NCBI RefSeq assembly: GCF_030264275.1
Contig: NZ_CP127165.1
Coordinates: forward strand, 856,001 to 920,000
Direction of reading: 5' to 3'
DNA length: 64,000 nucleotides
Origin: Marivivens sp. LCG002
Lineage (GTDB): Bacteria > Pseudomonadota > Alphaproteobacteria > Rhodobacterales > Rhodobacteraceae
Shown here: positions 1 to 64,000 of the stretch, piece by piece
Position numbering within the stretch: the first letter of the stretch is position 1
How the letters are laid out: every line of letters starts with the position of its first letter
Notes under the pieces: model-generated
Told to the model about the DNA's origin: nothing
The model's input: the letters and a program-made list of their open reading frames with translations, nothing else
The model's database searches: none
Program-made: the position numbers and the translations under genes

Positions 1-121
1 TATAGACGCCAACGCACGCGCCTCTGGCCGGTAAAGCAGTCCCGCTGAACGTGTTTACGTAGCGACGGTAACGTCTCCTTTTGGAACTGTTTGGCCTTTG
101 GCCCGTCTGATGGAGATGACC

Positions 122-1297
122 ATGACGACTGCGAGCTTCGCTTCGGCGAAAACCGAATCCCTGTCTTTTGACGCTTCCCGTCTCGACCAATATGTCGCGG
201 CCCACGACTTTGATCGTCCGACCCTTGTGATCGACGTGGACCGTGTCGAACAGCAGTATCACGCGCTCAAGGCAGGTCTTGGCCGCGCCGACATCCACTA
301 TGCCGTCAAGGCGAATCCCGCTGTCGAAGTGATCGAGCGCCTTGTGCAGCTCGGTTCGCATTTCGACGCCGCCTCGCGCCCCGAGATTGAAATCTGCCTG
401 TCGCAGGGTGCAAAGCCGCACCAGATTTCTTTTGGCAATACGATCAAGCGTCCCTCGGATATCGTTTGGGCCTTTAACGCAGGGATCACGCTCTTTGCGG
501 CCGACGCCGACGAAGAGCTCTACAAAATCGCCGAGCATGCGCCGGGGAGCGATGTCTATATCCGTCTCATCGTAGAAGTGTCTCAGGCCGATTGGCCGCT
601 CACCCGCAAGTTCGGTTGCGACCGTGATACGGCTCTGCGTCTGTGCGATCTTGCCAAGGAGCTTGGCCTCAATCCTGTGGGCTTCTCGTTCCATGTCGGC
701 TCGCAAACCCGTCAGGCCGCCATGTGGGAGCCTTCGCTCGAAGCGCTGGCCGAGATCTGGCACGCCGCCAAGGCTGCGGGTCATGACCTCACCCTTCTCA
801 ACATCGGCGGCGGTTTCCCCGCTTTCTATGATGAAGAGATTCAGGCGCCGACCGACTATGCCGCTGCCGTTATGGAGCTTGTCATCGCCAAGTTCGGCGA
901 AGTCGAACGCATCATGGCCGAGCCTGGTCGCGGTATGGTTGCCGAAGCAGGCGTGATCGTGTCCGAAGTTCTGCTTGTCTCGCGCAAGTCGGACCGCGAC
1001 ATGCACCGCTGGGTTTACCTCTCGATCGGTCGTTTCTCGGGTCTTGCCGAAACCGAAGGCGAGGCGATCCGCTACAAGTTCGAAACCCCGCGTGACGAAG
1101 ACGCGATGGGTCCCTGCATCATGGCGGGTCCGTCCTGCGACAGCGCCGACGTGCTCTATGAAAAGCGCCCGATGCCGCTTCCGCTCACGCTCAAGGCAGG
1201 GGACCGCGTGCTCATCCGCAACACGGGTGCCTATACGTCGACCTATAGCTCGGTCTGCTTCAACGGCTTCCCTCCGCTCGACGTGGTTTGCATTTAA
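122..1297 (+). CDS. odc: Ornithine/lysine decarboxylase, PLP fold type III
   Basis: This 391-residue protein probably decarboxylates ornithine to putrescine, the entry to polyamine synthesis. It has the alanine-racemase-like barrel: the PLP lysine is K63 in YAVKANP, H191 lies in FHVGS, the glycine loop NIGGGFP is near 227-233, EPGR is at 267-270, and the C-terminal catalytic motif GPSCD holds C339 and D340. Length fits the eukaryote-like ODC family. The ATG at 122 is chosen because GGAG at 112-115 lies 6 bases upstream; an in-frame TTG at 98 has no such site. Ornithine is the likeliest substrate, but lysine or dual specificity cannot be excluded from sequence. A double hairpin with a T-run follows the gene. 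Confidence 0.9.
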   Translation: MTTASFASAKTESLSFDASRLDQYVAAHDFDRPTLVIDVDRVEQQYHALKAGLGRADIHYAVKANPAVEVIERLVQLGSHFDAASRPEIEICLSQGAKPHQISFGNTIKRPSDIVWAFNAGITLFAADADEELYKIAEHAPGSDVYIRLIVEVSQADWPLTRKFGCDRDTALRLCDLAKELGLNPVGFSFHVGSQTRQAAMWEPSLEALAEIWHAAKAAGHDLTLLNIGGGFPAFYDEEIQAPTDYAAAVMELVIAKFGEVERIMAEPGRGMVAEAGVIVSEVLLVSRKSDRDMHRWVYLSIGRFSGLAETEGEAIRYKFETPRDEDAMGPCIMAGPSCDSADVLYEKRPMPLPLTLKAGDRVLIRNTGAYTSTYSSVCFNGFPPLDVVCI

Positions 1298-1312
1298 CCA
1301 CCCAAGCATCAA

Positions 1313-1343
1313 AGCGGCACACTGTATACCACTGTGTGCCGCT
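1313..1343 (+). terminator. Upstream hairpin of a tandem terminator
   Basis: A 10-bp perfect stem (AGCGGCACAC with GTGTGCCGCT) encloses an 11-base loop directly after the decarboxylase gene. It has no T-run of its own, but the second hairpin and T-run start two bases later. It could stabilise the 3' end of the transcript. Confidence 0.5.
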
Positions 1344-1344
1344 A

Positions 1345-1368
1345 AGTCTTTATAAAGACTAATTTTTT
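1345..1368 (+). terminator. Intrinsic terminator after the decarboxylase
   Basis: The 16-base perfect palindrome at 1345-1360 folds as a 6-bp stem (AGTCTT/AAGACT) with a TATA loop and is followed by AA and six T residues (1363-1368). It lies 47 bases after the decarboxylase stop and before the next start at 1426. A larger hairpin precedes it at 1313-1343. Confidence 0.65.
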
Positions 1369-1425
1369 ATCTTGAACGATCGGTCTATCCGATTAGAGTG
1401 CACCCACCTTATTGATGGCTGCGCT

Positions 1426-2706
1426 ATGACCCCGATAGAAGATCACCCCCTCCGTTATTCGCTCGTCAACGAGCTTCATGCGCGGCCTTTCCCGTCGATG
1501 AAGGCACCGGGGCGCGCGGCTTATCTTGCGATAAAACCAGCACAAAATGCCGCCGAGCGGGATCGGGATGCCGAGCGGGCCCATCTGATCGACCTTCTCG
1601 ATCGGTTCGGTGCGTCGCACCCGCAACCGGGCGCCACCCATTATTTCGGGCAAATCGGCAAATACATGCTGAAATGGGAGAGCCACACCGAGTTCGTGAC
1701 CTATACGATCATCGGTGACGGCGTGGCCGAACGCCCCTTTGACGCCGCAACCTTCGAGGTGTTCCCCCAAGACTGGCTCAATGCGGCTCCAGGAACGCGG
1801 ATCACTTCGGCACTTATCCGTGTCGAACCGCTAACCGACGACCGTCAGATCGAGCCCAAGATCGAAGACTGGTTCGTTCCCGAAAGCCTTGCCATCAGCC
1901 GTGTGCTCGAGGACGAATTGGTGATCGCTTCGGATTTTCGCATCGACCCCAAGGGGCACATGCGGTTCGCGATCTTTGCCCGCCCCGAAACAGGAGAGCG
2001 TCGCATCGGCCGCGTGATGCAGCGCCTTTGCGAGATCGAGACCTATAAATCCATGTCGATGCTCGGGCTGGCCCGCGTGCGCGACATGGGGCCGACAATG
2101 AATCAGCTTGAGGACAGGTTGACCAAACTTGTGCAGGGCATGGCGGACGAGGCGATCCAACCCGCCGAAACCCTTCATCAACTGCTCGAAGTCTCTGCCC
2201 AGCTTGAAGGGTTGATTGCGCGCTCGAGCTTTCGGTTCGGGGCAACGACGGCCTATGAATTGATTGTAAACCAGCGGATCGAAGTGCTCCGTGAAGAGCG
2301 GTTCGAAGGGCGACAGACCTTTGCCGAGTTCATGCTCCGCCGTTATGATCCCGCGATGCGCACTGTCAAATCCTCGGAAGTGCGGCTCAAAGCCATGTCG
2401 GATCGGGCGATCCGTGCGGGTGATTTGCTCCGAACCCGCGTCGACGTTGAACGCTCCGCCCAGAACCAGGCGCTTCTGACCAGTATGGACCGTCGCTCCG
2501 ATCTTCAGCTCAGGCTCCAGAAAACGGTCGAGGGTCTATCGGTCGTCGCGATCAGCTATTATGCACTCAACCTAGTGCTTTATATGTTGGGTCCGATCGA
2601 AAAGGCCTTTGATATTCCCAAGTATTATATCGCGGCAGCGGCCACGCCTGTGGTTGTTCTTGCGGTCTGGCTGATGCTCAGACGCATACATAAACATATG
2701 GAATAG
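1426..2706 (+). CDS. DUF3422 family membrane protein
   Basis: A 426-residue protein beginning MTPIEDHPLRY, with the family's early LVNELHARPFP motif. DUF3422 proteins are common in Proteobacteria and have no established function. The middle is mixed helix and strand with a long charged helical part, and the C terminus carries two hydrophobic segments separated by a short loop that includes IEKAFDIP, suggesting an inner-membrane anchor. An in-frame TTG at 1372 would add 18 residues, but the ATG at 1426 matches the expected family N terminus. The next gene starts 67 bases later on the same strand, so the two may be co-transcribed. Confidence 0.75.
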   Translation: MTPIEDHPLRYSLVNELHARPFPSMKAPGRAAYLAIKPAQNAAERDRDAERAHLIDLLDRFGASHPQPGATHYFGQIGKYMLKWESHTEFVTYTIIGDGVAERPFDAATFEVFPQDWLNAAPGTRITSALIRVEPLTDDRQIEPKIEDWFVPESLAISRVLEDELVIASDFRIDPKGHMRFAIFARPETGERRIGRVMQRLCEIETYKSMSMLGLARVRDMGPTMNQLEDRLTKLVQGMADEAIQPAETLHQLLEVSAQLEGLIARSSFRFGATTAYELIVNQRIEVLREERFEGRQTFAEFMLRRYDPAMRTVKSSEVRLKAMSDRAIRAGDLLRTRVDVERSAQNQALLTSMDRRSDLQLRLQKTVEGLSVVAISYYALNLVLYMLGPIEKAFDIPKYYIAAAATPVVVLAVWLMLRRIHKHME

Positions 2707-2772
2707 GTGGTATTGCTCCTTGGCGTGGGATGCGTGAGACTGCACGCAATCCATAAACCCCGAGGTGCACCC

Positions 2773-3942
2773 ATGCCGATCAAGAACAGCTTTGCCGAAC
2801 GACTTCCCGAGATTGCGGGGTGGCGTCGGCATTTGCATGAGAACCCCGAGATTCTCTTTGAGGTGCACAAAACGGCGGCCTTCGTAGAAGAGCGTCTGCG
2901 TGCCTTTGGCTGTGATGAGGTCGTCACGGGTCTTGGACGCACGGGCGTTGTCGGTGTCATCAAGGGGAAAACCGATACCAAGGGTGCCGTGATCGGTCTG
3001 CGAGCCGATATGGACGCACTCCCCATTCACGAGGAAACCGGCCTTCCCTATGCGTCCAAAACGCCGGGGGCCATGCATGCTTGCGGTCATGACGGGCATA
3101 CGGCGATGCTTTTGGGGGCAGCGCAGTATCTGTGCGATACGCGCCAGTTCAACGGCACGGTCGTGGTGATCTTCCAGCCCGCAGAAGAGGGCGGCGGCGG
3201 AGGGCGCGAGATGTGCGCCGATGGCCTTATGGATCGCTTCGGAATTCAGGAAGTGTATGGGATGCACAATTGGCCGGGGGTTCCCATGGGCACTTTTGCC
3301 ATTCGCGCAGGGTCCTTTTTCGCCTCTACCGACCAGTTCAAGATCGTGATCAAGGGGCGGGGCGGCCATGCTGCGAAACCGCATGATACTGTCGATCCGA
3401 TTGTCATGTCGGCACAGATTGTGACTGCGCTCCAGACGATTGCCAGCCGCAATGTCGATCCCGTCGATCAGGTGGTGGTTTCTGTGACCTCGATCGAAAG
3501 CAGTTCGACCGCGTTCAACGTCATCCCGCAGCTTGTGACGATCAAAGGCACAGTGCGCGCGATGACCAAAGAGACGCGAAAGTTTGCCGAAGAGCGTTTG
3601 ACCGCCCTCGCGCGGACCACGGCGCTCGCTTTTGGCGGCGAGGCAGAGGTGAATTACTTCCACGGGTATCCCGTCATGGTAAACCATCCCGAACAGACGG
3701 AATTCGCGGCCCATGTCGCAACCAAAGTGTCCGGCAGTTGCGCCGAAGCCCCGATGATCATGGGCGGCGAAGACTTTGCCTATATGCTCGAAGAGCGTCC
3801 GGGGGCCTATATCCTTGTCGGAAACGGCGAAACGGCGATGGTCCATCACCCTGAATACAACTTCAACGACGAGGTTATTCCTGCCGGTTCGAGCTGGTGG
3901 GTCGGGCTTGCCGAAGAACGGATGCCGATCGAACAAGCCTAA
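2773..3942 (+). CDS. M20 family amidohydrolase (hippurate hydrolase/aminoacylase type)
   Basis: A 389-residue metallohydrolase that probably removes an acyl group from an N-acyl amino acid. It shows the M20 dinuclear-metal pattern: GLRADMDALP, HACGHDGHTAMLL, a glutamate-rich PAEEGGGG, MHNWPG, and MGGEDFAYML near the C terminus. A dimerisation domain with GRGGHAAKPH lies in the middle. The ATG at 2773 is preceded by GAGGTG (2761-2766), so the in-frame codons upstream are left out. The substrate cannot be fixed from sequence. The stop lies only seven bases from the end of the convergent moaA, leaving no room for a conventional terminator. Confidence 0.85.
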   Translation: MPIKNSFAERLPEIAGWRRHLHENPEILFEVHKTAAFVEERLRAFGCDEVVTGLGRTGVVGVIKGKTDTKGAVIGLRADMDALPIHEETGLPYASKTPGAMHACGHDGHTAMLLGAAQYLCDTRQFNGTVVVIFQPAEEGGGGGREMCADGLMDRFGIQEVYGMHNWPGVPMGTFAIRAGSFFASTDQFKIVIKGRGGHAAKPHDTVDPIVMSAQIVTALQTIASRNVDPVDQVVVSVTSIESSSTAFNVIPQLVTIKGTVRAMTKETRKFAEERLTALARTTALAFGGEAEVNYFHGYPVMVNHPEQTEFAAHVATKVSGSCAEAPMIMGGEDFAYMLEERPGAYILVGNGETAMVHHPEYNFNDEVIPAGSSWWVGLAEERMPIEQA

Positions 3943-3949
3943 GCGAGGA

Positions 3950-4954
3950 TCAGCCGCCCGTGTGGGACATGTGGCGGCTCATCTTCCCCTGAACATCCTG
4001 ACGCGAATAATCGAAGTCGTGGCCCTTGGGCTTGAGCGCGATGGCGCGGCGGATGGCGTCCTCGATATGGGCGGGATCTTCCGAGGCGCGGAGCGGCGCG
4101 CGGAGGTCCGAATGACCCTCCTGACCGAGACAGGTGTAAATCTCGCCTGTGCAGGTGATCCGCACACGGTTACAGCTTTCGCAGAAATTATGGGTGAGCG
4201 GGGTGATAAATCCGATCTTCTGCCCCGTTTCCTCGAGCCTGACATAGCGGGCAGGCCCGCCAGACCGCTCGTCCGTGTCCCGAACCGTGTAGCGTTCCGC
4301 AAGGCGGGCGCGCAGGTCCGAGAGCGCCCAGTATTGCCCGAGACGGTCCTCGTTGCCGATGTCGCCCATCGGCATGACCTCGATAAAGGTCAGATCCAGA
4401 TCGCGGCTTGCGCACCATTCGGTGAGCGAGAAGAGCTCGTCTTCGTTGAACCCCTTGAGTGCAACGGTGTTGATTTTCACCCGAAGCCCCGCCTCCTGCG
4501 CGGCGTCGATCCCTTTGAGAACCTGAGGTAGGCGGCCCCAACGAGTGATGTCGGCGAACTTCTGCTCGTCCAGCGTATCAAGCGAAACGTTGATACGGCG
4601 CACTCCCGCAGAGGCGAGGTCTTGGGCATATTTGGCGAGTTGGGAGCCGTTCGTTGTGACGGTCAGCTCTTTGAGTGCCCCGCTTTCAAGGTGGCGGGAC
4701 ATCGAACGGAAGAACGTCATGATATCGCGGCGAACCAGCGGTTCCCCCCCTGTAATCCGAAGTTTTTCAACGCCGAGATTAACGAAGGCCGAGCACAGCC
4801 GATCCAGTTCCTCAAGCGTCAGAAGGTCCTTTTTGGGAAGGAACGTCATATTCTCGGACATGCAATAGACGCAGCGGAAATCGCAGCGATCCGTCACCGA
4901 GACGCGAAGATAGCGGATGGCCCGCTGAAAAGGATCAACCAGAGTTGGGGTCAT
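3950..4954 (-). CDS. moaA: GTP 3',8-cyclase MoaA (molybdenum cofactor synthesis)
   Basis: A radical-SAM enzyme that, with MoaC, converts GTP into cyclic pyranopterin monophosphate, the first step of molybdopterin synthesis. The N-terminal cluster ligands are C24, C28 and C31 ([11 protein letters not shown]), followed by TGGEP. The second 4Fe-4S site uses the C-terminal CESCNR pair (about C258 and C261) and a cysteine near 275. The protein ends in Gly-Gly, a tail known to matter for MoaA activity. The 334-residue length is typical. No other moa gene is adjacent; the gene diverges from a lipoprotein gene across 85 bases. Confidence 0.95.
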
Positions 4955-5039
4955 AGAGCGAACCTAGGAGTCGCTCTCCACTTCGGCAAGGGCCATTCGG
5001 AGAGTTGTCAGAGGTTTCGCACCAAAGTAGCGTGTAAGT

Positions 5040-5540
5040 ATGAAACACATCTCGCTCATACCTCTTTTGATTGTGGCGCCTTTGCTAGCGGCCTGTTCGT
5101 CTCCTTCGCTTTCTCGGTTCGGCCCGAGCGAAGGCGCTGCACCTGTCTTTGGGGCACCCGAGGCGGTTTCGGTGCAAACGCTCGACCCCACACCTGCGCC
5201 CGAGCCTCCGAAATCCGCGCGCACCGCCGCTGAATTTGACACCACAAGCCAAGAGGACAGAGAGGCCGCGCTGGCCAAGCCTGTGAATGCGGAAGCCGAA
5301 CTCGGAACGACTTTGGCCACGCTCGGATCGCCCGCCGATCCCGGGATCTGGCTCAAGACGCCGCTAGTGGACGAGCTGGTGATGGGACGCGTGCTCTACA
5401 AGGGCGCTTCGGTGAACCTCGAGCTGCGCCCCTCGGGCGGGGCACAAGGATCAGGCAGCCAGATCAGCCTTGCCGCTATGCGGCTTCTCGATGCTCCGCT
5501 CACGGGGATCATCGAACTCAACGTCTTTTCAGGGGGTTAG
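5040..5540 (+). CDS. Hypothetical lipoprotein
   Basis: A 166-residue protein with a type II signal peptide: a short basic start, a hydrophobic stretch and the lipobox LAAC with C19 as the lipidated residue. A proline/alanine-rich linker follows, then a small C-terminal part ending in VFSGG. D at position +2 is absent, which would favour outer-membrane sorting if the E. coli rule applies. I do not recognise a family. The stop codon overlaps that of the convergent DNA-alkylation repair gene by four bases (5537-5540). Confidence 0.7.
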   Translation: MKHISLIPLLIVAPLLAACSSPSLSRFGPSEGAAPVFGAPEAVSVQTLDPTPAPEPPKSARTAAEFDTTSQEDREAALAKPVNAEAELGTTLATLGSPADPGIWLKTPLVDELVMGRVLYKGASVNLELRPSGGAQGSGSQISLAAMRLLDAPLTGIIELNVFSGG

Positions 5541-6220
5541 TCCTTGAGCTGACGCAGCGCTTCTTTGCGGGCAAAGGCTTTCATCCGCGGGCCGTAGTCC
5601 GCGATAAAGGCTTTGACGCGCTCGGGGTCGCGCTTGCCCAGATCCCGCAGCCACCACCCGATGGCCTTTTGGATGAACCACTCGCGGTCGTCCACATACC
5701 CCGCCGCCCAAGACAGGATACGCTCGCGCGCCGCGATCTCTTCGGGTTTGGGGTGGGTGATCTTGGTCCAAGGGAGCGTCATGACAAGCACCGCTCGGCG
5801 CGACCACATATGCGGGGAGACGGTCCACGGTTCGATCTCGTCCAATCGCGTCGGATCAGCGCTCAGGCGCTTTTGGCCCGCGATGGCGACATGATCGGCA
5901 ATCGCCCAAGCGTCGAAGTCGGGCACCCAGGACTTGATCAACTCCCATGCGGCCGTGTCGTCGGGTCGGATACGGGCTTGGGTCAGAAGTTTCGCCGCTG
6001 CGATGCGTGCCTCGTGGATGTTGGTGGCCCAGAGCGCAGATGCGAGCTCTAGTCGTTCCTCGAGAGTGCATGCCGCGCGCCATTCCTTGGTGAGATCGTC
6101 GATCTGGGGATTGCTCACGCCGAGATAGGGGCGCTCCACCTTGTGATAGGCAAGTAGCTCGGGTGCCTTTTCCGCGTCGGCGAGTGCTTCGAGTGCGGTT
6201 AGCGCTTGGTCGATGTTCAC
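5537..6220 (-). CDS. DNA alkylation repair protein (AlkD-like, HEAT-repeat)
   Basis: A 227-residue all-helical protein resembling the AlkD family of DNA glycosylases, which excise alkylated purines without base flipping. Family-like segments include YHKVERPYLGVSNP near the N terminus, KSWVPDFDAWAIADHV in the middle, and FIQKAIGWWLRDLGKR followed by the final helix. The GTG start at 6220 is chosen because it overlaps the upstream stop as GTGA and has GGAG eight bases ahead; ATG codons further upstream would run into the previous gene. It is the last gene of the glmU-to-AlkD chain. Confidence 0.8.
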   Translation of the reverse strand: MNIDQALTALEALADAEKAPELLAYHKVERPYLGVSNPQIDDLTKEWRAACTLEERLELASALWATNIHEARIAAAKLLTQARIRPDDTAAWELIKSWVPDFDAWAIADHVAIAGQKRLSADPTRLDEIEPWTVSPHMWSRRAVLVMTLPWTKITHPKPEEIAARERILSWAAGYVDDREWFIQKAIGWWLRDLGKRDPERVKAFIADYGPRMKAFARKEALRQLKD

Positions 6221-6807
6221 CGAGGTTGCTCCAGTTTCCATGTCAGATGGGCGCGAACGGCGGGCCATTCGCTTGCGATGATCGAATAGACAACCGTGTC
6301 CCGCAGCGATCCGTCCGCCATGACCATATGCGAGCGCAGAACGCCGTCCATTTTCGCGCCCAAGCGCTCAATGGCGGCGCGGCTCTGATGGTTCATGAAG
6401 TGGGTTCGGAATTCCACCGCAATGCAGCCCAAAGTGTCGAAGGCATGGGCAAGGAGAAGACGCTTTGCTTCGGTGTTGAGAGGGCTGCGCTGGACGGATT
6501 TGCGATACCACGTGGACCCGATCTCGACGCGTTTATTGGTGGCATCGATGTTCATATAGGTGGTCATACCCACAGCCTTGCCATCAGGCGTGCAGATCGC
6601 GAAGGGGAGCATGGAACCGGTCGCCTGAAGTCCGAGACGGCGCTCGATTTCAGCAGGGACGCCTTCGGGCGAAGGGACGCTCGTATACCAAAGCCGCGAC
6701 AGGTCGCCGTCCGCAGAGGCTTCGGCCAGATCAGCGGAGTGGTCACGGCTCAGAGGGCAAAGACGAACGTGCTTTCCCTCAAGCGTGACGGGGGTGGGCC
6801 AGCTCAT
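6217..6807 (-). CDS. GNAT family N-acetyltransferase
   Basis: A 196-residue acetyltransferase of the RimJ/RimL-like type (Acetyltransf_3), which moves acetyl from acetyl-CoA to an amine, often the N terminus of a protein. Visible features are the early LEGKHVRLCPL strand, the MTTYMNID and RVEIGSTWY strands, and the segment SPLNTEAKRLLLAHAF that forms the CoA-binding turn and helix. The ATG overlaps the stop of the preceding flavin-type oxidase as ATGA, and the stop overlaps the GTG of the AlkD-like gene, so translation is probably coupled on both sides. The substrate is unknown. Confidence 0.8.
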   Translation of the reverse strand: MSWPTPVTLEGKHVRLCPLSRDHSADLAEASADGDLSRLWYTSVPSPEGVPAEIERRLGLQATGSMLPFAICTPDGKAVGMTTYMNIDATNKRVEIGSTWYRKSVQRSPLNTEAKRLLLAHAFDTLGCIAVEFRTHFMNHQSRAAIERLGAKMDGVLRSHMVMADGSLRDTVVYSIIASEWPAVRAHLTWKLEQPR

Positions 6808-7352
6808 AGATAGTCCTCGATGCCTGTCGGCTTTCCGTCGATGGTTTTGGTGTTTTTCTCGGCCCAATAGGCTTTGATCCCCTCGCGGCCCTTGGTTTCG
6901 GTCCATGTGCCGAGCGTGGCGCGTTCGTCTTTGAAATCGAAATAGGGCACCTGATACCCGCATGAACTCTGGACCAGATCGACATCCATTACAAAGATAT
7001 TGCGTGCCCCGTCGTGGGCGGGGAAAAGCGCATCGAGCGCGGCCCAATCCGCATCCCCGTCATGCACGGCGCGGGCCCTGCCATAGGCCCGAAGGATCAG
7101 GGGACGCGTTTCAAAGCCGCACCACATGACGGTCATGCGCGCATTCTCGAGAAGGTGGCCCGCCGTTTCGTTGCCGCTGCCTGTGATATTGCGCCAGACG
7201 AGTTGAGTGTCGCCCGTCACACGAAGCGAGTCCCCGCCCTTTGGCGAGAGGTTCACGCGGCCTTCATTGGCTGCAGTCGCAACGAAATAGATGTGCTGCG
7301 CCGCGATAAAGCTGCGGTGATCCTCGGAAAAGGCAGGGAACTGTTTGGCCAT
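6804..7352 (-). CDS. Pyridoxamine 5'-phosphate oxidase family protein
   Basis: A 182-residue split-barrel flavin-binding protein. It starts MAKQFPAFSEDHRSFIAAQ and contains FVATAANEGRVNLSPKGGDSLRV, the FMN-site strand of this family, then VWRNITGSGNETAGHLLEN. It resembles the general stress or putative oxidase branch rather than PdxH proper. The ATG overlaps the glmS stop (TAATG) and the stop overlaps the next start (ATGA). The true reaction is not known. Confidence 0.8.
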   Translation of the reverse strand: MAKQFPAFSEDHRSFIAAQHIYFVATAANEGRVNLSPKGGDSLRVTGDTQLVWRNITGSGNETAGHLLENARMTVMWCGFETRPLILRAYGRARAVHDGDADWAALDALFPAHDGARNIFVMDVDLVQSSCGYQVPYFDFKDERATLGTWTETKGREGIKAYWAEKNTKTIDGKPTGIEDYL

Positions 7353-9169
7353 TATTCCACCGTTACCGATTTGGCGAGGTTGCGTGGCTGATCGACATCG
7401 GTGCCTTTGGCAACGGCCGTGTAATAGGCGATGAGCTGGGCAGGGATCGCGTAGAGGATCGGTGCAAGCATGTCGGGCACTTCGGGCATGGTGAGGGTCT
7501 CCCACGTGCCTTCGCCGGCTTCTGCGATGCCTTTCTTGTCCGAAACCAAAAGCACCTTGCCGCCGCGGGCCATGACCTCTTGCATGTTGGACACGGTCTT
7601 TTCGAAGAGCGCGTCGCGCGGGGCCATGACGATCACGGGGACGTTCTGGTCCACGAGAGCGATGGGCCCGTGCTTGAGCTCGCCCGAGGCATAGGCTTCG
7701 GCGTGGATGTAGCTGATCTCCTTGAGTTTCAGCGCGCCTTCCATGGCGATGGGATACATCTGGCCGCGACCGAGGAAGAGAATATCACGGGCCTCGGCAA
7801 GCTTGTGAGACACCGCTTCACAGGCGCTTTCGATGCCGAGGGCGATGTTCAGGATGCCGGGGAGCGCCCGTAGATCATCAAGTCGCTGTGCCAATTCATC
7901 TGGCGTTAGGCGACCCTTTTGCGCAGCAGCTTCGAGCACGAGAATGGCAAGCGTTGTCAGCTGACACGTGAACGCCTTGGTTGATGCCACGCCGATTTCG
8001 GTGCCTGCATGGATGAGCATGGCAAGGTCGCTTTCGCGGGCGATGGAGCTTTCGGGGACGTTGACGACCGACAGGATGCTGTCGGCATGGGCGCGGCAAT
8101 AGCGAAGCGCGGCGAGCGTGTCGGCGGTTTCGCCCGACTGGCTCACGAAGAGCGCGGCGGTGCCTTTGGAAATCGGCGGTTCGCGATAGCGGAATTCCGA
8201 GGCAACGTCGACGTCGACGGGGATGCCCGCGATCTGCTCGAACCAGTATTTCGCAACGACACAGGCGTAATAGGCCGTGCCGCAAGCGACCATGGTCAAC
8301 CGCTCGATCTTGGTGAAATCAACGCCGGGAGCAGGGAGCTCGATCGTTGCGCCGTTGAGATAATGGTGCATGGCATTGGTGGTCACGGTCGGCTGCTCCG
8401 CGATTTCCTTGGCCATGTAGTGTTTGTAGCCGCCCTTATCGATGGTCGCGGCGTCGATCTGGACCTTGCGCAGTTCTCGGTTTGCAAGAGCTCCGTTGAT
8501 GTCGACAATCTCCAGCGAAGTGCGGGTGATGACAGCGCAATCGCCCTCTTCGAGATAGGTGATCTGGTTGGTCATCGGCGCAAGCGCGATCGCGTCCGAG
8601 CCGACGAACATCTCGCCGTTGCCGTGACCGATGGCGAGAGGGGAGCCTTTGCGGGCGGCCACAAGAAGGTCTTCTTCGCCCTCGAAGAGGAAGCAAAGCG
8701 CATAGGCCCCTTCGAGACGGGCAATGGTTTGCTTGGCAGCGTCGACAGGGGCGTTGCCCTGACGCAGGAAATATTCGGTGAGGAGCGCGACGGTTTCCGT
8801 ATCGGTGTCGGTCTCATACCCGATGCCGTTTTCGGCAAGAAACGCGCGCAGCTCGCGGAAATTCTCGATGATACCATTGTGGACCACGGCCACTTTGCCC
8901 GCGCGGTGCGGGTGCGCGTTCTTGACCGAAGCCGCGCCATGTGTGGCCCAGCGGGTGTGGCCGATGCCGGACTTGCCGAAAAGCGGCTGGTGCACGAGCG
9001 TGTCGGAAAGGTTCACAAGCTTGCCGACAGCGCGGCGACGGTCGAGCACACCCTCTTGAACGGTGGCGATACCTGCGCTGTCATAGCCGCGATACTCGAG
9101 ACGCTTGAGCGCCTCGACAAGGATCGGTGCGACTTCGTTATTTCCAAGGACCCCTACAATACCACACAT
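7352..9169 (-). CDS. glmS: Glutamine--fructose-6-phosphate aminotransferase (isomerizing)
   Basis: A 605-residue cytosolic enzyme that makes glucosamine-6-phosphate from fructose-6-phosphate and glutamine, the first committed step to UDP-GlcNAc, peptidoglycan and lipid A. The class II amidotransferase domain starts MCGIVG, so removal of Met exposes the catalytic cysteine. HTRWATHG and HNGIIENF follow. Two SIS sugar-isomerase domains fill the C-terminal part (SQSGETADTL, STKAFTCQ, LGRGQMYPIA, SGELKHGPIAL), and the protein ends in KSVTVE as expected. It follows glmU by two bases, so the two UDP-GlcNAc genes form one unit. Confidence 0.97.
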   Translation of the reverse strand: MCGIVGVLGNNEVAPILVEALKRLEYRGYDSAGIATVQEGVLDRRRAVGKLVNLSDTLVHQPLFGKSGIGHTRWATHGAASVKNAHPHRAGKVAVVHNGIIENFRELRAFLAENGIGYETDTDTETVALLTEYFLRQGNAPVDAAKQTIARLEGAYALCFLFEGEEDLLVAARKGSPLAIGHGNGEMFVGSDAIALAPMTNQITYLEEGDCAVITRTSLEIVDINGALANRELRKVQIDAATIDKGGYKHYMAKEIAEQPTVTTNAMHHYLNGATIELPAPGVDFTKIERLTMVACGTAYYACVVAKYWFEQIAGIPVDVDVASEFRYREPPISKGTAALFVSQSGETADTLAALRYCRAHADSILSVVNVPESSIARESDLAMLIHAGTEIGVASTKAFTCQLTTLAILVLEAAAQKGRLTPDELAQRLDDLRALPGILNIALGIESACEAVSHKLAEARDILFLGRGQMYPIAMEGALKLKEISYIHAEAYASGELKHGPIALVDQNVPVIVMAPRDALFEKTVSNMQEVMARGGKVLLVSDKKGIAEAGEGTWETLTMPEVPDMLAPILYAIPAQLIAYYTAVAKGTDVDQPRNLAKSVTVE

Positions 9170-9171
9170 AA

Positions 9172-10524
9172 TTAGGCTCCAGACTGCTTGTTTTGCTTCA
9201 TTTGCTTTAACTTTTCGAACATCCGCACAGCGAGGCCGTCTTTGTTCGTTTGTTTGACCCGACCGATGGAAAGCGCCCCGTCGGGCACGTCCGAGGTCAC
9301 GATTGTGCCCGTTGCAGTCATCGCATTATTGCCCACCGTCACCGGTGCGACGAGCATCGTGTTCGAGCCGATGAAGACGTTCTTGCCGATGGTCGTCTTG
9401 TGTTTGAAGACGCCGTCATAGTTGCAGGTGATCGTGCCTGCGCCGATGTTGGTGCCTGCTCCGATTGCCGCGTCCCCGATGTAGGTGAGGTGGTTGACCT
9501 TGGCGCCTTCGTCCACGATGGCGTTCTTGATCTCGACAAAGTTGCCGATGTGCACGTCCTCGGCGAGTTCCGCGCCGGGGCGCAGACGGGCAAAGGGACC
9601 AACGGTCGCGCCGCGGCTCACATGGCACCCTTCGAGATGCGAAAAGGCGCGGATGGTGGCCGAGGATTCGATGGTGACTTCGGGACCGAAGACGACATTC
9701 GGCTCGATGATCGTATCGCGACCGATGACGGTGTCATGGGCGAAATATACGGTCTCGGGTTCATAGAGCGTGACGCCGTCTTCCATGGCTGCATTGCGAG
9801 CGATGGTCTGGAAGAGTGCTTCGGCTTGGGCAAGTTGCGCACGGGTGTTGACGCCAAGAGTTTCGGCCTCGTCACACCGCACCACAGCGGCCCGAAGCCC
9901 CCGCGAGCGCGCAATCCCCACAATGTCGGTGAGATAGTATTCGCCGGACGCATTCTCGTTGCCCACCGCGTCGATCAGGTTAAACAGAACTGTAGCATCG
10001 GCTGCAATAACGCCGGAATTACAGAGCGTTATGGCGCGTTCCTCGTCCGAAGCGTCCTTGAATTCGACGATCGCTTCAAGGGCGTCACCCTTGGTGATCA
10101 GTCGCCCGTATCGACCCGGATCTGCGGCTTCGAAGCCAAGCACGACCACGGCATTTTCCTTGCGGGCCTCGATCATCGCCTCGATGGTTTCAGGGCGGAT
10201 AAAGGGGGTGTCGCCATAGAGCACGATGGCATCGCCTTCGACACCGTCGAGCGCAGCGCGCGCCTGAGCGACGGCATGGGCGGTGCCCAGTTGCTCTTCC
10301 TGAAGAACCACTTCCGCATCGGGGTCATAGGCTTTGACGGCCTTCTCGACCAGCTCTGCGCCATGGCCTGCAACGACCACAGTCTTGACGGGGTCCAGGG
10401 CCTGTCCCGACTTCATCGCATGCACGACGAGAGGGGCACCTGCGATTTTGTGGAGAACTTTGGGAAGATCGGAATTCATCCGCGTGCCCATGCCCGCGGC
10501 CAAGATAATAAGGGAAATACTCAT
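9172..10524 (-). CDS. glmU: Bifunctional UDP-GlcNAc pyrophosphorylase / glucosamine-1-phosphate acetyltransferase
   Basis: A 450-residue enzyme that acetylates glucosamine-1-phosphate and then couples it to UTP, making UDP-N-acetylglucosamine. The N-terminal nucleotidyltransferase has the LAAGMGTRMNSDLPK signature, LYGDTPF and EYYLTD. The C-terminal half is a left-handed beta-helix of hexapeptide repeats (for example IGNFVEIKNA, VNHLTYIGDA, NIGAGTITCNYDG). The ATG at 10524 is chosen because the sequence before it in frame has no family similarity. It is the first gene of a minus-strand chain to the AlkD-like gene. Confidence 0.96.
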   Translation of the reverse strand: MSISLIILAAGMGTRMNSDLPKVLHKIAGAPLVVHAMKSGQALDPVKTVVVAGHGAELVEKAVKAYDPDAEVVLQEEQLGTAHAVAQARAALDGVEGDAIVLYGDTPFIRPETIEAMIEARKENAVVVLGFEAADPGRYGRLITKGDALEAIVEFKDASDEERAITLCNSGVIAADATVLFNLIDAVGNENASGEYYLTDIVGIARSRGLRAAVVRCDEAETLGVNTRAQLAQAEALFQTIARNAAMEDGVTLYEPETVYFAHDTVIGRDTIIEPNVVFGPEVTIESSATIRAFSHLEGCHVSRGATVGPFARLRPGAELAEDVHIGNFVEIKNAIVDEGAKVNHLTYIGDAAIGAGTNIGAGTITCNYDGVFKHKTTIGKNVFIGSNTMLVAPVTVGNNAMTATGTIVTSDVPDGALSIGRVKQTNKDGLAVRMFEKLKQMKQNKQSGA

Positions 10525-10644
10525 CGGTGCCTCAACAATTCTTGCGCCGTTCTTACCTGAAAGTAGCGTTTGCGCAACCACAGAGGGGTTCACAACAGTT
10601 TTCGGATCGTTACACCCTTGGTGTGGAAACCCGAAGGAGCGCAA

Positions 10645-11307
10645 ATGCGGACTGTGATCTTTGATCTTGATGGAACCTTGGCCGACACCAGCTTTGACCT
10701 GATCGAAGCGGCCAACGCTTGTTTTCGGGGCTTGGGGCTCGGCGATCTTCTCGATCCCGTCGCGGATGGGCCTGTTGCTCTCAAAGGGGGCAAAGCGATG
10801 CTGACGCTCGGGTTCGAACGAAGCGGCACGCATGGCGCCGAAGAGGTCGACCGCCAGCATCCCGTTTTGCTTGAGCATTACAAAGCGAACATCAATCGCC
10901 ATACCTTCTTTTTCGACGGAGCGATGGAGGCGGTCCGCACGCTCAAGGCCAAGGGCACGAAGGTCGGTATCTGCACCAACAAACCCGAAGCGCTCGCCCT
11001 TCAGCTTCTGACCGAGATGGGGGTGCTGGGTGAATTCCATTCGCTGATCGGGGCCGATACCTTGCCCGTGCGCAAACCCGATCCGCTCCCCTATCAAGAG
11101 GCGGTCAAGCGGGCAGGGGGCGTTGTCGAGCGTTCGCTGATCGTGGGGGACACGACGACCGATCTCTATACCTCTCACGCGGCGGGGGTGCCTTGTGTTC
11201 TTGTGACCTTCGGGCCTTCGGGCGCGGGCGCGAGGATGCTCGAGTGTGCGGCACATATCGATCATTTCGACGCGCTGCCCGAAGTGGTCGAGCGGCTCCT
11301 TCCCTGA
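10645..11307 (+). CDS. HAD family hydrolase, phosphoglycolate phosphatase-like
   Basis: A 220-residue haloacid-dehalogenase phosphatase. Motif I is FDLDGTLADT, giving nucleophile D7 and acid/base D9; motif II threonine is in ICTNKP; the lysine precedes DPLPYQ; motif IV is IVGDTTTDLYTS. A helical cap of about 60 residues follows motif I, as in Gph. Phosphoglycolate is a likely but unproven substrate. The start at 10645 is supported by GAAGGAGC at 10633-10640. The gene diverges from glmU over 120 bases that must hold both promoters. Confidence 0.85.
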   Translation: MRTVIFDLDGTLADTSFDLIEAANACFRGLGLGDLLDPVADGPVALKGGKAMLTLGFERSGTHGAEEVDRQHPVLLEHYKANINRHTFFFDGAMEAVRTLKAKGTKVGICTNKPEALALQLLTEMGVLGEFHSLIGADTLPVRKPDPLPYQEAVKRAGGVVERSLIVGDTTTDLYTSHAAGVPCVLVTFGPSGAGARMLECAAHIDHFDALPEVVERLLP

Positions 11308-11446
11308 TCCGACTCGAATCGTAAATCCTGCACACAGCAACGGCGGTTCCGCGTCTCTTGCGCTCTTGGCCTCGGGCGAGGCATCGCCTTTGGCGGCCTT
11401 CGGTGAAAAAACCGAGCGAAAAGCCGTGAGAACCGCTCTCGCTTGG

Positions 11447-11475
11447 TTGACCCTCTCAATGCACGAGGGTAAAGC
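11447..11475 (+). promoter_or_regulatory. Possible sigma-70 promoter upstream of nuoA
   Basis: TTGACC at 11447-11452 and TAAAGC at 11470-11475 are 17 bases apart, 60 bases before the nuoA start. The -35 box is good and the -10 box is poor, so this is a weak prediction. The region 11308-11534 between the phosphatase gene and nuoA has no other clear feature. Confidence 0.3.
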
Positions 11476-11534
11476 CTTGGCAAACCAACGGACCCGTGCC
11501 CTTTTGGCGCATGTCCCTTGCGAAAGGAATTGTC

Positions 11535-12424
<890 letters not shown>

Positions 12425-12435
12425 GGAGAGAAGAC

Positions 12436-13038
12436 ATGTCTGACGCACTTAACGAACTCGGCGCGCTTCTCGAACTCAAGCGCAATGACGCGGTCCTCGG
12501 TTACGAGGTGTCCTTTGGCGAGCTGACCGTCGATGTCGCGCCTGCCCATCTTGTGGCGTTCGTGGAATTCCTCAAGGCCGACAGCAATTGCCAGTTTTCG
12601 TCGCTTGTCGACATCACGGCGGTTGACTATCCGGGCCGCGCCAAGCGCTTCGACGTGGTTTACCACTTCTTGTCGATGTATCAGAACCACCGCATCCGTC
12701 TTCGCGTCTCTGTGCGTGAAGAGGATATGGTGCCTTCGATCGTCGAGGTTCACCCTTCGGCCAACTGGTTCGAGCGTGAAGTCTTCGATATGTTCGGTAT
12801 CCTTTTCTCGGGCCATCCCGACCTGCGCCGCATTCTGACGGATTATGGTTTCCGCGGGTATCCGCTCCGCAAGGACTTCCCGACCACCGGCTACACCGAA
12901 GTTCGCTATGACGAAGCGCAAAAGCGCGTTGTCTACGAACCCGTCAAGCTGGTTCAGGAATACCGTCAGTTCGACTTTATGAGCCCGTGGGAAGGTGCCG
13001 AATACATCCTCCCCGGTGACGACAAGGCCAAGGCCTGA
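12436..13038 (+). CDS. nuoC: NADH-quinone oxidoreductase subunit C
   Basis: A 200-residue 30-kDa-type subunit of the Complex I connecting module. The signature ERE(V/A)FDMFGI appears as [12 protein letters not shown], followed by [14 protein letters not shown] and GYPLRKDFP. It is separate from nuoD, unlike the fused NuoCD of enterobacteria. Only four bases separate its stop from the inserted sulfotransferase gene, so nuoC and nuoD are physically split by that gene. Confidence 0.96.
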
Positions 13039-13042
13039 TCCG

Positions 13043-13945
13043 ATGACCGCTCAAACCCTCCTTTACTGTGTAGGCGCGACAAAGGCAGGCACGTCCTGGC
13101 TTTACCGCGTTCTGCACGATCATCCGGAGTGCAAACTCCGTGATGTGAAGGAGGCGCATTATTGGGACACCATGGGTCCCAAGATGCAGGCGAACCAGAC
13201 CGCTGCTTTCGACCGCCGCATTGCCGAATTCACGATGATGCAGGTGCGTGCCGAAGTGAACGGCAACACCGCACGCGCCGAGAATCTTGCGCTCCAGATC
13301 GACGAACTCGCCCGTCTGCGTGACGTGATCGCGGCAAGCCGTTCGGATGACGCGGCCTATTGGGAGTGGCTGTCGCGTGATGCGGAAGGGGCCAAGCTCA
13401 TTGCCGATATGACCCCGAGCTATGCTCTGGTGAACGGTGATATGCTCAAGCGCATGCTGGCGCTGCGCCCCGTGACCAAGGTCGTCTATCTGATCCGCGA
13501 CCCGCTTGCCCGTCTGTGGAGCCATGTGCGCATGACCGTGACCCGCTCGGACGATGACAGTGACGCAAGCTTTGACGAACGCTCGAACGCTGTTCTGGCT
13601 TCGGTGATCCGCGAAGGCGCACAGAAACACATTACCAAGCGCGGTGATTATGCCGCCGTGATCGAGAAGCTGCGCCGCATTGTGCCTGCATCCGATCTGA
13701 TGATCGAATTTGCCGAGAACCTCTTTACCGCAGAAGGGTGGGCCCGTATGTGCCGCTTTCTCGGGATTACGGACCTCGGCGTAGACCAGACCCGTAAAGT
13801 GCACGAGGGCAATCGCGCCCGCCTGCACGAGGATTTGGCCGTAGAAGCGGTCAGGTTCTTGAAAGATCAATACGAATGGGTGGCAAAACATGTCGCCCCC
13901 CTGCCGCAAGAGTGGCAGGCCAACCTTGCGAGGGTACGCGCATGA
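13043..13945 (+). CDS. Sulfotransferase family protein inside the nuo operon
   Basis: A 300-residue PAPS-dependent sulfotransferase-like protein. The 5'-phosphosulfate loop is [10 protein letters not shown] (11-20), with K14 as the expected catalytic lysine. The DMTPSY segment is at about 122-127, and the 3'-phosphate motif [15 protein letters not shown] is at about 147-161. It has no signal peptide or clear membrane helix, so it should be cytosolic. The start at 13043 lies four bases after nuoC, and its stop overlaps the nuoD start as ATGA, so its translation is tied to Complex I. The acceptor substrate is unknown. Codon use looks like that of its neighbours. Confidence 0.85.
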
Positions 13946-15159
13946 TGGATGGTGCAAAAGGCTTCGAAGACGCTCTGACGGGCGAACAGAAGATCCGCAA
14001 CTTCAACATCAACTTTGGTCCGCAGCACCCTGCGGCGCACGGCGTTTTGCGTCTCGTGCTGGAGCTCGACGGCGAGATCGTAGAGCGTTGCGATCCGCAC
14101 ATCGGTCTGCTTCACCGCGGCACCGAAAAGCTGATGGAGAGCCGCACCTATCTCCAGAACTTGCCCTATTTCGACCGCCTCGACTATGTGGCGCCGATGA
14201 ACCAGGAGCATGCTTGGTGTCTTGCGATCGAGCGTCTGACGGGCACCGTGGTGCCGCGCCGCGCCTCGCTCATCCGTGTGCTTTACTCGGAAATCGGCCG
14301 CGTTTTGAACCACCTTCTGAACGTCACCACTCAGGCTATGGACGTTGGTGCCTTGACGCCGCCGCTCTGGGGCTTCGAAGAGCGTGAAAAGCTCATGATT
14401 TTCTATGAGCGTGCTTGCGGTGCGCGTCTTCACGCCGCTTACTTCCGTCCGGGCGGTGTGCATCAGGATCTTCCCGACGCGCTTCTTGATGATATCGAAG
14501 AATGGGCCGCGAATTTCCCCAAGGTGCTTGACGACATCGACGGTCTTTTGACCGAGAACCGTATTTTCAAGCAGCGTAACGTCGACATCGGCGTCGTCAC
14601 CGAAGAAGACATCCAGAAGTGGGGCTTCTCGGGCGTGATGGTCCGTGGTTCGGGCTTTGCTTGGGACTTGCGCCGTGCGCAGCCCTATGAATGCTACGAC
14701 GAATTCGACTTCCAGATCCCCGTTGGCAAGAACGGCGACTGCTATGACCGCTACCTCGTCCGCATGGAAGAGATGCGTCAGTCGACCTCGATCATCCGTC
14801 AGGCGATCGCGAAGCTGCGCGGCGAAGCTGGCGACGTTCTGGCCCGCGGCAAGCTGACCCCGCCCAAGCGTGGCGATATGAAGACTTCGATGGAAGCACT
14901 CATCCATCACTTCAAGCTTTACACCGAAGGCTTCCACGTCCCCGAGGGCGAAGTTTACGCCTGTGTCGAAGCCCCCAAGGGCGAATTCGGCGTCTATCTC
15001 AAGTCCGACGGCACCAACAAACCCTATCGCGCCAAGCTGCGCGCGCCCGGCTATCTGCACCTCCAAGCGATGGATCACATCGCAACAGGGCACCAGCTTG
15101 CCGACGTGGCCGCCATCATCGGCACCATGGACGTTGTGTTCGGGGAAATCGACAGATGA
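13942..15159 (+). CDS. nuoD: NADH-quinone oxidoreductase subunit D
   Basis: A 405-residue 49-kDa-type subunit that forms the quinone-binding cavity together with NuoB. Family motifs include [52 protein letters not shown], and the C terminus ending [11 protein letters not shown]. The ATG at 13942 overlaps the sulfotransferase stop, while the stop overlaps the start of the next small gene (15156), giving coupling on both sides. Confidence 0.97.
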
Positions 15160-15419
15160 TCAAAATGCGTTTGGCATTCCCGTTCATTGCACTGGCGCTT
15201 GCCACACCCGTCTTTGCGGACGAGGCGGTGGACAAGCTCGTCGTTGCGATCGAAGAGGCGGGCTGCGTTGTCACGATGCAGAACGGCGACGCCGTTTATG
15301 CCGCAAGCGGTCTGAGCGAAGAGGAAATCTTTGCGGCCGTGCAGAAGCTTTATGAACAGGGCCTCGTATCTCTCGAGGCTGACGGGAGCATGTCTCTCAA
15401 ATCGGACGTTTGCCAATAA
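15156..15419 (+). CDS. Small exported protein between nuoD and nuoE
   Basis: An 87-residue protein with a clear signal peptide (basic start, hydrophobic core, cleavage probably after PVFA near residue 21). The mature part is about 66 residues, acidic, and contains two cysteines (in EEAGCVVTM and at SDVCQ) that could form a disulfide in the periplasm. The start overlaps the nuoD stop as ATGA. Rhodobacter nuo operons are known to hold unidentified frames at such positions, but I do not know a function for this one. Confidence 0.75.
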
Positions 15420-15492
15420 TCGGCTTGGTCCTTTGAACTGTAACCACTAAAGAGGCGCCCGTCGTCTCTAGTAAGATCGGAGCCGTAGCCTC

Positions 15493-16572
15493 ATGCTTCG
15501 CCGCCTTCACCACGAACAGCCCGAGAGCTTTGCCTTTACCCCTGCCAACCAAGCATGGGCCGAGGGCCAGATCACCAAATATCCCGAAGGTCGTCAGGCC
15601 TCGGCGATCATTCCGTTGCTGTGGCGCGCACAGGAGCAAGAGGGTTGGCTGACCCGTCCCGCGATCGAATACGTTGCGGATATGCTCGGCCTCGCCTATA
15701 TCCGCGCATTGGAAGTGGCTTCGTTCTACTTCATGTTCCAGCTCCAGCCGACGGGTTCGATCGCGCATATCCAGATTTGCGGCACGCTATCCTGTATGCT
15801 CTGCGGGGCAGAGGATCTTGTCGCGGTCTGCAAGGAAGCGATCAACGAAAAGCCGCATACGCTTTCCGCCGACGGCAAATTCTCTTGGGAAGAGGTGGAA
15901 TGCCTCGGGTCCTGCACCAACGCGCCGATGGCGCAGATCGGCAAGGATTACTACGAGGATCTGACCGCCGACAAACTCCGCGCACTCCTCAAGGATCTTG
16001 CCGCGGGCAAGGTTCCGACCCCTGGTCCGCAGAACGGCCGTTATGCAGCCGAGCCGCTGTCGGGTCTGACCTCGCTGACCGAGCACGAAAGCGGTCGTCA
16101 CCAGTTCAATGCAAGCGCCCAGCTGGCCACCGACATCGGTGATACGGTCAAGCGCATCGACGGCACCGAAGTTCCGATCCTGACCCCTTGGGTCAAAGGT
16201 GCGGCCAAGGCGGCGCCGAAGGCTGCTCCCAAGGCCGAAGCCAAACCGGCAGCAAAGCCTGCAGCCAAAGCCGCAGCGCCGAAAGCAGAAGCAGCCGAAG
16301 CCCCCAAAGCCGAAGCCGTTGTTGCCGAGAAAAAGCCCCGCACCATGAGCGCCCCGCGCAAAGCAGGTGCCGACGATCTCAAGCGTATCTCGGGCGTCGG
16401 TCCCAAGCTCGAAGCTCTCTTGAACGAAATGGGTTTCTGGCACTTCGACCAGATCGCAAAATGGACCTCGGAAGAGATCGCTTGGGTTGATGCCCGTCTC
16501 AAGTTCAAGGGCCGTATCGAGCGCGATGATTGGGTCGGACAGGCCACTCAATACGCCGAAGAAGGCAAATAA
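15493..16572 (+). CDS. nuoE: NADH-quinone oxidoreductase subunit E with C-terminal helix-hairpin-helix-like extension
   Basis: The first 175 residues or so are the 24-kDa subunit with a thioredoxin-like fold and a 2Fe-2S cluster bound by C96, C101, C137 and C141 ([17 protein letters not shown]). At 359 residues it is about twice the usual bacterial length. Residues 236-285 are an Ala/Lys/Pro-rich linker, and residues 291-358 form a compact domain starting [18 protein letters not shown], which looks like a helix-hairpin-helix fold. A near-copy of that domain ends the next gene. A terminator-like hairpin follows. Confidence 0.95.
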
Positions 16573-16590
16573 TCGTCAAAATGTGATGCA

Positions 16591-16613
16591 AAGGCCCCAA
16601 TTCGGGGCCTTTC
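16591..16613 (+). terminator. Terminator-like hairpin after nuoE
   Basis: An 8-bp stem (AAGGCCCC with GGGGCCTT) closes a five-base loop, followed by TCTCTT. It lies 18 bases after the nuoE stop and within the nuo cluster. The following 126 bases up to the next start contain no gene and may hold a second promoter. Confidence 0.6.
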
Positions 16614-16739
16614 TCTTACACCTTAGGCGCGTAGCGGTAAGAAATTATTCAAACGCCATGACATATGCTCTAGCATAACTCTCGTAAGGTTATCCCGAAT
16701 AAGAACCGATAACCACAATAGGGACTAAGGAGAAGTGTA

Positions 16740-17693
16740 ATGGCGGAAACTAACAACTGTCCAAAGGGATGCTGGATCGCAGGCATCGTTCTTGGAATTA
16801 TCGCGTTCTTTGTGCTCAAAGGACCGATGCACTGGGGGCTCCTCTGGGCTCTGATCGGCGGGATCGTGATCGCTTTGATCTGTGCCTATGTGCTCAAGTA
16901 TTTCTTCTGCACGGCGTCTGATGCGACCCAATCCTCTTCCAGTGTGGCCGCCCCCATGGCGTCAGGCTCTGCGTCGAATTCTGCGACAGTGTCGAGCGCG
17001 GCACCGGCCAAGGCCATGGCCGACACCAGCGCGAGCGAAAGCGCCGCCGAAGCTGCACCTGCGGCCAAGGCCGAAGCCGCAGCGCCCGCCGCTGCCACCA
17101 CATCGTCCGAGCCTTTGATCAAGCCCTCCAAGCCGCTCAAGGGCGAAGAGGAACTTGCGGCCGCCAAGGGCGACTGGAAATACGAAGCCGCCCCGGCAGC
17201 TTCCGTTCCCGCCGAGCCGAAAGCCAAGAAAGCTGCTGCGCCGAAGGCCGAGAAAGCGCCTGCCAAGGCCAAGGCCGAAAAGGCTCCTGCCAAGGCCAAG
17301 GCTGAAAAAGCGCCAGCCAAAGCCAAGGCGCCCGCCAAGGCAAAAGCTCCTGCGAAAGCTGCCGAAGCCCCCGTCGTGGATGACGCTGCGGTAGAGGCTG
17401 CGGGTGCAGGCAAAAAGCCGCGCGGTCTCAAAGAGCCCCGCAAAGGGCAGGCCGACGATCTCAAGCTGATCGAAGGGATCGGGCCGGTGCTTGAAAAGCT
17501 GTGCAATGATCTCGGGATCTATCACTACGACCAGATCGCGAAATGGGGTCCCGACGAGGTTGCGTTCATGAATCAGAACATGCCGCGCTTTCGTGGTCGC
17601 GTCAGCCGCGACAAATGGGTTGCACAGGCGCGTCTGATCGGCGAGGTGGGGATTGAAGAATTCCTCGAACGCGCCAAAACCAATAACTACTGA
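16740..17693 (+). CDS. Membrane-anchored protein with Ala/Lys/Pro-rich linker and C-terminal helix-hairpin-helix-like domain
   Basis: A 317-residue protein in three parts: two hydrophobic segments at about 12-27 and 33-56, a long low-complexity region (60-235) with KAEKAPAKA repeats, and a C-terminal domain (239-317) starting DDLKLIEGIGPVLEKL. The last part closely matches the C terminus of NuoE, including the shared [16 protein letters not shown] core. AAGGAG lies about ten bases before the ATG. Its place between nuoE and nuoF suggests a role near Complex I, for example in anchoring or assembly, but this is inference; homologues are known only as operon frames without function. Confidence 0.8.
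   Translation: MAETNNCPKGCWIAGIVLGIIAFFVLKGPMHWGLLWALIGGIVIALICAYVLKYFFCTASDATQSSSSVAAPMASGSASNSATVSSAAPAKAMADTSASESAAEAAPAAKAEAAAPAAATTSSEPLIKPSKPLKGEEELAAAKGDWKYEAAPAASVPAEPKAKKAAAPKAEKAPAKAKAEKAPAKAKAEKAPAKAKAPAKAKAPAKAAEAPVVDDAAVEAAGAGKKPRGLKEPRKGQADDLKLIEGIGPVLEKLCNDLGIYHYDQIAKWGPDEVAFMNQNMPRFRGRVSRDKWVAQARLIGEVGIEEFLERAKTNNY
17244..17360 (+). repeat. In-frame KAEKAPAKA-type tandem repeat
   Basis: Residues 169-207 of the membrane protein consist of about three KAEKAPAKA units followed by two KAPAKA units. At DNA level the copies are similar but not identical (27- and 18-base units), so the repeat is maintained mainly at protein level. Confidence 0.75.
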
Positions 17694-17707
17694 GACTCGA
17701 CAGACAG

Positions 17708-17932
17708 ATGGTTGCACCCAAACACGAAAAAGAGCAAAAGACAGGCCAGCGCATCGCGCTGGCTATTGCCGTTGTTGCCCTCATCTGGGTGGGCGCAACC
17801 TTTGCTGGCGAGAAGCTGGGCTGGTCCAATCGGACCATGGCCCTATTTGACCTTATCGCTCTTGCCGGTTTCGGCTGGGCTTTATGGATGACTTATGGCA
17901 TCTGGCGGGCACGCCAGAATGATAAAGGGTGA
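17708..17932 (+). CDS. Small two-helix membrane protein (possibly DUF5337)
   Basis: A 74-residue protein with a charged N terminus (MVAPKHEKEQKTGQR), a first hydrophobic segment around 16-34 and a second around 45-65, then a basic tail. It fits the rhodobacterial DUF5337 family found in nuo operons, although this assignment is from memory of the pattern. It lies 14 bases after the preceding gene and three bases before nuoF, so it is certainly in the same transcript. Confidence 0.7.
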   Translation: MVAPKHEKEQKTGQRIALAIAVVALIWVGATFAGEKLGWSNRTMALFDLIALAGFGWALWMTYGIWRARQNDKG

Positions 17933-17935
17933 GCC

Positions 17936-19219
17936 ATGCTCAAGGATCAGGACCGCATTTTCACCAACATCTACGGTATGCACGAGCGCACGCTTAAGGG
18001 TGCGATGGCTCGTGGCCACTGGGATGGGACAGCGAACATCATCAAAAAAGGCCGCGACTGGATCGTCGACGAGATGAAAGCCTCGGGTCTGCGTGGCCGT
18101 GGCGGCGCTGGCTTCCCGACCGGTCTCAAGTGGTCGTTCATGCCCAAGGAATCGGACGGTCGTCCTTCGTATCTCGTCATCAACGCCGACGAATCCGAGC
18201 CGGGCACCTGTAAAGACCGTGAAATCATGCGTCACGATCCGCACACCCTGATCGAAGGCGCGCTGATCGCGTCTTTCGCTATGGGTGCGCATGCGTGCTA
18301 CATCTATATCCGCGGTGAATATATCCGCGAAAAAGAAGCGCTCCAGAACGCCATCAACGAGGCGTATGATGCTGGGCTTCTCGGGAAAAACGCCGCCAAG
18401 TCGGGCTGGGATTTCGATCTCTATCTGCACCACGGGGCAGGCGCCTATATCTGCGGCGAAGAAACCGCTCTCATTGAATCGCTCGAAGGCAAAAAGGGCA
18501 TGCCCCGCATGAAGCCGCCGTTCCCGGCTGGCGCGGGTCTCTATGGCTGCCCGACCACTGTGAACAACGTCGAATCGATTGCTGTCGTGCCGACCATTCT
18601 GCGTCGCGGTGCATCGTGGTTCTCGTCCTTCGGTCGCCCGAACAACGTCGGCACCAAGCTGTTCGCAATCTCGGGTCACGTCAACAATCCCTGCGTCGTC
18701 GAAGAATCGATGTCGATCACCTTTGAAGAGCTGATCGAAAAGCACTGCGGCGGCATTCGTGGCGGTTGGGACAACCTCAAGGCCGTGATCCCCGGTGGTT
18801 CCTCGGTTCCTGTGGTGCGCGGCGAAAAGATGCGCGAAGCCATCATGGACTTCGATTATCTGCGCGGCGAGCTCGGTTCGGGTCTCGGCACTGCGGCTGT
18901 GATCGTCATGGACCAGTCCACCGACATCATCAAAGCGATCTGGCGCCTGTCCAAATTCTACAAGCACGAAAGCTGCGGCCAGTGCACCCCCTGCCGCGAA
19001 GGCACGGGCTGGATGATGCGCGTGATGGAACGTCTCGTGCAGGGCAATGCCTCGGTCGAAGAGATCGATATGCTCTTCTCGGTCACCAAGCAGGTCGAAG
19101 GCCACACCATCTGTGCGCTTGGCGACGCTGCCGCTTGGCCGATCCAGGGTCTCATCCGCAATTTCCGCGACGAGATCGAGGATCGCATCAAGCACAAGCG
19201 GTCCATCGCAGCGGAATAA
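17936..19219 (+). CDS. nuoF: NADH-quinone oxidoreductase subunit F
   Basis: The 427-residue 51-kDa subunit that oxidises NADH. The NADH site is the glycine-rich [13 protein letters not shown] (51-63), the FMN site is around residues 170-210 ([17 protein letters not shown]), and cluster N3 is bound by C347, C350 and C353 (CGQCTPC) with C393. Length and motifs are standard. A hairpin with a T-run begins six bases after the stop, so transcription may be reduced here before the remaining nuo genes. Confidence 0.97.
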
Positions 19220-19224
19220 AGTTC

Positions 19225-19252
19225 AAAAGGGCGGCTCTCGGGTCGCCTTTTT
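19225..19252 (+). terminator. Intrinsic terminator after nuoF
   Basis: An 11-bp stem including two G-T pairs, AAAAGGGCGGC against GTCGCCTTTTT, is followed by further pyrimidines (CTTTTC). It lies between nuoF and the DUF3291 gene and therefore in the middle of the Complex I cluster. Confidence 0.65.
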
Positions 19253-19273
19253 CTTTTCACCGAAGGCTATTTC

Positions 19274-19729
19274 ATGAGCGAATTTCATCTTGCCGAATTG
19301 AACGTCGGACAATTGCTTGCCCCGATTGACGATCCCCTGGTTGCCGAGTTCAAGACCAACGTCGAACGCATCAACGGACTTGGAAAGCGCATGCCGGGTT
19401 TCATCTGGATGATGGAAGGATCGGGCGAGGGCGCGGTCGGGAACACGGGCACCGTTTTGACCGACGATCCGAAATTCATTTTCAATCTGAGCGTTTGGGA
19501 AAGTGCCGAACAGCTGGAGACCTTTGTCTTTGGAACCCTTCACAAACAGTTTTTCCAAAGACGCGCCGAGTGGTTCACAGTACTGGACAAGATGCACTTT
19601 GTCATGTGGTGGATTCCCAAAGGCCATCGGCCGACCTTCCAAGAGGCGATGGCGCGACTCGAAGATCTTCGGATGAACGGCCCCTCTGACCGCGCCTTCG
19701 GGTGGGACCAAATCCGTAACGCGAGATAA
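19274..19729 (+). CDS. DUF3291 domain-containing protein
   Basis: A 151-residue soluble protein matching the DUF3291 pattern: an early HLAELNVGQLLAPIDDP, then RINGLGKRMPGFIW, LSVWESAEQLETFVFGTLHK and the aromatic FQRRAEWF. The fold is expected to be a ferredoxin-like dimeric alpha-beta barrel, as in Antibiotic_biosynth_monooxygenase relatives; activity is unknown. It begins right after the nuoF terminator and may be transcribed from its own promoter or by read-through. Confidence 0.75.
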   Translation: MSEFHLAELNVGQLLAPIDDPLVAEFKTNVERINGLGKRMPGFIWMMEGSGEGAVGNTGTVLTDDPKFIFNLSVWESAEQLETFVFGTLHKQFFQRRAEWFTVLDKMHFVMWWIPKGHRPTFQEAMARLEDLRMNGPSDRAFGWDQIRNAR

Positions 19730-19814
19730 CGCGGCGGTTTTCGTTGCCTTCTTCTTTTCCCCCGTGCAATCCTGAATTGATTGCATGCTTTGTATTTTTA
19801 CCTAGGGGGAAGTC

Positions 19815-20228
19815 GTGGGATTCGAAGTCTATTACCCTGCATTGGGCGCTGTGGCGCTCTTTGCCATTTTGACCCAGATCGTCGCTGTGATGGCGGGGAT
19901 GGGAAAAACCAGTCGGGGACTCGTGCCGGGTTCCATGCCCGTCGCCGATTACAGCGACTGGCTCTATCGCACCAGCCGCGCATCGGGAAACGCCATCGAG
20001 ACGATGGGTATTTTTGCGGCGGTTGTCGGGGCGGCGGTCCTCGCCGGCGTCGATCCGGTGTGGGTCAACAGGCTGGCCATTGGCTCTCTTGTGTTTCGGA
20101 TCGGCATGGTCGTCACCCATATCGGAGGGATCGGCAAACCGGATCGCTCGATCAGGACCGTTTTTTACATGGGCAGTTGGCTAGCGTATACGGTGCTTGC
20201 CGTCCTGACCCTCGCACGTGTCTTTTGA
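19815..20228 (+). CDS. MAPEG family membrane protein
   Basis: A 137-residue protein with four predicted hydrophobic segments. The family pattern is seen in YYPALGAVALFAILTQ, then the polar RTSRASGNAIET loop with the conserved N in the second helix, and LVFRIGMVVTHIGG. MAPEG proteins include glutathione-linked enzymes and many uncharacterised bacterial members. The GTG start at 19815 is supported by AGGGGGA at 19804-19810. It has no known link to Complex I. Confidence 0.8.
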   Translation: MGFEVYYPALGAVALFAILTQIVAVMAGMGKTSRGLVPGSMPVADYSDWLYRTSRASGNAIETMGIFAAVVGAAVLAGVDPVWVNRLAIGSLVFRIGMVVTHIGGIGKPDRSIRTVFYMGSWLAYTVLAVLTLARVF

Positions 20229-20329
20229 GATCGGCGGAAATTCGGCAACCGGAATGGTTTTTGCGCGTTGTTATTGAATAGCAAGGCAGAAAGCGCCACA
20301 TCACGGCCAAGAGTTTCTGGAGAAAAACA

Positions 20330-20728
20330 ATGCGTTTGCAGGCAATCCTTTTGTGTTCGGCGATCTTTGCGGCCCCGCTTTATGCCGAGCCGACCAAGCC
20401 CTTGGGCGAAGTGACCGAAATCCGTGAAAGTCTTCTCGCTGTCGGGATGGCCTATCGGATCACCGAGAAATGCGCGAACCTTCACCCGCGCTATATCAAG
20501 GGTATCAGTTACCTTAATGCCATCAAGAACCGCGCCCGCGAGCTGGGGTATTCCGATGCCGCCATCGAAGCCTATGTGAATTCGCCGCAGGAAAAACAGG
20601 CGCTCGAGGCCGAGGGCGTGCGCCGTCTTGCCGAAAAGGGAGCCTCTGGCGACGCGGGCGAGGCCTATTGCAAGGTCGGTCGCTCGGAAATCGAACAGGG
20701 CACGCTGATCGGTGGCTTCTTGTGGTAG
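20330..20728 (+). CDS. DUF5333-like exported protein
   Basis: A 132-residue protein with an N-terminal signal peptide, likely cut after LYA near residue 19. The mature part is helical, with YRITEKCANLHPRYIKG and CKVGRSEIEQGTLIG; the two cysteines may pair in the periplasm. It resembles the DUF5333 family seen in Rhodobacteraceae. It is the second exported small protein in the nuo cluster, and its last codons overlap a possible tiny membrane-protein gene. Confidence 0.75.
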   Translation: MRLQAILLCSAIFAAPLYAEPTKPLGEVTEIRESLLAVGMAYRITEKCANLHPRYIKGISYLNAIKNRARELGYSDAAIEAYVNSPQEKQALEAEGVRRLAEKGASGDAGEAYCKVGRSEIEQGTLIGGFLW

Positions 20729-20886
20729 GGCAGGGCAATCAGCCCGAGCGGGAGGACGAGACGATCACCGCACAGGTGAAAGACTCGCTCAACACTCCAT
20801 TTGTTCTTTTGCTCCTCGGGATTCTTGCGCCTGTGTTGATCTTTTTGCTGACTTTGGCGGGTTTCTTCTTTTTCACAGGAAACTAA
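20722..20886 (+). CDS. Possible small single-helix membrane protein upstream of nuoG
   Basis: A 54-codon frame ends at 20886 and contains one strongly hydrophobic stretch, PFVLLLLGILAPVLIFLL, ending FFFFTGN. The start is unclear. GTG at 20722 overlaps the DUF5333 stop; GTG at 20776 would leave 36 residues; a good GGGAGG at 20750-20755 lies eight bases before an in-frame ATC codon, not a usual start. The hydrophobic composition and position argue for a real gene, but it is tentative. Confidence 0.45.
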   Translation: MVGQGNQPEREDETITAQVKDSLNTPFVLLLLGILAPVLIFLLTLAGFFFFTGN

Positions 20887-20904
20887 TTGCGCCCCTGCTG
20901 CGGC

Positions 20905-20933
20905 AAAAATGCATTTTTCCCACCTTTTAGGTG
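20905..20933. promoter_or_regulatory. Palindrome and hairpin in the nuoG leader
   Basis: A perfect 14-base palindrome (AAAAATGCATTTTT, 20905-20918) is followed by a small hairpin with CACCT/AGGTG arms (20921-20933), about 115 bases before nuoG. They could be a protein-binding site, a weak terminator or an mRNA processing site. The region 20887-21048 has no other feature I can support. Confidence 0.35.
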
Positions 20934-21048
20934 ACGTTCCTTCTGGCATAGCTGGCCGAGCCGCGTTAGAACGCCCGCGACTGACTGCATCCAGGCGACG
21001 CATCTCGTCGGGTGCCGCGTCGAGGCGACACGAACCAAAAGGCTGGCC

Positions 21049-23067
21049 ATGTCCGATTTGCGCAAGATCATCATTGACGGAATTGAGCTTGAAGTTCCGG
21101 GGGCGATGACCCTCATTCAAGCCTGCGAGCAAGCCGGGGTCGAAGTCCCGCGCTTCTGCTATCATGAACGTCTGTCAATCGCAGGCAACTGCCGCATGTG
21201 CCTTGTCGAGGTAGTGGGCGGTCCGCCCAAGCCCGCAGCATCCTGCGCGATGCAGGTTCGCGACCTGCGCCCCGGCCCCGAAGGACAGCCCCCCGTCGTC
21301 AAGACGAACTCGCCGATGGTCAAAAAGGCCCGCGAAGGCGTTATGGAATTCCTGTTGATCAACCACCCGCTGGATTGCCCGATCTGCGATCAGGGCGGCG
21401 AGTGCGATCTTCAAGACCAAGCGATGGCCTATGGCGTCGACTTTTCACGTTACCGCGAACCCAAGCGTGCCGCCGAGGATCTGAACCTCGGGCCGCTCGT
21501 CGAAACACACATGACCCGCTGCATCTCCTGCACCCGCTGTGTGCGCTTCACGACCGAAGTCGCAGGGATCACCCAGATGGGCCAAACAGGCCGTGGCGAA
21601 GATTCGGAGATCACCTCCTATCTCAACCAGACGCTCGATTCGAACCTTCAGGGCAACGTGATCGACCTTTGCCCCGTTGGTGCTCTGGTGTCCAAGCCTT
21701 ACGCCTTTACAGCGCGTCCGTGGGAACTCACCAAAACCGAAACCATCGACGTGATGGACGCCCTCGGTTCGAACATCCGCGTTGACACCAAGGGCCGCGA
21801 AGTGATGCGCATTCTGCCGCGCAACCACGACGGCGTGAACGAAGAGTGGATTTCGGACAAGACCCGTTTCGTTTGGGACGGTCTGCGTCGCCAGCGTCTT
21901 GATACACCTTATATCCGCGAGAACGGCAAACTGCGCAAAGCGACATGGGGCGAGGCTCTGGCCGCCGCCGCTGCCGCGATGAAGGGCAAAAAGGTTGCAG
22001 GTCTCGTCGGCGATCTCGCACCTGTCGAGGCAACCTTTGCCCTCAAGCAGCTTGTTGAATCGCTGGGTGGTACGGTCGAATCGCGCACCGACAACGCCAA
22101 GCTGCCCGCAGACAACCGCTCGGCCTATGTCGGCACCGCGTCGATCGAAGACATCGACAGCGCCGATATGATCTTCCTCATCGGCACCAACCCGCGCGTC
22201 GAAGCGCCGGTTCTGAACGCCCGTATCCGCAAGGCATGGCTTCGCGGTGCGACGGTCGGGATGATCGGTGAAGCTGCGGATCTGACCTATGACTACACCC
22301 ATATCGGCACCGATCGCGCAGCGCTCGACATGCTGATGGGCATGGACCATTCGGACAAAAAGAACCTCAAGGGCGTTATGATCATCGGTCAGGGCGCGCT
22401 TCAGGAAGCAGACGGCGCTGCCGTTCTCGGCACCGCGATGCAGCTTGCCGAAAAGGGAAGCTCCAAGTTCCTTGTTCTGCACACCGCTGCAAGCCGCGTC
22501 GGCGCGCTTGATGTGGGTGCCGTGACCGAAGGCGGTCTTGAAGCCGCTCTCAATGGCGCAGAAGTCGTCTACAACCTCGGCGCCGACGAGGTTGAAATCG
22601 GCGAAGGTGCGACCGTGATCTATCAGGGCTCGCACGGGGATCGTGGTGCACATCGCGCCGATATCATCCTTCCCGCAGCGGCCTACACCGAAGAGAACGG
22701 TCTCTTTGTGAACACCGAAGGTCGTCCTCAGCTTGCTATGCGTGCTGGTTTCGCACCGGGTGAAGCGAAAGAGAACTGGGCGATCCTGCGCGCGCTCTCG
22801 GCTGAATTGGGGCAGACGCTGCCCTATGACAGCCTTGCGCAACTCCGTCAGGCTCTTGTCGCAGCCGTTCCGCATCTCGCCAAGATCGACACCGTGATCG
22901 AAAACGAGTGGGCCCCGCTGCCTGCAGGGAAACTCGGCACTGCGACTTTCCGCAATGCGGTCAAGGATTTCTATCTGACGAACCCGATTGCACGTGCGTC
23001 CGCGCTGATGGCCGAGCTTTCGGCTGCCGCCAAGGAACGCAACGACGCGGCGATTGCTGCGGAGTAA
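21049..23067 (+). CDS. nuoG: NADH-quinone oxidoreductase subunit G
   Basis: The 672-residue 75-kDa subunit of the electron-input arm. The N-terminal ferredoxin domain binds 2Fe-2S through C37, C48, C51 and C66. The next clusters use H106, C110, C113 and C119, and C158, C161, C164 and C208. The C-terminal half is a molybdopterin-oxidoreductase-like domain without an active site ([25 protein letters not shown]). The length is typical for alphaproteobacteria and mitochondria, lacking the extra cluster of longer homologues. A lipoprotein gene begins five bases after its stop. Confidence 0.97.
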
Positions 23068-23071
23068 AAAC

Positions 23072-23464
23072 ATGCGGGTTGCTGTCATCGGCATCCTCGC
23101 TCTTGCGGGCTGCGTTTCGGCGCAACCCGCTCCCGAAGTGGCCCAAGGCACGTTTGCCCCAAGCTACCAAGGGGTTCAGACCCGCCTTCTGGATGGCGAT
23201 CTGGTCAATTTCCGGGTCGCGATGTCGGGGGCACGCAGCGTAGAAGACGTTGAGAGATACGCCGAATGCGCCGCCGCACAATACACGCTGATCCGTGGTT
23301 ACGGGTTTGCACGACACGTCCGCACGACAGTCAAGGAAGAGGCTGGAATTTGGCGCGCGGATGCTGTTTACACCATCTCGCCGGCGCTCCCGCGCGGGCT
23401 TAGAACAATAGACGCCGAAGTGACGGTCGCCGATTGCGGCGTATCGGGCATACCGACGGTGTGA
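23072..23464 (+). CDS. Hypothetical lipoprotein between nuoG and nuoH
   Basis: A 130-residue protein starting [14 protein letters not shown], a short lipoprotein signal with C14 as the modified cysteine. The rest is soluble, with [21 protein letters not shown] and a final [12 protein letters not shown], and two further cysteines. GGAG about eight bases before the ATG supports this start over an in-frame one at 23054 that overlaps nuoG. The family is not recognised. It joins two other exported small proteins in the nuo cluster. Confidence 0.7.
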
Positions 23465-23474
23465 GGGGACAGAC

Positions 23475-24512
23475 ATGGTTGAATTCTTCACCACCACCTA
23501 CCTTGGCATTTTCCTGATGATTCTCGGGCAGTGTCTCTTGGTGCTGGTGCCGCTCCTCGTGGCACTCGCCTTCCTTATGTATGCTGACCGCAAGATCTGG
23601 GCCGCCGTCCAGATGCGCAAAGGCCCGAATATCGTGGGTGTCTTTGGTCTGCTGCAATCCTTTGCCGACTTCTTGAAGTATATCGTAAAGGAAGTGGTGG
23701 TTCCCGCCGGTGCCGACAAGGGGGTCTTCTTCCTTGCGCCGATGATTTCTTTCGTCCTCGCCGTCATTGCTTGGGCAGTTATTCCGTTTGGAGACGGCTG
23801 GGTCATCTCGGACATCAACGTCGCCATCCTTTATGTCTTTGCGGTCTCCTCGCTTGAAGTTTACGGCGTGATCATGGGCGGCTGGGCGTCGAACTCCAAG
23901 TATCCCTTCCTTGGATCGCTCCGCTCTGCAGCACAGATGATTTCCTACGAAGTGTCGATCGGTCTCATCATCATCGGTGTGATCATCTCGACCGGCTCGA
24001 TGAACTTCGGCGATATCGTTGCCGCTCAGGACGGCTATGGCATCCTGTCGTGGTATTTCATCCCGCACTTCCCGATGCTGTTCCTCTTCCTGATCTCGGC
24101 GCTTGCCGAAACCAACCGCCCGCCGTTCGACCTTCCCGAAGCGGAATCGGAACTCGTGGCCGGTTATCAGGTGGAATATTCTTCGACCCCGTTCCTGCTC
24201 TTTATGATCGGCGAACTTATGGCGGTCGTTCTGATGTGTGCGCTCATCTCGCTGCTGTTCTTCGGTGGCTGGCTGTCGCCCGTCGAATTCCTGCCCGATG
24301 GTATCATCTGGATGATCCTCAAGATGGCCTTCTGTTTCTTCATCTTCTCGATGGTGAAGGCGATCACCCCGCGTTACCGCTATGACCAACTGATGCGTAT
24401 CGGCTGGAAGGTTTTCCTTCCCATGTCGCTCGCTTGGGTCGTGCTTGTTGCATTCCTCGCAAAATTCGAAGTTCTCGGCGGGTTCTGGGCTCGCTGGGCG
24501 ATCGGAGGCTAA
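23475..24512 (+). CDS. nuoH: NADH-quinone oxidoreductase subunit H
   Basis: The 345-residue ND1-type membrane subunit that helps form the quinone channel. About eight hydrophobic helices are present. Conserved motifs are [14 protein letters not shown] near the start, the loop [25 protein letters not shown] in the middle (carrying the key acidic residues), and [14 protein letters not shown] near the end. GAGGGGA precedes the ATG. Confidence 0.97.
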
Positions 24513-24515
24513 ACC

Positions 24516-25010
24516 ATGACGCAGATCGATTACGGCCGCGCGGCCAAATACTTCCTGCTTTCGGATTTCATCGTCGGTTTCAAACTGGGCCTGAAGTATT
24601 TCTTCTCGCCCAAGTCGACGATCAACTATCCGCACGAAAAGGGCCCGCTGTCGCCGCGTTTCCGCGGTGAACATGCGCTGCGCCGCTATCCCAACGGGGA
24701 AGAGCGCTGCATCGCATGTAAGCTTTGTGAAGCCGTGTGCCCCGCACAGGCGATCACCATCGACGCCGAACCCCGCGAAGACGGCTCGCGCCGCACCACG
24801 CGCTATGACATCGACATGACCAAGTGCATCTACTGTGGTTTCTGTCAGGAAGCGTGCCCCGTGGACGCCATCGTCGAAGGTCCGAATTTCGAATTCTCGA
24901 CCGAGACCCGCGAAGAGCTGTTCTATGACAAGGAAAAACTCCTTGCCAACGGTGAGCGCTGGGAAGCCGAAATCGCCCGTAACCTTGAAATGGATGCGCC
25001 CTACCGATGA
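24516..25010 (+). CDS. nuoI: NADH-quinone oxidoreductase subunit I
   Basis: A 164-residue ferredoxin-like subunit carrying two 4Fe-4S clusters (N6a and N6b) that lead electrons to NuoB. The ligands are C65, C68, C71 with C114, and C104, C107, C110 with C75, from the two motifs [12 protein letters not shown] and [12 protein letters not shown]. It starts three bases after nuoH, and its stop overlaps the next gene as ATGA. Confidence 0.97.
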
Positions 25011-25420
25011 GCACTCCTACGAACCCCTTCGAGGCTATGATGAAAGTCGGACAGGATTGGGCCAAGACGCTTAATCCTGCTCTCGAGTCTTTCATGCCCA
25101 AGGGTTTCGAGACCATGTGGCCGACCATGTCCGCAGAGATGATGGAAGCCATGATGGGCAAGACCTTTAACCCCGAGGGGCTTGATGCAAAGTCGCGTCT
25201 GCTTCTCACCTTGCACGGGCTGACCATCATGGGCGCCCAAGCAGAAAGCCAAGTCCGTCTTACCGTGCGCCACGCACGCGAGGCGGGGGCGACCAAACAG
25301 GAAATCGCCGAGACCATCGCGCAGGCTGCGATGTTCGGAGGCGTTCCAGCAATGACCAAAGCTATGGAACTCGCAACCGAGGCCATGGCAGAGGGAACTG
25401 ATAAGGACCGGGACGAATGA
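25007..25420 (+). CDS. Carboxymuconolactone decarboxylase (AhpD-like) family protein in the nuo operon
   Basis: A 137-residue helical protein whose second half fits the CMD fold: [49 protein letters not shown]. The first 55 residues are methionine-rich (for example EMMEAMMGK). It has no cysteine at all, so the CxxC redox pair of AhpD-type peroxidase partners is absent. Both ends overlap nuoI and nuoJ by ATGA, so translation is coupled to Complex I subunits. A structural or assembly role is possible, but there is no direct evidence. Confidence 0.8.
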
Positions 25421-26025
25421 CCGTTGCTGATTTTGCCTTTTATGCCTTTGCGCTAAGCACCATCGTCGGGGGCCTCCTGACCGTGGTGAGCCGTAATCCG
25501 GTTCACTCGGTTCTGTGGCTGATCCTCGCGTTTCTGTCGTCGGCAGGGCTTTTCGTCCTCCTCGGCGCCGAATTCGTCGCGATGCTTTTGATGATCGTTT
25601 ATGTGGGCGCAGTTGCGGTGCTCTTCCTCTTCGTCGTGATGATGCTCGACGTGGACTTTGCCGAACTCAAAGCAGAGATGAGCCGCTATATGCCGCTCGC
25701 TCTCCTGATCGGTGTGATCCTCTTGATCCAGCTTGCGATGGCTTATGGCGCTTGGGATTACTCGCACGGGTTCGAAGGCCGCATCGCAGCGCCCATCGAC
25801 GCCAGCGTCGAGAACACCGCAGGTCTCGGCCAGCTTATCTATGACAAATACATCATGCTCTTCCAACTCGCCGGTCTGATCCTGCTGGTTGCCATGATTG
25901 GCGCCATCGTTCTGACCCTGCGCCACCGCAAGGACATCAAGCGCCAGAACGTTCTGGCCCAGATGTATCGCGATCCGGCCAAGGCGATGGAGCTCAAGAA
26001 CGTTAAACCGGGGCAGGGCCTGTGA
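25417..26025 (+). CDS. nuoJ: NADH-quinone oxidoreductase subunit J
   Basis: A 202-residue ND6-type membrane subunit with five hydrophobic helices. The conserved core is [21 protein letters not shown] and [30 protein letters not shown], the helix thought to flex during coupling. The C terminus is a charged tail with [11 protein letters not shown]. Its stop overlaps the ATG of a fourteen-codon frame that leads into nuoK. Confidence 0.96.
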
Positions 26026-26069
26026 TGCCAAAATTCGCGCAAGACAAAAGCGAGGGACGGACGAAATGA
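26025..26069 (+). other. Fourteen-codon frame bridging nuoJ and nuoK
   Basis: ATG at 26025 overlaps the nuoJ stop, and the frame's TGA at 26067-26069 overlaps the nuoK ATG. It reads [14 protein letters not shown]. It may carry ribosomes from nuoJ to nuoK rather than make a functional peptide, or it may be chance. Confidence 0.25.
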
Positions 26070-26371
26070 TCGGAATTGAACATTATCTCACAGTGGCAGG
26101 CGCTTTGTTTGTCATCGGTATTTTCGGCCTCTTTCTGAACCGGAAAAACATCATCATCCTGTTGATGTCTATCGAACTCATGCTTCTGAGCGTGAACATC
26201 AACTTCGTGGCCTTCTCGTCCTATCTGAACGATCTCGTGGGCCAGGTATTCACCTTGTTCGTTCTGACCGTTGCCGCCGCCGAGGCTGCGATCGGTCTGG
26301 CGATCCTCGTCTGTTTCTTCCGCAACCGCGGGACCATCGACGTTGAAGACGTCAACGTGATGAAAGGCTGA
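26066..26371 (+). CDS. nuoK: NADH-quinone oxidoreductase subunit K
   Basis: A 101-residue ND4L-type membrane subunit with three helices. The conserved glutamates of the proton pathway are in [20 protein letters not shown] and [14 protein letters not shown]. Length and sequence are standard. nuoL follows after five bases. Confidence 0.96.
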
Positions 26372-26376
26372 CCGAA

Positions 26377-28491
26377 ATGGAAACCATCATCCTTTTTGCT
26401 CCGCTTGTCGGCGCGATCATCGGCGGCTTTGGCTGGCGTATCATCGGCGAAACCGCTGCCCAGTATCTGACCACGGGTCTCTTGTTCCTTGCTGCGGCTC
26501 TGTCGTGGATCGTGTTCCTGAATTTCGACGGCGAAACCCAGCACATCCAGATCCTGCGCTGGATCGAGTCCGGTTCGCTCTCGACCGACTGGGCGATCCG
26601 TCTGGACCGTTTGACCGCGATCATGCTGATCGTCGTGACCTCGGTTTCGGCTCTCGTGCACATGTATTCGCTGGGCTACATGGCCCATGACGACCACTTC
26701 GGTGAGCATGGCCATTATAAGGCGCGCTTCTTTGCCTATCTGTCGTTCTTTACCTTCGCCATGCTCATGCTGGTGACGTCGGACAACCTTGTCCAGATGT
26801 TCTTCGGCTGGGAAGGCGTCGGTGTCGCGTCCTACCTTCTCATCGGTTTCTACTACAAAAAGCCTTCGGCCAACGCTGCCGCTATCAAGGCTTTCGTTGT
26901 GAACCGTGTTGGTGACTTCGGCTTTGCGCTCGGCATCTTCGGTCTCTTCTTCCTTGTGGACTCGATCAAGTTCGACGACGTCTTTGCAGCGGCTCCGCAT
27001 CTTGCCGAGACCCAGCTTTCGTTCCTCTGGACTGAATGGAATGCTGCGAACCTTCTCGCGTTCCTGCTCTTTATCGGTGCGATGGGTAAATCGGCCCAGC
27101 TGATACTGCACACATGGCTTCCCGACGCGATGGAAGGCCCGACCCCTGTTTCGGCTCTTATCCACGCGGCAACCATGGTGACCGCAGGCGTATTCCTCGT
27201 TTGCCGTATGTCTCCGCTCTATGAATTCGCAGCCGATACCAAGTCGTTCATCGTCTTCCTCGGTGCGACCACCGCATTCTTTGCCGCTACAGTCGGTCTT
27301 GTTCAGAACGACATCAAGCGCGTGATTGCCTATTCGACCTGTTCGCAGCTCGGTTATATGTTCGTGGCTGCAGGCTCGGGCGTTTATTCGGTCGCTATGT
27401 TCCACCTTCTGACGCACGCTTTCTTCAAGGCGATGCTCTTCCTCGGGGCAGGTTCCGTGATCCACGGCATGCACCACGAGCAGGACATGCGGAACTATGG
27501 CGGTCTTCGCAAAAAGCTCCCGCTGACCTTCTGGGCCATGCTGATCGGCACGCTCGCCATCACAGGCGTCGGTATCCCGCTCACCCACTTCGGGTTCGCT
27601 GGCTTCCTCTCCAAGGACGCCGTGATCGAAAGCGCCTATGCAGGCGGTTCGGCCTATGCCTTCTGGATGCTTGTCATCGCGGCCTTCTTCACGAGCTTCT
27701 ACTCGTGGCGCCTGATGTTCATGACGTTCTTCGGCAAGCCGCGCGGTGATCATCACACCCACGACCACGCGCATGAAAGCCCTGCTGTCATGACCATTCC
27801 GCTCGGCGTTCTGGCGATCGGTGCGATCTTCTCGGGTATGGTTTGGTATAACTCGTTCTTCGGCGACCATAACGCAGTCAACACGTTCTTCGGCATGCCC
27901 GCCCACGCAGAGGCTTCGGCTGATGCTGGCCACGGCGAAGCGACCGAAGGTCACGACGCTGCCAAGACCGAAGAGCATGGCACCGAAGCTGCCGCGACAG
28001 ATCACGCCGCACCTGCCGAGGCACATGCCGCGGTTCCGGGGCAGGGCGCGATCTATATGGGCGCCGACAACACCACTCTCGATGATGCGCACCACGTCCC
28101 GACTTGGGTCAAGGTGAGCCCGTTCATCGCGATGATCCTCGGACTTGCTCTGGCCTACCAGATGTATATCCGTCGTCCCGACCTTCCGGCAAAGCTCGCT
28201 GCGAACCAGCGTCCGCTTTACCTCTTCCTGCTCAACAAGTGGTATTTCGACGAGATCTACAACTTCCTCTTTGTGCGTCCCGCGCTCGCGCTTGGCCGTC
28301 TCTTCTGGAAGCGTGGTGACACGGCGATCATCGACGGCGGGATCAACGGTCTTGCGATGGGCATCGTGCCCTTCCTGACCCGTCTCGCAGGCCGCGCCCA
28401 GTCCGGCTATGTCTTCCACTATGCCTTTGCGATGGTTCTGGGGATCGCGCTTATTCTGACCTGGGTGACGCTCACCGGGGGTGCACACTAA
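26377..28491 (+). CDS. nuoL: NADH-quinone oxidoreductase subunit L
   Basis: The 704-residue ND5-type antiporter-like subunit at the distal end of the membrane arm. Proton-pathway motifs include [52 protein letters not shown] and [10 protein letters not shown] loop between the last core helices is unusually rich in His, Ala and Glu (27747-27777 and 27904-28033, about residues 457-467 and 510-552). The C terminus carries the lateral helix and an anchor. Its stop shares a base with the nuoM start (TAATG). Confidence 0.96.
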
Positions 28492-30047
28492 TGGAAAACC
28501 TTCTCTCCATCGTAACTTTCATTCCGCTTCTGGCAGCCGCTATTCTGGCGCTCTTCCTTCGCGGTGATGACGCAAGCGCCCAGCGGAACGCAAAATGGGT
28601 TGCCATGATCGCAACCGTTGCCACCTTCCTGGTTTCGCTCTTCATTCTGGCCGAGTTCGATCCTTCGAACACGGGCTTCCAGTTCGTTGAAGAACGCGCT
28701 TGGATCGCGGGCCTCACCTATAAGATGGGCGTTGACGGCATCTCGGTTCTGTTTGTGATGCTCACCACCTTCCTTATGCCGCTGGTGATCTGGTCGGCTT
28801 GGAACGTCGAAACGCGCGTCAAGGAATACATGATCGCCTTCCTTCTCCTTGAAACGCTGATGCTCGGCGTGTTCATGGCGCTGGACCTCGTTCTCTTCTA
28901 CGTCTTCTTCGAAGCGGGCCTTATCCCCATGTTCCTCATCATCGGGATCTGGGGCGGTGCGAACCGTATTTATGCGGCTTTCAAGTTCTTCCTCTACACC
29001 TTCCTTGGTTCGGTTCTCATGCTGGTTGCCATGGTTGCGATGTATGCGGATGCAGGCACCACCGATATTCCGACCCTTCTTACCCACAGCTTCGGTACCG
29101 AGACTTTCTCGATCCTCGGCATTCAGGTTGTCGGCGGGATGCAGACCCTCCTGTTCCTCGCGTTCTTCGCCTCCTTTGCGGTCAAGATGCCGATGTGGCC
29201 CGTCCACACCTGGCTTCCTGATGCGCACGTTCAGGCGCCGACCGCAGGTTCCGTGGTTCTTGCTGCGATCCTTCTCAAGATGGGCGGCTACGGCTTCCTC
29301 CGCTTCTCGCTCCCGATGTTCCCCGTCGGCTCCTATGTGATGAGCGATCTTGTGCTCTGGATGTCGGCGATCGCGATTGTCTACACCTCGCTCGTTGCGA
29401 TGGTGCAGGAAGACATGAAGAAGCTTATCGCCTATTCGTCGGTTGCGCACATGGGCTATGTGACCATGGGTATCTTTGCGGTGAACCAGCAGGGTATCGA
29501 CGGTGCGATCTTCCAGATGCTTTCGCACGGTTTCATCTCGGGCGCGCTCTTCCTTTGCGTCGGTGTGATCTATGACCGTATGCACACCCGCGAGATCGAC
29601 GCTTACGGCGGCCTTGTGAACCGCATGCCCGCCTATGCGCTGATTTTCATGTTCTTCACGATGGCAAACGTCGGTCTTCCGGGAACCTCGGGCTTTGTCG
29701 GCGAATTCCTGACGCTGATGGGCGCCTTCCAGGCGAACACCTGGGTTGCAGCCATTGCGACCACCGGTGTGATCTTCTCGGCTGCCTATGCGCTCTGGCT
29801 TTATCGCCGCGTCGTCATGGGCGACCTGATCAAGGAAAGCCTCAAGTCGATCACCGATATGACGGGCCGTGAAAAGATGATCTTTGCACCGCTCGTCGCG
29901 ATGACGATCCTTCTCGGCGTTTACCCGAGCCTTGCGACCGACATCATCGGGCCGAGCGTCGGCGCTCTTGTCGAACACTTCAATCACTCGGTAGACGCTT
30001 CCGGCCTCGCAGTCGTGGCCGAAGTCGTCGAAACCGCAGCGCACTAA
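28491..30047 (+). CDS. nuoM: NADH-quinone oxidoreductase subunit M
   Basis: The 518-residue ND4-type antiporter-like subunit. Key stretches are [20 protein letters not shown] with the conserved glutamate, [28 protein letters not shown], and [15 protein letters not shown]. About fourteen hydrophobic helices are present. The start overlaps the nuoL stop and nuoN follows after twelve bases with a GGAG site. Confidence 0.97.
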
Positions 30048-30059
30048 GGAGCCGGATAA

Positions 30060-31496
30060 ATGATCTCTTCTGATATCCAGACCGTTCTTCCGGAAATCGT
30101 CATTGCTGTTTATGCGATGCTCGCTCTGCTTGGTGCTGTCTACACGACCAAAGACAAAGCCGCGCCGTTCCTGACGTGGCTCACCGCTGGGCTCTTTGCG
30201 GCGGTTGCCTTCTGGATTGCGGTCAACGGCTCTGGCACGAATGTCGCCTTCTCGGGGTCGTTCGTGGATGATGCGTTCTCGCGCTTTGCCAAGGTCGTGA
30301 TCCTGCTTTCGGCTGCTGCCGTTCTCGTCATGAGCCAGGACTATATGGCGCGCCGTGATCTGGCCCGTTTCGAATACCCGCTGCTGATCGCGCTTGCCGC
30401 TGTTGGTATGATGGTCATGGTCTCGGCTGGAGACCTCATGGCGCTCTACATGGGTCTCGAGCTTCAGTCGCTCGCGCTCTATGTCGTCGCTTCGCTCCGC
30501 CGCGACAGCATCAAGTCGACCGAAGCAGGTCTCAAGTACTTCGTGCTTGGCGCTCTCTCCTCGGGTCTGCTGCTCTATGGCGCATCGCTGACCTATGGTT
30601 TCGCGGGCACCACGCTCTTCTCGGGCATCATCGAAGCAACCCATGACGGCGTGTCGCTCGGTCTTCTCTTCGGTCTGGTGTTCCTGATCTCGGGCTTTGC
30701 CTTCAAGGTCTCGGCAGCGCCGTTCCACATGTGGACCCCCGACGTTTACGAAGGCTCGCCCACGCCCGTGACGGCCTTCTTTGCGACGGCCCCCAAGGTT
30801 GCGGCGATGGGGCTCTTTGCGCGCGTTGTCTTTGACGCCTTCGGCCATGTGGTCGGTGACTGGCAACAGATCGTGGCCTTCCTCTCGGTCATCTCGATGT
30901 TCCTTGGTGCCTTTGCCGCAATCGGTCAAAAGAACATCAAGCGTCTTATGGCCTATTCGTCCATCGCCCATATGGGCTTTGCGATGATGGGTCTTGCGGC
31001 GGGGTCGGCCTTTGGCGTTCAGGCGATGCTGATCTATCTTGCGATCTATGTCACCATGAACATCGGCACCTTTGCTTTCATCCTGTCGATGGAAAAGAAC
31101 GGTTCTCCCGTCACCGAAATCGCCGCTCTCAACCAATATGCCAAGAAAGAGCCGCTCAAGGCGCTGGCTGTTCTGGTCCTGATGTTCAGCCTTGCTGGTG
31201 TTCCGCCGATGGTTGGCTTTATGGGCAAGTTCTATGTGCTTCGTGCCGCTTATGATGCAGGTCTTGCATGGCTTGCCATTGCGGGTGTGATCGCTTCGGT
31301 GATCGGTGCGTTTTACTATCTCCGCGTCGTTTACTTCATGTATTTCGGCAAGGAAGGCGACGGCATCGAAACCAACATGGCTCCGACCGCTTGGGCAATG
31401 CTCATGGGTTCGGCACTCATCATGGTCGTCGGCATCGTGAACCTCTTCGGTATCGAGCCTCTCGCAGCGGCAGCGGCACAGACGCTTGTCAACTAA
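30060..31496 (+). CDS. nuoN: NADH-quinone oxidoreductase subunit N
   Basis: The 478-residue ND2-type antiporter-like subunit. It shows [20 protein letters not shown] with the conserved glutamate, [31 protein letters not shown], and [18 protein letters not shown]. The final helices end near [11 protein letters not shown]. Its last codons overlap the start of birA by eleven bases, tying biotin ligase to the Complex I transcript as in related genomes. Confidence 0.97.
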
Positions 31497-32247
31497 CGAG
31501 CAAGCAAAGGCCGTCTGGCCCGAGGGCTACGAACTCGTAGTCCTTGATGAGGTGGACAGCACAATGGCAGAAGCCGCGCGACGCGCGGCTTTTGTCCGTT
31601 CTCCCACATGGATATTGGCGCTGCGGCAAACCAACGGGCGGGGGCGGCGTGGTCGCCCTTGGGCCGATCCCGTGGGCAACCTTGCCGCGACGCTGATCTT
31701 CAAACCCGCAGCTACCCCTGCCGATGGGGCAAAGCGCTCTTTCCTCGCAGCGCTGGCGCTCTATGAGGCCCTGTCGTTTTATGTGGATCGCACGCGGCTC
31801 GGGCTCAAATGGCCGAATGACGTGCTCTTGGACGGCCGCAAGATCGCGGGCATCCTTCTGGAAAGCAGCGGCACCGCAGAGCGGCTTGAATGGCTTTCGC
31901 TCGGTATCGGCGTGAACCTTGCCCATACACCGCCCCGTGCGCCCGATGCCGACTTCGGACCCGTCTCTCTTGCCGAGGCCATCGGGCAGACCGTCCCGCA
32001 GCAGGAGTTCCTCACGGTTCTTGCCGACACCTATGCCACCCAAGAAGACAAGCTCCGCTACTTCGGGTTCGAGCGCATAAGGGAAGACTGGCTCCGCCAT
32101 GCGATCAAACTGGGTGAGGTGATTACGGCGCGCCTGCCCAAGGAAAACATCTCGGGCATCTTCGAAACCATCGACATCGAGGGCAATCTGGTCCTATTGA
32201 CGGGGAGAGGACATGTCACGGTCACGGCTGCCGATGTCTATTTCTAA
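31486..32247 (+). CDS. birA: Biotin--[acetyl-CoA-carboxylase] ligase
   Basis: A 253-residue ligase that activates biotin with ATP and attaches it to the carboxylase carrier protein. It has the biotinyl-AMP loop [10 protein letters not shown], the substrate-binding [20 protein letters not shown], and a small C-terminal beta domain ([12 protein letters not shown]). The N-terminal DNA-binding domain of the E. coli enzyme is missing, so it should be a pure ligase. The TTG start at 31486 lies inside nuoN and depends on translational coupling; no strong ribosome site is seen. Confidence 0.9.
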
Positions 32248-32261
32248 CGAGGGAGTGGTCC

Positions 32262-33035
32262 ATGCTTCTGGCCATTGATTGCGGAAATACAAATACCGTT
32301 TTCTCGATCTGGGACGGGACCGAGTTCCTTGCCACGTGGCGCACCTCGACCGAATGGCAGCGGACGGCGGATCAGTATTACGTCTGGCTTGCAACTTTGA
32401 TGCAGCATCGCAAGGTAGATGTCGAAATCGACGAAGTGATCATCTCATCGACCGTTCCGCGCGTTGTGTTCAACCTTCGGGTTCTGGCGGATCGCTATTT
32501 CAATTGCCGCCCCCTTGTCGTGGGAAAACCCGAATGCGCGCTTCCGATGCCGCCGCGCGTCGATGCGGGCACCACGGTCGGCCCCGACCGTCTTGTCAAT
32601 TCGGCTGGGGCGTTCGACCGTCACGGCGGCAATCTCATCGTTGTCGATTTCGGCACCGCGACGACCTTTGACGTTGTGGCCGAGGATGGCGCCTATGTCG
32701 GAGGTGTCATCGCGCCGGGGGTAAACCTCAGTCTCGAAGCCTTGCACCATGCGGCAGCGGCTCTACCTCATGTCGATATAAGTCGCCCCTCGGGGGTGAT
32801 CGGCACCAACACCGTCGCCTGCATGCAGTCGGGCGTTTACTGGGGCTATGTGGGCGTCGTGCGCGAGATTTGCGCGCGTATCCGCGCCGAATATGCAAAG
32901 CCCATGAAAATTATTGGCACCGGCGGGCTCGCCCGCCTGTTCGAACAGGCCGAAAATTTGTTCGACGCAATAGAAGACGACCTCACGATGCACGGGCTGA
33001 CCGTCATCCATGACTTTAATAAGGAAACTACATGA
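32262..33035 (+). CDS. coaX: Type III pantothenate kinase
   Basis: A 257-residue kinase that phosphorylates pantothenate, the first step of coenzyme A synthesis. It belongs to the ASKHA fold: the phosphate-binding motif is LLAIDCGNTNTVFSIWDG at the start, then GADRLVN-like GPDRLVNSAGAF, VDFGTATTFDVV and IIGTGGLARL near the end. Its stop overlaps the RNase J start as ATGA (33032-33035), so the two are coupled. Confidence 0.93.
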   Translation: MLLAIDCGNTNTVFSIWDGTEFLATWRTSTEWQRTADQYYVWLATLMQHRKVDVEIDEVIISSTVPRVVFNLRVLADRYFNCRPLVVGKPECALPMPPRVDAGTTVGPDRLVNSAGAFDRHGGNLIVVDFGTATTFDVVAEDGAYVGGVIAPGVNLSLEALHHAAAALPHVDISRPSGVIGTNTVACMQSGVYWGYVGVVREICARIRAEYAKPMKIIGTGGLARLFEQAENLFDAIEDDLTMHGLTVIHDFNKETT

Positions 33036-34711
33036 GCAGTGCGAAAAGCACCAACCGCCTGATTTACTTGCCGCTCGGCGGCGCCGGAGAAATCGGGATG
33101 AACGCCTATGTTTACGGCTATGGCGAACCCGACAAAGAACGTCTGATCGTTGTCGACCTTGGCGTGACCTTCCCAGATATGGACACCTCTCCGGGTGTCG
33201 ATCTGATTATGCCCGATGTGGCTTGGCTCGAAGCGCGTAAGGACCGTATCGAAGCAATCCTGATCACCCACGCGCACGAAGACCACGTGGGCGGCGTCGG
33301 GCATCTTTGGGAGCGTCTTGGCGCACCCGTCTATGCCCGCGAGTTCACCGCCCATATCGCGCGTCTCAAGATGGCTGACGTTGGTCTTCCTGACGGCACC
33401 GTGCACACGGTTGCCGCTTGGCCGCATATGTCGACCTTTGGCCCGTTCAAAGTCGGCTTTATCCCCGTGTCCCACTCGATCCCTGAAAGCGCGGGGCTTG
33501 TGATCGACACGCCTGCGGGACGTGTGATCCATTCGGGCGACTTCAAGATCGACCACACGCCCGTTGTGGGTGATCCCTTTGACGAGGCGCTTTGGGCCGA
33601 GGCCGCAAAGGACGGCGTGCGCGCTTTGATGTGCGACTCGACCAACGTCTTTTCTCCCGCTCCAGGACGGTCCGAAGCAACGCTTGCCGAACCGATTGAA
33701 GAGCTGCTCAAGACTGCAACGGGCATGGTGGTCGCCACGACATTCGCCTCCAACATCGCACGTTTGAAAACCATTGCGACAGCGGCGGAAAAGGCAGGGC
33801 GGAGCGTCTGTCTTTTGGGCCGTGCGATGCGCCGTATGGTCGAAGCAGGGCTTGAAACGGGCGTGCTCGACGGCTTCCCCAAGACCATCCTTGCCGAAGA
33901 TGCTGTCGACGTGCCGCGCCAGAACCTGTTGCTTCTGGTCACGGGGTCCCAAGGCGAACGCCGCGCCGCTTCGGCCCAGCTTGCCAACGGGAAATATATG
34001 GGTCTGACCCTGAAAGAGGGGGACACGTTCCTCTTTTCGTCCAAGACCATTCCCGGGAACGAGCGGGGCGTGATCCGTATCATGAACCAGCTCTCGGAAA
34101 AGGGCGTTGACGTGATCGACGATCGCGGCGGTCTTTACCACGTCTCGGGCCATGCGAACCGTCCCGACCTTGAAAAGATGCACGACATCGTCAAGCCCAA
34201 GATGCTTGTGCCCATGCACGGCGAGCATCGCCATTTGCGCGAACATGCCAAACTCGGCGAGGCCAAGGGGATCGGCTCTATCGTTGCCGTCAACGGCATG
34301 ATGATCGACCTGACGAGCAATTACCCCCATGTGGCCGAATATGTCGAAACGGGGCGCACCTATCTTGATGGTTCGGTCCAGATCGGAGCGCTTGATGGGA
34401 TCGTGCGCGACCGTATCCGCATGGCGCTCAACGGGCTTGTGGTCGTCACCCTCATCATGGACGAGAACGACGAGCCCTTGGGCGAACCGTGGTGCGAAAT
34501 TCAGGGTCTTCCTGAAACGGGGCGCAACAACGCCGCTCTGGTCGAAGTCCTCGAGGGTGAATTGAACCAGTTCCTCATGCGCGCCGACGACAAGATCCTG
34601 ACAGACGACGACAAGCTCGAGAAAGAACTGTCTCAGGTGGCGCGCCGTGTCGCGCAATCCGAGATCGGCAAAAAGCCCGAAGTGGTGGTCGTGATCAGCC
34701 GTTTGAGCTGA
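33032..34711 (+). CDS. rnj: Ribonuclease J
   Basis: A 559-residue metallo-beta-lactamase nuclease with 5'-exonuclease and possible endonuclease activity in RNA maturation and decay. The zinc motif THAHEDH gives H80, H82, D84 and H85; SHSIPES, HSGDFKID and the beta-CASP motifs (CDSTNVF, SGHANRPDLEKMH, PMHGEHRHL) follow. Alphaproteobacteria commonly carry this enzyme beside RNase E. The gene ends the nuo-birA-coaX-rnj run and is followed by a strong hairpin. Confidence 0.94.
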   Translation: MSSAKSTNRLIYLPLGGAGEIGMNAYVYGYGEPDKERLIVVDLGVTFPDMDTSPGVDLIMPDVAWLEARKDRIEAILITHAHEDHVGGVGHLWERLGAPVYAREFTAHIARLKMADVGLPDGTVHTVAAWPHMSTFGPFKVGFIPVSHSIPESAGLVIDTPAGRVIHSGDFKIDHTPVVGDPFDEALWAEAAKDGVRALMCDSTNVFSPAPGRSEATLAEPIEELLKTATGMVVATTFASNIARLKTIATAAEKAGRSVCLLGRAMRRMVEAGLETGVLDGFPKTILAEDAVDVPRQNLLLLVTGSQGERRAASAQLANGKYMGLTLKEGDTFLFSSKTIPGNERGVIRIMNQLSEKGVDVIDDRGGLYHVSGHANRPDLEKMHDIVKPKMLVPMHGEHRHLREHAKLGEAKGIGSIVAVNGMMIDLTSNYPHVAEYVETGRTYLDGSVQIGALDGIVRDRIRMALNGLVVVTLIMDENDEPLGEPWCEIQGLPETGRNNAALVEVLEGELNQFLMRADDKILTDDDKLEKELSQVARRVAQSEIGKKPEVVVVISRLS

Positions 34712-34730
34712 TCAAGGCGACACAAAAGCA

Positions 34731-34757
34731 AAAGGCCCGCCGATTGAGCGGGCCTTT
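34731..34757 (+). terminator. Bidirectional terminator between rnj and the DEAD-box helicase
   Basis: A perfect 10-bp stem (AAAGGCCCGC/GCGGGCCTTT) with a seven-base loop is followed on the plus strand by TT and on the minus strand by TGCTTTTG. It lies 19 bases after rnj and 17 bases after the end of the convergent helicase gene, so it can serve both. Confidence 0.8.
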
Positions 34758-34774
34758 TTCGTTCTGTGGGGCGC

Positions 34775-36274
34775 TTAGCTGGCTTGGCGCTCGGCAAAGC
34801 TCAGGCGGATGAACTCGGGCACATCGTCGCCCATCCCGATAAAGCTGTCCTCGCGGGCGTTGCGACGCGGATTGCCACGGTTGCCGCGTTCATTGCGGTC
34901 GTGGTTGCGCTCTTCACGGCGATCATCACGCTTGTGCTCGTGACGGTCTTCACGCTTGTGCTCGTGACGGGGTTGGCGCTCTTCTTTGGCTTCAACCTCT
35001 TGAACTTCATTGGTGTTGGCGGCGTGGGGCGCATCGCTGCGCTTGTCCTCTCCGCGCTTGCCACGGCGGGACCGCGAACGCCGCTTGTCGTCGCCTTCCT
35101 CTTCGCGCGGATCGGCCGCTTCGGTCGGAACAGGGTTTTCCAGACGCGGAATTTCGATCTGGACCAGCTTTTCCACAGCGTCGAAATACTTTTCGTCACG
35201 CGGCGAACAGATCATGATCGCGGCACCCTTGCGGCCTGCGCGACCTGTGCGGCCGATGCGGTGGACATAGTCCTCGGCATGGCTGGGCACGTCGAAGTTG
35301 AACACATGGCTAACAGCAGGGATATCGAGCCCGCGGGCTGCCACATCCGAGGCGCAAAGGAAACGCACGTCGCCGTTGCGGAAGCCTTCGAGCGTCTTCA
35401 TACGGTGCGATTGCTCAAGATCGCCGTGGATCGCTTCGGCGTTATAGCCGTATTTGCGGAGCGATTTTGCTGTGATATCGACGTCGGCCTTGCGATTGCA
35501 GAAGATGATCGCGTTGGTGCAAGCGTCACCCTCTTTGTCGATCAGGGCGCGCAGGAGCTTGCGCTTTTCACTGCCTTCGCGATCGCGGCGCGAGGCTTTG
35601 AACATCACCACGCCTTGGGTGATGTTTTCCGAGGTCGTCGCAGCGCGCGCCACTTCGACCTTTGCAGGGTTCGAAAGGAACGTATTGGTGATGCGCTCGA
35701 TCTCGGGGGCCATAGTGGCCGAGAAGAACAGCGTCTGACGGGTAAAGGGCGTCAGGTTGAAGATGCGTTCGATGTCGGGGATGAACCCCATGTCGAGCAT
35801 ACGGTCGGCCTCGTCCACGACCATGATCTGAACGCCCGTCAGGAGCAGCTTGCCGCGTTCGAAATGGTCAAGAAGACGGCCGGGGGTGGCGATAAGCACA
35901 TCGACACCGCGATCGATCAGGGCGTCCTGATCCTTGAACGACACACCACCGATCAAGAGAGCCTTGGTCAGTTTGGTATGTTTGGCGTAGATGTCGAAGT
36001 TCTCGGCCACCTGAGCAGCGAGCTCGCGCGTGGGGCAGAGCACCAAGCTGCGCGGCATACGCGCCCGCGCGCGGCCTCGGCCAAGAAGATGGATCATCGG
36101 GAGCGTAAAGCTCGCGGTCTTACCTGTGCCCGTTTGGGCGATGCCAAGCACGTCCTGGCCGGTAAGGGCGGCGGGAATGGCGCCTGCCTGAATGGGGGTG
36201 GGGGTCTCGTAGCCGGCTTCAGAGATGGCCTTGAGAACCTTCGGATCGAGGTTCAGTTCTGAGAATGTGGTCAT
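34775..36274 (-). CDS. rhlE: DEAD-box ATP-dependent RNA helicase, RhlE type
   Basis: A 499-residue helicase that unwinds short RNA duplexes, usually in ribosome assembly, RNA decay or cold adaptation. All core motifs are present: TPIQ (26-29), AQTGTGKT (46-53), PTREL, DEAD (154-157), SAT, and HRIGRTGRAG. After about residue 385 comes a basic, Arg/His/Asp-rich tail that should bind RNA. The 5' leader is about 90 bases long if the promoter at 36374-36402 is used, as is common for cold-regulated helicases. Confidence 0.93.
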   Translation of the reverse strand: MTTFSELNLDPKVLKAISEAGYETPTPIQAGAIPAALTGQDVLGIAQTGTGKTASFTLPMIHLLGRGRARARMPRSLVLCPTRELAAQVAENFDIYAKHTKLTKALLIGGVSFKDQDALIDRGVDVLIATPGRLLDHFERGKLLLTGVQIMVVDEADRMLDMGFIPDIERIFNLTPFTRQTLFFSATMAPEIERITNTFLSNPAKVEVARAATTSENITQGVVMFKASRRDREGSEKRKLLRALIDKEGDACTNAIIFCNRKADVDITAKSLRKYGYNAEAIHGDLEQSHRMKTLEGFRNGDVRFLCASDVAARGLDIPAVSHVFNFDVPSHAEDYVHRIGRTGRAGRKGAAIMICSPRDEKYFDAVEKLVQIEIPRLENPVPTEAADPREEEGDDKRRSRSRRGKRGEDKRSDAPHAANTNEVQEVEAKEERQPRHEHKREDRHEHKRDDRREERNHDRNERGNRGNPRRNAREDSFIGMGDDVPEFIRLSFAERQAS

Positions 36275-36373
36275 TAGCGTCCAAGCTTGGGCACGGGCGG
36301 TCCTCGTGCCTATGAGTTATGGAGCGCAATAGTCAGGGCGCCCCTCGGCGGAATCCCCTTGCAGGGATGTGTC

Positions 36374-36402
36374 CACATAGCCCTATCTTGGCAAAACGTC
36401 AA
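36374..36402 (-). promoter_or_regulatory. Sigma-70-type promoter of the DEAD-box helicase
   Basis: On the minus strand TTGACG (36402-36397) and TATGTG (36379-36374) are 17 bases apart. Five of six -35 bases match the consensus. The start codon is about 100 bases downstream at 36274, leaving a leader of roughly 90 bases. Confidence 0.55.
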
Positions 36403-36414
36403 TCTGAGAGGGGT

Positions 36415-37167
36415 TTAGCCCTTTTTTTGTTCGCTCTCTGCTTCTTGTCGCATCACGGCAAGCCTTCGGAACATGTTTCGACCATCAAGGTTGAGCACCC
36501 GAAGCAGGTGGATGGAGAGCGGTCCGGCGGTCGGCGCCATGCGTGCGTCCTCCATGATCGGAGCGATGAGGTTGACTTCGAGATCCCCTTCCAGAAGCGA
36601 GAAATGCGGCATGGTCAGGGGTAAGGGCGCATTGCGCCGCTGGGTCAAAGGAAAGGGCTGGGACGGATCGTAACCCGAATAAAGCCGCTCGCTCTCATAG
36701 AGTTTCATCATGGAAAACATGACGTTGAGCGTTTGCCCGACTTTGCGGTCCATCTCGGTTTCGCCATGATCGGCAAAGGTGATGATCGAGGAGATGAGCC
36801 AGCGCGGGTTCAGCTCGTCACACAAGAACTCGCCCTGTTCGCGCCAAAGACGGTTGAAGAGCGCGGGCGCGTGCGCGGGCCAATCGCGTTTGCGCAGGAT
36901 CATGATCAGGAGCGAGTTGAAGAAGGACAGATAGGATTTGCCGACGAATTCGGGGATCATTTCCGACGCACGGCGCACAAGGCCCGAGTCGCTTGTCGTG
37001 TTGAGTTCGGTCTGCGCAAGGATCGTGCGACGCGCCATCGGGCCGAAATCCACGTCGATTTCGGGAAACCCGTCTTCGGGCGCGATATTGATCGGCGCGC
37101 GCCGCTTGCGCCAGATCTGGACCAGCGGCCAAAGGCCTTCGTTGAATGTCTTGTCGATATCGGCCAA
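36415..37167 (-). CDS. Hypothetical protein
   Basis: A 250-residue mainly helical soluble protein of unknown function. Notable segments are the acidic DGFPEIDVDFGPMARRTILA, VGKSYLSFFNSLLIMILRKRDWP and the C-terminal LSIHLLRVLNLDGRNMFRRLAVMRQE. TTG at 37167 is taken as the start because GGGAG ends six bases upstream and no ATG is available until well inside the protein. It lies 92 bases from the end of prfC on the same strand. I do not recognise a family. Confidence 0.6.
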   Translation of the reverse strand: MADIDKTFNEGLWPLVQIWRKRRAPINIAPEDGFPEIDVDFGPMARRTILAQTELNTTSDSGLVRRASEMIPEFVGKSYLSFFNSLLIMILRKRDWPAHAPALFNRLWREQGEFLCDELNPRWLISSIITFADHGETEMDRKVGQTLNVMFSMMKLYESERLYSGYDPSQPFPLTQRRNAPLPLTMPHFSLLEGDLEVNLIAPIMEDARMAPTAGPLSIHLLRVLNLDGRNMFRRLAVMRQEAESEQKKG

Positions 37168-37259
37168 GTCACGCTCCCGCTTTTGGTGTTCAATCAATAG
37201 GCGAAGGGGCAGGGCGTGCAAAGGGCCAAAGAAAAAGGGCAGCTTGCGCCGCCCCCGTC

Positions 37260-38867
37260 TTAGACCATCATTTCCTTGGTCGCCGTCAGTTTGACATCGG
37301 GATAGTCGCGTATCACGCGGTCGATGTCCCACTGGAGGCGGGTAAGGAAGACGACATCGCCGTCATTGTCATGGCTGATGTGTTGTTTGTTGGCGGCGAT
37401 GAATTTCTCGACTGCAGTTTTCTCGCCCGAGACCCAGCGGGCCGAGGTGAACTGTGACGGCTCGAACCGCACGGGAAGCCCGTATTCAAGCTCGATCCGG
37501 CTGGCCAGCACTTCGAATTGAAGCTGGCCGACGACGCCGACGATAAAACCCGACCCGAAGGCTGGTTTGAACACCTTGGCCGCGCCTTCTTCGGCGAACT
37601 GCATGAGCGCCTTTTCAAGGTGCTTGGCTTTCATCGGATCGCCTGCACGGCAATTCTGGAGGAGTTCGGGCGCAAAGGACGGAATGCCCGTGACCTTGAG
37701 GTTCTCGCCCTCGGTCAAGGTATCACCGATGCGAAGCTGTCCGTGGTTGGGGATGCCGATAATATCGCCGGCCCATGCCTCTTCCGCCAATTCGCGGTCG
37801 GACGCGAGAAAGAGCACAGGGTTCGAGATCGCCATCGGCTTTTTCGACCGCACATGGGTGAGCTTCATGCCGCGCTGGAAGTGACCCGAAGCCAGACGGA
37901 CAAAGGCCACACGGTCGCGGTGCTTGGGGTCCATGTTCGCCTGAACCTTGAACACAAAGCCTGTGACTTTGGTCTCTTCCGGTGCAATGGCGCGGGGATC
38001 GGCGCTTTGGGGCTGGGGTTCGGGGCCATAGGTTCCGATGCCTTCCATAAGCTCTTTGACGCCGAAAGAGTTGATGGCCGATCCGAACCAGATCGGGGTC
38101 ATCGTGCCTTCGAGAACGGCCTTGTGATCGAGCGCAGGCAGCAGCTCGCGCGCCATCTCGATCTCTTCAAAGAACTTTTCGAGAAGATGCGCAGGCACGT
38201 GCTCTTTGAGTTTGGGATCATCCAGACCTTCGATCTTGATGCTTTCGGCGACGCGGTTACGATCCGCGCGGTCCATCAACTCAAGACGGTTGCGCAAAAG
38301 GTCGTAGCACCCCAAAAACTCGCGCCCGACGCCGATGGGCCAAGAGGCGGGGGTCACGTCGATCGCGAGGTTTTCCTGAATCTCGTCGATGATTTCAAAG
38401 GTATCGCGGCTTTCGCGGTCCATCTTGTTACAGAAGGTCAGGATCGGAAGATCGCGCAGACGGCAAACCTCGAAGAGTTTCTGGGTTTGGCTCTCCACAC
38501 CCTTTGCCCCGTCGATCACCATGACCGCAGCGTCCACCGCCGTCAGCGTGCGATAGGTGTCTTCGGAAAAGTCCGAGTGACCGGGGGTATCGACAAGGTT
38601 GAAGCGGAATTTGCCGAAATCGAAGGACATGGCCGAGGCCGAGACCGAGATCCCGCGGTCCTTTTCCATCTGCATGAAGTCGGACCGTGTGCGGCGCGCT
38701 TCGCCCTTGGCGCGGACCTGACCTGCCATCTGGATTGCGCCCCCGAAAAGGAGGAACTTTTCAGTGAGAGTCGTCTTGCCTGCGTCGGGGTGCGAGATGA
38801 TCGCAAAAGTCCGGCGGCGGGCGATTTCGGCAGGGAGGTCGGGGCGGTTTGAAGCGGTGTCTAGCAT
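37260..38867 (-). CDS. prfC: Peptide chain release factor 3
   Basis: A 535-residue translational GTPase that recycles RF1 and RF2 from the ribosome after termination. The G domain shows SHPDAGKTTLTEKFL (G1), the GISVSASAM switch, DTPGHSDFSEDTYRTL (G3) and CNKMDRE (G4). Domain II and the RF3-specific C-terminal domain follow (VGVVGQLQFEVLASRIELEY). The ATG at 38867 follows an out-of-family region and gives the expected length. Confidence 0.95.
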   Translation of the reverse strand: MLDTASNRPDLPAEIARRRTFAIISHPDAGKTTLTEKFLLFGGAIQMAGQVRAKGEARRTRSDFMQMEKDRGISVSASAMSFDFGKFRFNLVDTPGHSDFSEDTYRTLTAVDAAVMVIDGAKGVESQTQKLFEVCRLRDLPILTFCNKMDRESRDTFEIIDEIQENLAIDVTPASWPIGVGREFLGCYDLLRNRLELMDRADRNRVAESIKIEGLDDPKLKEHVPAHLLEKFFEEIEMARELLPALDHKAVLEGTMTPIWFGSAINSFGVKELMEGIGTYGPEPQPQSADPRAIAPEETKVTGFVFKVQANMDPKHRDRVAFVRLASGHFQRGMKLTHVRSKKPMAISNPVLFLASDRELAEEAWAGDIIGIPNHGQLRIGDTLTEGENLKVTGIPSFAPELLQNCRAGDPMKAKHLEKALMQFAEEGAAKVFKPAFGSGFIVGVVGQLQFEVLASRIELEYGLPVRFEPSQFTSARWVSGEKTAVEKFIAANKQHISHDNDGDVVFLTRLQWDIDRVIRDYPDVKLTATKEMMV

Positions 38868-38909
38868 GGCCGCGCGTATAGTCCCGCAAGGGCCCTCTGG
38901 CAAGAAATC

Positions 38910-38939
38910 AAAAGGGCCGAAGTCGTCTTCGGCCCTTTT
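38910..38939 (-). terminator. Terminator after the globin-coupled chemoreceptor gene
   Basis: A 13-bp perfect stem with a four-base loop (TCGT on the plus strand) has A-runs on one side and T-runs on the other, so it can end transcription on the minus strand 18 bases after the chemoreceptor stop. It also lies 43 bases upstream of prfC. Confidence 0.8.
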
Positions 38940-38956
38940 TCTTGTGCAAGGTTTTT

Positions 38957-40135
38957 CTAACCCAACGTGGTAAAGAAATCTTCGGTCGTTTCTTGCAGGC
39001 TGCGGCTTTGCTGGACCGAGGCTTCGGACCCCGTCCGTGCTTGTCCCACGCTCAAAGTGATGTCGCGCGTCGCGCTCGCCTGTTCGTCGAGTGCCGAGCG
39101 AACGGATTGGGCGATGCTGTCCACCTGATCGCATTCCTTCGAGATGGTCGTCACATTGTGCACCGTGCGCTCGGTCGCGTCGCGAATGGCAGCGATGTGG
39201 TTGTTGATGTTCTCGGTCACATGCGTGGTCTGTGCGGCAAGGTTCTTGACCTCTCCCGCCACAACGCTGAAGCCGCGCCCGACCTGACCTGCACGCGCCG
39301 CTTCGATCGAAGCATTGAGCGCCAAGAGATTGGTCTTGTTGGCAATTTCGGAAATCATGCGCACGGCATCGGAGATGTCCGACACCTTGTTTGCCAGTTC
39401 CGTCACCTGAGTGTTCGAGACGCTGGCCAGCGAGGCAGCCGAGCGTGTCTTGGACGTCGCGTCGTTCATCTGGTCCCGAATGGCAATGATCGAGGTCGAA
39501 AGCTGCTCGGCTGCGGTGGACGCGGTGCGGATGCTGTCCGAAGTTTGCACCGAAGTCGCCGCAAGGGTCTCGACTGTATTCGAAACATTCGTTCGGAAAT
39601 TCTGGGCTATGCGCAGCTTCCGCGTATTCGTGCGGTCTTTGAGCATCTCTTCGGTGATCGACAAGGCGATCTCGAGATCCATCATGATCAGCCGTGTGAG
39701 TATGCCCGTAAGCTTGATGGCGCTTCTACGGCGCAAGAAACCCGCCTTGCGCATGATAGAGCGGTTGAGGTCTGCAACGAGAAGCCCGCTTGCATTGACC
39801 TGCCACACGGGTTCGAGGCTCATGTTCGCATGCACTTTGCCCACGCGCGTGACGGACGTTTTGTAGGCTTCGCCAAGATCGCCCTCGATCAAATACGTGA
39901 AATGGGTCAGCAGCGAGCCATCCAGATTGACCATCGAGGTGTTGGCAAAGTTGTGTTTCAACTTCGGAATGGCCAGCAAGCGGTCGCGAAACCGCTCGAG
40001 CACATCCGGAAGCACGCTCATCGAAAGACCACGGTTGGCCCGCAGAAAGGCAAAATCCTTTTGGGTCAGACCGAGAAATTCGATCCGTTTATCAATATCG
40101 ACTGAATAAGTTTCTGTATTACCTGCGTCGAGCAT
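38957..40135 (-). CDS. Globin-coupled methyl-accepting chemotaxis protein (HemAT-like)
   Basis: A 392-residue soluble chemoreceptor. Residues 1-170 look like a protoglobin sensor: [13 protein letters not shown], then [17 protein letters not shown], in which H102 matches the proximal haem ligand position of HemAT. Residues 190-392 form the signalling coiled coil, with the conserved tip around [20 protein letters not shown]. It has no membrane helix, so it should sense oxygen in the cytosol. No other chemotaxis gene is in the window. An inverted repeat lies just upstream. Confidence 0.85.
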
Positions 40136-40145
40136 TTGCGTCCTC

Positions 40146-40167
40146 TTGAACTTGTCAGCTAGTTCAA
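40146..40167. promoter_or_regulatory. Inverted repeat upstream of the chemoreceptor gene
   Basis: TTGAACT at 40146-40152 and AGTTCAA at 40161-40167 form perfect 7-bp arms around eight bases, starting 11 bases before the chemoreceptor ATG. A further TTGAACT lies at 40200-40206. This looks like an operator; the protein is unknown. Confidence 0.45.
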
Positions 40168-40229
40168 CGGCGAGAGGCGCATTTTCCTTAGGGTTGAAAT
40201 TGAACTTTTGTGAGCTTTTTCAAACAGCC

Positions 40230-41246
40230 TCAGCTCCGCGAAGCTCTGCGCAGTAGTTCGGCCGCATCGGGGCGAGAAATTAGGGTTTCCTGAACCTCAT
40301 AGTCGAGATGGGCTGGGCGCAGCTGGCTCCCGCGATTGCCGCTGAGCTCGCGGCTGAGTTCTTCGGGAAGAACACCGCGTGTGCGTGGATCGACAAAGAG
40401 CGTCTCGGTTGCGATCCCCTCTGCATAGATGATCTGGTGCTCGTCGAAGAGAAGTTGGAAATAATCGACAAAACCACCGTCTATCTGGACAACCGTCTCG
40501 CCGTTGATCAGGTGGCGGACCTTGATCAGCACCTCCGAGCGGCCCACTCCAAGGTTATCTTCGCGTTGGTAGACAAAGATCCTGTGTTCGGGGCTGAGCC
40601 AAAGGTCGTGTTCATTGCTCAGCGCTCCTTTGCGGATCACCACAGGCGCAAAGTCTCCGACCGCGCGGATGGTATTGGTGCCGATCCAGCGGATGGGGCG
40701 GGGGCCTTCGTCGCGGGTCAGGACCCGATCACCGACCTTGAGATCCTCGACCTTGACCTGAGCCCCCGAGGCCATGGTGATATGCGTTCCGCGCGCAAAG
40801 GACATGCACGCCACTTCGGCAAGCCGTGTCGTGGCCGTGTGGCGGTCGATACCGACAAGCCGATACCCCGTTTTCGGCTCGAGCGCCGCGAAGGGCATGA
40901 AATAGACTTCGACGACCCCGCCGTCCTCGACCTCGACAAGTATGACCGCTTCGAAGGTAGAGCTGTCGGGGGCCATGAAGGTCACGCAGCTGTCCACATA
41001 AACCGCGTTGCCGACCGTGCCCGTCTCGCTTGACTGGGCGATCACAAAGGAGCGGTCGTCAAGCGCGGGACGCACGGCAAGGCGCTGCTTTTGGGCATCG
41101 GTGCGCATCTCGTAGATGTCATCCATGACCAATTCGTCGGCAAAACTGATGGCATCGCCTTCGGCCACACCGTTTTCGCAGATGAAATGTCCTGACGGAT
41201 AAACAGGAAGCTTTTGAACGTCGGGTTGGTCTTCGTGGTATGACAT
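40230..41246 (-). CDS. Hint domain-containing protein
   Basis: A 338-residue protein with a C-terminal Hedgehog/intein (Hint) domain starting at C147 (ACMSFARGTHITM), followed by VEDLKVGDRVLTRDEGPRPIRWIG and SPEHRIFV. In this family the cysteine starts an N-to-S acyl shift that could cut the protein in two. The first 146 residues are acidic and of unknown fold. Such proteins are common in Rhodobacterales, sometimes secreted by RTX or type I routes, but no such signal is clear here. The function is not known. Confidence 0.8.
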   Translation of the reverse strand: MSYHEDQPDVQKLPVYPSGHFICENGVAEGDAISFADELVMDDIYEMRTDAQKQRLAVRPALDDRSFVIAQSSETGTVGNAVYVDSCVTFMAPDSSTFEAVILVEVEDGGVVEVYFMPFAALEPKTGYRLVGIDRHTATTRLAEVACMSFARGTHITMASGAQVKVEDLKVGDRVLTRDEGPRPIRWIGTNTIRAVGDFAPVVIRKGALSNEHDLWLSPEHRIFVYQREDNLGVGRSEVLIKVRHLINGETVVQIDGGFVDYFQLLFDEHQIIYAEGIATETLFVDPRTRGVLPEELSRELSGNRGSQLRPAHLDYEVQETLISRPDAAELLRRASRS

Positions 41247-41369
41247 TTAACGGTCTATCGGCTGGACAATTCTGCGATGCACCCCACAATTGGAGGCAAT
41301 GCTCTGGTCAATGTCATTTAAGACGACATCGGCCAAGTGAAAAGCGATTAGCAAAAGGGAGAAATCCGC

Positions 41370-42149
41370 ATGGATTTGGGAATCAAAGGAAAGCGGGCAC
41401 TGGTCTGTGCCTCGTCCAAAGGGCTCGGGCTTGGATGTGCGCGTGCTCTTGCGGCTGCGGGCGTCGATCTTGTGATGAATGCACGCGGCTCCGAAGCGCT
41501 TGAAGCCAGCGCCGAGGCCATCCGCAAGGAGTTCGGCGTCGATGTTGTGACCGTTGCAACCGATGTCACCACCCCAGAAGGGCAAGCCGCCGTCATCGAT
41601 GCCGCCTCGAATGTCGATATTCTTGTGACCAACGCCGGTGGCCCGCCTCCGGGGAGCTGGACCGATTGGGACCGCGAAGACTTCATCAAGGCACTTGACG
41701 CGAACATGTTGACCCCGATTGCGCTTATCAAAGCGCTCGTGCCGCAAATGATCGAAAAAGGGTGGGGCCGTGTGGTCAATATCACCTCTGTTTCGGTCAA
41801 ATCCCCGATCCCTGCGCTCGGGCTTTCGAACTCGTCGCGCGCTGGTCTGACGGGCTATGTGGCGGGGGTTTCGCGTCAAGTGGCAAGCAAGGGCGTGACG
41901 ATCAACAACCTCCAGCCGGGCATCCACGCGACCGACCGTATGGTCAATCTCGACGGCGCGGCCGCCAAGACCCAAGGCATCCCGCTTGCAGACGTGCAAA
42001 AGCAGCGTCTCGCATCGATCCCAGCAGGGCGTTACGGCACCTCGGATGAATTCGGCGCCACCTGTGCGTTCCTCTGCTCGCAACATGCCGGCTTTATCGT
42101 GGGGCAAAACATCCTTCTCGATGGGGGCGCGACGAATACGACCATGTAG
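41370..42149 (+). CDS. SDR family oxidoreductase lacking the canonical Tyr-Lys pair
   Basis: A 259-residue Rossmann-fold protein with the cofactor motif SSKGLGLGCARAL, DVT and TNAGG, and the catalytic serine S140 in NITS. Where most members have YxxxK, the sequence reads SNSSR, placing S153 and R157 at the catalytic positions. It resembles a subset of 3-oxoacyl-ACP-reductase-like SDRs. The ATG has GGGAGA about seven bases upstream. Substrate and even redox activity are uncertain. Confidence 0.8.
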   Translation: MDLGIKGKRALVCASSKGLGLGCARALAAAGVDLVMNARGSEALEASAEAIRKEFGVDVVTVATDVTTPEGQAAVIDAASNVDILVTNAGGPPPGSWTDWDREDFIKALDANMLTPIALIKALVPQMIEKGWGRVVNITSVSVKSPIPALGLSNSSRAGLTGYVAGVSRQVASKGVTINNLQPGIHATDRMVNLDGAAAKTQGIPLADVQKQRLASIPAGRYGTSDEFGATCAFLCSQHAGFIVGQNILLDGGATNTTM

Positions 42150-42228
42150 GCCGATAGGCTTGCCGTTGCCCGACCAGCCTGTTAGGACACTTTGAAAGAA
42201 GCCCGATAGGTTTGGTCGGAAATACGTC

Positions 42229-43308
42229 GTGACGCAAATACCGCGCCTTGAAATCAGGAACATTGTCCGCCGTTTCGACGGTCAAGCCGTTGTGGACAAT
42301 GTTTCTTTGTCGGTCATGCCGGGACAGGTCACCTGTCTTTTGGGACCATCGGGATGCGGCAAATCGACGACCCTGCGTATCATCGCAGGCGTCGAGATGC
42401 AGGACAGCGGCGAGATTTACGTCGACGGCGCTCTGGTCTGCGACACCCGCTTTCGCATTCCCCCAGAGGGGCGCTCGATCGGGCTCATGTTTCAGGACTT
42501 TGCCCTCTTTCCCCATCTGAGCGTCGCAGGCAATGTCGCCTTTGGCCTCAAAGGAGACAAGGCCGAGAACCGCGCCCGCGTCGAAGAGCTCTTGGCCAAG
42601 GTCAACATGAGCCGCCATATCGACAGCTATCCGCACCAGCTTTCGGGCGGCGAACAACAGCGTGTGGCCTTGGCCCGTGCGCTTGCGCCGCGTCCGCGCA
42701 TTATGCTGATGGATGAACCCTTTAGTGGTTTGGACGACCGACTGCGCGATGAAATCCGCGATCAAACGCTCGAAGTGCTCAAATCCGAGGGGGCAGCGGT
42801 TTTGCTCGTCACGCACGAGCCATCCGAGGCGATGCGCATGGCCGATGAAATCGCGCTGATGCGGTCGGGCAAGATCGTGCAGCAGGGCGCGCCCTATAAC
42901 ATCTATAACTCGCCCGTGGATCGGAGTGCTGCCGCCTTCTTTAGTGATATCAATGTGATATCGGGCAAAGTTCGCGGCGCTTTGACCGATACGCCTTTTG
43001 GGCAATTCCTGACGCCCGGCATTGCCGACGGCACCGAGGTGGATATCGTTATCCGTCCGCAGCATATCCGGATCGACTTTGACCGCGCGGGACGCGGGCC
43101 CAACCCGACCGCCCAAGACGGCACCCCCGCGCGAGGCGTCGTCGAGCGGGCGCGGTTCATGGGCGCGGAAAGCCTTGTCGAGTTTCGCATGGATTATGAC
43201 GGCTCGATCCTGCGGGCGGCTGTGCCTTCGGTCTTTTTGCCCAAGGCCGGAACGCCGCTCTGGCTGATGATCCGCCGCGACCGCTGTTTCGTCTTTCCGC
43301 GCCGCTAG
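42229..43308 (+). CDS. ABC transporter ATP-binding protein (FbpC/PotA-like), orphan
   Basis: A 359-residue ATPase of an import-type ABC transporter. Walker A is GPSGCGKST (39-47), the Q-loop is FQDF, the signature is LSGGEQQR (138-145), Walker B is MLMDEP and the switch histidine is in THEP. A C-terminal TOBE-like domain (RPQHIRIDF) suggests the iron(III), spermidine or molybdate subgroup. No permease or binding-protein gene is nearby. The GTG at 42229 is the apparent start. Its TAG stop shares the sequence CTAG with the stop of the convergent regulator. Confidence 0.88.
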   Translation: MTQIPRLEIRNIVRRFDGQAVVDNVSLSVMPGQVTCLLGPSGCGKSTTLRIIAGVEMQDSGEIYVDGALVCDTRFRIPPEGRSIGLMFQDFALFPHLSVAGNVAFGLKGDKAENRARVEELLAKVNMSRHIDSYPHQLSGGEQQRVALARALAPRPRIMLMDEPFSGLDDRLRDEIRDQTLEVLKSEGAAVLLVTHEPSEAMRMADEIALMRSGKIVQQGAPYNIYNSPVDRSAAAFFSDINVISGKVRGALTDTPFGQFLTPGIADGTEVDIVIRPQHIRIDFDRAGRGPNPTAQDGTPARGVVERARFMGAESLVEFRMDYDGSILRAAVPSVFLPKAGTPLWLMIRRDRCFVFPRR

Positions 43309-43934
43309 AGTGCGCGCCGCAAATCCCCGAGCGTTTTGCCCGCTTCTTCGACAAAGAGACCGGGGAGCACGCGCAGGGCGCTGATCTCGCCAATCGGGTA
43401 TTCGGCAAACCCGCGCGTTGTTTCGCACCATCCCTGAACCAGCCAGATCCGCCCCCAGTATTCGAGCGCCAGCGGGCGCAGCGTGCGCGGGGCACCGTCG
43501 AGGGTCAACAAAAGCTTTTGCCGTGCGCGGATCGCGTGGCGGATGGTCGTCAGATGCGCAAACCCTTGGGGAAGTTCGGTCAGACGCGGGGCATTCTCGA
43601 CCTCTGACAGATGGGCGTCGAGCTTCCGGCCCAAAGCGCGCGCGGCCTCGGCCAGATCTCGGTCATTGGACTGGGATACCGCCGCAAGGCCGAGCTGGAG
43701 CGCCTCCATTTCCAGATCGCTGAGCTGCAAGGGCGGAAGGTCGATAGCGCGGTTCACGCGATAGCCTTTGCCCCGCTCGCCTTGCACCGAAACGCCAGAG
43801 GCCGCCAGCGTGTCCATGTCGCGGTAAAGGGTGCGCAGCGACACCCCAAGCTGCGCGGCGAGTGCCTCTCCTTGGTGCTGGTCATCGCTGCGCAAAAGAG
43901 CGGTAAGCTTGGCGAGCCTTTCTTTGCGTTTCAT
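43305..43934 (-). CDS. YafY-type transcriptional regulator with WYL-like domain
   Basis: A 209-residue regulator. Residues 1-55 form a winged HTH of the HTH_11 type (LTALLRSDDQHQGEALAAQLGVSLRTLYRDMDTL). The rest resembles a shortened WYL effector domain, with LALEYWGRIWLVQGWC in place of the usual WYLVAWC block. It may bind a ligand or single-stranded nucleic acid. The inverted repeat at 43965-43980, just upstream, is a candidate autoregulatory site. The gene diverges from tatABC. Confidence 0.8.
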   Translation of the reverse strand: MKRKERLAKLTALLRSDDQHQGEALAAQLGVSLRTLYRDMDTLAASGVSVQGERGKGYRVNRAIDLPPLQLSDLEMEALQLGLAAVSQSNDRDLAEAARALGRKLDAHLSEVENAPRLTELPQGFAHLTTIRHAIRARQKLLLTLDGAPRTLRPLALEYWGRIWLVQGWCETTRGFAEYPIGEISALRVLPGLFVEEAGKTLGDLRRAL

Positions 43935-43964
43935 CTGCGTCTTTCGAGAGTTGCACATTTCAAC

Positions 43965-43980
43965 TGACAGTTTTTTGTCA
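43965..43980. promoter_or_regulatory. Candidate operator in the regulator/tatA intergenic region
   Basis: TGACA (43965-43969) and TGTCA (43976-43980) are perfect inverted arms around a GTTTTT spacer, 31 bases upstream of the WYL-type regulator. The 174-base divergent region 43935-44108 shows nothing else strong. Confidence 0.4.
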
Positions 43981-44108
43981 CCAAGTGAAGCCTTTTCTGT
44001 GTGAAAGTCGGGCTGGAAAGGCGCATCGCGCTTTTCCCTTCCCAAAAGCGCAACTAGGCTCGAGACAAGCAAAGGTTCGGCCGTCGCGCCGCATTATGGA
44101 GATTTCAC

Positions 44109-44324
44109 ATGCTTAACAACATCGGCCTTCCCGGTCTTCTTCTCATCGCTGTTGTCGTTCTCGTCCTCTTTGGTCGCGGCAAAATCTCGTCGCTGATGGG
44201 CGAAGTGGGCAAGGGCATCACCTCGTTCAAAAAGGGTCTGGACGAAGGCAAATCCGAGATCGAGAACAACGCAGCCGACGCGGCCCGCGATGTGACCCCC
44301 GCCGACGAAAAAGACAAAGCCTGA
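44109..44324 (+). CDS. tatA: Sec-independent protein translocase TatA
   Basis: A 71-residue inner-membrane protein that multimerises to pass folded proteins with twin-arginine signals. It has a short N-terminal helix (about 5-21), the FGRGK hinge and an amphipathic helix [17 protein letters not shown], then an acidic tail. GGAG lies about eight bases before the ATG. tatB follows after 43 bases that contain a small hairpin. Confidence 0.92.
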
Positions 44325-44331
44325 TCCTCGC

Positions 44332-44347
44332 GCCCCATTTTCGGGGC
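44332..44347 (+). terminator. Short hairpin between tatA and tatB
   Basis: A 5-bp GC stem (GCCCC/GGGGC) with a six-base loop and no T-run sits in the 43-base gap. It may act as a weak attenuator or processing barrier that lets TatA exceed TatB, which fits the usual stoichiometry. Confidence 0.35.
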
Positions 44348-44367
44348 CGACTTAATAGGAGCCGCAC

Positions 44368-44892
44368 ATGTTTGGCATGGGCTGGAGCGAAATGGTGCTG
44401 ATCGGCATCGTTGCCTTGATCGTTGTCGGGCCAAAGGATCTTCCGAATTTGTTTCGGACCCTTGGTCAGTTCACGGGCAAAGCGCGAATGATGGCACGAG
44501 AATTTAGCCGCGCGATGGAATCGGCAGCGGATGAAGCAGGCGTCAAGGATATCTCCAAGACGCTCAAAGCTGCCGCGAACCCGCAAAAGTTCGGTATGGA
44601 CAAGGTGAAAGAGGCCGCAACCTCGGCGCTGTCCCCTGATCGCCAAGAGGCCAAGGACAAGATCGCTGCGGCGACCGCCAAGGCTGCGACAGAGCGCAAG
44701 GAACGCGAGGCCGCCGAGGCTGCTGCGGCGGCGGCAAAGGTAGAGGAAGCCCCCGCAGCCTCTGCCCAAGCTCCCGTCAAAGCCAAAGCTGCGGCAAAGC
44801 CGAAAGCCCCTGCCAAACCCAAGGCCGAGGCGAAACCCAAAGCCGCCCCGCGTAAAAAGGCCGCCCCCAAGACATCCGAGGCAAGCGAATGA
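44368..44892 (+). CDS. tatB: Sec-independent protein translocase TatB
   Basis: A 174-residue partner of TatC in signal-peptide recognition. It begins [21 protein letters not shown], the typical acidic residue within the membrane helix being E8, followed by the PKDLP hinge and an amphipathic helix. The C-terminal third is a low-complexity Ala/Lys/Pro tail. Its stop overlaps the tatC start as ATGA. Confidence 0.93.
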
Positions 44893-45776
44893 GCAAGACC
44901 GACGACATAGAAGACAGCTCCGCCCCGCTGATCGAGCATCTGGCCGAGCTGCGCAATCGCCTCATCAAATCGCTGGTGGCCTTTATCATCGGCATGGTGA
45001 TCTGCTTTGCGTTCTGGAACCCGCTCTTCAATTTCCTGACTGAACCTTTGTGTTCGGCGCTTGCCGCGCGTGGTCAGGACGACTGCGGTCTTGTGCTCAT
45101 CGCACTGCAAGAAGGGTTCTTTGTTGCGGTTTCCATCTCGCTTCTTGGCGGATTGGTGCTGTCTTTTCCCTTCATCAGCTATCAGATGTGGCGTTTCGTG
45201 GCGCCCGGACTCTACAAGAGCGAGAAGAACGCATTTTTGCCGTTCCTTGTGGCTTCGCCCTTCATGTTCTTTCTCGGCGCGGCCTTTGCCTATTATGGGA
45301 TCACGCCGCTGGCCTTCGACTTCTTCCTCGGCTTCCAGCAGCCCGGTGCGCTTCTCTCTGAAGAGGGCAGCGGTGCCATTGCGGGGATTGCCTTCCAGGG
45401 CTCGGCGCAGGCCTATCTCTCGCTCACGATCAAATTCATCGTGGCCTTTGGCCTCTGCTTCCAACTTCCCGTTCTGCTGACCCTGATGGGCAAGGCGGGG
45501 CTGGTCAGCTCGCGCGGGTTGCGCAACATGCGTAAATACGCGGTGGTCGGCATTCTCGTGCTTGCCGCGCTTGCAACGCCCCCTGACGTTGTCTCGCAGG
45601 TGATCCTCTTTGTCGTGGTCTTCGGGCTTTACGAGATTTCGATCCACCTTGTGGCGCGTGTAGAACGCCAGCGCGAAGCCAAACTCCGCGAAGAGGGCGT
45701 TCTAGGCGAGGACGAAAGCCTCTTTGACGAGTTCGACGAAGACGAAGACGACGAGAAAGAAGTCAAAAAGACATGA
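44889..45776 (+). CDS. tatC: Sec-independent protein translocase TatC
   Basis: A 295-residue membrane protein with six predicted helices; it binds the twin-arginine signal. Family motifs are [16 protein letters not shown] at the start, [22 protein letters not shown] and ATPPDVVSQ. The C terminus is a long acidic tail ([12 protein letters not shown]). Its stop overlaps the next gene as ATGA. Confidence 0.95.
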
Positions 45777-46612
45777 CCAAGAAAGTTCTCAAACGCATTG
45801 CCGAAGCTCTCGAGCGTTTGGCACCTGCGCCGCTTGAGGCCCCGGATTTCGGGGCCTCGGCTTTTGTCTGGCACACCGAACCCGATCGGCTTGTTCCCGT
45901 TCAAAAGGTCGCCCGTGTCGATGTCTCGCTCCTTGTAGGGGTGGATCGTTCACGCGATACGCTTCTTGCGAATACTGAACAGTTCGCGCGCGGTATGCCC
46001 GCCAACAACGCGCTGCTTTGGGGCGCTCGCGGCATGGGCAAGTCGAGCCTCGTAAAGGCGATCCACGGCAAGGTTTCGGCGGATTATCCGCTGCTCAAGA
46101 TCGTCGAGATCCAGCGCGAGGATCTCGAGAGCATCGGCCGCTGTCTGAATCTCTTGCGCGGTCGTCCCGAGCGGTTTGTGCTTTTTTGCGATGATCTTTC
46201 GTTCAGCCACGATGACGCGCACTACAAATCGCTCAAGGCGGTTCTGGATGGCGGGATCGAAGGTCGGCCCGATAACGTCGTGCTCTATGCCACGTCGAAC
46301 CGTCGCCACCTCATGCCGCGCGATATGATCGAGAATGAACGCTCGAGCGCGATCAATCCCGCCGAAGCAGTCGAGGAAAAGGTCTCGCTCTCGGATCGTT
46401 TCGGTCTCTGGCTGGGTTTCCATCCCTGTGATCAGGATCAGTATCTCGAGATGATCCGCGGGTATTGCAGGGAATACGGTATCGAGATCGACGAGCAAAC
46501 CCTTTGGGCCGAGGCCATCGAGTGGCAGGCAACACGAGGGAGCCGTTCGGGACGTGTCGCATGGCAATACTTTACCGACCTTGCGGGGCGGCGCGGCGTA
46601 TCGCTGGGCTAG
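45773..46612 (+). CDS. DUF815 family ATP-binding protein
   Basis: A 279-residue AAA-type ATPase. Walker A is GARGMGKSSL (84-93), Walker B is LFCDDLSF, and an arginine-rich ATSNRRHLMP with sensor character follows. DUF815 ATPases are widespread but have no clear role. The start overlaps the tatC stop, suggesting co-expression with the Tat system, though a direct link is not shown. A strong hairpin follows. Confidence 0.85.
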   Translation: MTKKVLKRIAEALERLAPAPLEAPDFGASAFVWHTEPDRLVPVQKVARVDVSLLVGVDRSRDTLLANTEQFARGMPANNALLWGARGMGKSSLVKAIHGKVSADYPLLKIVEIQREDLESIGRCLNLLRGRPERFVLFCDDLSFSHDDAHYKSLKAVLDGGIEGRPDNVVLYATSNRRHLMPRDMIENERSSAINPAEAVEEKVSLSDRFGLWLGFHPCDQDQYLEMIRGYCREYGIEIDEQTLWAEAIEWQATRGSRSGRVAWQYFTDLAGRRGVSLG

Positions 46613-46618
46613 AACTGA

Positions 46619-46644
46619 AAAGGGGAGGCGCGAGCCTCCCCTTT
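46619..46644. terminator. Bidirectional terminator between DUF815 and nlpD-like genes
   Basis: A perfect 11-bp stem (AAAGGGGAGGC/GCCTCCCCTTT) is capped by a GCGA tetraloop, a stable GNRA type. It lies between two convergent genes and has short T or A flanks, so it can end both transcripts. Confidence 0.8.
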
Positions 46645-46648
46645 GTCG

Positions 46649-47896
46649 TTAGGGCAGGTAGCCCATGGGATCGACGGAATTTAGGCCCTGTCGGACTTCG
46701 AAATGGAGGAAGGACGGGCTTCCGTCACGGACGCGACCAATGGTCTGTCCTTTGGTGACGGCAGAATCCTTGGCCACGGTCAGCCCGTCAAGGTTCGTAT
46801 AAACCGTGAGCAGGTTGTTGGCGTGGCGGATCACCATAATCGGAACGCCGTTCGTGTCTTTGGTGATGGCCGCGACCGTGCCGTCGGCTGCCGCCTTGAC
46901 CGCAGTTCCCGCCGCAGCTCCGATGTCGATGCCTTCGTTCTTGCCTGCGGCATAGGCGCGGATGATCGAGCCTTGAACCGGATAGGCGAGGGGCGCATTG
47001 GGGTTGCCCGAGGGCTTGGAGGCGCTCAGATCGGGCGTCGCGGGGGCGGTCGCCGTGGGCGTCACCGCAGCGGCGGCAGCGGTCGAAGCCGACGCCACCT
47101 TTTCGGCGGGCAGAGGTTCGGCTGCACTGGGGGGCGTGGGCGTGCTGCTCCCCGTTCCCGGTGTTTCGACCGTCGCAGGGGCAACGGACGAAGGCGGACG
47201 GGCGTCGCCGCGCGGAATAAGGAGGAATTGACCTTCACGCACGGTCAGATCCGCCCCGAGGCCGTTCCATTCGGCGATATTCTTGACCGGCACACCGTAA
47301 AGGCGCGCAATGGAATAAACGGTTTCGCCGCGTTGGACGCGGTGGCGCAGCGGCTCGCTGCCTTGTTGGATCACGGGCGTGCTTGCGGTGGTCGTCGCGG
47401 GCTTGGCGGTGGTGGCCGTCGTGGCCTGCGTGCTCGACGGTGTGCTGGTCTGGGCGCGGTCGATGGCCGAGCTTGCAAGGGTCGTCACATCGACCTGCGG
47501 CGTTCCGAGAGGCGCCGAGGCAATCTGAGCGCCGCTGGCTGCGGTCGGCTCGGCCACGCGGTTCGGGAGTGCCAAAATCTCGTCACGGCGCAGTTTGGTG
47601 TCGGGGTCGATTCCGTTATAGGTCGCAAGCTGGTTGGCATCCACCCCAAGGCGAGAGGCGACGCTTCTGACGGTGTCGTTGCTCTGGGCGACGACGACCT
47701 GATAGGTCGGATAGGAAATCACCCCGCGTGCATCGGGCCTTGGACGAGCAGGAAGATTTTGCGCCGCCTGCGTCGTGTCGACCTTGCTCCCTGCCAGATC
47801 GCGGAAATCCATGTCGAAATTCTGGCTACAGGCGGTCAGAGCCGTCAGGGCTGCCCCTGCCACCAAGATACGCTTGAGAGTGCTCGCGTTGTGCAT
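46649..47896 (-). CDS. nlpD: NlpD-like lipoprotein: two LysM domains and a degenerate LytM/M23 domain
   Basis: A 415-residue lipoprotein with lipobox LTAC (C23). A first LysM-like domain ([19 protein letters not shown]) and a second one (HRVQRGETVYSIARLYGV) should bind peptidoglycan. The C-terminal M23 domain lacks several zinc ligands: N320 replaces the first histidine (NEGIDIG), F396 replaces the first histidine of HxH (FLHFEVR), and N368 stands where YGHL-type proteins have histidine. E. coli NlpD has a similarly inactive domain and activates amidases. Gene order surE-pcm-nlpD also supports the call. Confidence 0.88.
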   Translation of the reverse strand: MHNASTLKRILVAGAALTALTACSQNFDMDFRDLAGSKVDTTQAAQNLPARPRPDARGVISYPTYQVVVAQSNDTVRSVASRLGVDANQLATYNGIDPDTKLRRDEILALPNRVAEPTAASGAQIASAPLGTPQVDVTTLASSAIDRAQTSTPSSTQATTATTAKPATTTASTPVIQQGSEPLRHRVQRGETVYSIARLYGVPVKNIAEWNGLGADLTVREGQFLLIPRGDARPPSSVAPATVETPGTGSSTPTPPSAAEPLPAEKVASASTAAAAAVTPTATAPATPDLSASKPSGNPNAPLAYPVQGSIIRAYAAGKNEGIDIGAAAGTAVKAAADGTVAAITKDTNGVPIMVIRHANNLLTVYTNLDGLTVAKDSAVTKGQTIGRVRDGSPSFLHFEVRQGLNSVDPMGYLP

Positions 47897-47941
47897 CGCT
47901 CGTTCCTCGTTCTTGCGGCCATTGGTTGGCCGTCGCAATTT

Positions 47942-48577
47942 CTAGTCGCCCATGCCCTCGATCAGCGGGACAAACCGCACGGGCCGAAGCTCTTCATAGT
48001 CGAAACCCTCTTCGGTGCGCGTGACGCGGATGAGGCTTTGAACCGTGTCGGACTGGCCCACGGGTAACACCATGATACCCCCGATCCGCAGCTGGGCCAA
48101 GAGCGGGCCGGGCGGGTCTTCGGCTGCTGCGGTCACGAGAATGCGATCAAAGGGAGCTTGTTCGGGCAAACCAAAGCTTCCATCGCCCGAAATCGCGGTG
48201 ATATTGACTAGATTGAGCTGTTCGAAGAGCACCCGAGCATCGGCGACAAGGCGCTTGTAGCGGTCGACTGTATAGACGCGGCGGGCCAGATGGCTGAGAA
48301 TGGCGGCCTGATAGCCTGAGCCCGTGCCGACTTCGAGCACCTTGTCGCGCGGCTGGACATTGAGCGCTTGGGTCATGAGGCCGACGACCGAGGGTTGGCT
48401 GATGGTCTGACCTGCTGCAATGGGAAGCGGCATATCCTCATAGGCGCGCTCGGCAAAAAGTCCGCGCACGAAAAGCGCGCGATCGGTCTTTTCCATCGCC
48501 GTCAGAACACGTGCATCCGTGACCCCCTTGGAGCGGAGGGCAAAGAGAAACTGCATCTTGAGTTCGGCGCTGTTCAC
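47942..48577 (-). CDS. pcm: Protein-L-isoaspartate O-methyltransferase
   Basis: A 211-residue SAM-dependent enzyme that methylates isoaspartyl residues in damaged proteins so they can return to aspartate. The SAM site is [15 protein letters not shown], and the family stretch [20 protein letters not shown] precedes it. The end has the motif VLPVGQ. The ATG overlaps the surE stop as ATGA. Confidence 0.94.
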
Positions 48578-49359
48578 TCGAAAGTTGCTTTCAATTCGCT
48601 TAGCACGTCATGTGCCGTGAGGTCAGCACGCATCGGCGTGACCGAGATATAACCGTCGAGGTTGGCCTTGGCATCGCTGCCTTCGAGCGTGGCGATGCGC
48701 TGATCCCCGCCGCGCACCCAAAGAAAGCGGCGCCCCGAGGGCGAAAGGTGCGGCTCGACCGAGAAGGAGGTGCCACGGCGGAACCCTTGGGTCGTGACCT
48801 TGGTCCCCAGAACACCCTTGGCCGAGGTCGGCGGGAAGTTCACGTTGTAAAAGACGCGGTAATCTTCGTCCTGCCATTTGCCGACCGAAAGAATTTTGCG
48901 CACGATCTCGGCACCATGGGCGCCCGCAGCTTCGAAGCTGTCGTCGAGATTTGCGTTGTCGGGGCCGAAGTATTGCGACATGGCGATAGCGGGCACACCT
49001 TGGAGCGCGGCTTCGATCACCGCGCCGATGGTCCCAGAATAGAGCACGTTTTCCGCAGAATTGTTGCCACGGTTCACACCCGAGAGCACCAGATCGGGCG
49101 GGCAATCCTTCATCACGTCATGGATGGCCGCAAGAACGCAGTCGGCGGGCGAGCCTTCGGCGGCAAAGCGGCGCGGGCCAAGTTCGGCTATCATCGTGGG
49201 GTGCGTATAGCTGATCGTATGCGCGACGCCGGATTGCTCAAAGGCGGGGGCAACAGTCCAAACCTCACCCTTGGGGCCTGCAATGTCTTGCGCGATGCGC
49301 TCGATGACCTTGAGTCCGGGTGCGTTGATACCGTCGTCGTTGGTAATGAGAATGCGCAT
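48574..49359 (-). CDS. surE: 5'/3'-nucleotidase SurE
   Basis: A 261-residue metal-dependent phosphatase acting on nucleoside 5'- and 3'-monophosphates. The N-terminal [15 protein letters not shown] gives metal ligands D8 and D9; [25 protein letters not shown] is the typical core; VNFPP follows. It is the first gene of surE-pcm-nlpD. The 112 bases upstream (49360-49471) contain no clear feature. Confidence 0.94.
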
Positions 49360-49471
49360 AAAGCCCCCTTTTTGTCTTTCCTACGCAACCGAAGTCGGCG
49401 CGGCAAGCACGACCCGCCCTTGGAGAGGCATTTTGATCAAAGCGTGACGGTGGGGACTCGGTTTATGCCGA

Positions 49472-50137
49472 TCAGCCGAGGATTTCAGGCAGAAGTCGTG
49501 CCGCTTCATCATGGATCGAGGCAAGTTTGCTGCGATCTTCGCCCGGAAAGAACCGTCCACGCGTTGCGGTCGGCATGGCGGCGGGGGTCAGAATGCGCAC
49601 CGAAGGGCCTGTCTTTTCCGTCTCGGCTTGCCAGCTTTTGGCCATCGCGATCTGTGCGCCCTTGGTCGATCCATAGGCACCAAAGAACTTCTCGCCCGCG
49701 CGGGGGTCGTCAAAGAACACGGCTTTGCCCTCCGCACCCAAGAGCGGCTCGACATAAGAGATCAGGCGAGCCGTTGCACCGATGTTGGTGTCGATGGATT
49801 TGGTGAGATCTTTGGGCGGCATGTGCCCTGCGGGCGAAAGCGGTGCTGCAAAAATCGCCGTATGAAGCCAGAGGTCGATTTTGCCCCAACGATCAAAGAT
49901 CGAGCGGCACAGTTGCTGCATCGCGGGTTCAACCGTAATGTCCATGGGGGCCAAAGTCGCTTCGCCGCCCTTGGCCTTGATCCGATCGTCCAGCTCTTCT
50001 AGTGCGCCCGTTGTCTTGCCCACGGCAACGATGTGATGGGTGGAAGCGAGCGCCTCGGCCAAAGCAGCGCCAAGGCCGCGGGATGCACCGGTGATAAGAG
50101 CGACGGGTTTTTGATCTGTGTTCGACATGGGCTTCAT
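49472..50137 (-). CDS. SDR family NAD(P)-dependent oxidoreductase
   Basis: A 221-residue Rossmann-fold protein with TGASRGLG near the start, DIT and the catalytic YGSTK pair (YxxxK intact). The region around the usual NNAG motif reads HTAIFAAP, so it is divergent there. A second ATG at 50128 is equally possible; neither has a strong ribosome site. The substrate cannot be predicted. Confidence 0.78.
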   Translation of the reverse strand: MKPMSNTDQKPVALITGASRGLGAALAEALASTHHIVAVGKTTGALEELDDRIKAKGGEATLAPMDITVEPAMQQLCRSIFDRWGKIDLWLHTAIFAAPLSPAGHMPPKDLTKSIDTNIGATARLISYVEPLLGAEGKAVFFDDPRAGEKFFGAYGSTKGAQIAMAKSWQAETEKTGPSVRILTPAAMPTATRGRFFPGEDRSKLASIHDEAARLLPEILG

Positions 50138-50188
50138 TTGTCACTAGCGCCGAATTTGCGCAAGATGGATCGCGCATCTGCGACGAGA

Positions 50189-50542
50189 TTACACCATCTC
50201 GAGCCGTGCGGCGACAAGACGGGCCAAGAGATCGTCCGAAATCGGAGTGTGCTCGGTGAACTGGAGCGTGCCTTTGTTGAACTTATACCCGATGGCGGTC
50301 AATTCCTGTTCGAATTTCGGAAAGAGCGAGCCGCTGTGCGGGAAAAGCGAGCAATGCGCCTTGAAGCCCGCATAGCCCATGACGACCTTATCGTTCACGC
50401 GAAAGCCGGGGATGGCGTAGGAAATAACCTCTTCGGCCATAGGTAAGAGGGCCGTGAGCCTTGCCCGTAGATCGTCCAGTGCGGGACGCTGCCATCCTGT
50501 GATGGTCGCAAGATAGGCATCATGGGGCGCGGCGTGTGTCAT
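50189..50542 (-). CDS. DUF1801-type iron-chaperone/YdhG-like protein
   Basis: A 117-residue protein with the DUF1801 pattern: AEEVISYAIPGFRV, then VVMGYAGFKAHCSLFPHSG and YKFNKGTLQFTEHTPI. Some relatives (for example B. subtilis Fra) bind iron, but most are uncharacterised. The start at 50542 follows GAGGA by five bases and is preferred over the ATG at 50545. Confidence 0.8.
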   Translation of the reverse strand: MTHAAPHDAYLATITGWQRPALDDLRARLTALLPMAEEVISYAIPGFRVNDKVVMGYAGFKAHCSLFPHSGSLFPKFEQELTAIGYKFNKGTLQFTEHTPISDDLLARLVAARLEMV

Positions 50543-50604
50543 CATTGTCCTCGGTTTCGCCCAAGGTGCGCCCATGCGGATCGTTCGGCAAGCGTTAAAC
50601 GCAA

Positions 50605-50630
50605 GAGACCCCGCGCGAGGGCGGGGTCTC
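50605..50630 (-). terminator. Terminator-like hairpin after purF
   Basis: A perfect 10-bp stem (GAGACCCCGC/GCGGGGTCTC) with a six-base loop lies 19 bases after the purF stop. The T-run is poor, so it may be rho-assisted or only stabilise the 3' end. Confidence 0.55.
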
Positions 50631-50648
50631 TGGATGGTTTTGTCGTTT

Positions 50649-52106
50649 TTACTCGGCAGCTTTGAGCTGGAAGCCTTTTTCGATCATATCGGTCGGCGCA
50701 ACTGGGTATTCGCCCGAGAAACAGGCGTCGCAATACTTCGGCGCCTTGGGATCGCGGCCTTCGGCTTCGCCTACGGCACGATAAAGACCGTCGAGCGAAA
50801 TGAACTTGAGGCTATCGACCCCGAGATGGTCACGCATTTCGTCTTCGGTCATGGTCGCAGCGAGCAGCTTTTCGCGCTGCGGCGTGTCCACACCATAGAA
50901 ACACGGCCAAGCGGTGGGCGGGGAGGCGATGCGGAAGTGCACTTCTGCGGCACCTGCATCAAGCAGCATGTCCTTGATCTTGCGGCTGGTGGTGCCGCGC
51001 ACAACCGAGTCGTCCACAAGGATGATGCGCTTGTTGCGGATCAGGGCGCGGTTCACGTTGAGCTTGAGACGCACACCCATGTTGCGGATCTGTTCGGACG
51101 GCTCGATGAAGGTGCGGCCCATGTATTGGTTGCGGATGATCCCCATTGCATAGGGGATGCCCGACTGGAGGCTGAAACCGATCGCCGCAGGCGTCCCGGA
51201 GTCGGGCACTGGGCAAACGAGATCGGCTTCAACAGGGCTTTCCTTGGCCAGTTCGCGGCCGATATTCTCGCGGGTCTCGTAGACCGAGCGACCACCAAGG
51301 ATCGAGTCGGGGCGCGAGAAATAGACATGCTCGAAAATGCAGAAGCGCGATTGACGGCGGCGGAAGGGGAAATGGCTCTGAACGCCGCTCTTGGCGCTGA
51401 TGACAACCATTTCGCCAGGCTCAACCTCGCGGATGAATTCTGCACCGACGATATCGAGCGCACAGGTCTCGGAGGCCAGCATATAGCCGTCCCCGAATTT
51501 GCCCAGAACCAGCGGACGCACGCCCAAAGGATCGCGCACCCCGATGAGTTTGGTGCGCGTCATGGCAACGACCGAGAAGGCGCCTTCGACCTTGCGTAGC
51601 GCTTCTTCCATGCGGTCGGGAATGGTGCGGCCCATCGAACGCGCCATCAGGTGGATGATGCACTCGGAATCCGACGAGGACTGGAAAATCGAGCCGCGTT
51701 CGATCAATTCGCGGCGCAGCGCATCGGCGTTGGTGATGTTGCCGTTATGCGCAATCGCAGCCCCGCCCATCGAAAATTCGCCGAAGAAGGGCTGAACGTC
51801 GCGGATCGCGGTCTGGCCTTTGTTGCCTGCGGTCGAGTAGCGAACATGGCCGATCCCGACATTTCCGGGGAGAGTCTGCATCACCTCGTGAGAGGTGAAG
51901 TTGTCACGGACATACCCCATACGGCGGGCAGAGTTGAAACCGTGCACGGGGTCGTGAACCACGATCCCACCGGCCTCCTGTCCTCGGTGCTGCAGGGCGT
52001 GGAGACCAAGAGCGACAAAGTTGGCAGCATCAGCTACGCCAACCGCGCCAAAGATCCCGCACTCCTCCTTGAGCTTATCATCGTCAAAGGGGTGGGCGAG
52101 GGGCAT
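50649..52106 (-). CDS. purF: Amidophosphoribosyltransferase
   Basis: A 485-residue enzyme that makes phosphoribosylamine from PRPP and glutamine, the first step of purine synthesis. The amidotransferase nucleophile is C16 in KEECGIFGAVG, so a short propeptide must be removed. The PRTase domain shows VCPVPDSGTPAAIGF and the PRPP loop ILVDDSVVRGTTS. The ATG at 52106 is chosen by family pattern (MPLAHPFDDDKL); an in-frame TTG at 52172 would add 22 residues. No strong ribosome site is seen. Confidence 0.95.
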   Translation of the reverse strand: MPLAHPFDDDKLKEECGIFGAVGVADAANFVALGLHALQHRGQEAGGIVVHDPVHGFNSARRMGYVRDNFTSHEVMQTLPGNVGIGHVRYSTAGNKGQTAIRDVQPFFGEFSMGGAAIAHNGNITNADALRRELIERGSIFQSSSDSECIIHLMARSMGRTIPDRMEEALRKVEGAFSVVAMTRTKLIGVRDPLGVRPLVLGKFGDGYMLASETCALDIVGAEFIREVEPGEMVVISAKSGVQSHFPFRRRQSRFCIFEHVYFSRPDSILGGRSVYETRENIGRELAKESPVEADLVCPVPDSGTPAAIGFSLQSGIPYAMGIIRNQYMGRTFIEPSEQIRNMGVRLKLNVNRALIRNKRIILVDDSVVRGTTSRKIKDMLLDAGAAEVHFRIASPPTAWPCFYGVDTPQREKLLAATMTEDEMRDHLGVDSLKFISLDGLYRAVGEAEGRDPKAPKYCDACFSGEYPVAPTDMIEKGFQLKAAE

Positions 52107-52250
52107 CGTTTTGGACACGAGTGAAGGCTCCGAATCCGACAAGTTGGGGTCGCGCTCCTGATAGTCCTTCAAGAGCGCGGTGTCACGAAACTATCATGAT
52201 TATTTTGGCTGTTGGGCCAAAAGACTGCTTCACGATGTTGTTTTATGCGA

Positions 52251-52808
52251 TCAGGAGGCGCTGCACTGGCCTACAAGTTGCTCGTATTGGCCTGTAATCC
52301 AACCCAAAGCCTGTTCGGGGTCCTGATCTTCGACCGAGCCTGTCAGCTTGCTGAAAACTTTGGCAGAGCGGCTGTCGTCGATCATCGGCACGCCTTGGGC
52401 CGAGAGAATCGTGCTGTAGACGAAATAGGCGACAGCCACGAGAAGAATGCCGCGCACCACCCCGAACATGAATCCGAGCCCCTGATCGAGACCGCCGAGG
52501 ACCGAGCGTTGGACAACCGAGGAAAAGAGCGGGGTGAAAATCGAAAAGAGGATGAGCGCCACGCCGAACACAGCCGCAAAGGAAGCAATCACCGAAAGTT
52601 CGCAGCTGTCCCCGATGAAATCGCCGACCATCGGGATTTGTTTGATGAGCGGGGTGGCCTTGTCGGCAAAGAGAAACGCAAGAACCGTTGCACCGATCCA
52701 GCCCGCAATCGCAAGCGCCTCGCGGACGAGGCCGCGCGAATAGGCCAAAAGTGCCGAAACCACGATAACGACCGCGACAATCCCGTCGACGATAGTGAAA
52801 CCTTCCAT
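52251..52808 (-). CDS. cvpA: CvpA family membrane protein
   Basis: A 185-residue inner-membrane protein with four hydrophobic segments and the family motifs TIVDGIVAVVIVVSALLAY, SRGLVREAL and LGGLDQGLGFMFGVVRG. In E. coli cvpA lies upstream of purF and is linked to colicin V production and envelope stress; the exact role is not known. Here it precedes purF after 144 bases, the longest gap in this block. Confidence 0.9.
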   Translation of the reverse strand: MEGFTIVDGIVAVVIVVSALLAYSRGLVREALAIAGWIGATVLAFLFADKATPLIKQIPMVGDFIGDSCELSVIASFAAVFGVALILFSIFTPLFSSVVQRSVLGGLDQGLGFMFGVVRGILLVAVAYFVYSTILSAQGVPMIDDSRSAKVFSKLTGSVEDQDPEQALGWITGQYEQLVGQCSAS

Positions 52809-52833
52809 CTTCTTCCCCCGCAGGCGCGGGAGA

Positions 52834-54198
52834 TCACCGCGCGCCGAAAATTTCTTCTACGAACTGAGCGACATCGGTCATCTGTCGCAAAGCGTCACCC
52901 GAAACCGAGCTTCTTTTCGGAAGCACCGGAAGGATAGCAGAGGAGAAACCAAGTTTTTGCGCCTCTTTCAACCGATTTTCCATCTGGGACACGGGACGAA
53001 TACCCCCAGAGAGCGAAATTTCTCCAAAAATTGCACAATCAGAGGGGAGCGTCGCGTCTTCTCGGGCAGAAATCAGCGCAGCCGCAACCGCAAGGTCCGC
53101 CGCAGGTTCGGTGATCCGCAGCCCGCCCGCCACGTTGAGATAGACATCAAGTCCGGCAAAGGCGATCCCGCAACGCGATTCCAGAACCGCAAGGATCATC
53201 GCAAGGCGGCCACCATCCCAGCCGACCACAGAGCGGCGGGGCGTGCCACCGGGCGCAGGGGCGACAAGCGCCTGGATTTCGCACAAAACGGGGCGCGTGC
53301 CCTCGATCCCCGCAAACACCACCGAACCCGGAGCGGGCTTGCCGCGTTCCGACAGGAAAAGAGCCGAGGGGCTTTTGACTTCTGCCAATCCCTTGCCCGT
53401 CATTTCGAAGACGCCGATCTCGTCTGCGGGGCCGAAGCGGTTTTTCACGGCGCGCAGAATGCGGAACTGGTGGCCGCGCTCGCCTTCGAAATAGAGCACG
53501 GTGTCGACCATATGTTCGACCACGCGCGGCCCTGCGAGGTTGCCCTCTTTGGTGACGTGGCTGACCATGATAACCGCGATGTCACGCTTTTTGGCGAAGG
53601 TGGTCAGCTCATGCGCACAGGCGCGCACCTGCGACACGGACCCCGGAGCGCTTTCAACATTGTCGGCCCACATGGTCTGGATCGAGTCGATGATCACAAG
53701 TTCGGGGTGCTCGGCATCAAGCGTGGTGAGAATGTCGCGCAAATTGGTTTCGGAGGCGAGCTTGACGGGGCTTTGTTCCAGCCCCAAGCGCCGCGCACGC
53801 ATCTGGACCTGTGACGCGCTCTCTTCGCCCGAAATATAGATGACCTTGAGGCCGTTGCGGGCAAAACGCGCCGCCGCCTGAAGAAGGAGCGTGGACTTGC
53901 CGATCCCGGGATCGCCGCCGACCAAAAGCGCCGAGGCTTTGACGAGGCCGCCGCCGAGCACGCGGTCAAGCTCTGCCACACCCGCAGCCGTGCGGGGCGG
54001 TTCGGGTTCCTGACTGGCAAGATCGGTAAGCTCGAGCACATGCCCCTTTTTGCCGCCAAGTGTTTTAGAGGCGGGCCCTGTGGAAATCGGTTTATCCTCG
54101 GTGATCGTGTTCCACGCGCCGCAACCGTCACAGCGGCCCGACCACTTGGAAAACACTGCGCCGCAGTCAGAACAGGAGAAGCTCAGATCTTTTGCCAT
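52834..54198 (-). CDS. radA: DNA repair protein RadA
   Basis: A 454-residue RecA-like helicase that aids branch migration during recombination. It has an N-terminal zinc finger (C9, C12, C23 and C26), Walker A GGDPGIGKST at about 94-103, the RadA-specific KNRFG motif, and a C-terminal Lon-protease-like domain. The ATG at 54198 has AAGGAGA upstream. It is followed by cvpA after 25 bases. Confidence 0.95.
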   Translation of the reverse strand: MAKDLSFSCSDCGAVFSKWSGRCDGCGAWNTITEDKPISTGPASKTLGGKKGHVLELTDLASQEPEPPRTAAGVAELDRVLGGGLVKASALLVGGDPGIGKSTLLLQAAARFARNGLKVIYISGEESASQVQMRARRLGLEQSPVKLASETNLRDILTTLDAEHPELVIIDSIQTMWADNVESAPGSVSQVRACAHELTTFAKKRDIAVIMVSHVTKEGNLAGPRVVEHMVDTVLYFEGERGHQFRILRAVKNRFGPADEIGVFEMTGKGLAEVKSPSALFLSERGKPAPGSVVFAGIEGTRPVLCEIQALVAPAPGGTPRRSVVGWDGGRLAMILAVLESRCGIAFAGLDVYLNVAGGLRITEPAADLAVAAALISAREDATLPSDCAIFGEISLSGGIRPVSQMENRLKEAQKLGFSSAILPVLPKRSSVSGDALRQMTDVAQFVEEIFGAR

Positions 54199-54240
54199 GT
54201 TCTCCTTTTGTCCCAATTTTCGGGGCGGAGCAACATGTTT

Positions 54241-54681
54241 CTAGCGTCTGGCTTTGCCCGAAAGCGCCGAGATGCCGAGCGAGGCGAGGATGCAGCCCGT
54301 AAAGAGATAGAGGCCCCAAGCGACCTCGACCGTGGCAAGGCCGATGCCTTTGACGAGCACCACATAAAGCGCGATCAGGAACACATCCGCCATCGCCAAT
54401 TTGCCCATGATATTCAGCAAGGGCAGCAGTTTGCGGTGCAAAAGTCCCGCATGGACAAGCGCAAGCCCGATGGTTTTGAGATAGGGTGCGAAAAGAGCAA
54501 AGCCTGTCACGATCAAAGCCAGAGCGACATCGGTCTCCCATAGGCTCTGGAGCCCCGAAATGACGCTGATTTCAGAAAGACCGAAGAGCGGCAAAAGACC
54601 CGCCCGCAGCAGCGGCGCAAACCAAGCCACGGGAAACAGAACGAGCAGCGACAGGTTTGCCCATTTGATCAATGTTTTCAT
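54241..54681 (-). CDS. Paraquat-inducible protein A-like membrane protein
   Basis: A 146-residue protein with four hydrophobic helices, fitting one half of PqiA: WANLSLLVLFPVAWFAPLL, then a SLWETDVALALIVTGFALFAPYLK and LALVHAGLLHRKLLPLLNIMGKLAMADVFLIALYVVLVK. The core ends LYLFTGCILASLGISAL. Full-length PqiA has two such halves and a zinc ribbon, which are missing here. The substrate may be lipid, but this is inference. GGGGGCGGA precedes the ATG. Confidence 0.75.
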   Translation of the reverse strand: MKTLIKWANLSLLVLFPVAWFAPLLRAGLLPLFGLSEISVISGLQSLWETDVALALIVTGFALFAPYLKTIGLALVHAGLLHRKLLPLLNIMGKLAMADVFLIALYVVLVKGIGLATVEVAWGLYLFTGCILASLGISALSGKARR

Positions 54682-54747
54682 GTCCGCCCCCAAGTCCGAC
54701 CCCGCGCTTTGGGCAACATCTGAGGGGCGGACGGGCTGATTACAAGG

Positions 54748-55509
54748 TTATTCTGCAGCAGGCTTGCTGGCGAGTTGCACCACATTCGACCGTTCTTCAC
54801 GTTCGAAATCATAGCCGAGATCGGGAAGGATCAGCCGAAGCCTCTTGTCCAGTCGGGCAAGTTGGCGTTGCAGCACATCTTCTTCTGCTTCGATTTGCCG
54901 TTTCCATTTGCGCACCTCGTCACAGATGTGAAGGGCGTCGATGATCCGTTCCTGCTGGTCCTCGATCTCGCGCTGGCGTTCGCTCAGGAACTTTTTCGCG
55001 CGGGCGACTTTGGCGTCCGAATAGATCTCGGCGATGTCGCGGGATTTCTCGCTCATTTGCGCCGCGAGCGTCAGAACGTCGCTCTCCAGTCGGCCAAGAT
55101 CGGGGTGATCGCGCAGATAGGACAGACGTTCCCGCACCGCGTCGAACTCCGAGCTGAGGGAAAACACCCCCTGACGATCTGCATGATGGCAAATCTGATA
55201 GGCGCGCGCCACGTCTTCCATGTTCAGATGAAAATCGCGGTGGCTTTTCTCGAGTTGAAGCACGCGGAAATTGCTTGGCAGATAGGCCAGAAGCGCAATC
55301 CCCAGAAGGGTGACCGCGCTTTGGACATAAAGGCCGCCGTTCACCACCTCGATCTCTCCGAAGTGCAGCGGCAAGGTGAGCCAAGGTGTAATGCCGAAGG
55401 CGCTTAGACAGGTGTAGAACAACAGCGAGAGCGCAAGCGCCGCGAGCAGCATGAACGATGCAATATGACAAAGACGGGCAAAGGCCCGTAGTGCTCCGAT
55501 CCCATTCAT
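54748..55509 (-). CDS. Membrane protein with long C-terminal coiled coil
   Basis: A 253-residue protein with three N-terminal hydrophobic segments (about 15-40, 45-60 and 62-78), followed by a charged helical region from about 85 to 235 rich in Glu, Arg and Gln, typical of a coiled coil (SERQREIEDQQERI). Similar rhodobacterial proteins are sometimes labelled DNA-repair proteins, but I see no domain to support that. GGGGGG lies just upstream of the ATG at 55509. The gene has its own leader after the alr terminator. Confidence 0.65.
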   Translation of the reverse strand: MNGIGALRAFARLCHIASFMLLAALALSLLFYTCLSAFGITPWLTLPLHFGEIEVVNGGLYVQSAVTLLGIALLAYLPSNFRVLQLEKSHRDFHLNMEDVARAYQICHHADRQGVFSLSSEFDAVRERLSYLRDHPDLGRLESDVLTLAAQMSEKSRDIAEIYSDAKVARAKKFLSERQREIEDQQERIIDALHICDEVRKWKRQIEAEEDVLQRQLARLDKRLRLILPDLGYDFEREERSNVVQLASKPAAE

Positions 55510-55606
55510 TTGTGCCCCCCAGCACGACATCTTGAGGGGATGATAGGTTGTAAACGTTGGGTTTGGAACACTTTTTACGGAATGCTCCGAAAATATTCCA
55601 AAGCGG

Positions 55607-55637
55607 AAACAGTCCGAAGGAGTGCCTCGGACTGTTT
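55607..55637 (-). terminator. Terminator after alr
   Basis: A perfect 11-bp stem (AAACAGTCCGA/TCGGACTGTTT) with a nine-base loop begins 11 bases after the alr stop. The T-run on the minus strand is broken (TTTCCGCTTT), so efficiency may be moderate. Confidence 0.65.
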
Positions 55638-55647
55638 CTCTTGGGGG

Positions 55648-56685
55648 TTAATTGGCGACGTAGTGACGGCTGTATCGGGCGCCGAGCGAGGTCAGGAATT
55701 CATACCCGATGGTGCCCGCGATATCGGCCAGATCGTCTACGCCCTGCATGTCGCCCATCAGGGTGAGATACTCGGGGACGCTGTCCAGATCGGTCACATC
55801 AATGGTCAGAAGATCCATCGACACCCGCCCGACAAGCTGGACCGGAACGCCGTTGGCAAAAAGCCTGACCTTGTTCGAGAGCGAGCGGAGGAGGCCGTCG
55901 GCATAGCCCGCAGAAACGGTTGCGATGCGGCTGGGGCGTTTGGCCTGCCATGTGTTGGAATAGCCGACCACTTCACCTTCTTCGAGCTCGCGGACCTGCA
56001 CTACAGGAAGATCGAGCTGCACGACCTTGTGCGCGGCGTCAAAGGGCCGACCACCGTAAAGCCCGATACCGGGACGGGTCAGATCGAAATGATAGTCGGG
56101 GCCAAGCAAAAGCCCCCCCGTCGCCGAGAGCGAACGGGGCACATTGATGCCGTCCGTCATGCGCTTGAACATATCAAGCTGATAGGCATTCATCGGGTGA
56201 TCGGGTTCGTCGGCGCAGGCAAGATGGCTCATCACCAGAGCGGGGCCTTGCTCCAGGGCGAGCGAGGACACCGCCGACCATTCCGACCACTCCATCCCGA
56301 GCCGGTTCATGCCTGTATCAAGCTGGATACCGAAAGGATGACCGGGAAGCGCTTCGAAATGGCGGGTCATCTGGTCGAGACTGTTGAGCATCGGCGTCAG
56401 GTGCAGATCCGCGATCATATCGGTGTCGCCCGCCATATGCCCGGAAAAGACAAAGACATCGGCATCCGACCCGATGGCCGAACGGACCTTGCCGCCTTCT
56501 TCTGCGGCGGCGACAAAAAACTTGCGGGCACCGGCGCGATAAAGCGCACGCGCCACATAGTCCGACCCGAGGCCATAGCCGTCCGCCTTGACGACTGCGC
56601 CCGTTTCAACGGCGGTTTTGGCATCCAAAGCACGCCAGTTGGCGACGATGGCGTCGAGATCGATACGAAGTTTACCTGTGCTCAT
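55648..56685 (-). CDS. alr: Alanine racemase
   Basis: A 345-residue PLP enzyme that makes D-alanine for peptidoglycan. The PLP lysine is K33 in [10 protein letters not shown], and the opposing catalytic tyrosine is Y261 in [17 protein letters not shown] and GLYGGRPF fit the barrel. It starts about 50 bases after dnaB on the same strand. Confidence 0.94.
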
Positions 56686-56734
56686 TGGAGCCTTTTACCT
56701 TGGAATTACGGGGTCAATCGGAGGGCAGGGGCGC

Positions 56735-58237
56735 CTAGTGGAAGTTGTCTTCCGCGTTCTGCTGCCATGCTTTGACAAGGTTGCCGAACTTGGTGAAGCG
56801 CCCTTCAAAGGACAATTCGACCGTGCCGATGGGACCATGTCGCTGCTTGCCGATGATAACCTCGGCCTTGCCGTGCAGACGATCCATCTCTTCTTGCCAC
56901 TGCGCCATTTTCTCGAGCTCGTGATCGCCCGGCTTTTCGCGTTCCTTATAATATTCCTCGCGGAACACGAACATCACCACGTCGGCGTCCTGCTCGATCG
57001 AGCCCGATTCACGAAGATCCGAGAGTTGGGGGCGTTTATCGTCGCGGCTTTCCACCTGACGCGACAACTGCGAGAGCGCGACAACGGGGATGTGGAGTTC
57101 CTTGGCAATGGCCTTGAGACCCATCGAAATTTCGGCGATTTCGTTCACGCGGCTTTCCGTTTTGCCCGTGCCGCGCACAAGCTGGAGATAGTCCACGAAA
57201 AGCGCATCAAGCCCGTGGGTCCGCTTGAGACGGCGCGCACGCGCGGCAAGCTGGCTGATCGGGATCGCGGGTGTGTCGTCGATGAAAAGCGGGCAGCTTT
57301 CAAGCGATTTGGCCGCATCGACGAAACGACGGAATTCGGCTTCGGTCATGTCACCGCGGCGGATCTGTTCGGACGGAACTTCCGAGGCTTCGGAGAGGAT
57401 ACGGGCGGCAAGCTGCTCTGCGCTCATTTCGAGCGAATAAAAGCCCACGACGCCGCCTTCGACCGCGCCTTCGGTGCCGTCGGGCAAGCGGCCCTTTTTA
57501 TAGGCCTTGGCGATGTTGAAGGCGATATTGGTCGCAAGCGAGGTTTTCCCCATCGAGGGACGCCCCGCGAGGATCAAAAGGTCGGACTTGTGCAAACCAC
57601 CAAGCTTTTTGTCCATGTCGATCAGGCCCGTCGAAACCCCCGACAGGCCGCCTTCGCGCTGATAGGCGGCGTTGGCGACGTTGACGGCATCGGTTACGGC
57701 CTTGAGAAAGCTGACGAAACCGCTCTCGGATGTGCCTTGCTCGGCAAGTTTGTAGAGCGCCTGTTCGGCTTCGACGATTTGCTCTTTCGGTTCGCTGTCG
57801 ACGTCGACCTTGGCGGCTTTGGCGGCGATGTCGCGGCCCACCTGGATCAGCTCGCGCCGCACCGCCAGATCATAGATCATCTGGGCGTAATCGCGGGCGG
57901 CAAAGGCAGAGATCGCCGATCCCGCCAGTCGCGCAAGATAGGCCGCGCCGCCGAGTTCCTGAAGCCCTGCGTCGTCTTCCATAAAGGTCTTGAGCGTGAC
58001 GGGCGAGGCAAGCGCGTTTTGCGAGATGCGGCTGTGGCAAACGCTGAAAATCCGCTGGTGCACGGGGTCGTAAAAGTGCTGTGCCGAGACGATCGAATTG
58101 ACGCGGTCAAAGATGTCGTTGTTGGTCAGGATCGCGCCGAGAAGCTGTTGCTCGGCTTCGATGGAATGCGGCAGCAGATCAACGTTTTCCCCCGCGACTT
58201 CGGGCATCTTGGCATCAAAACTTCTGATCTCGTTCAC
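56735..58237 (-). CDS. dnaB: Replicative DNA helicase DnaB
   Basis: A 500-residue hexameric helicase that unwinds DNA ahead of the fork. The N-terminal collar domain starts LPHSIEAEQQLLGAIL; Walker A is AGRPSMGKTSLA (224-235); FYSLEMSAEQLAARI and LSQLSRQVESRDDKRP follow. GTG at 58237 is chosen because GGAG lies eight bases upstream and the resulting MNEIRSF start fits relatives; an ATG at 58207 is the alternative. A DnaA box lies about 70 bases upstream. Confidence 0.95.
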   Translation of the reverse strand: MNEIRSFDAKMPEVAGENVDLLPHSIEAEQQLLGAILTNNDIFDRVNSIVSAQHFYDPVHQRIFSVCHSRISQNALASPVTLKTFMEDDAGLQELGGAAYLARLAGSAISAFAARDYAQMIYDLAVRRELIQVGRDIAAKAAKVDVDSEPKEQIVEAEQALYKLAEQGTSESGFVSFLKAVTDAVNVANAAYQREGGLSGVSTGLIDMDKKLGGLHKSDLLILAGRPSMGKTSLATNIAFNIAKAYKKGRLPDGTEGAVEGGVVGFYSLEMSAEQLAARILSEASEVPSEQIRRGDMTEAEFRRFVDAAKSLESCPLFIDDTPAIPISQLAARARRLKRTHGLDALFVDYLQLVRGTGKTESRVNEIAEISMGLKAIAKELHIPVVALSQLSRQVESRDDKRPQLSDLRESGSIEQDADVVMFVFREEYYKEREKPGDHELEKMAQWQEEMDRLHGKAEVIIGKQRHGPIGTVELSFEGRFTKFGNLVKAWQQNAEDNFH

Positions 58238-58307
58238 GCGAACCACTCCGACTCTTTTCGGTCTCTGTTGTAACCCAAGGCAGGGGCGGGCTTCAAATTG
58301 TATAAGC

Positions 58308-58316
58308 TGTGGATAA
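58308..58316 (-). promoter_or_regulatory. Consensus DnaA box upstream of dnaB
   Basis: The minus strand reads TTATCCACA, a perfect match to the TTATNCACA consensus, in the 138 bases between pyrE and dnaB. It abuts a good -10-like TATACA (58304-58299). DnaA could therefore block or modulate dnaB transcription. Confidence 0.6.
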
Positions 58317-58320
58317 GTCA

Positions 58321-58354
58321 AAGGCCCCGACGGCGTGCTGCCGAACGGGGCCTT
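58321..58354 (-). terminator. Terminator-like hairpin after pyrE
   Basis: An 8-bp stem (AAGGCCCC/GGGGCCTT) encloses an 18-base region that can pair further. It begins 22 bases after the pyrE stop and directly precedes the DnaA box; the T-run is short. Confidence 0.55.
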
Positions 58355-58375
58355 CGGGATGTGCTATTGCAAGGA

Positions 58376-59050
58376 TCAGGCGTGTTTGGCCGACCAACCC
58401 GCGGGGTCGTTGAGATAATCCTCGACCGCCGAGAGGGTCTCGGCGTCGAATGCGCCGCGCTCTTTGGCGACGGCCAGAACGTCCCACCACGTGCAGAGCG
58501 ATAGAAGCTGGACACCGTGGTTGGCGAGCGTTTCCTCGACGCCTTCGAAAATCCCGTAATAGAAGATCACCGCCGTGGCCGAGCAGGTCGCGCCCGTTTC
58601 GCGGATGGCGTCCACGAACGACAGTTTGGAGCCGCCGTCGGTGGTGAGGTCCTCGACCAAAAGCACCCGCTGACCTTCGGTCATCACGCCTTCGATGCGG
58701 GCGTTACGGCCATAGCCTTTGGGTTTTTTGCGGACATAGGTCATCGGGAGCGCAAGGCGCTCGGCGATCAGGGCCGAAAACGGGATACCAGCGGTTTCGC
58801 CGCCTGCAACGTTGTCGAAGGCCTCGAAGCCCGCTTCGCGCATGATGGTGACGGCAAGGAAATCCATCAGCGTCGAGCGGATGCGCGGGAAAGAGATCAA
58901 CTTGCGGCAATCGATATAGGTCGGGGCTTTCTTGCCGCTTGCGTGGGTGAACGGCTCGCGCGAGTTGAAGTGCACTGCGCCGATTTCAAGGAGCATACCT
59001 GCGGACAGGCGCGCGATCTCTTCTTTGGAGGGAAAGGACGAGGGGATCAT
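58376..59050 (-). CDS. pyrE: Orotate phosphoribosyltransferase
   Basis: A 224-residue enzyme that joins orotate to PRPP to give OMP in pyrimidine synthesis. The PRPP loop is [14 protein letters not shown], and the N-terminal half has the [17 protein letters not shown] strand. Length is usual for alphaproteobacteria. It begins 25 bases after pyrC, so the two pyrimidine genes form an operon. Confidence 0.94.
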
Positions 59051-59075
59051 TTATTCTTCCTTTAAAGTGGGCAGA

Positions 59076-60128
59076 TCAGGCTTCGACCCGCCAATGGAGC
59101 GGGAAACCGGGATCAAAGACGGTAAGGGGACCAACGCCCGTTTCGATCGTGGTCGGATAGGCGACGGGGTCCCCTTTGACGAGGGTGATGGTTTCCTCGT
59201 TCACGGGAAGTCCATAGTAGCGCGGCCCATTGAGCGAGGTGAAGGCCTCAAGCTCCTTGAGCGCGCCTGCCGCTTCGAAGACTTCGGCGAGACAGGACAT
59301 GGTGTTGATCGAGGTATAGATGCCCGCGCAGCCGCAGGGCTGAAGCTTGGCAGGGTCCGTGTGCGGCGCCGAGTCGGTGCCGAGGAAGAACCGCTTGTCC
59401 CCCGAAACCGCCGCCTGCACGAGAGCAATGCGATGCTTTTCGCGCTTGGCCACGGGGAGGCAGTAGAAGTGCGGCTTGATCCCGCCCGCAAGGATATGGT
59501 TGCGGTTGATGATCAGGTGATGCGTGGTGATCGTCGCGGCAAGGTTCTTGGAACTGTCGCGCACATAGTCCACTGCATCGGCGGTGGTGACATGCTCCAT
59601 CACGACCTTGAGCTCGGGGACCTTTTTGCGGATCGGCCTCAGCACTCGGTCGATAAAGACGGCTTCGCGGTCAAAGATGTCGATGTCGCTGTCGGTGACT
59701 TCGCCATGCACACAAAGCGGCATACCGATTTCAGCCATTTTTTCCAAGACAGGGCGCACTTTGTCGAAATCCCGCACGCCCGAAGCCGAGTTGGTCGTCG
59801 CGCCCGCAGGGTAAAGCTTGACCGCTGTCGCGATGCCGTCGGCATGGGCGCGCGCCACATCCGCAGGATCGGTGTTCTCGGTCAGATAGAGCGTCATCAG
59901 CGGCTTGAACGACTTGCCTTCGGGGAGCGCCTTGAGAATGCGGTCGCGATAGGCAGCGGCCTGTTCGGCGGTCACGACGGGCGGGACGAGGTTCGGCATG
60001 ATGATGGCGCGGCCGAAATGCTCTGCCGAATGGGGCAGGACGGCTTCGAGCATCGCGCCGTCGCGCAAATGCAAGTGCCAGTCATCGGGGCGACGGATCG
60101 TGAGGCGGGTGATGGGCTGTGCGGTCAT
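59076..60128 (-). CDS. pyrC: Dihydroorotase, class II
   Basis: A 350-residue zinc enzyme that closes N-carbamoyl-aspartate to dihydroorotate. The HLHLRDG motif supplies H17 and H19, the carboxylated lysine is in AVKLYPAG, and CVHGEV and HVTTADAV carry further ligands. GTDSAPH supplies the catalytic aspartate. Length and motifs are those of the E. coli PyrC type, rather than the longer class I. Confidence 0.95.
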
Positions 60129-60302
60129 GGGGCTCGCTTACACAAATTTGTGACGCTGCACCATAGCCTAAGCTCTGCGCCACTCCAAGCGGGAGCTATG
60201 CGCTTGCTGCAACGCGGCATTTCGGCTTTGTCTGTTTTTCTGCAGAGCAGCAAGGGTTACACGTTCTCCAACAGCCGAACTCTTTTGAAACGGAAACCGC
60301 AA

Positions 60303-60533
60303 ATGACCTTTATCTCTCCGTCGATCGTTCCTTCGTCGTCGCCTTCGCTTGCTGCACGTCTGTCGGCCTTCTTTGATCGCCTTGTCGCACTTGGTGAAGC
60401 CAACTACCAATCGAGCGGCCGCGCAAAGCGCATTGCCAAGCTCGAAGCGCTTTCGGACGCTGAACTTGCCAAACTCGGCATTTCGCGCGACATGATCGTT
60501 TATCACGTTTTCCGCGACTGCTTTGCCTACTGA
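60303..60533 (+). CDS. DUF1127 domain-containing small protein
   Basis: A 76-residue protein whose end has the DUF1127 signature: KLEALSDAELAKLGISRDMIVYHVF. The family is often linked to RNA-binding or phosphate and stress responses in Rhodobacter and Agrobacterium. GGAA at 60292-60295 lies about seven bases before the ATG. A strong terminator follows directly, so no downstream CcsR-like sRNA tail is present. The 174 bases upstream (60129-60302) hold no feature I can define. Confidence 0.85.
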   Translation: MTFISPSIVPSSSPSLAARLSAFFDRLVALGEANYQSSGRAKRIAKLEALSDAELAKLGISRDMIVYHVFRDCFAY

Positions 60534-60555
60534 GTCAGGTCGCGACTGCGAAGAG

Positions 60556-60583
60556 AAAGGGCGGCCCTTTGGCCGCCTTTTTC
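60556..60583 (+). terminator. Terminator after the DUF1127 gene
   Basis: GCGGCC and GGCCGC arms extended by flanking pairs form a stem of about nine bp with a CTTT loop, followed by a run of five T residues. It sits 22 bases after the DUF1127 stop and touches the end of the convergent gene. Confidence 0.8.
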
Positions 60584-61502
60584 ATGTCTGGCTTTCAAGC
60601 TCCTGAAGCTGTGCAAGACGTCGGTTGAAATAGCGATGCGGGCGCTCTTCCATCATCTTGGTGCAAAGCGCTTTGCTCAGGGCGAATTTGCCTTTTCCGA
60701 AAACCATCTGGTCCAGTGACCGCAGATAGGGGAAGCTTTCTCGGCGTTTGCGATAGAGCGCGTGGAAGCTCTTGGCGGTCAGTCCGCCATCCATTGCAAG
60801 AACGATCAATTTGTTCAGCACGCCGACGCCATCGAGCATGCTTTCGATCATCGCGCCCGCGCCGCGCGCCCAAAGCGTCGTGACGTTCTTGCGCCGGAAG
60901 AGGGCGCCGTGCATGGCGTCCTCTTTGATACGCGGATCAAAGATCACCGTCGCATGTTTTGCGGCATCAAGCATGTCGGGCGCGTATCCGAACCGTTTGG
61001 TCCAATCGAGCCGCCGCGCTTCGGGGTAGCGTTCATCCCAATTGGCCACATGCGGCGCAAGCGTGGCGAAAGGCCGAAGCGCCAAAACCTCGGCACCTGG
61101 TGCGCAAACCGAATAGGCACTTGCGGCATAGCCTGCTTCGTGCACCCCGAAAAAGAGCACGCGGTCGAAGTCCTCGAAAAAACCGTCATCGATCAGTCGG
61201 TCGAAATATCGATGGATTTCCGAGGCGCGGAAAAAGCTCTGGCCGCGCGAAATAATCGCAAGATGCGACCAACCGAGACGTTTGACAAAGTGGAAGCCGC
61301 GCGGCTCGTCGGTATCGGACCCTGCGGTGATCTCGGGATAGCTTTCGAATGTCACGAGAAGCCTCGGTCCCGCATCCGTGAGAATCGCGACGTGATCGGC
61401 CCCAAGCTCTTCGTAATGTCCATGCTCTTCGCTTAGGGCATCAAGGGCGTCGAACCATTCGTCTTGATCGAGATCAGACAGATCGGGGGAAAACTCACTC
61501 AT
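60582..61502 (-). CDS. Hypothetical protein, sometimes labelled PAPS-reductase-like
   Basis: A 306-residue soluble protein of mixed alpha/beta character. Conserved-looking segments are HLAIISRGQSFFRASEIHRYF, VLFFGVHEAGYAASAYS and RPHRYFNRRLAQL at the end. I associate such rhodobacterial proteins with the label phosphoadenosine phosphosulfate reductase, but no adenine-nucleotide P-loop or catalytic cysteine motif of that family is visible. The ATG at 61502 has GAGTGG upstream; two earlier in-frame ATGs lie at 61514 and 61520. Confidence 0.65.
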   Translation of the reverse strand: MSEFSPDLSDLDQDEWFDALDALSEEHGHYEELGADHVAILTDAGPRLLVTFESYPEITAGSDTDEPRGFHFVKRLGWSHLAIISRGQSFFRASEIHRYFDRLIDDGFFEDFDRVLFFGVHEAGYAASAYSVCAPGAEVLALRPFATLAPHVANWDERYPEARRLDWTKRFGYAPDMLDAAKHATVIFDPRIKEDAMHGALFRRKNVTTLWARGAGAMIESMLDGVGVLNKLIVLAMDGGLTAKSFHALYRKRRESFPYLRSLDQMVFGKGKFALSKALCTKMMEERPHRYFNRRLAQLQELESQT

Positions 61503-61754
61503 AAATCCACTCATAGTCATACATTCGGGCTAGGGTTCGGATGCCAGCGAACTTGGGCAAAATTGTGCAGTTTGAGCGAATATTTCACGATATGGGAAAT
61601 CATTTCGGTGGGGTTATACTGCTTTTGAATAGGTCTTGGAGTGCCTCGTCAACCATTGGGTGAAACAGTCGGACAACATCTTCTCTCTAAGACCAAGGGA
61701 GCACTTGACCCGAGCGCGGCGGAATGCAGCATCCTTAACAAACGGAGGAGAGAC

Positions 61755-62660
61755 ATGAATTTCCAGAGCATCGACGACGTGCAAAGCGCACTCGGCGCAG
61801 AGAACTATGTATGTGGCCGTTCGCTTGCCACGGTCATGTTCCTTTCCCTCAAACTCGGGCGGCCCCTGTTTCTCGAAGGGGAAGCGGGAACAGGCAAGAC
61901 CGAGATCGCCAAAGCCATCGCGTCGGCCTTGGGGCGTGATCTGATCCGTTTGCAGTGTTACGAGGGGCTCGATGCGGCCTCTGCCGTCTATGAATGGAAC
62001 TTTGCCGAGCAGATGATCGCCATTCGCACCGCAGAAGCGACGGGCGGCGCGGATCGCAAAGAACTCAAATCCGAGCTTTTCTCTTCGGACTATCTGATCG
62101 AGCGTCCCTTGCTTCAGGCGATGCGCCCCAATCCCAAGGGTGCGCCTGTGCTCCTGATCGACGAGATCGACCGCACGGATGAGCCGTTCGAAGCCTTCCT
62201 GCTTGAGGCACTCTCGGATTTTCAGGTGACGATCCCCGAACTCGGCACGATCAAAGCGCCCGAGCCGCCGATCGTGATCCTCACGTCGAACCGCACGCGT
62301 GAAGTGCATGACGCGCTCAAGCGCCGCTGTCTTTACCACTGGGTCGATTATCCCACCTTCGACCGAGAGCTTGAAATCCTTGCGGCCAAGGCCCCCGAGG
62401 CACAGGAAACGCTCAGCCGCGAGGTCGTCGCCTTTGTCCAGAAGCTCCGCACCGAGGATCTGTTCAAGAAACCGGGTGTGGCCGAGACGATCGACTGGGC
62501 GAAATGCCTTTTGGCTCTGGATGTCATCGACCTCTCGCCCGAAGTCATCGCAGACACTTTGGGCGCGATCTTGAAATATCAGGACGACATCTCCCGCATC
62601 GAAGGGAGCGAGGCGCAGCGCCTGTTGAAAGAGGCACGTGCCGAGCTTGCCCCCGTATGA
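61755..62660 (+). CDS. MoxR family AAA ATPase
   Basis: A 301-residue ATPase likely to act as a chaperone for metal-enzyme maturation. Walker A is GEAGTGKTE (42-50), Walker B is VLLIDEIDRTDEPFEAFLL, and sensor 1 is LTSNRTREV. GGAGG directly upstream fixes the ATG. It is paired with a CoxE-type VWA gene 33 bases downstream. The 252-base upstream region (61503-61754) has only a possible TATACT -10 at 61615-61620. Confidence 0.9.
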   Translation: MNFQSIDDVQSALGAENYVCGRSLATVMFLSLKLGRPLFLEGEAGTGKTEIAKAIASALGRDLIRLQCYEGLDAASAVYEWNFAEQMIAIRTAEATGGADRKELKSELFSSDYLIERPLLQAMRPNPKGAPVLLIDEIDRTDEPFEAFLLEALSDFQVTIPELGTIKAPEPPIVILTSNRTREVHDALKRRCLYHWVDYPTFDRELEILAAKAPEAQETLSREVVAFVQKLRTEDLFKKPGVAETIDWAKCLLALDVIDLSPEVIADTLGAILKYQDDISRIEGSEAQRLLKEARAELAPV

Positions 62661-62693
62661 GGGTCCAAAGAGGCATAGGGGATAGGGGACGCG

Positions 62694-63953
62694 ATGGCTG
62701 AATACATCCCCCTGAACATTCCCGAAGACGGCAAGCTTGCGCACAACATTACCCATTTCGCCCGCGCGCTGCGAAAGGCGGGTCTCCCCGTGGGGCCCGG
62801 CCGTGTGATCGACGCGATCCGCGCAGTCGAGGCGGCGGGGTTCACCGAAAAGATCGATTTTTACTGGACGCTCGAGGCCTGTTTCGTCTCGCGGCCTGAG
62901 CACCGTGCCGTTTTTGGACAGGTTTTTCGGCTCTATTGGCGCGACCCGCGCTATCTGGAGCACATGATGTCGATGATGCTCCCCTCGGTGCGCGGTGTTC
63001 AGGAAGAGCGCAAAGCCAAGGCAGGGGAAAAGAGAGCCGCCGAAGCGCTTCTTGACGATCAGAACGTTCCGATGCCCAAGAAAGAGGACGAGGAAGACGA
63101 GAACGAAGAGGCGCTGATCGACATAGACGCCTCCAAGACCATCTCGACCGAAGAAAAGCTGCGCACGCTCGACTTTGAACAGATGTCCACCGCCGAAATG
63201 GCGGAGGCCAAGCGGATTCTGGCTCGGATGACATTACCCGTGCGTCCGATCAAGTCGCGCCGCACGATGGCGGGGCGCGGTGATCTTGCCGATTGGCGCG
63301 CCACCATGCGCAAAGCGCTCCGTCAGGGCGGCGAGATCATGGCGTTCGAAACGAAGAAGCGGCGCGAGCGGTATCCCAACCTTGTCGTGATCTGTGACAT
63401 TTCGGGGTCGATGAGCCAATATTCCCGCGCCGTGCTTCATTTCCTCCACGCGGTGTCGAACGCCAAAGGTCAGGGCTGGGCCAAGGTACATGCCTTTACC
63501 TTCGGCACGCGGCTGACCAACATCACCCGACACCTGCGCCAGCGCGATGTCGATGCCGCCCTTGCCGCTGCAGGGGCCGAGGCACAGGACTGGGAAGGCG
63601 GCACGCGGATCGGGGAATGCATCGACCGTTTCAACCGCGACTGGTCGCGCCGCGTTTTGGGGCAGGGGGCCGTTGTGATCCTCATCACCGATGGGCTTGA
63701 CCGCGACCCCGAAGGCGGGCTCGGCAAGGCGATGGAGCGGCTCTCGCTCTCGTCGCGGCAACTGATCTGGCTGAACCCGCTTTTGCGCTGGGAAGGCTTT
63801 GCCCCCAAGGCGCGCGGGATCAAAGAGATGCTGCCCCATGTGACGAGCTTCCGCGCTGGGCATAATATCGCTTCGCTTCAAGGGCTGTCCGAGGCAATCT
63901 ACAATCTTGGCGACACCGGCGAAAAGGCACGTCTGATGCGGCTCATCGAATAG
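62694..63953 (+). CDS. VWA domain-containing CoxE-like protein
   Basis: A 419-residue protein with an N-terminal helical domain, an acidic stretch near 130-145 (EDEEDENEEA) and a C-terminal VWA domain. The MIDAS motif is CDISGSMS, with D235, S237 and S239. CoxE-type partners work with MoxR ATPases to insert or activate metal centres, for example in CO dehydrogenases. No such enzyme is visible here. The stop at 63953 is followed by 47 bases without a feature before the window ends. Confidence 0.88.
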   Translation: MAEYIPLNIPEDGKLAHNITHFARALRKAGLPVGPGRVIDAIRAVEAAGFTEKIDFYWTLEACFVSRPEHRAVFGQVFRLYWRDPRYLEHMMSMMLPSVRGVQEERKAKAGEKRAAEALLDDQNVPMPKKEDEEDENEEALIDIDASKTISTEEKLRTLDFEQMSTAEMAEAKRILARMTLPVRPIKSRRTMAGRGDLADWRATMRKALRQGGEIMAFETKKRRERYPNLVVICDISGSMSQYSRAVLHFLHAVSNAKGQGWAKVHAFTFGTRLTNITRHLRQRDVDAALAAAGAEAQDWEGGTRIGECIDRFNRDWSRRVLGQGAVVILITDGLDRDPEGGLGKAMERLSLSSRQLIWLNPLLRWEGFAPKARGIKEMLPHVTSFRAGHNIASLQGLSEAIYNLGDTGEKARLMRLIE

Positions 63954-64000
63954 GTTTCCAGCGGTATCGGCTTGCAAGTCTTGCCGCGCATCATAGTTTG

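Follow-up and report, generated by a model that had tools for sequence, protein, structure and literature searches.

Evolutionarily coupled C-terminal tails of NuoE and of a protein-O homologue encoded beside it in the family of Marivivens sp. LCG002

In the genome of Marivivens sp. LCG002, a gene for a membrane-anchored protein lies between nuoE and nuoF, and its product ends in a domain resembling the C-terminus of NuoE. The question raised by this locus, situated in an analysed stretch of 64,000 nucleotides (the window), is what two such tails do in or beside complex I. The initial annotation regarded them as helix-hairpin-helix-like twins that might bind each other and tether or order parts of complex I.

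The nuoE gene (15493–16572, plus strand) encodes a 2Fe-2S thioredoxin-like complex I subunit of 359 aa (PF01257, 2.2e-50, aa 25–169), which scores 587 bits against PRK12373, the NCBIfam equivalog model of tailed NuoE (cut-off 514). The protein shows nothing unusual in its first 230 or so residues, which are followed by an Ala/Lys/Pro-rich linker recognized from its sequence (about aa 231–290; 16183–16362, plus strand) and by the tail (about aa 291–359; 16363–16569, plus strand), assigned to a helix-hairpin-helix domain by alignment, modelling and fold search. Modelled alone, this tail forms five short helices with a pLDDT of 86. The nuo cluster also harbours a sulfotransferase-like gene (Sulfotransfer_3, 2.1e-11) at 12995–13945, directly upstream of nuoD, as well as, among nuo genes at 19274–20728 and 25007–25420, genes for DUF3291, MAPEG, DUF5333 and carboxymuconolactone decarboxylase-like proteins.

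The adjacent gene (16740–17693, plus strand) encodes a protein of 317 aa and is followed by nuoF (17936–19219, plus strand; above the cut-offs of PRK13596 and TIGR01959), which anchors the syntenic interval on its downstream side. Gene order, the N-terminal profile and the fold identify the 317-aa protein as a homologue of protein-O of Dinoroseobacter shibae, a two-helix subunit located between the reaction centre and the LH1 ring, whose gene likewise lies between nuoE and nuoF and whose function its authors called obscure (PMC12079452). In a phmmer search against PDB sequences the window protein matched 8yy9_O (1.7e-26) and 9wqv_a (2.8e-26). Since the tail supplies most of the score to 8yy9_O, the hairpin of which alone yields just 2 bits, the hairpin was tested by itself with a profile built without the window copy and without the D. 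shibae copy (L092). This profile recognized both omitted hairpins (window, 53.4 bits, 8.5e-16; L092, 56.2 bits, 1.1e-16), while 200 shuffles of the window hairpin reached 9.6 bits at most. The protein encoded by L092 is identical to 8yy9_O (239/239 residues), hence the L092 genome is that of D. shibae or carries an identical copy.

The two-helix membrane anchor proposed in the initial annotation is borne out by the model, in which helices 4–27 and 34–60 mostly exceed a pLDDT of 90. The membrane hairpin (aa 4–60; 16749–16919, plus strand), delimited by model, structural alignment and profile, carries a CxxxCW motif at aa 7–12 and Cys57. It is joined by an Ala/Lys/Pro-rich low-confidence linker of about 170 residues (aa 61–231; 16920–17432, plus strand; pLDDT block means 47–62, one 71) to a helix-hairpin-helix tail (about aa 232–317; 17433–17690, plus strand; phmmer, BLASTP, model) that is, like the hairpin, mostly modelled above 90. 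With this model, the top three Foldseek matches are the RC-LH1 chains 9wqv_a, 9lts_A and 8yy9_O (E 0.26–0.51); neither this model nor that of the NuoE tail returned anything at E 0.001. Structural alignment of the window hairpin with 8yy9_O gave a Z-score of 7.3 and 1.1 Å over 52 residues at 31 % identity; this Z-score is equalled by unrelated helical hairpins, but those fit at 3 Å or more. Cys7 and Cys57 correspond in position to Cys10 and Cys59 of the D. shibae protein, an equivalence that we infer from how the ends align and from the spacing within CxxxCW, and may form the disulfide across the hairpin ends regarded as a protein-O trait. Among 91 protein-O hairpins, 57 (window included) have a Cys at each end and 27 at neither. 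The window genome (99.96 % complete) contains no match to the reaction-centre family PF00124, and thus its protein-O homologue cannot be an RC-LH1 subunit here. Since the family is known from reaction centres and this host is devoid of them, the pair of NuoE and protein-O probably serves a more general purpose.

The likeness of the two tails noticed in the initial annotation reflects homology. NuoE residues 292–358 and residues 237–317 of the neighbour are 51 % identical over 72 aa (BLASTP: 37/72 identical, 51/72 similar, E 7e-28), and their local alignment score of 204 far exceeds that of 2000 shuffles (mean 24.4, sd 4.6, maximum 51). On the DNA, the homologous tails start at 16366 (NuoE) and 17448 (neighbour) and extend to 16569 and 17690. 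The suggested search for a third copy, conducted genome-wide with the NuoE tail, retrieved only NuoE, the neighbour and one weak match (E 0.1, 29 % over 34 aa) in a 417-aa open reading frame reading as DNA polymerase IV. The twin-domain observation as such is known, since the likeness of the protein-O tail to NuoE C-termini has already been published for D. shibae (PMC12079452). Literature searches on helix-hairpin-helix together with NuoE found no paper, and those on the tail found no mention of 41 kD complex I or of PhaH among the papers listed.

The designation helix-hairpin-helix-like holds at the level of fold. Among solved structures, the NuoE tail model resembles the helix-hairpin-helix domains of NusA (C-terminal), RadA (N-terminal) and Pol IV (Z 4.8–7.4), followed by SAM domains and the LEAFY oligomerisation domain (Z about 4). 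None of the Pfam curated cut-offs was reached by the window tails; for tails of relatives, HHH_5 gave 26.6 bits (cut-off 27; L339) and IMS_HHH 25.1 bits (cut-off 24.4; L274). COG3743 (H3TH) is presumably the same domain as the tail of NuoE and protein-O.

Carriers of this type of tail include NuoE, the ribosomal proteins L21, S2 and L27 (the latter at L285, 928–1704; Pfam Ribosomal_L27, 8.4e-39) and single-helix anchors, and some proteins contain it two to four times; a PhaH carrier was not confirmed among the tailed proteins examined. A further frame of 872 aa (L378, genome G047) starts with a hydrophobic helix and has four consecutive tail matches, one of which is interrupted by a stop codon. 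The module was present in 29 of 289 genomes drawn from the class and in 117 of 397 drawn from the phylum, three of the latter from outside the class (E 1e-6 to 1e-8). Seven plasmid records contain the tail (four Sinorhizobium and one each of Shinella, Rhizobium and Methylobacterium), while phage records contain no relatives at E 0.01. Judging from the models, the tail is best described as a mobile alphaproteobacterial C-terminal module, i.e., a helix-hairpin-helix domain on a flexible linker.

Due to its fold and its ribosomal carriers, a tether to nucleic acid is a serious rival, albeit a somewhat unlikely one: through their tails, ribosome, complex I and membrane anchor would each be tied independently to nucleoid DNA or RNA, and the two nuo tails would not need to cooperate. 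Helix-hairpin-helix domains related to DNA or RNA are common among the fold neighbours, L21, S2 and L27 all bear the tail, and the linkers of NuoE and the protein-O homologue in the window have net charges of +7 and +8. In addition, a COG3743 'H3TH' match was reported on a Halomonas PHA synthase, together with a relative showing a histone H1-like match (PMC8686332). However, the tails are not basic, with median net charges in the family of −1 (NuoE) and 0 (others), the family NuoE linker is likewise at −1, and the NusA-type match 6ib8 is a protein–protein complex.

The distribution of both tails was surveyed in 150 genomes (149 genera) of the window's family. The tail was found in 137 of them and reaction-centre L/M proteins in 58. 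NuoF was detected at E 1e-150 in 149 genomes; the remaining one (G128) lacks a match at this threshold, and its tailed contig was used. The regions read thus comprised the DNA upstream of nuoF (148 genomes), the tailed contig of G128 and the window itself. The NuoE core was present in 148 of 150, and the two others were dropped (L152, and L155, which is cut by the end of its contig). Within the family, the tails known so far lie mostly at nuo (227 in the fetched regions versus 349 genome-wide by single-sequence search). Protein-O was counted only if located in the nuoE–nuoF interval and tailed, by which tail-less or moved copies are missed. On this basis, 82 of the 148 nuo intervals encode both tails, 40 the NuoE tail only, 10 protein-O only and 16 neither. 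An N-terminal hydrophobic segment is present in 91 of the 92 neighbours, the exception having an unclear start (L171).

These counts bear directly on the notion that mutual binding of the tails within complex I orders its parts. The adjacency of the genes and their coupled evolution would agree with such a role; however, in 66 of the 148 genomes the interval is devoid of one or both tailed genes (40 of protein-O only, 10 of the NuoE tail only, 16 of both), with nuoE and nuoF retained. In Paracoccus denitrificans, NuoE is tail-less, and other accessory subunits are named for its complex I, the solved structure of which was called turnover-ready by its authors (PMC11522691). The tails are therefore dispensable for complex I, as evident from the 16 genomes with neither and from the P. 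denitrificans NuoE resolved without one. Loss of one domain in many relatives with normal complex I, which the initial annotation had named as evidence against its proposal, is thus largely borne out, judged by the retention of nuoE and nuoF, and the proposed ordering of complex I parts is further weakened by the homology of the neighbour to protein-O, reported in RC-LH1 and not found reported in complex I. Altogether, we regard ordering inside complex I as very unlikely.

Of the 57 phototrophs, 42 have protein-O at nuo, compared to 50 of the 91 non-phototrophs (Fisher p 0.025), but its association with phototrophy is not significant on the NuoE tree (p 0.14). The family is not confined to phototrophs, and with 50 non-phototrophic holders RC-LH1 cannot be its sole job. 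The NuoE tail shows the opposite pattern, being rarer in phototrophs (42/57) than in non-phototrophs (80/91; Fisher p 0.044, tree model p 0.028). A restriction of protein-O to pufC-type phototrophs was ruled out (16/23 pufC-only and 24/31 pufX-only phototrophs versus 50/91 non-phototrophs). The Cys pair occurs in 13 of 16 pufC-only, 7 of 24 pufX-only and 37 of 50 non-phototroph copies.

Among the 15 of 57 phototrophs without protein-O at nuo, one (G145) has the gene elsewhere (L375, 1477–2094), 35 bases after a gene reading as dxs; it shares its contig and strand with pufL, pufM and pufX and lies within about 5 kb of them. The hairpin profile recognizes its product at 2.8e-12, compared to 0.016 or worse for four single-anchor controls. 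No protein-O was seen in the other 14, one frame being unreadable (L372, G142); they carry tails on NuoE, L21 or single anchors, and five are without any tail. The puf-region gene of G145 supports a real link of protein-O to RC-LH1.

One may accordingly ask whether protein-O serves RC-LH1 as a subunit for assembly or for the quinone channel, with the copies of non-phototrophs representing remnants of lost photosynthesis. The placement of protein-O in RC-LH1 of D. shibae (PMC12079452), its homologue in the LH1-RC of Rhodovulum sulfidophilum (9wqv_a) and the gene near pufLMX in G145, which has none at nuo, conform to this possibility. It is nevertheless highly improbable in view of the many non-phototrophic holders and the conservation of the Cys pair among them, of the phototrophs without protein-O at nuo, and of the missing association on the tree. 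Moreover, a study of 105 Rhodobacteraceae reported that the photosynthesis cluster was transferred horizontally and that early branches were non-photosynthetic (PMC6052148), a history that would fit a protein-O older than photosynthesis in many lineages.

The tails of NuoE and protein-O form one domain family, as the initial annotation had indicated for the window pair, and across the surveyed genomes they are evolutionarily coupled. Their presence is associated (Fisher p 0.008; 148 genomes), and on the NuoE tree a dependent model outperforms an independent one (LR 15.2, p 0.004), with a modelled loss rate of the NuoE tail of 0.19 without and 0.02 with protein-O; some rates of the dependent model are unstable, and the tree derives from NuoE alone. 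On this tree, the NuoE tail requires at least 21 changes and protein-O at least 36.

The tail sequences reveal the same coupling. In 81 genomes with both tails, identity averages 69.9 % for a genome's own pair and 65.0 % for cross pairs. Relative to cross pairs with the three nearest relatives (64.9 %), the own pair is higher in 57 of 81 genomes (p 1.5e-6), and in 53 of 77 after leaving out pairs of at least 85 %; relative to the single nearest relative it is higher in 58, lower in 22 and equal in one (p 6e-6). The window pair (52 % identical, below the between-genome mean of 65 %) is an exception to this family-wide likeness. The nearest tail to a NuoE tail (n = 81) is that of NuoE of another genome in 52 cases, protein-O of another genome in 23 and the own protein-O in 6; such mixed counts indicate that the tails of NuoE and protein-O are not cleanly separate lineages.

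Tails of L21 from 13 genomes served as control, with every other genome as reference; the L21 of G145, which would have been the fourteenth, was truncated in the region read and left uncounted. These tails form a lineage of their own (78 % identity to one another, 57 % to NuoE tails from different genomes) and show little preference for their own genome, either towards NuoE (58.5 % versus 57.0 %; own higher in 9/13) or towards protein-O (56.7 % versus 56.2 %; 6/11), while the NuoE and protein-O tails of the same set do (69.2 % versus 64.0 %; 10/11). Independent tethering to nucleic acid fails to predict a coupling of NuoE and protein-O from which L21 is absent.

Part of the likeness originates at the DNA level. 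Shared codons of the NuoE and protein-O tails amount to 58 % versus 46 % expected, and the codon excess is larger within genomes (11.6 points) than between them (7.7), indicating that gene conversion or recent copying contributes. In the extreme, the pair of one genome (G087) has 62 of 63 shared codons identical. It is to be considered whether the tails are accessory duplications with no shared function, which are copied and gene-converted when close, coupling being a by-product. Besides such near-identical pairs, the occurrence of similar tails on many unrelated bodies and a third consecutive tailed open reading frame in 11 of 148 nuoE–nuoF intervals (L049, L052, L055, L061, L062, L066, L069, L080, L084, L085, L135) agree with this explanation. 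Yet likeness persists at the protein level in genomes without additional codon excess: in the 26 of 81 that do not exceed the between-genome mean, own pairs share 68.7 % versus 64.6 % identity (20/26, p 0.0014; compared with all genomes rather than nearest relatives). Mere duplication is further opposed by 12 invariant columns across 38 NuoE and neighbour tails and by the dependence of modelled NuoE-tail loss on protein-O, and we consider it unlikely. The short body of the third tailed open reading frame looks amphipathic by eye, and in the frames tested no Pfam family covers it. An assignment of this frame as phasin was rejected, with no Pfam phasin match in ten such or similar frames and the PhaH model covering just their linker and tail.

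A different arrangement is found in family f144, presumably Rhizobiaceae, where 5 of 6 loci have, between nuoF and nuoG, a further tailed gene whose body is unrelated (L320, L321, L322, L323, L339), four of the six having been picked for two tails lying close together. The N-terminal bodies tested (L320, L322, L339) reached no Pfam cut-off, and the two nuo tails are not homogenised (5 genomes).

A tail that is dispensable, yet widely kept and coupled to protein-O, is most economically explained if both tails act in the cytoplasm on one common ligand or bind one another and thereby bring complex I close to complexes that contain protein-O; we favour this reading tentatively. The flexible cytosolic tails of NuoE and protein-O would bind one common ligand, or each other, such that complex I would be held via NuoE near the membrane complex housing the two-helix hairpin of protein-O. 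The latter complex would be RC-LH1 in phototrophs and some other complex in the window host, and the tail pair would represent a peripheral positioning device rather than a component of the core serving catalysis or assembly of complex I. Counting against a shared ligand are the occurrence of each tail alone (40/148 and 10/148), the low identity of the window pair, the absence of concerted evolution in the Rhizobiaceae-type tails, and the contribution of DNA-level homogenisation to tail likeness. The relative scarcity of the NuoE tail in phototrophs is also not predicted by a role joining complex I to RC-LH1.

More specifically, one may speculate that protein-O is a general adaptor, its hairpin docking in quinone-reducing or quinone-using complexes and its tail pairing with that of NuoE. 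If so, complex I would be physically clustered in phototrophs with RC-LH1, forming a photosynthetic-respiratory supercomplex, and its partner in non-phototrophs would be a different quinone enzyme. This is held to be quite unlikely, the more so as the NuoE tail is less common among phototrophs. Regardless, protein-O, described as a new reaction-centre subunit, is present in about half of the sampled non-phototrophs. This, together with its coupling to the NuoE tail and the single puf-region gene, raises the question whether complex I is physically linked to other alphaproteobacterial membrane complexes via a tail shared with ribosomal proteins.

The closest known counterpart of the window protein is protein-O of D. 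shibae (8yy9, 8yz2, 9jpb; PMC12079452), with which it shares the gene position between nuoE and nuoF, the N-terminal hairpin, the Cys placement, and the long linker with a NuoE-like tail. It differs in length (317 versus 239 aa) and in its host, since D. shibae protein-O resides in RC-LH1 and the window genome has no reaction centre. Chain a of 9wqv (R. sulfidophilum LH1-RC) belongs to the same family by sequence and fold, as does 9lts_A ('Protein LRC', D. shibae) by fold and by sequence to the D. shibae copy; unlike the window protein, both come from reaction-centre structures, for which (9wqv, 9lts) the literature search listed no paper. A resolved tail in 9wqv was not supported, the aligned part covering residues 5–86 of the 110 modelled in the chain. 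The window NuoE shows no notable difference from the tailed NuoE of NCBIfam PRK12373, and is unlike the tail-less NuoE of 239 residues in the solved P. denitrificans complex I. The NCBIfam models of tailed L21 (PRK12278), S2 (PRK12311) and the phasin PhaH contain the same C-terminal module attached to N-terminal bodies unrelated to NuoE and protein-O. The C-terminal domain of NusA and the N-terminal domain of RadA share the fold of the NuoE tail (Z 6.3–7.4 over 60–67 residues) at just 18–27 % identity, and such Z-scores may mean only a common arrangement.
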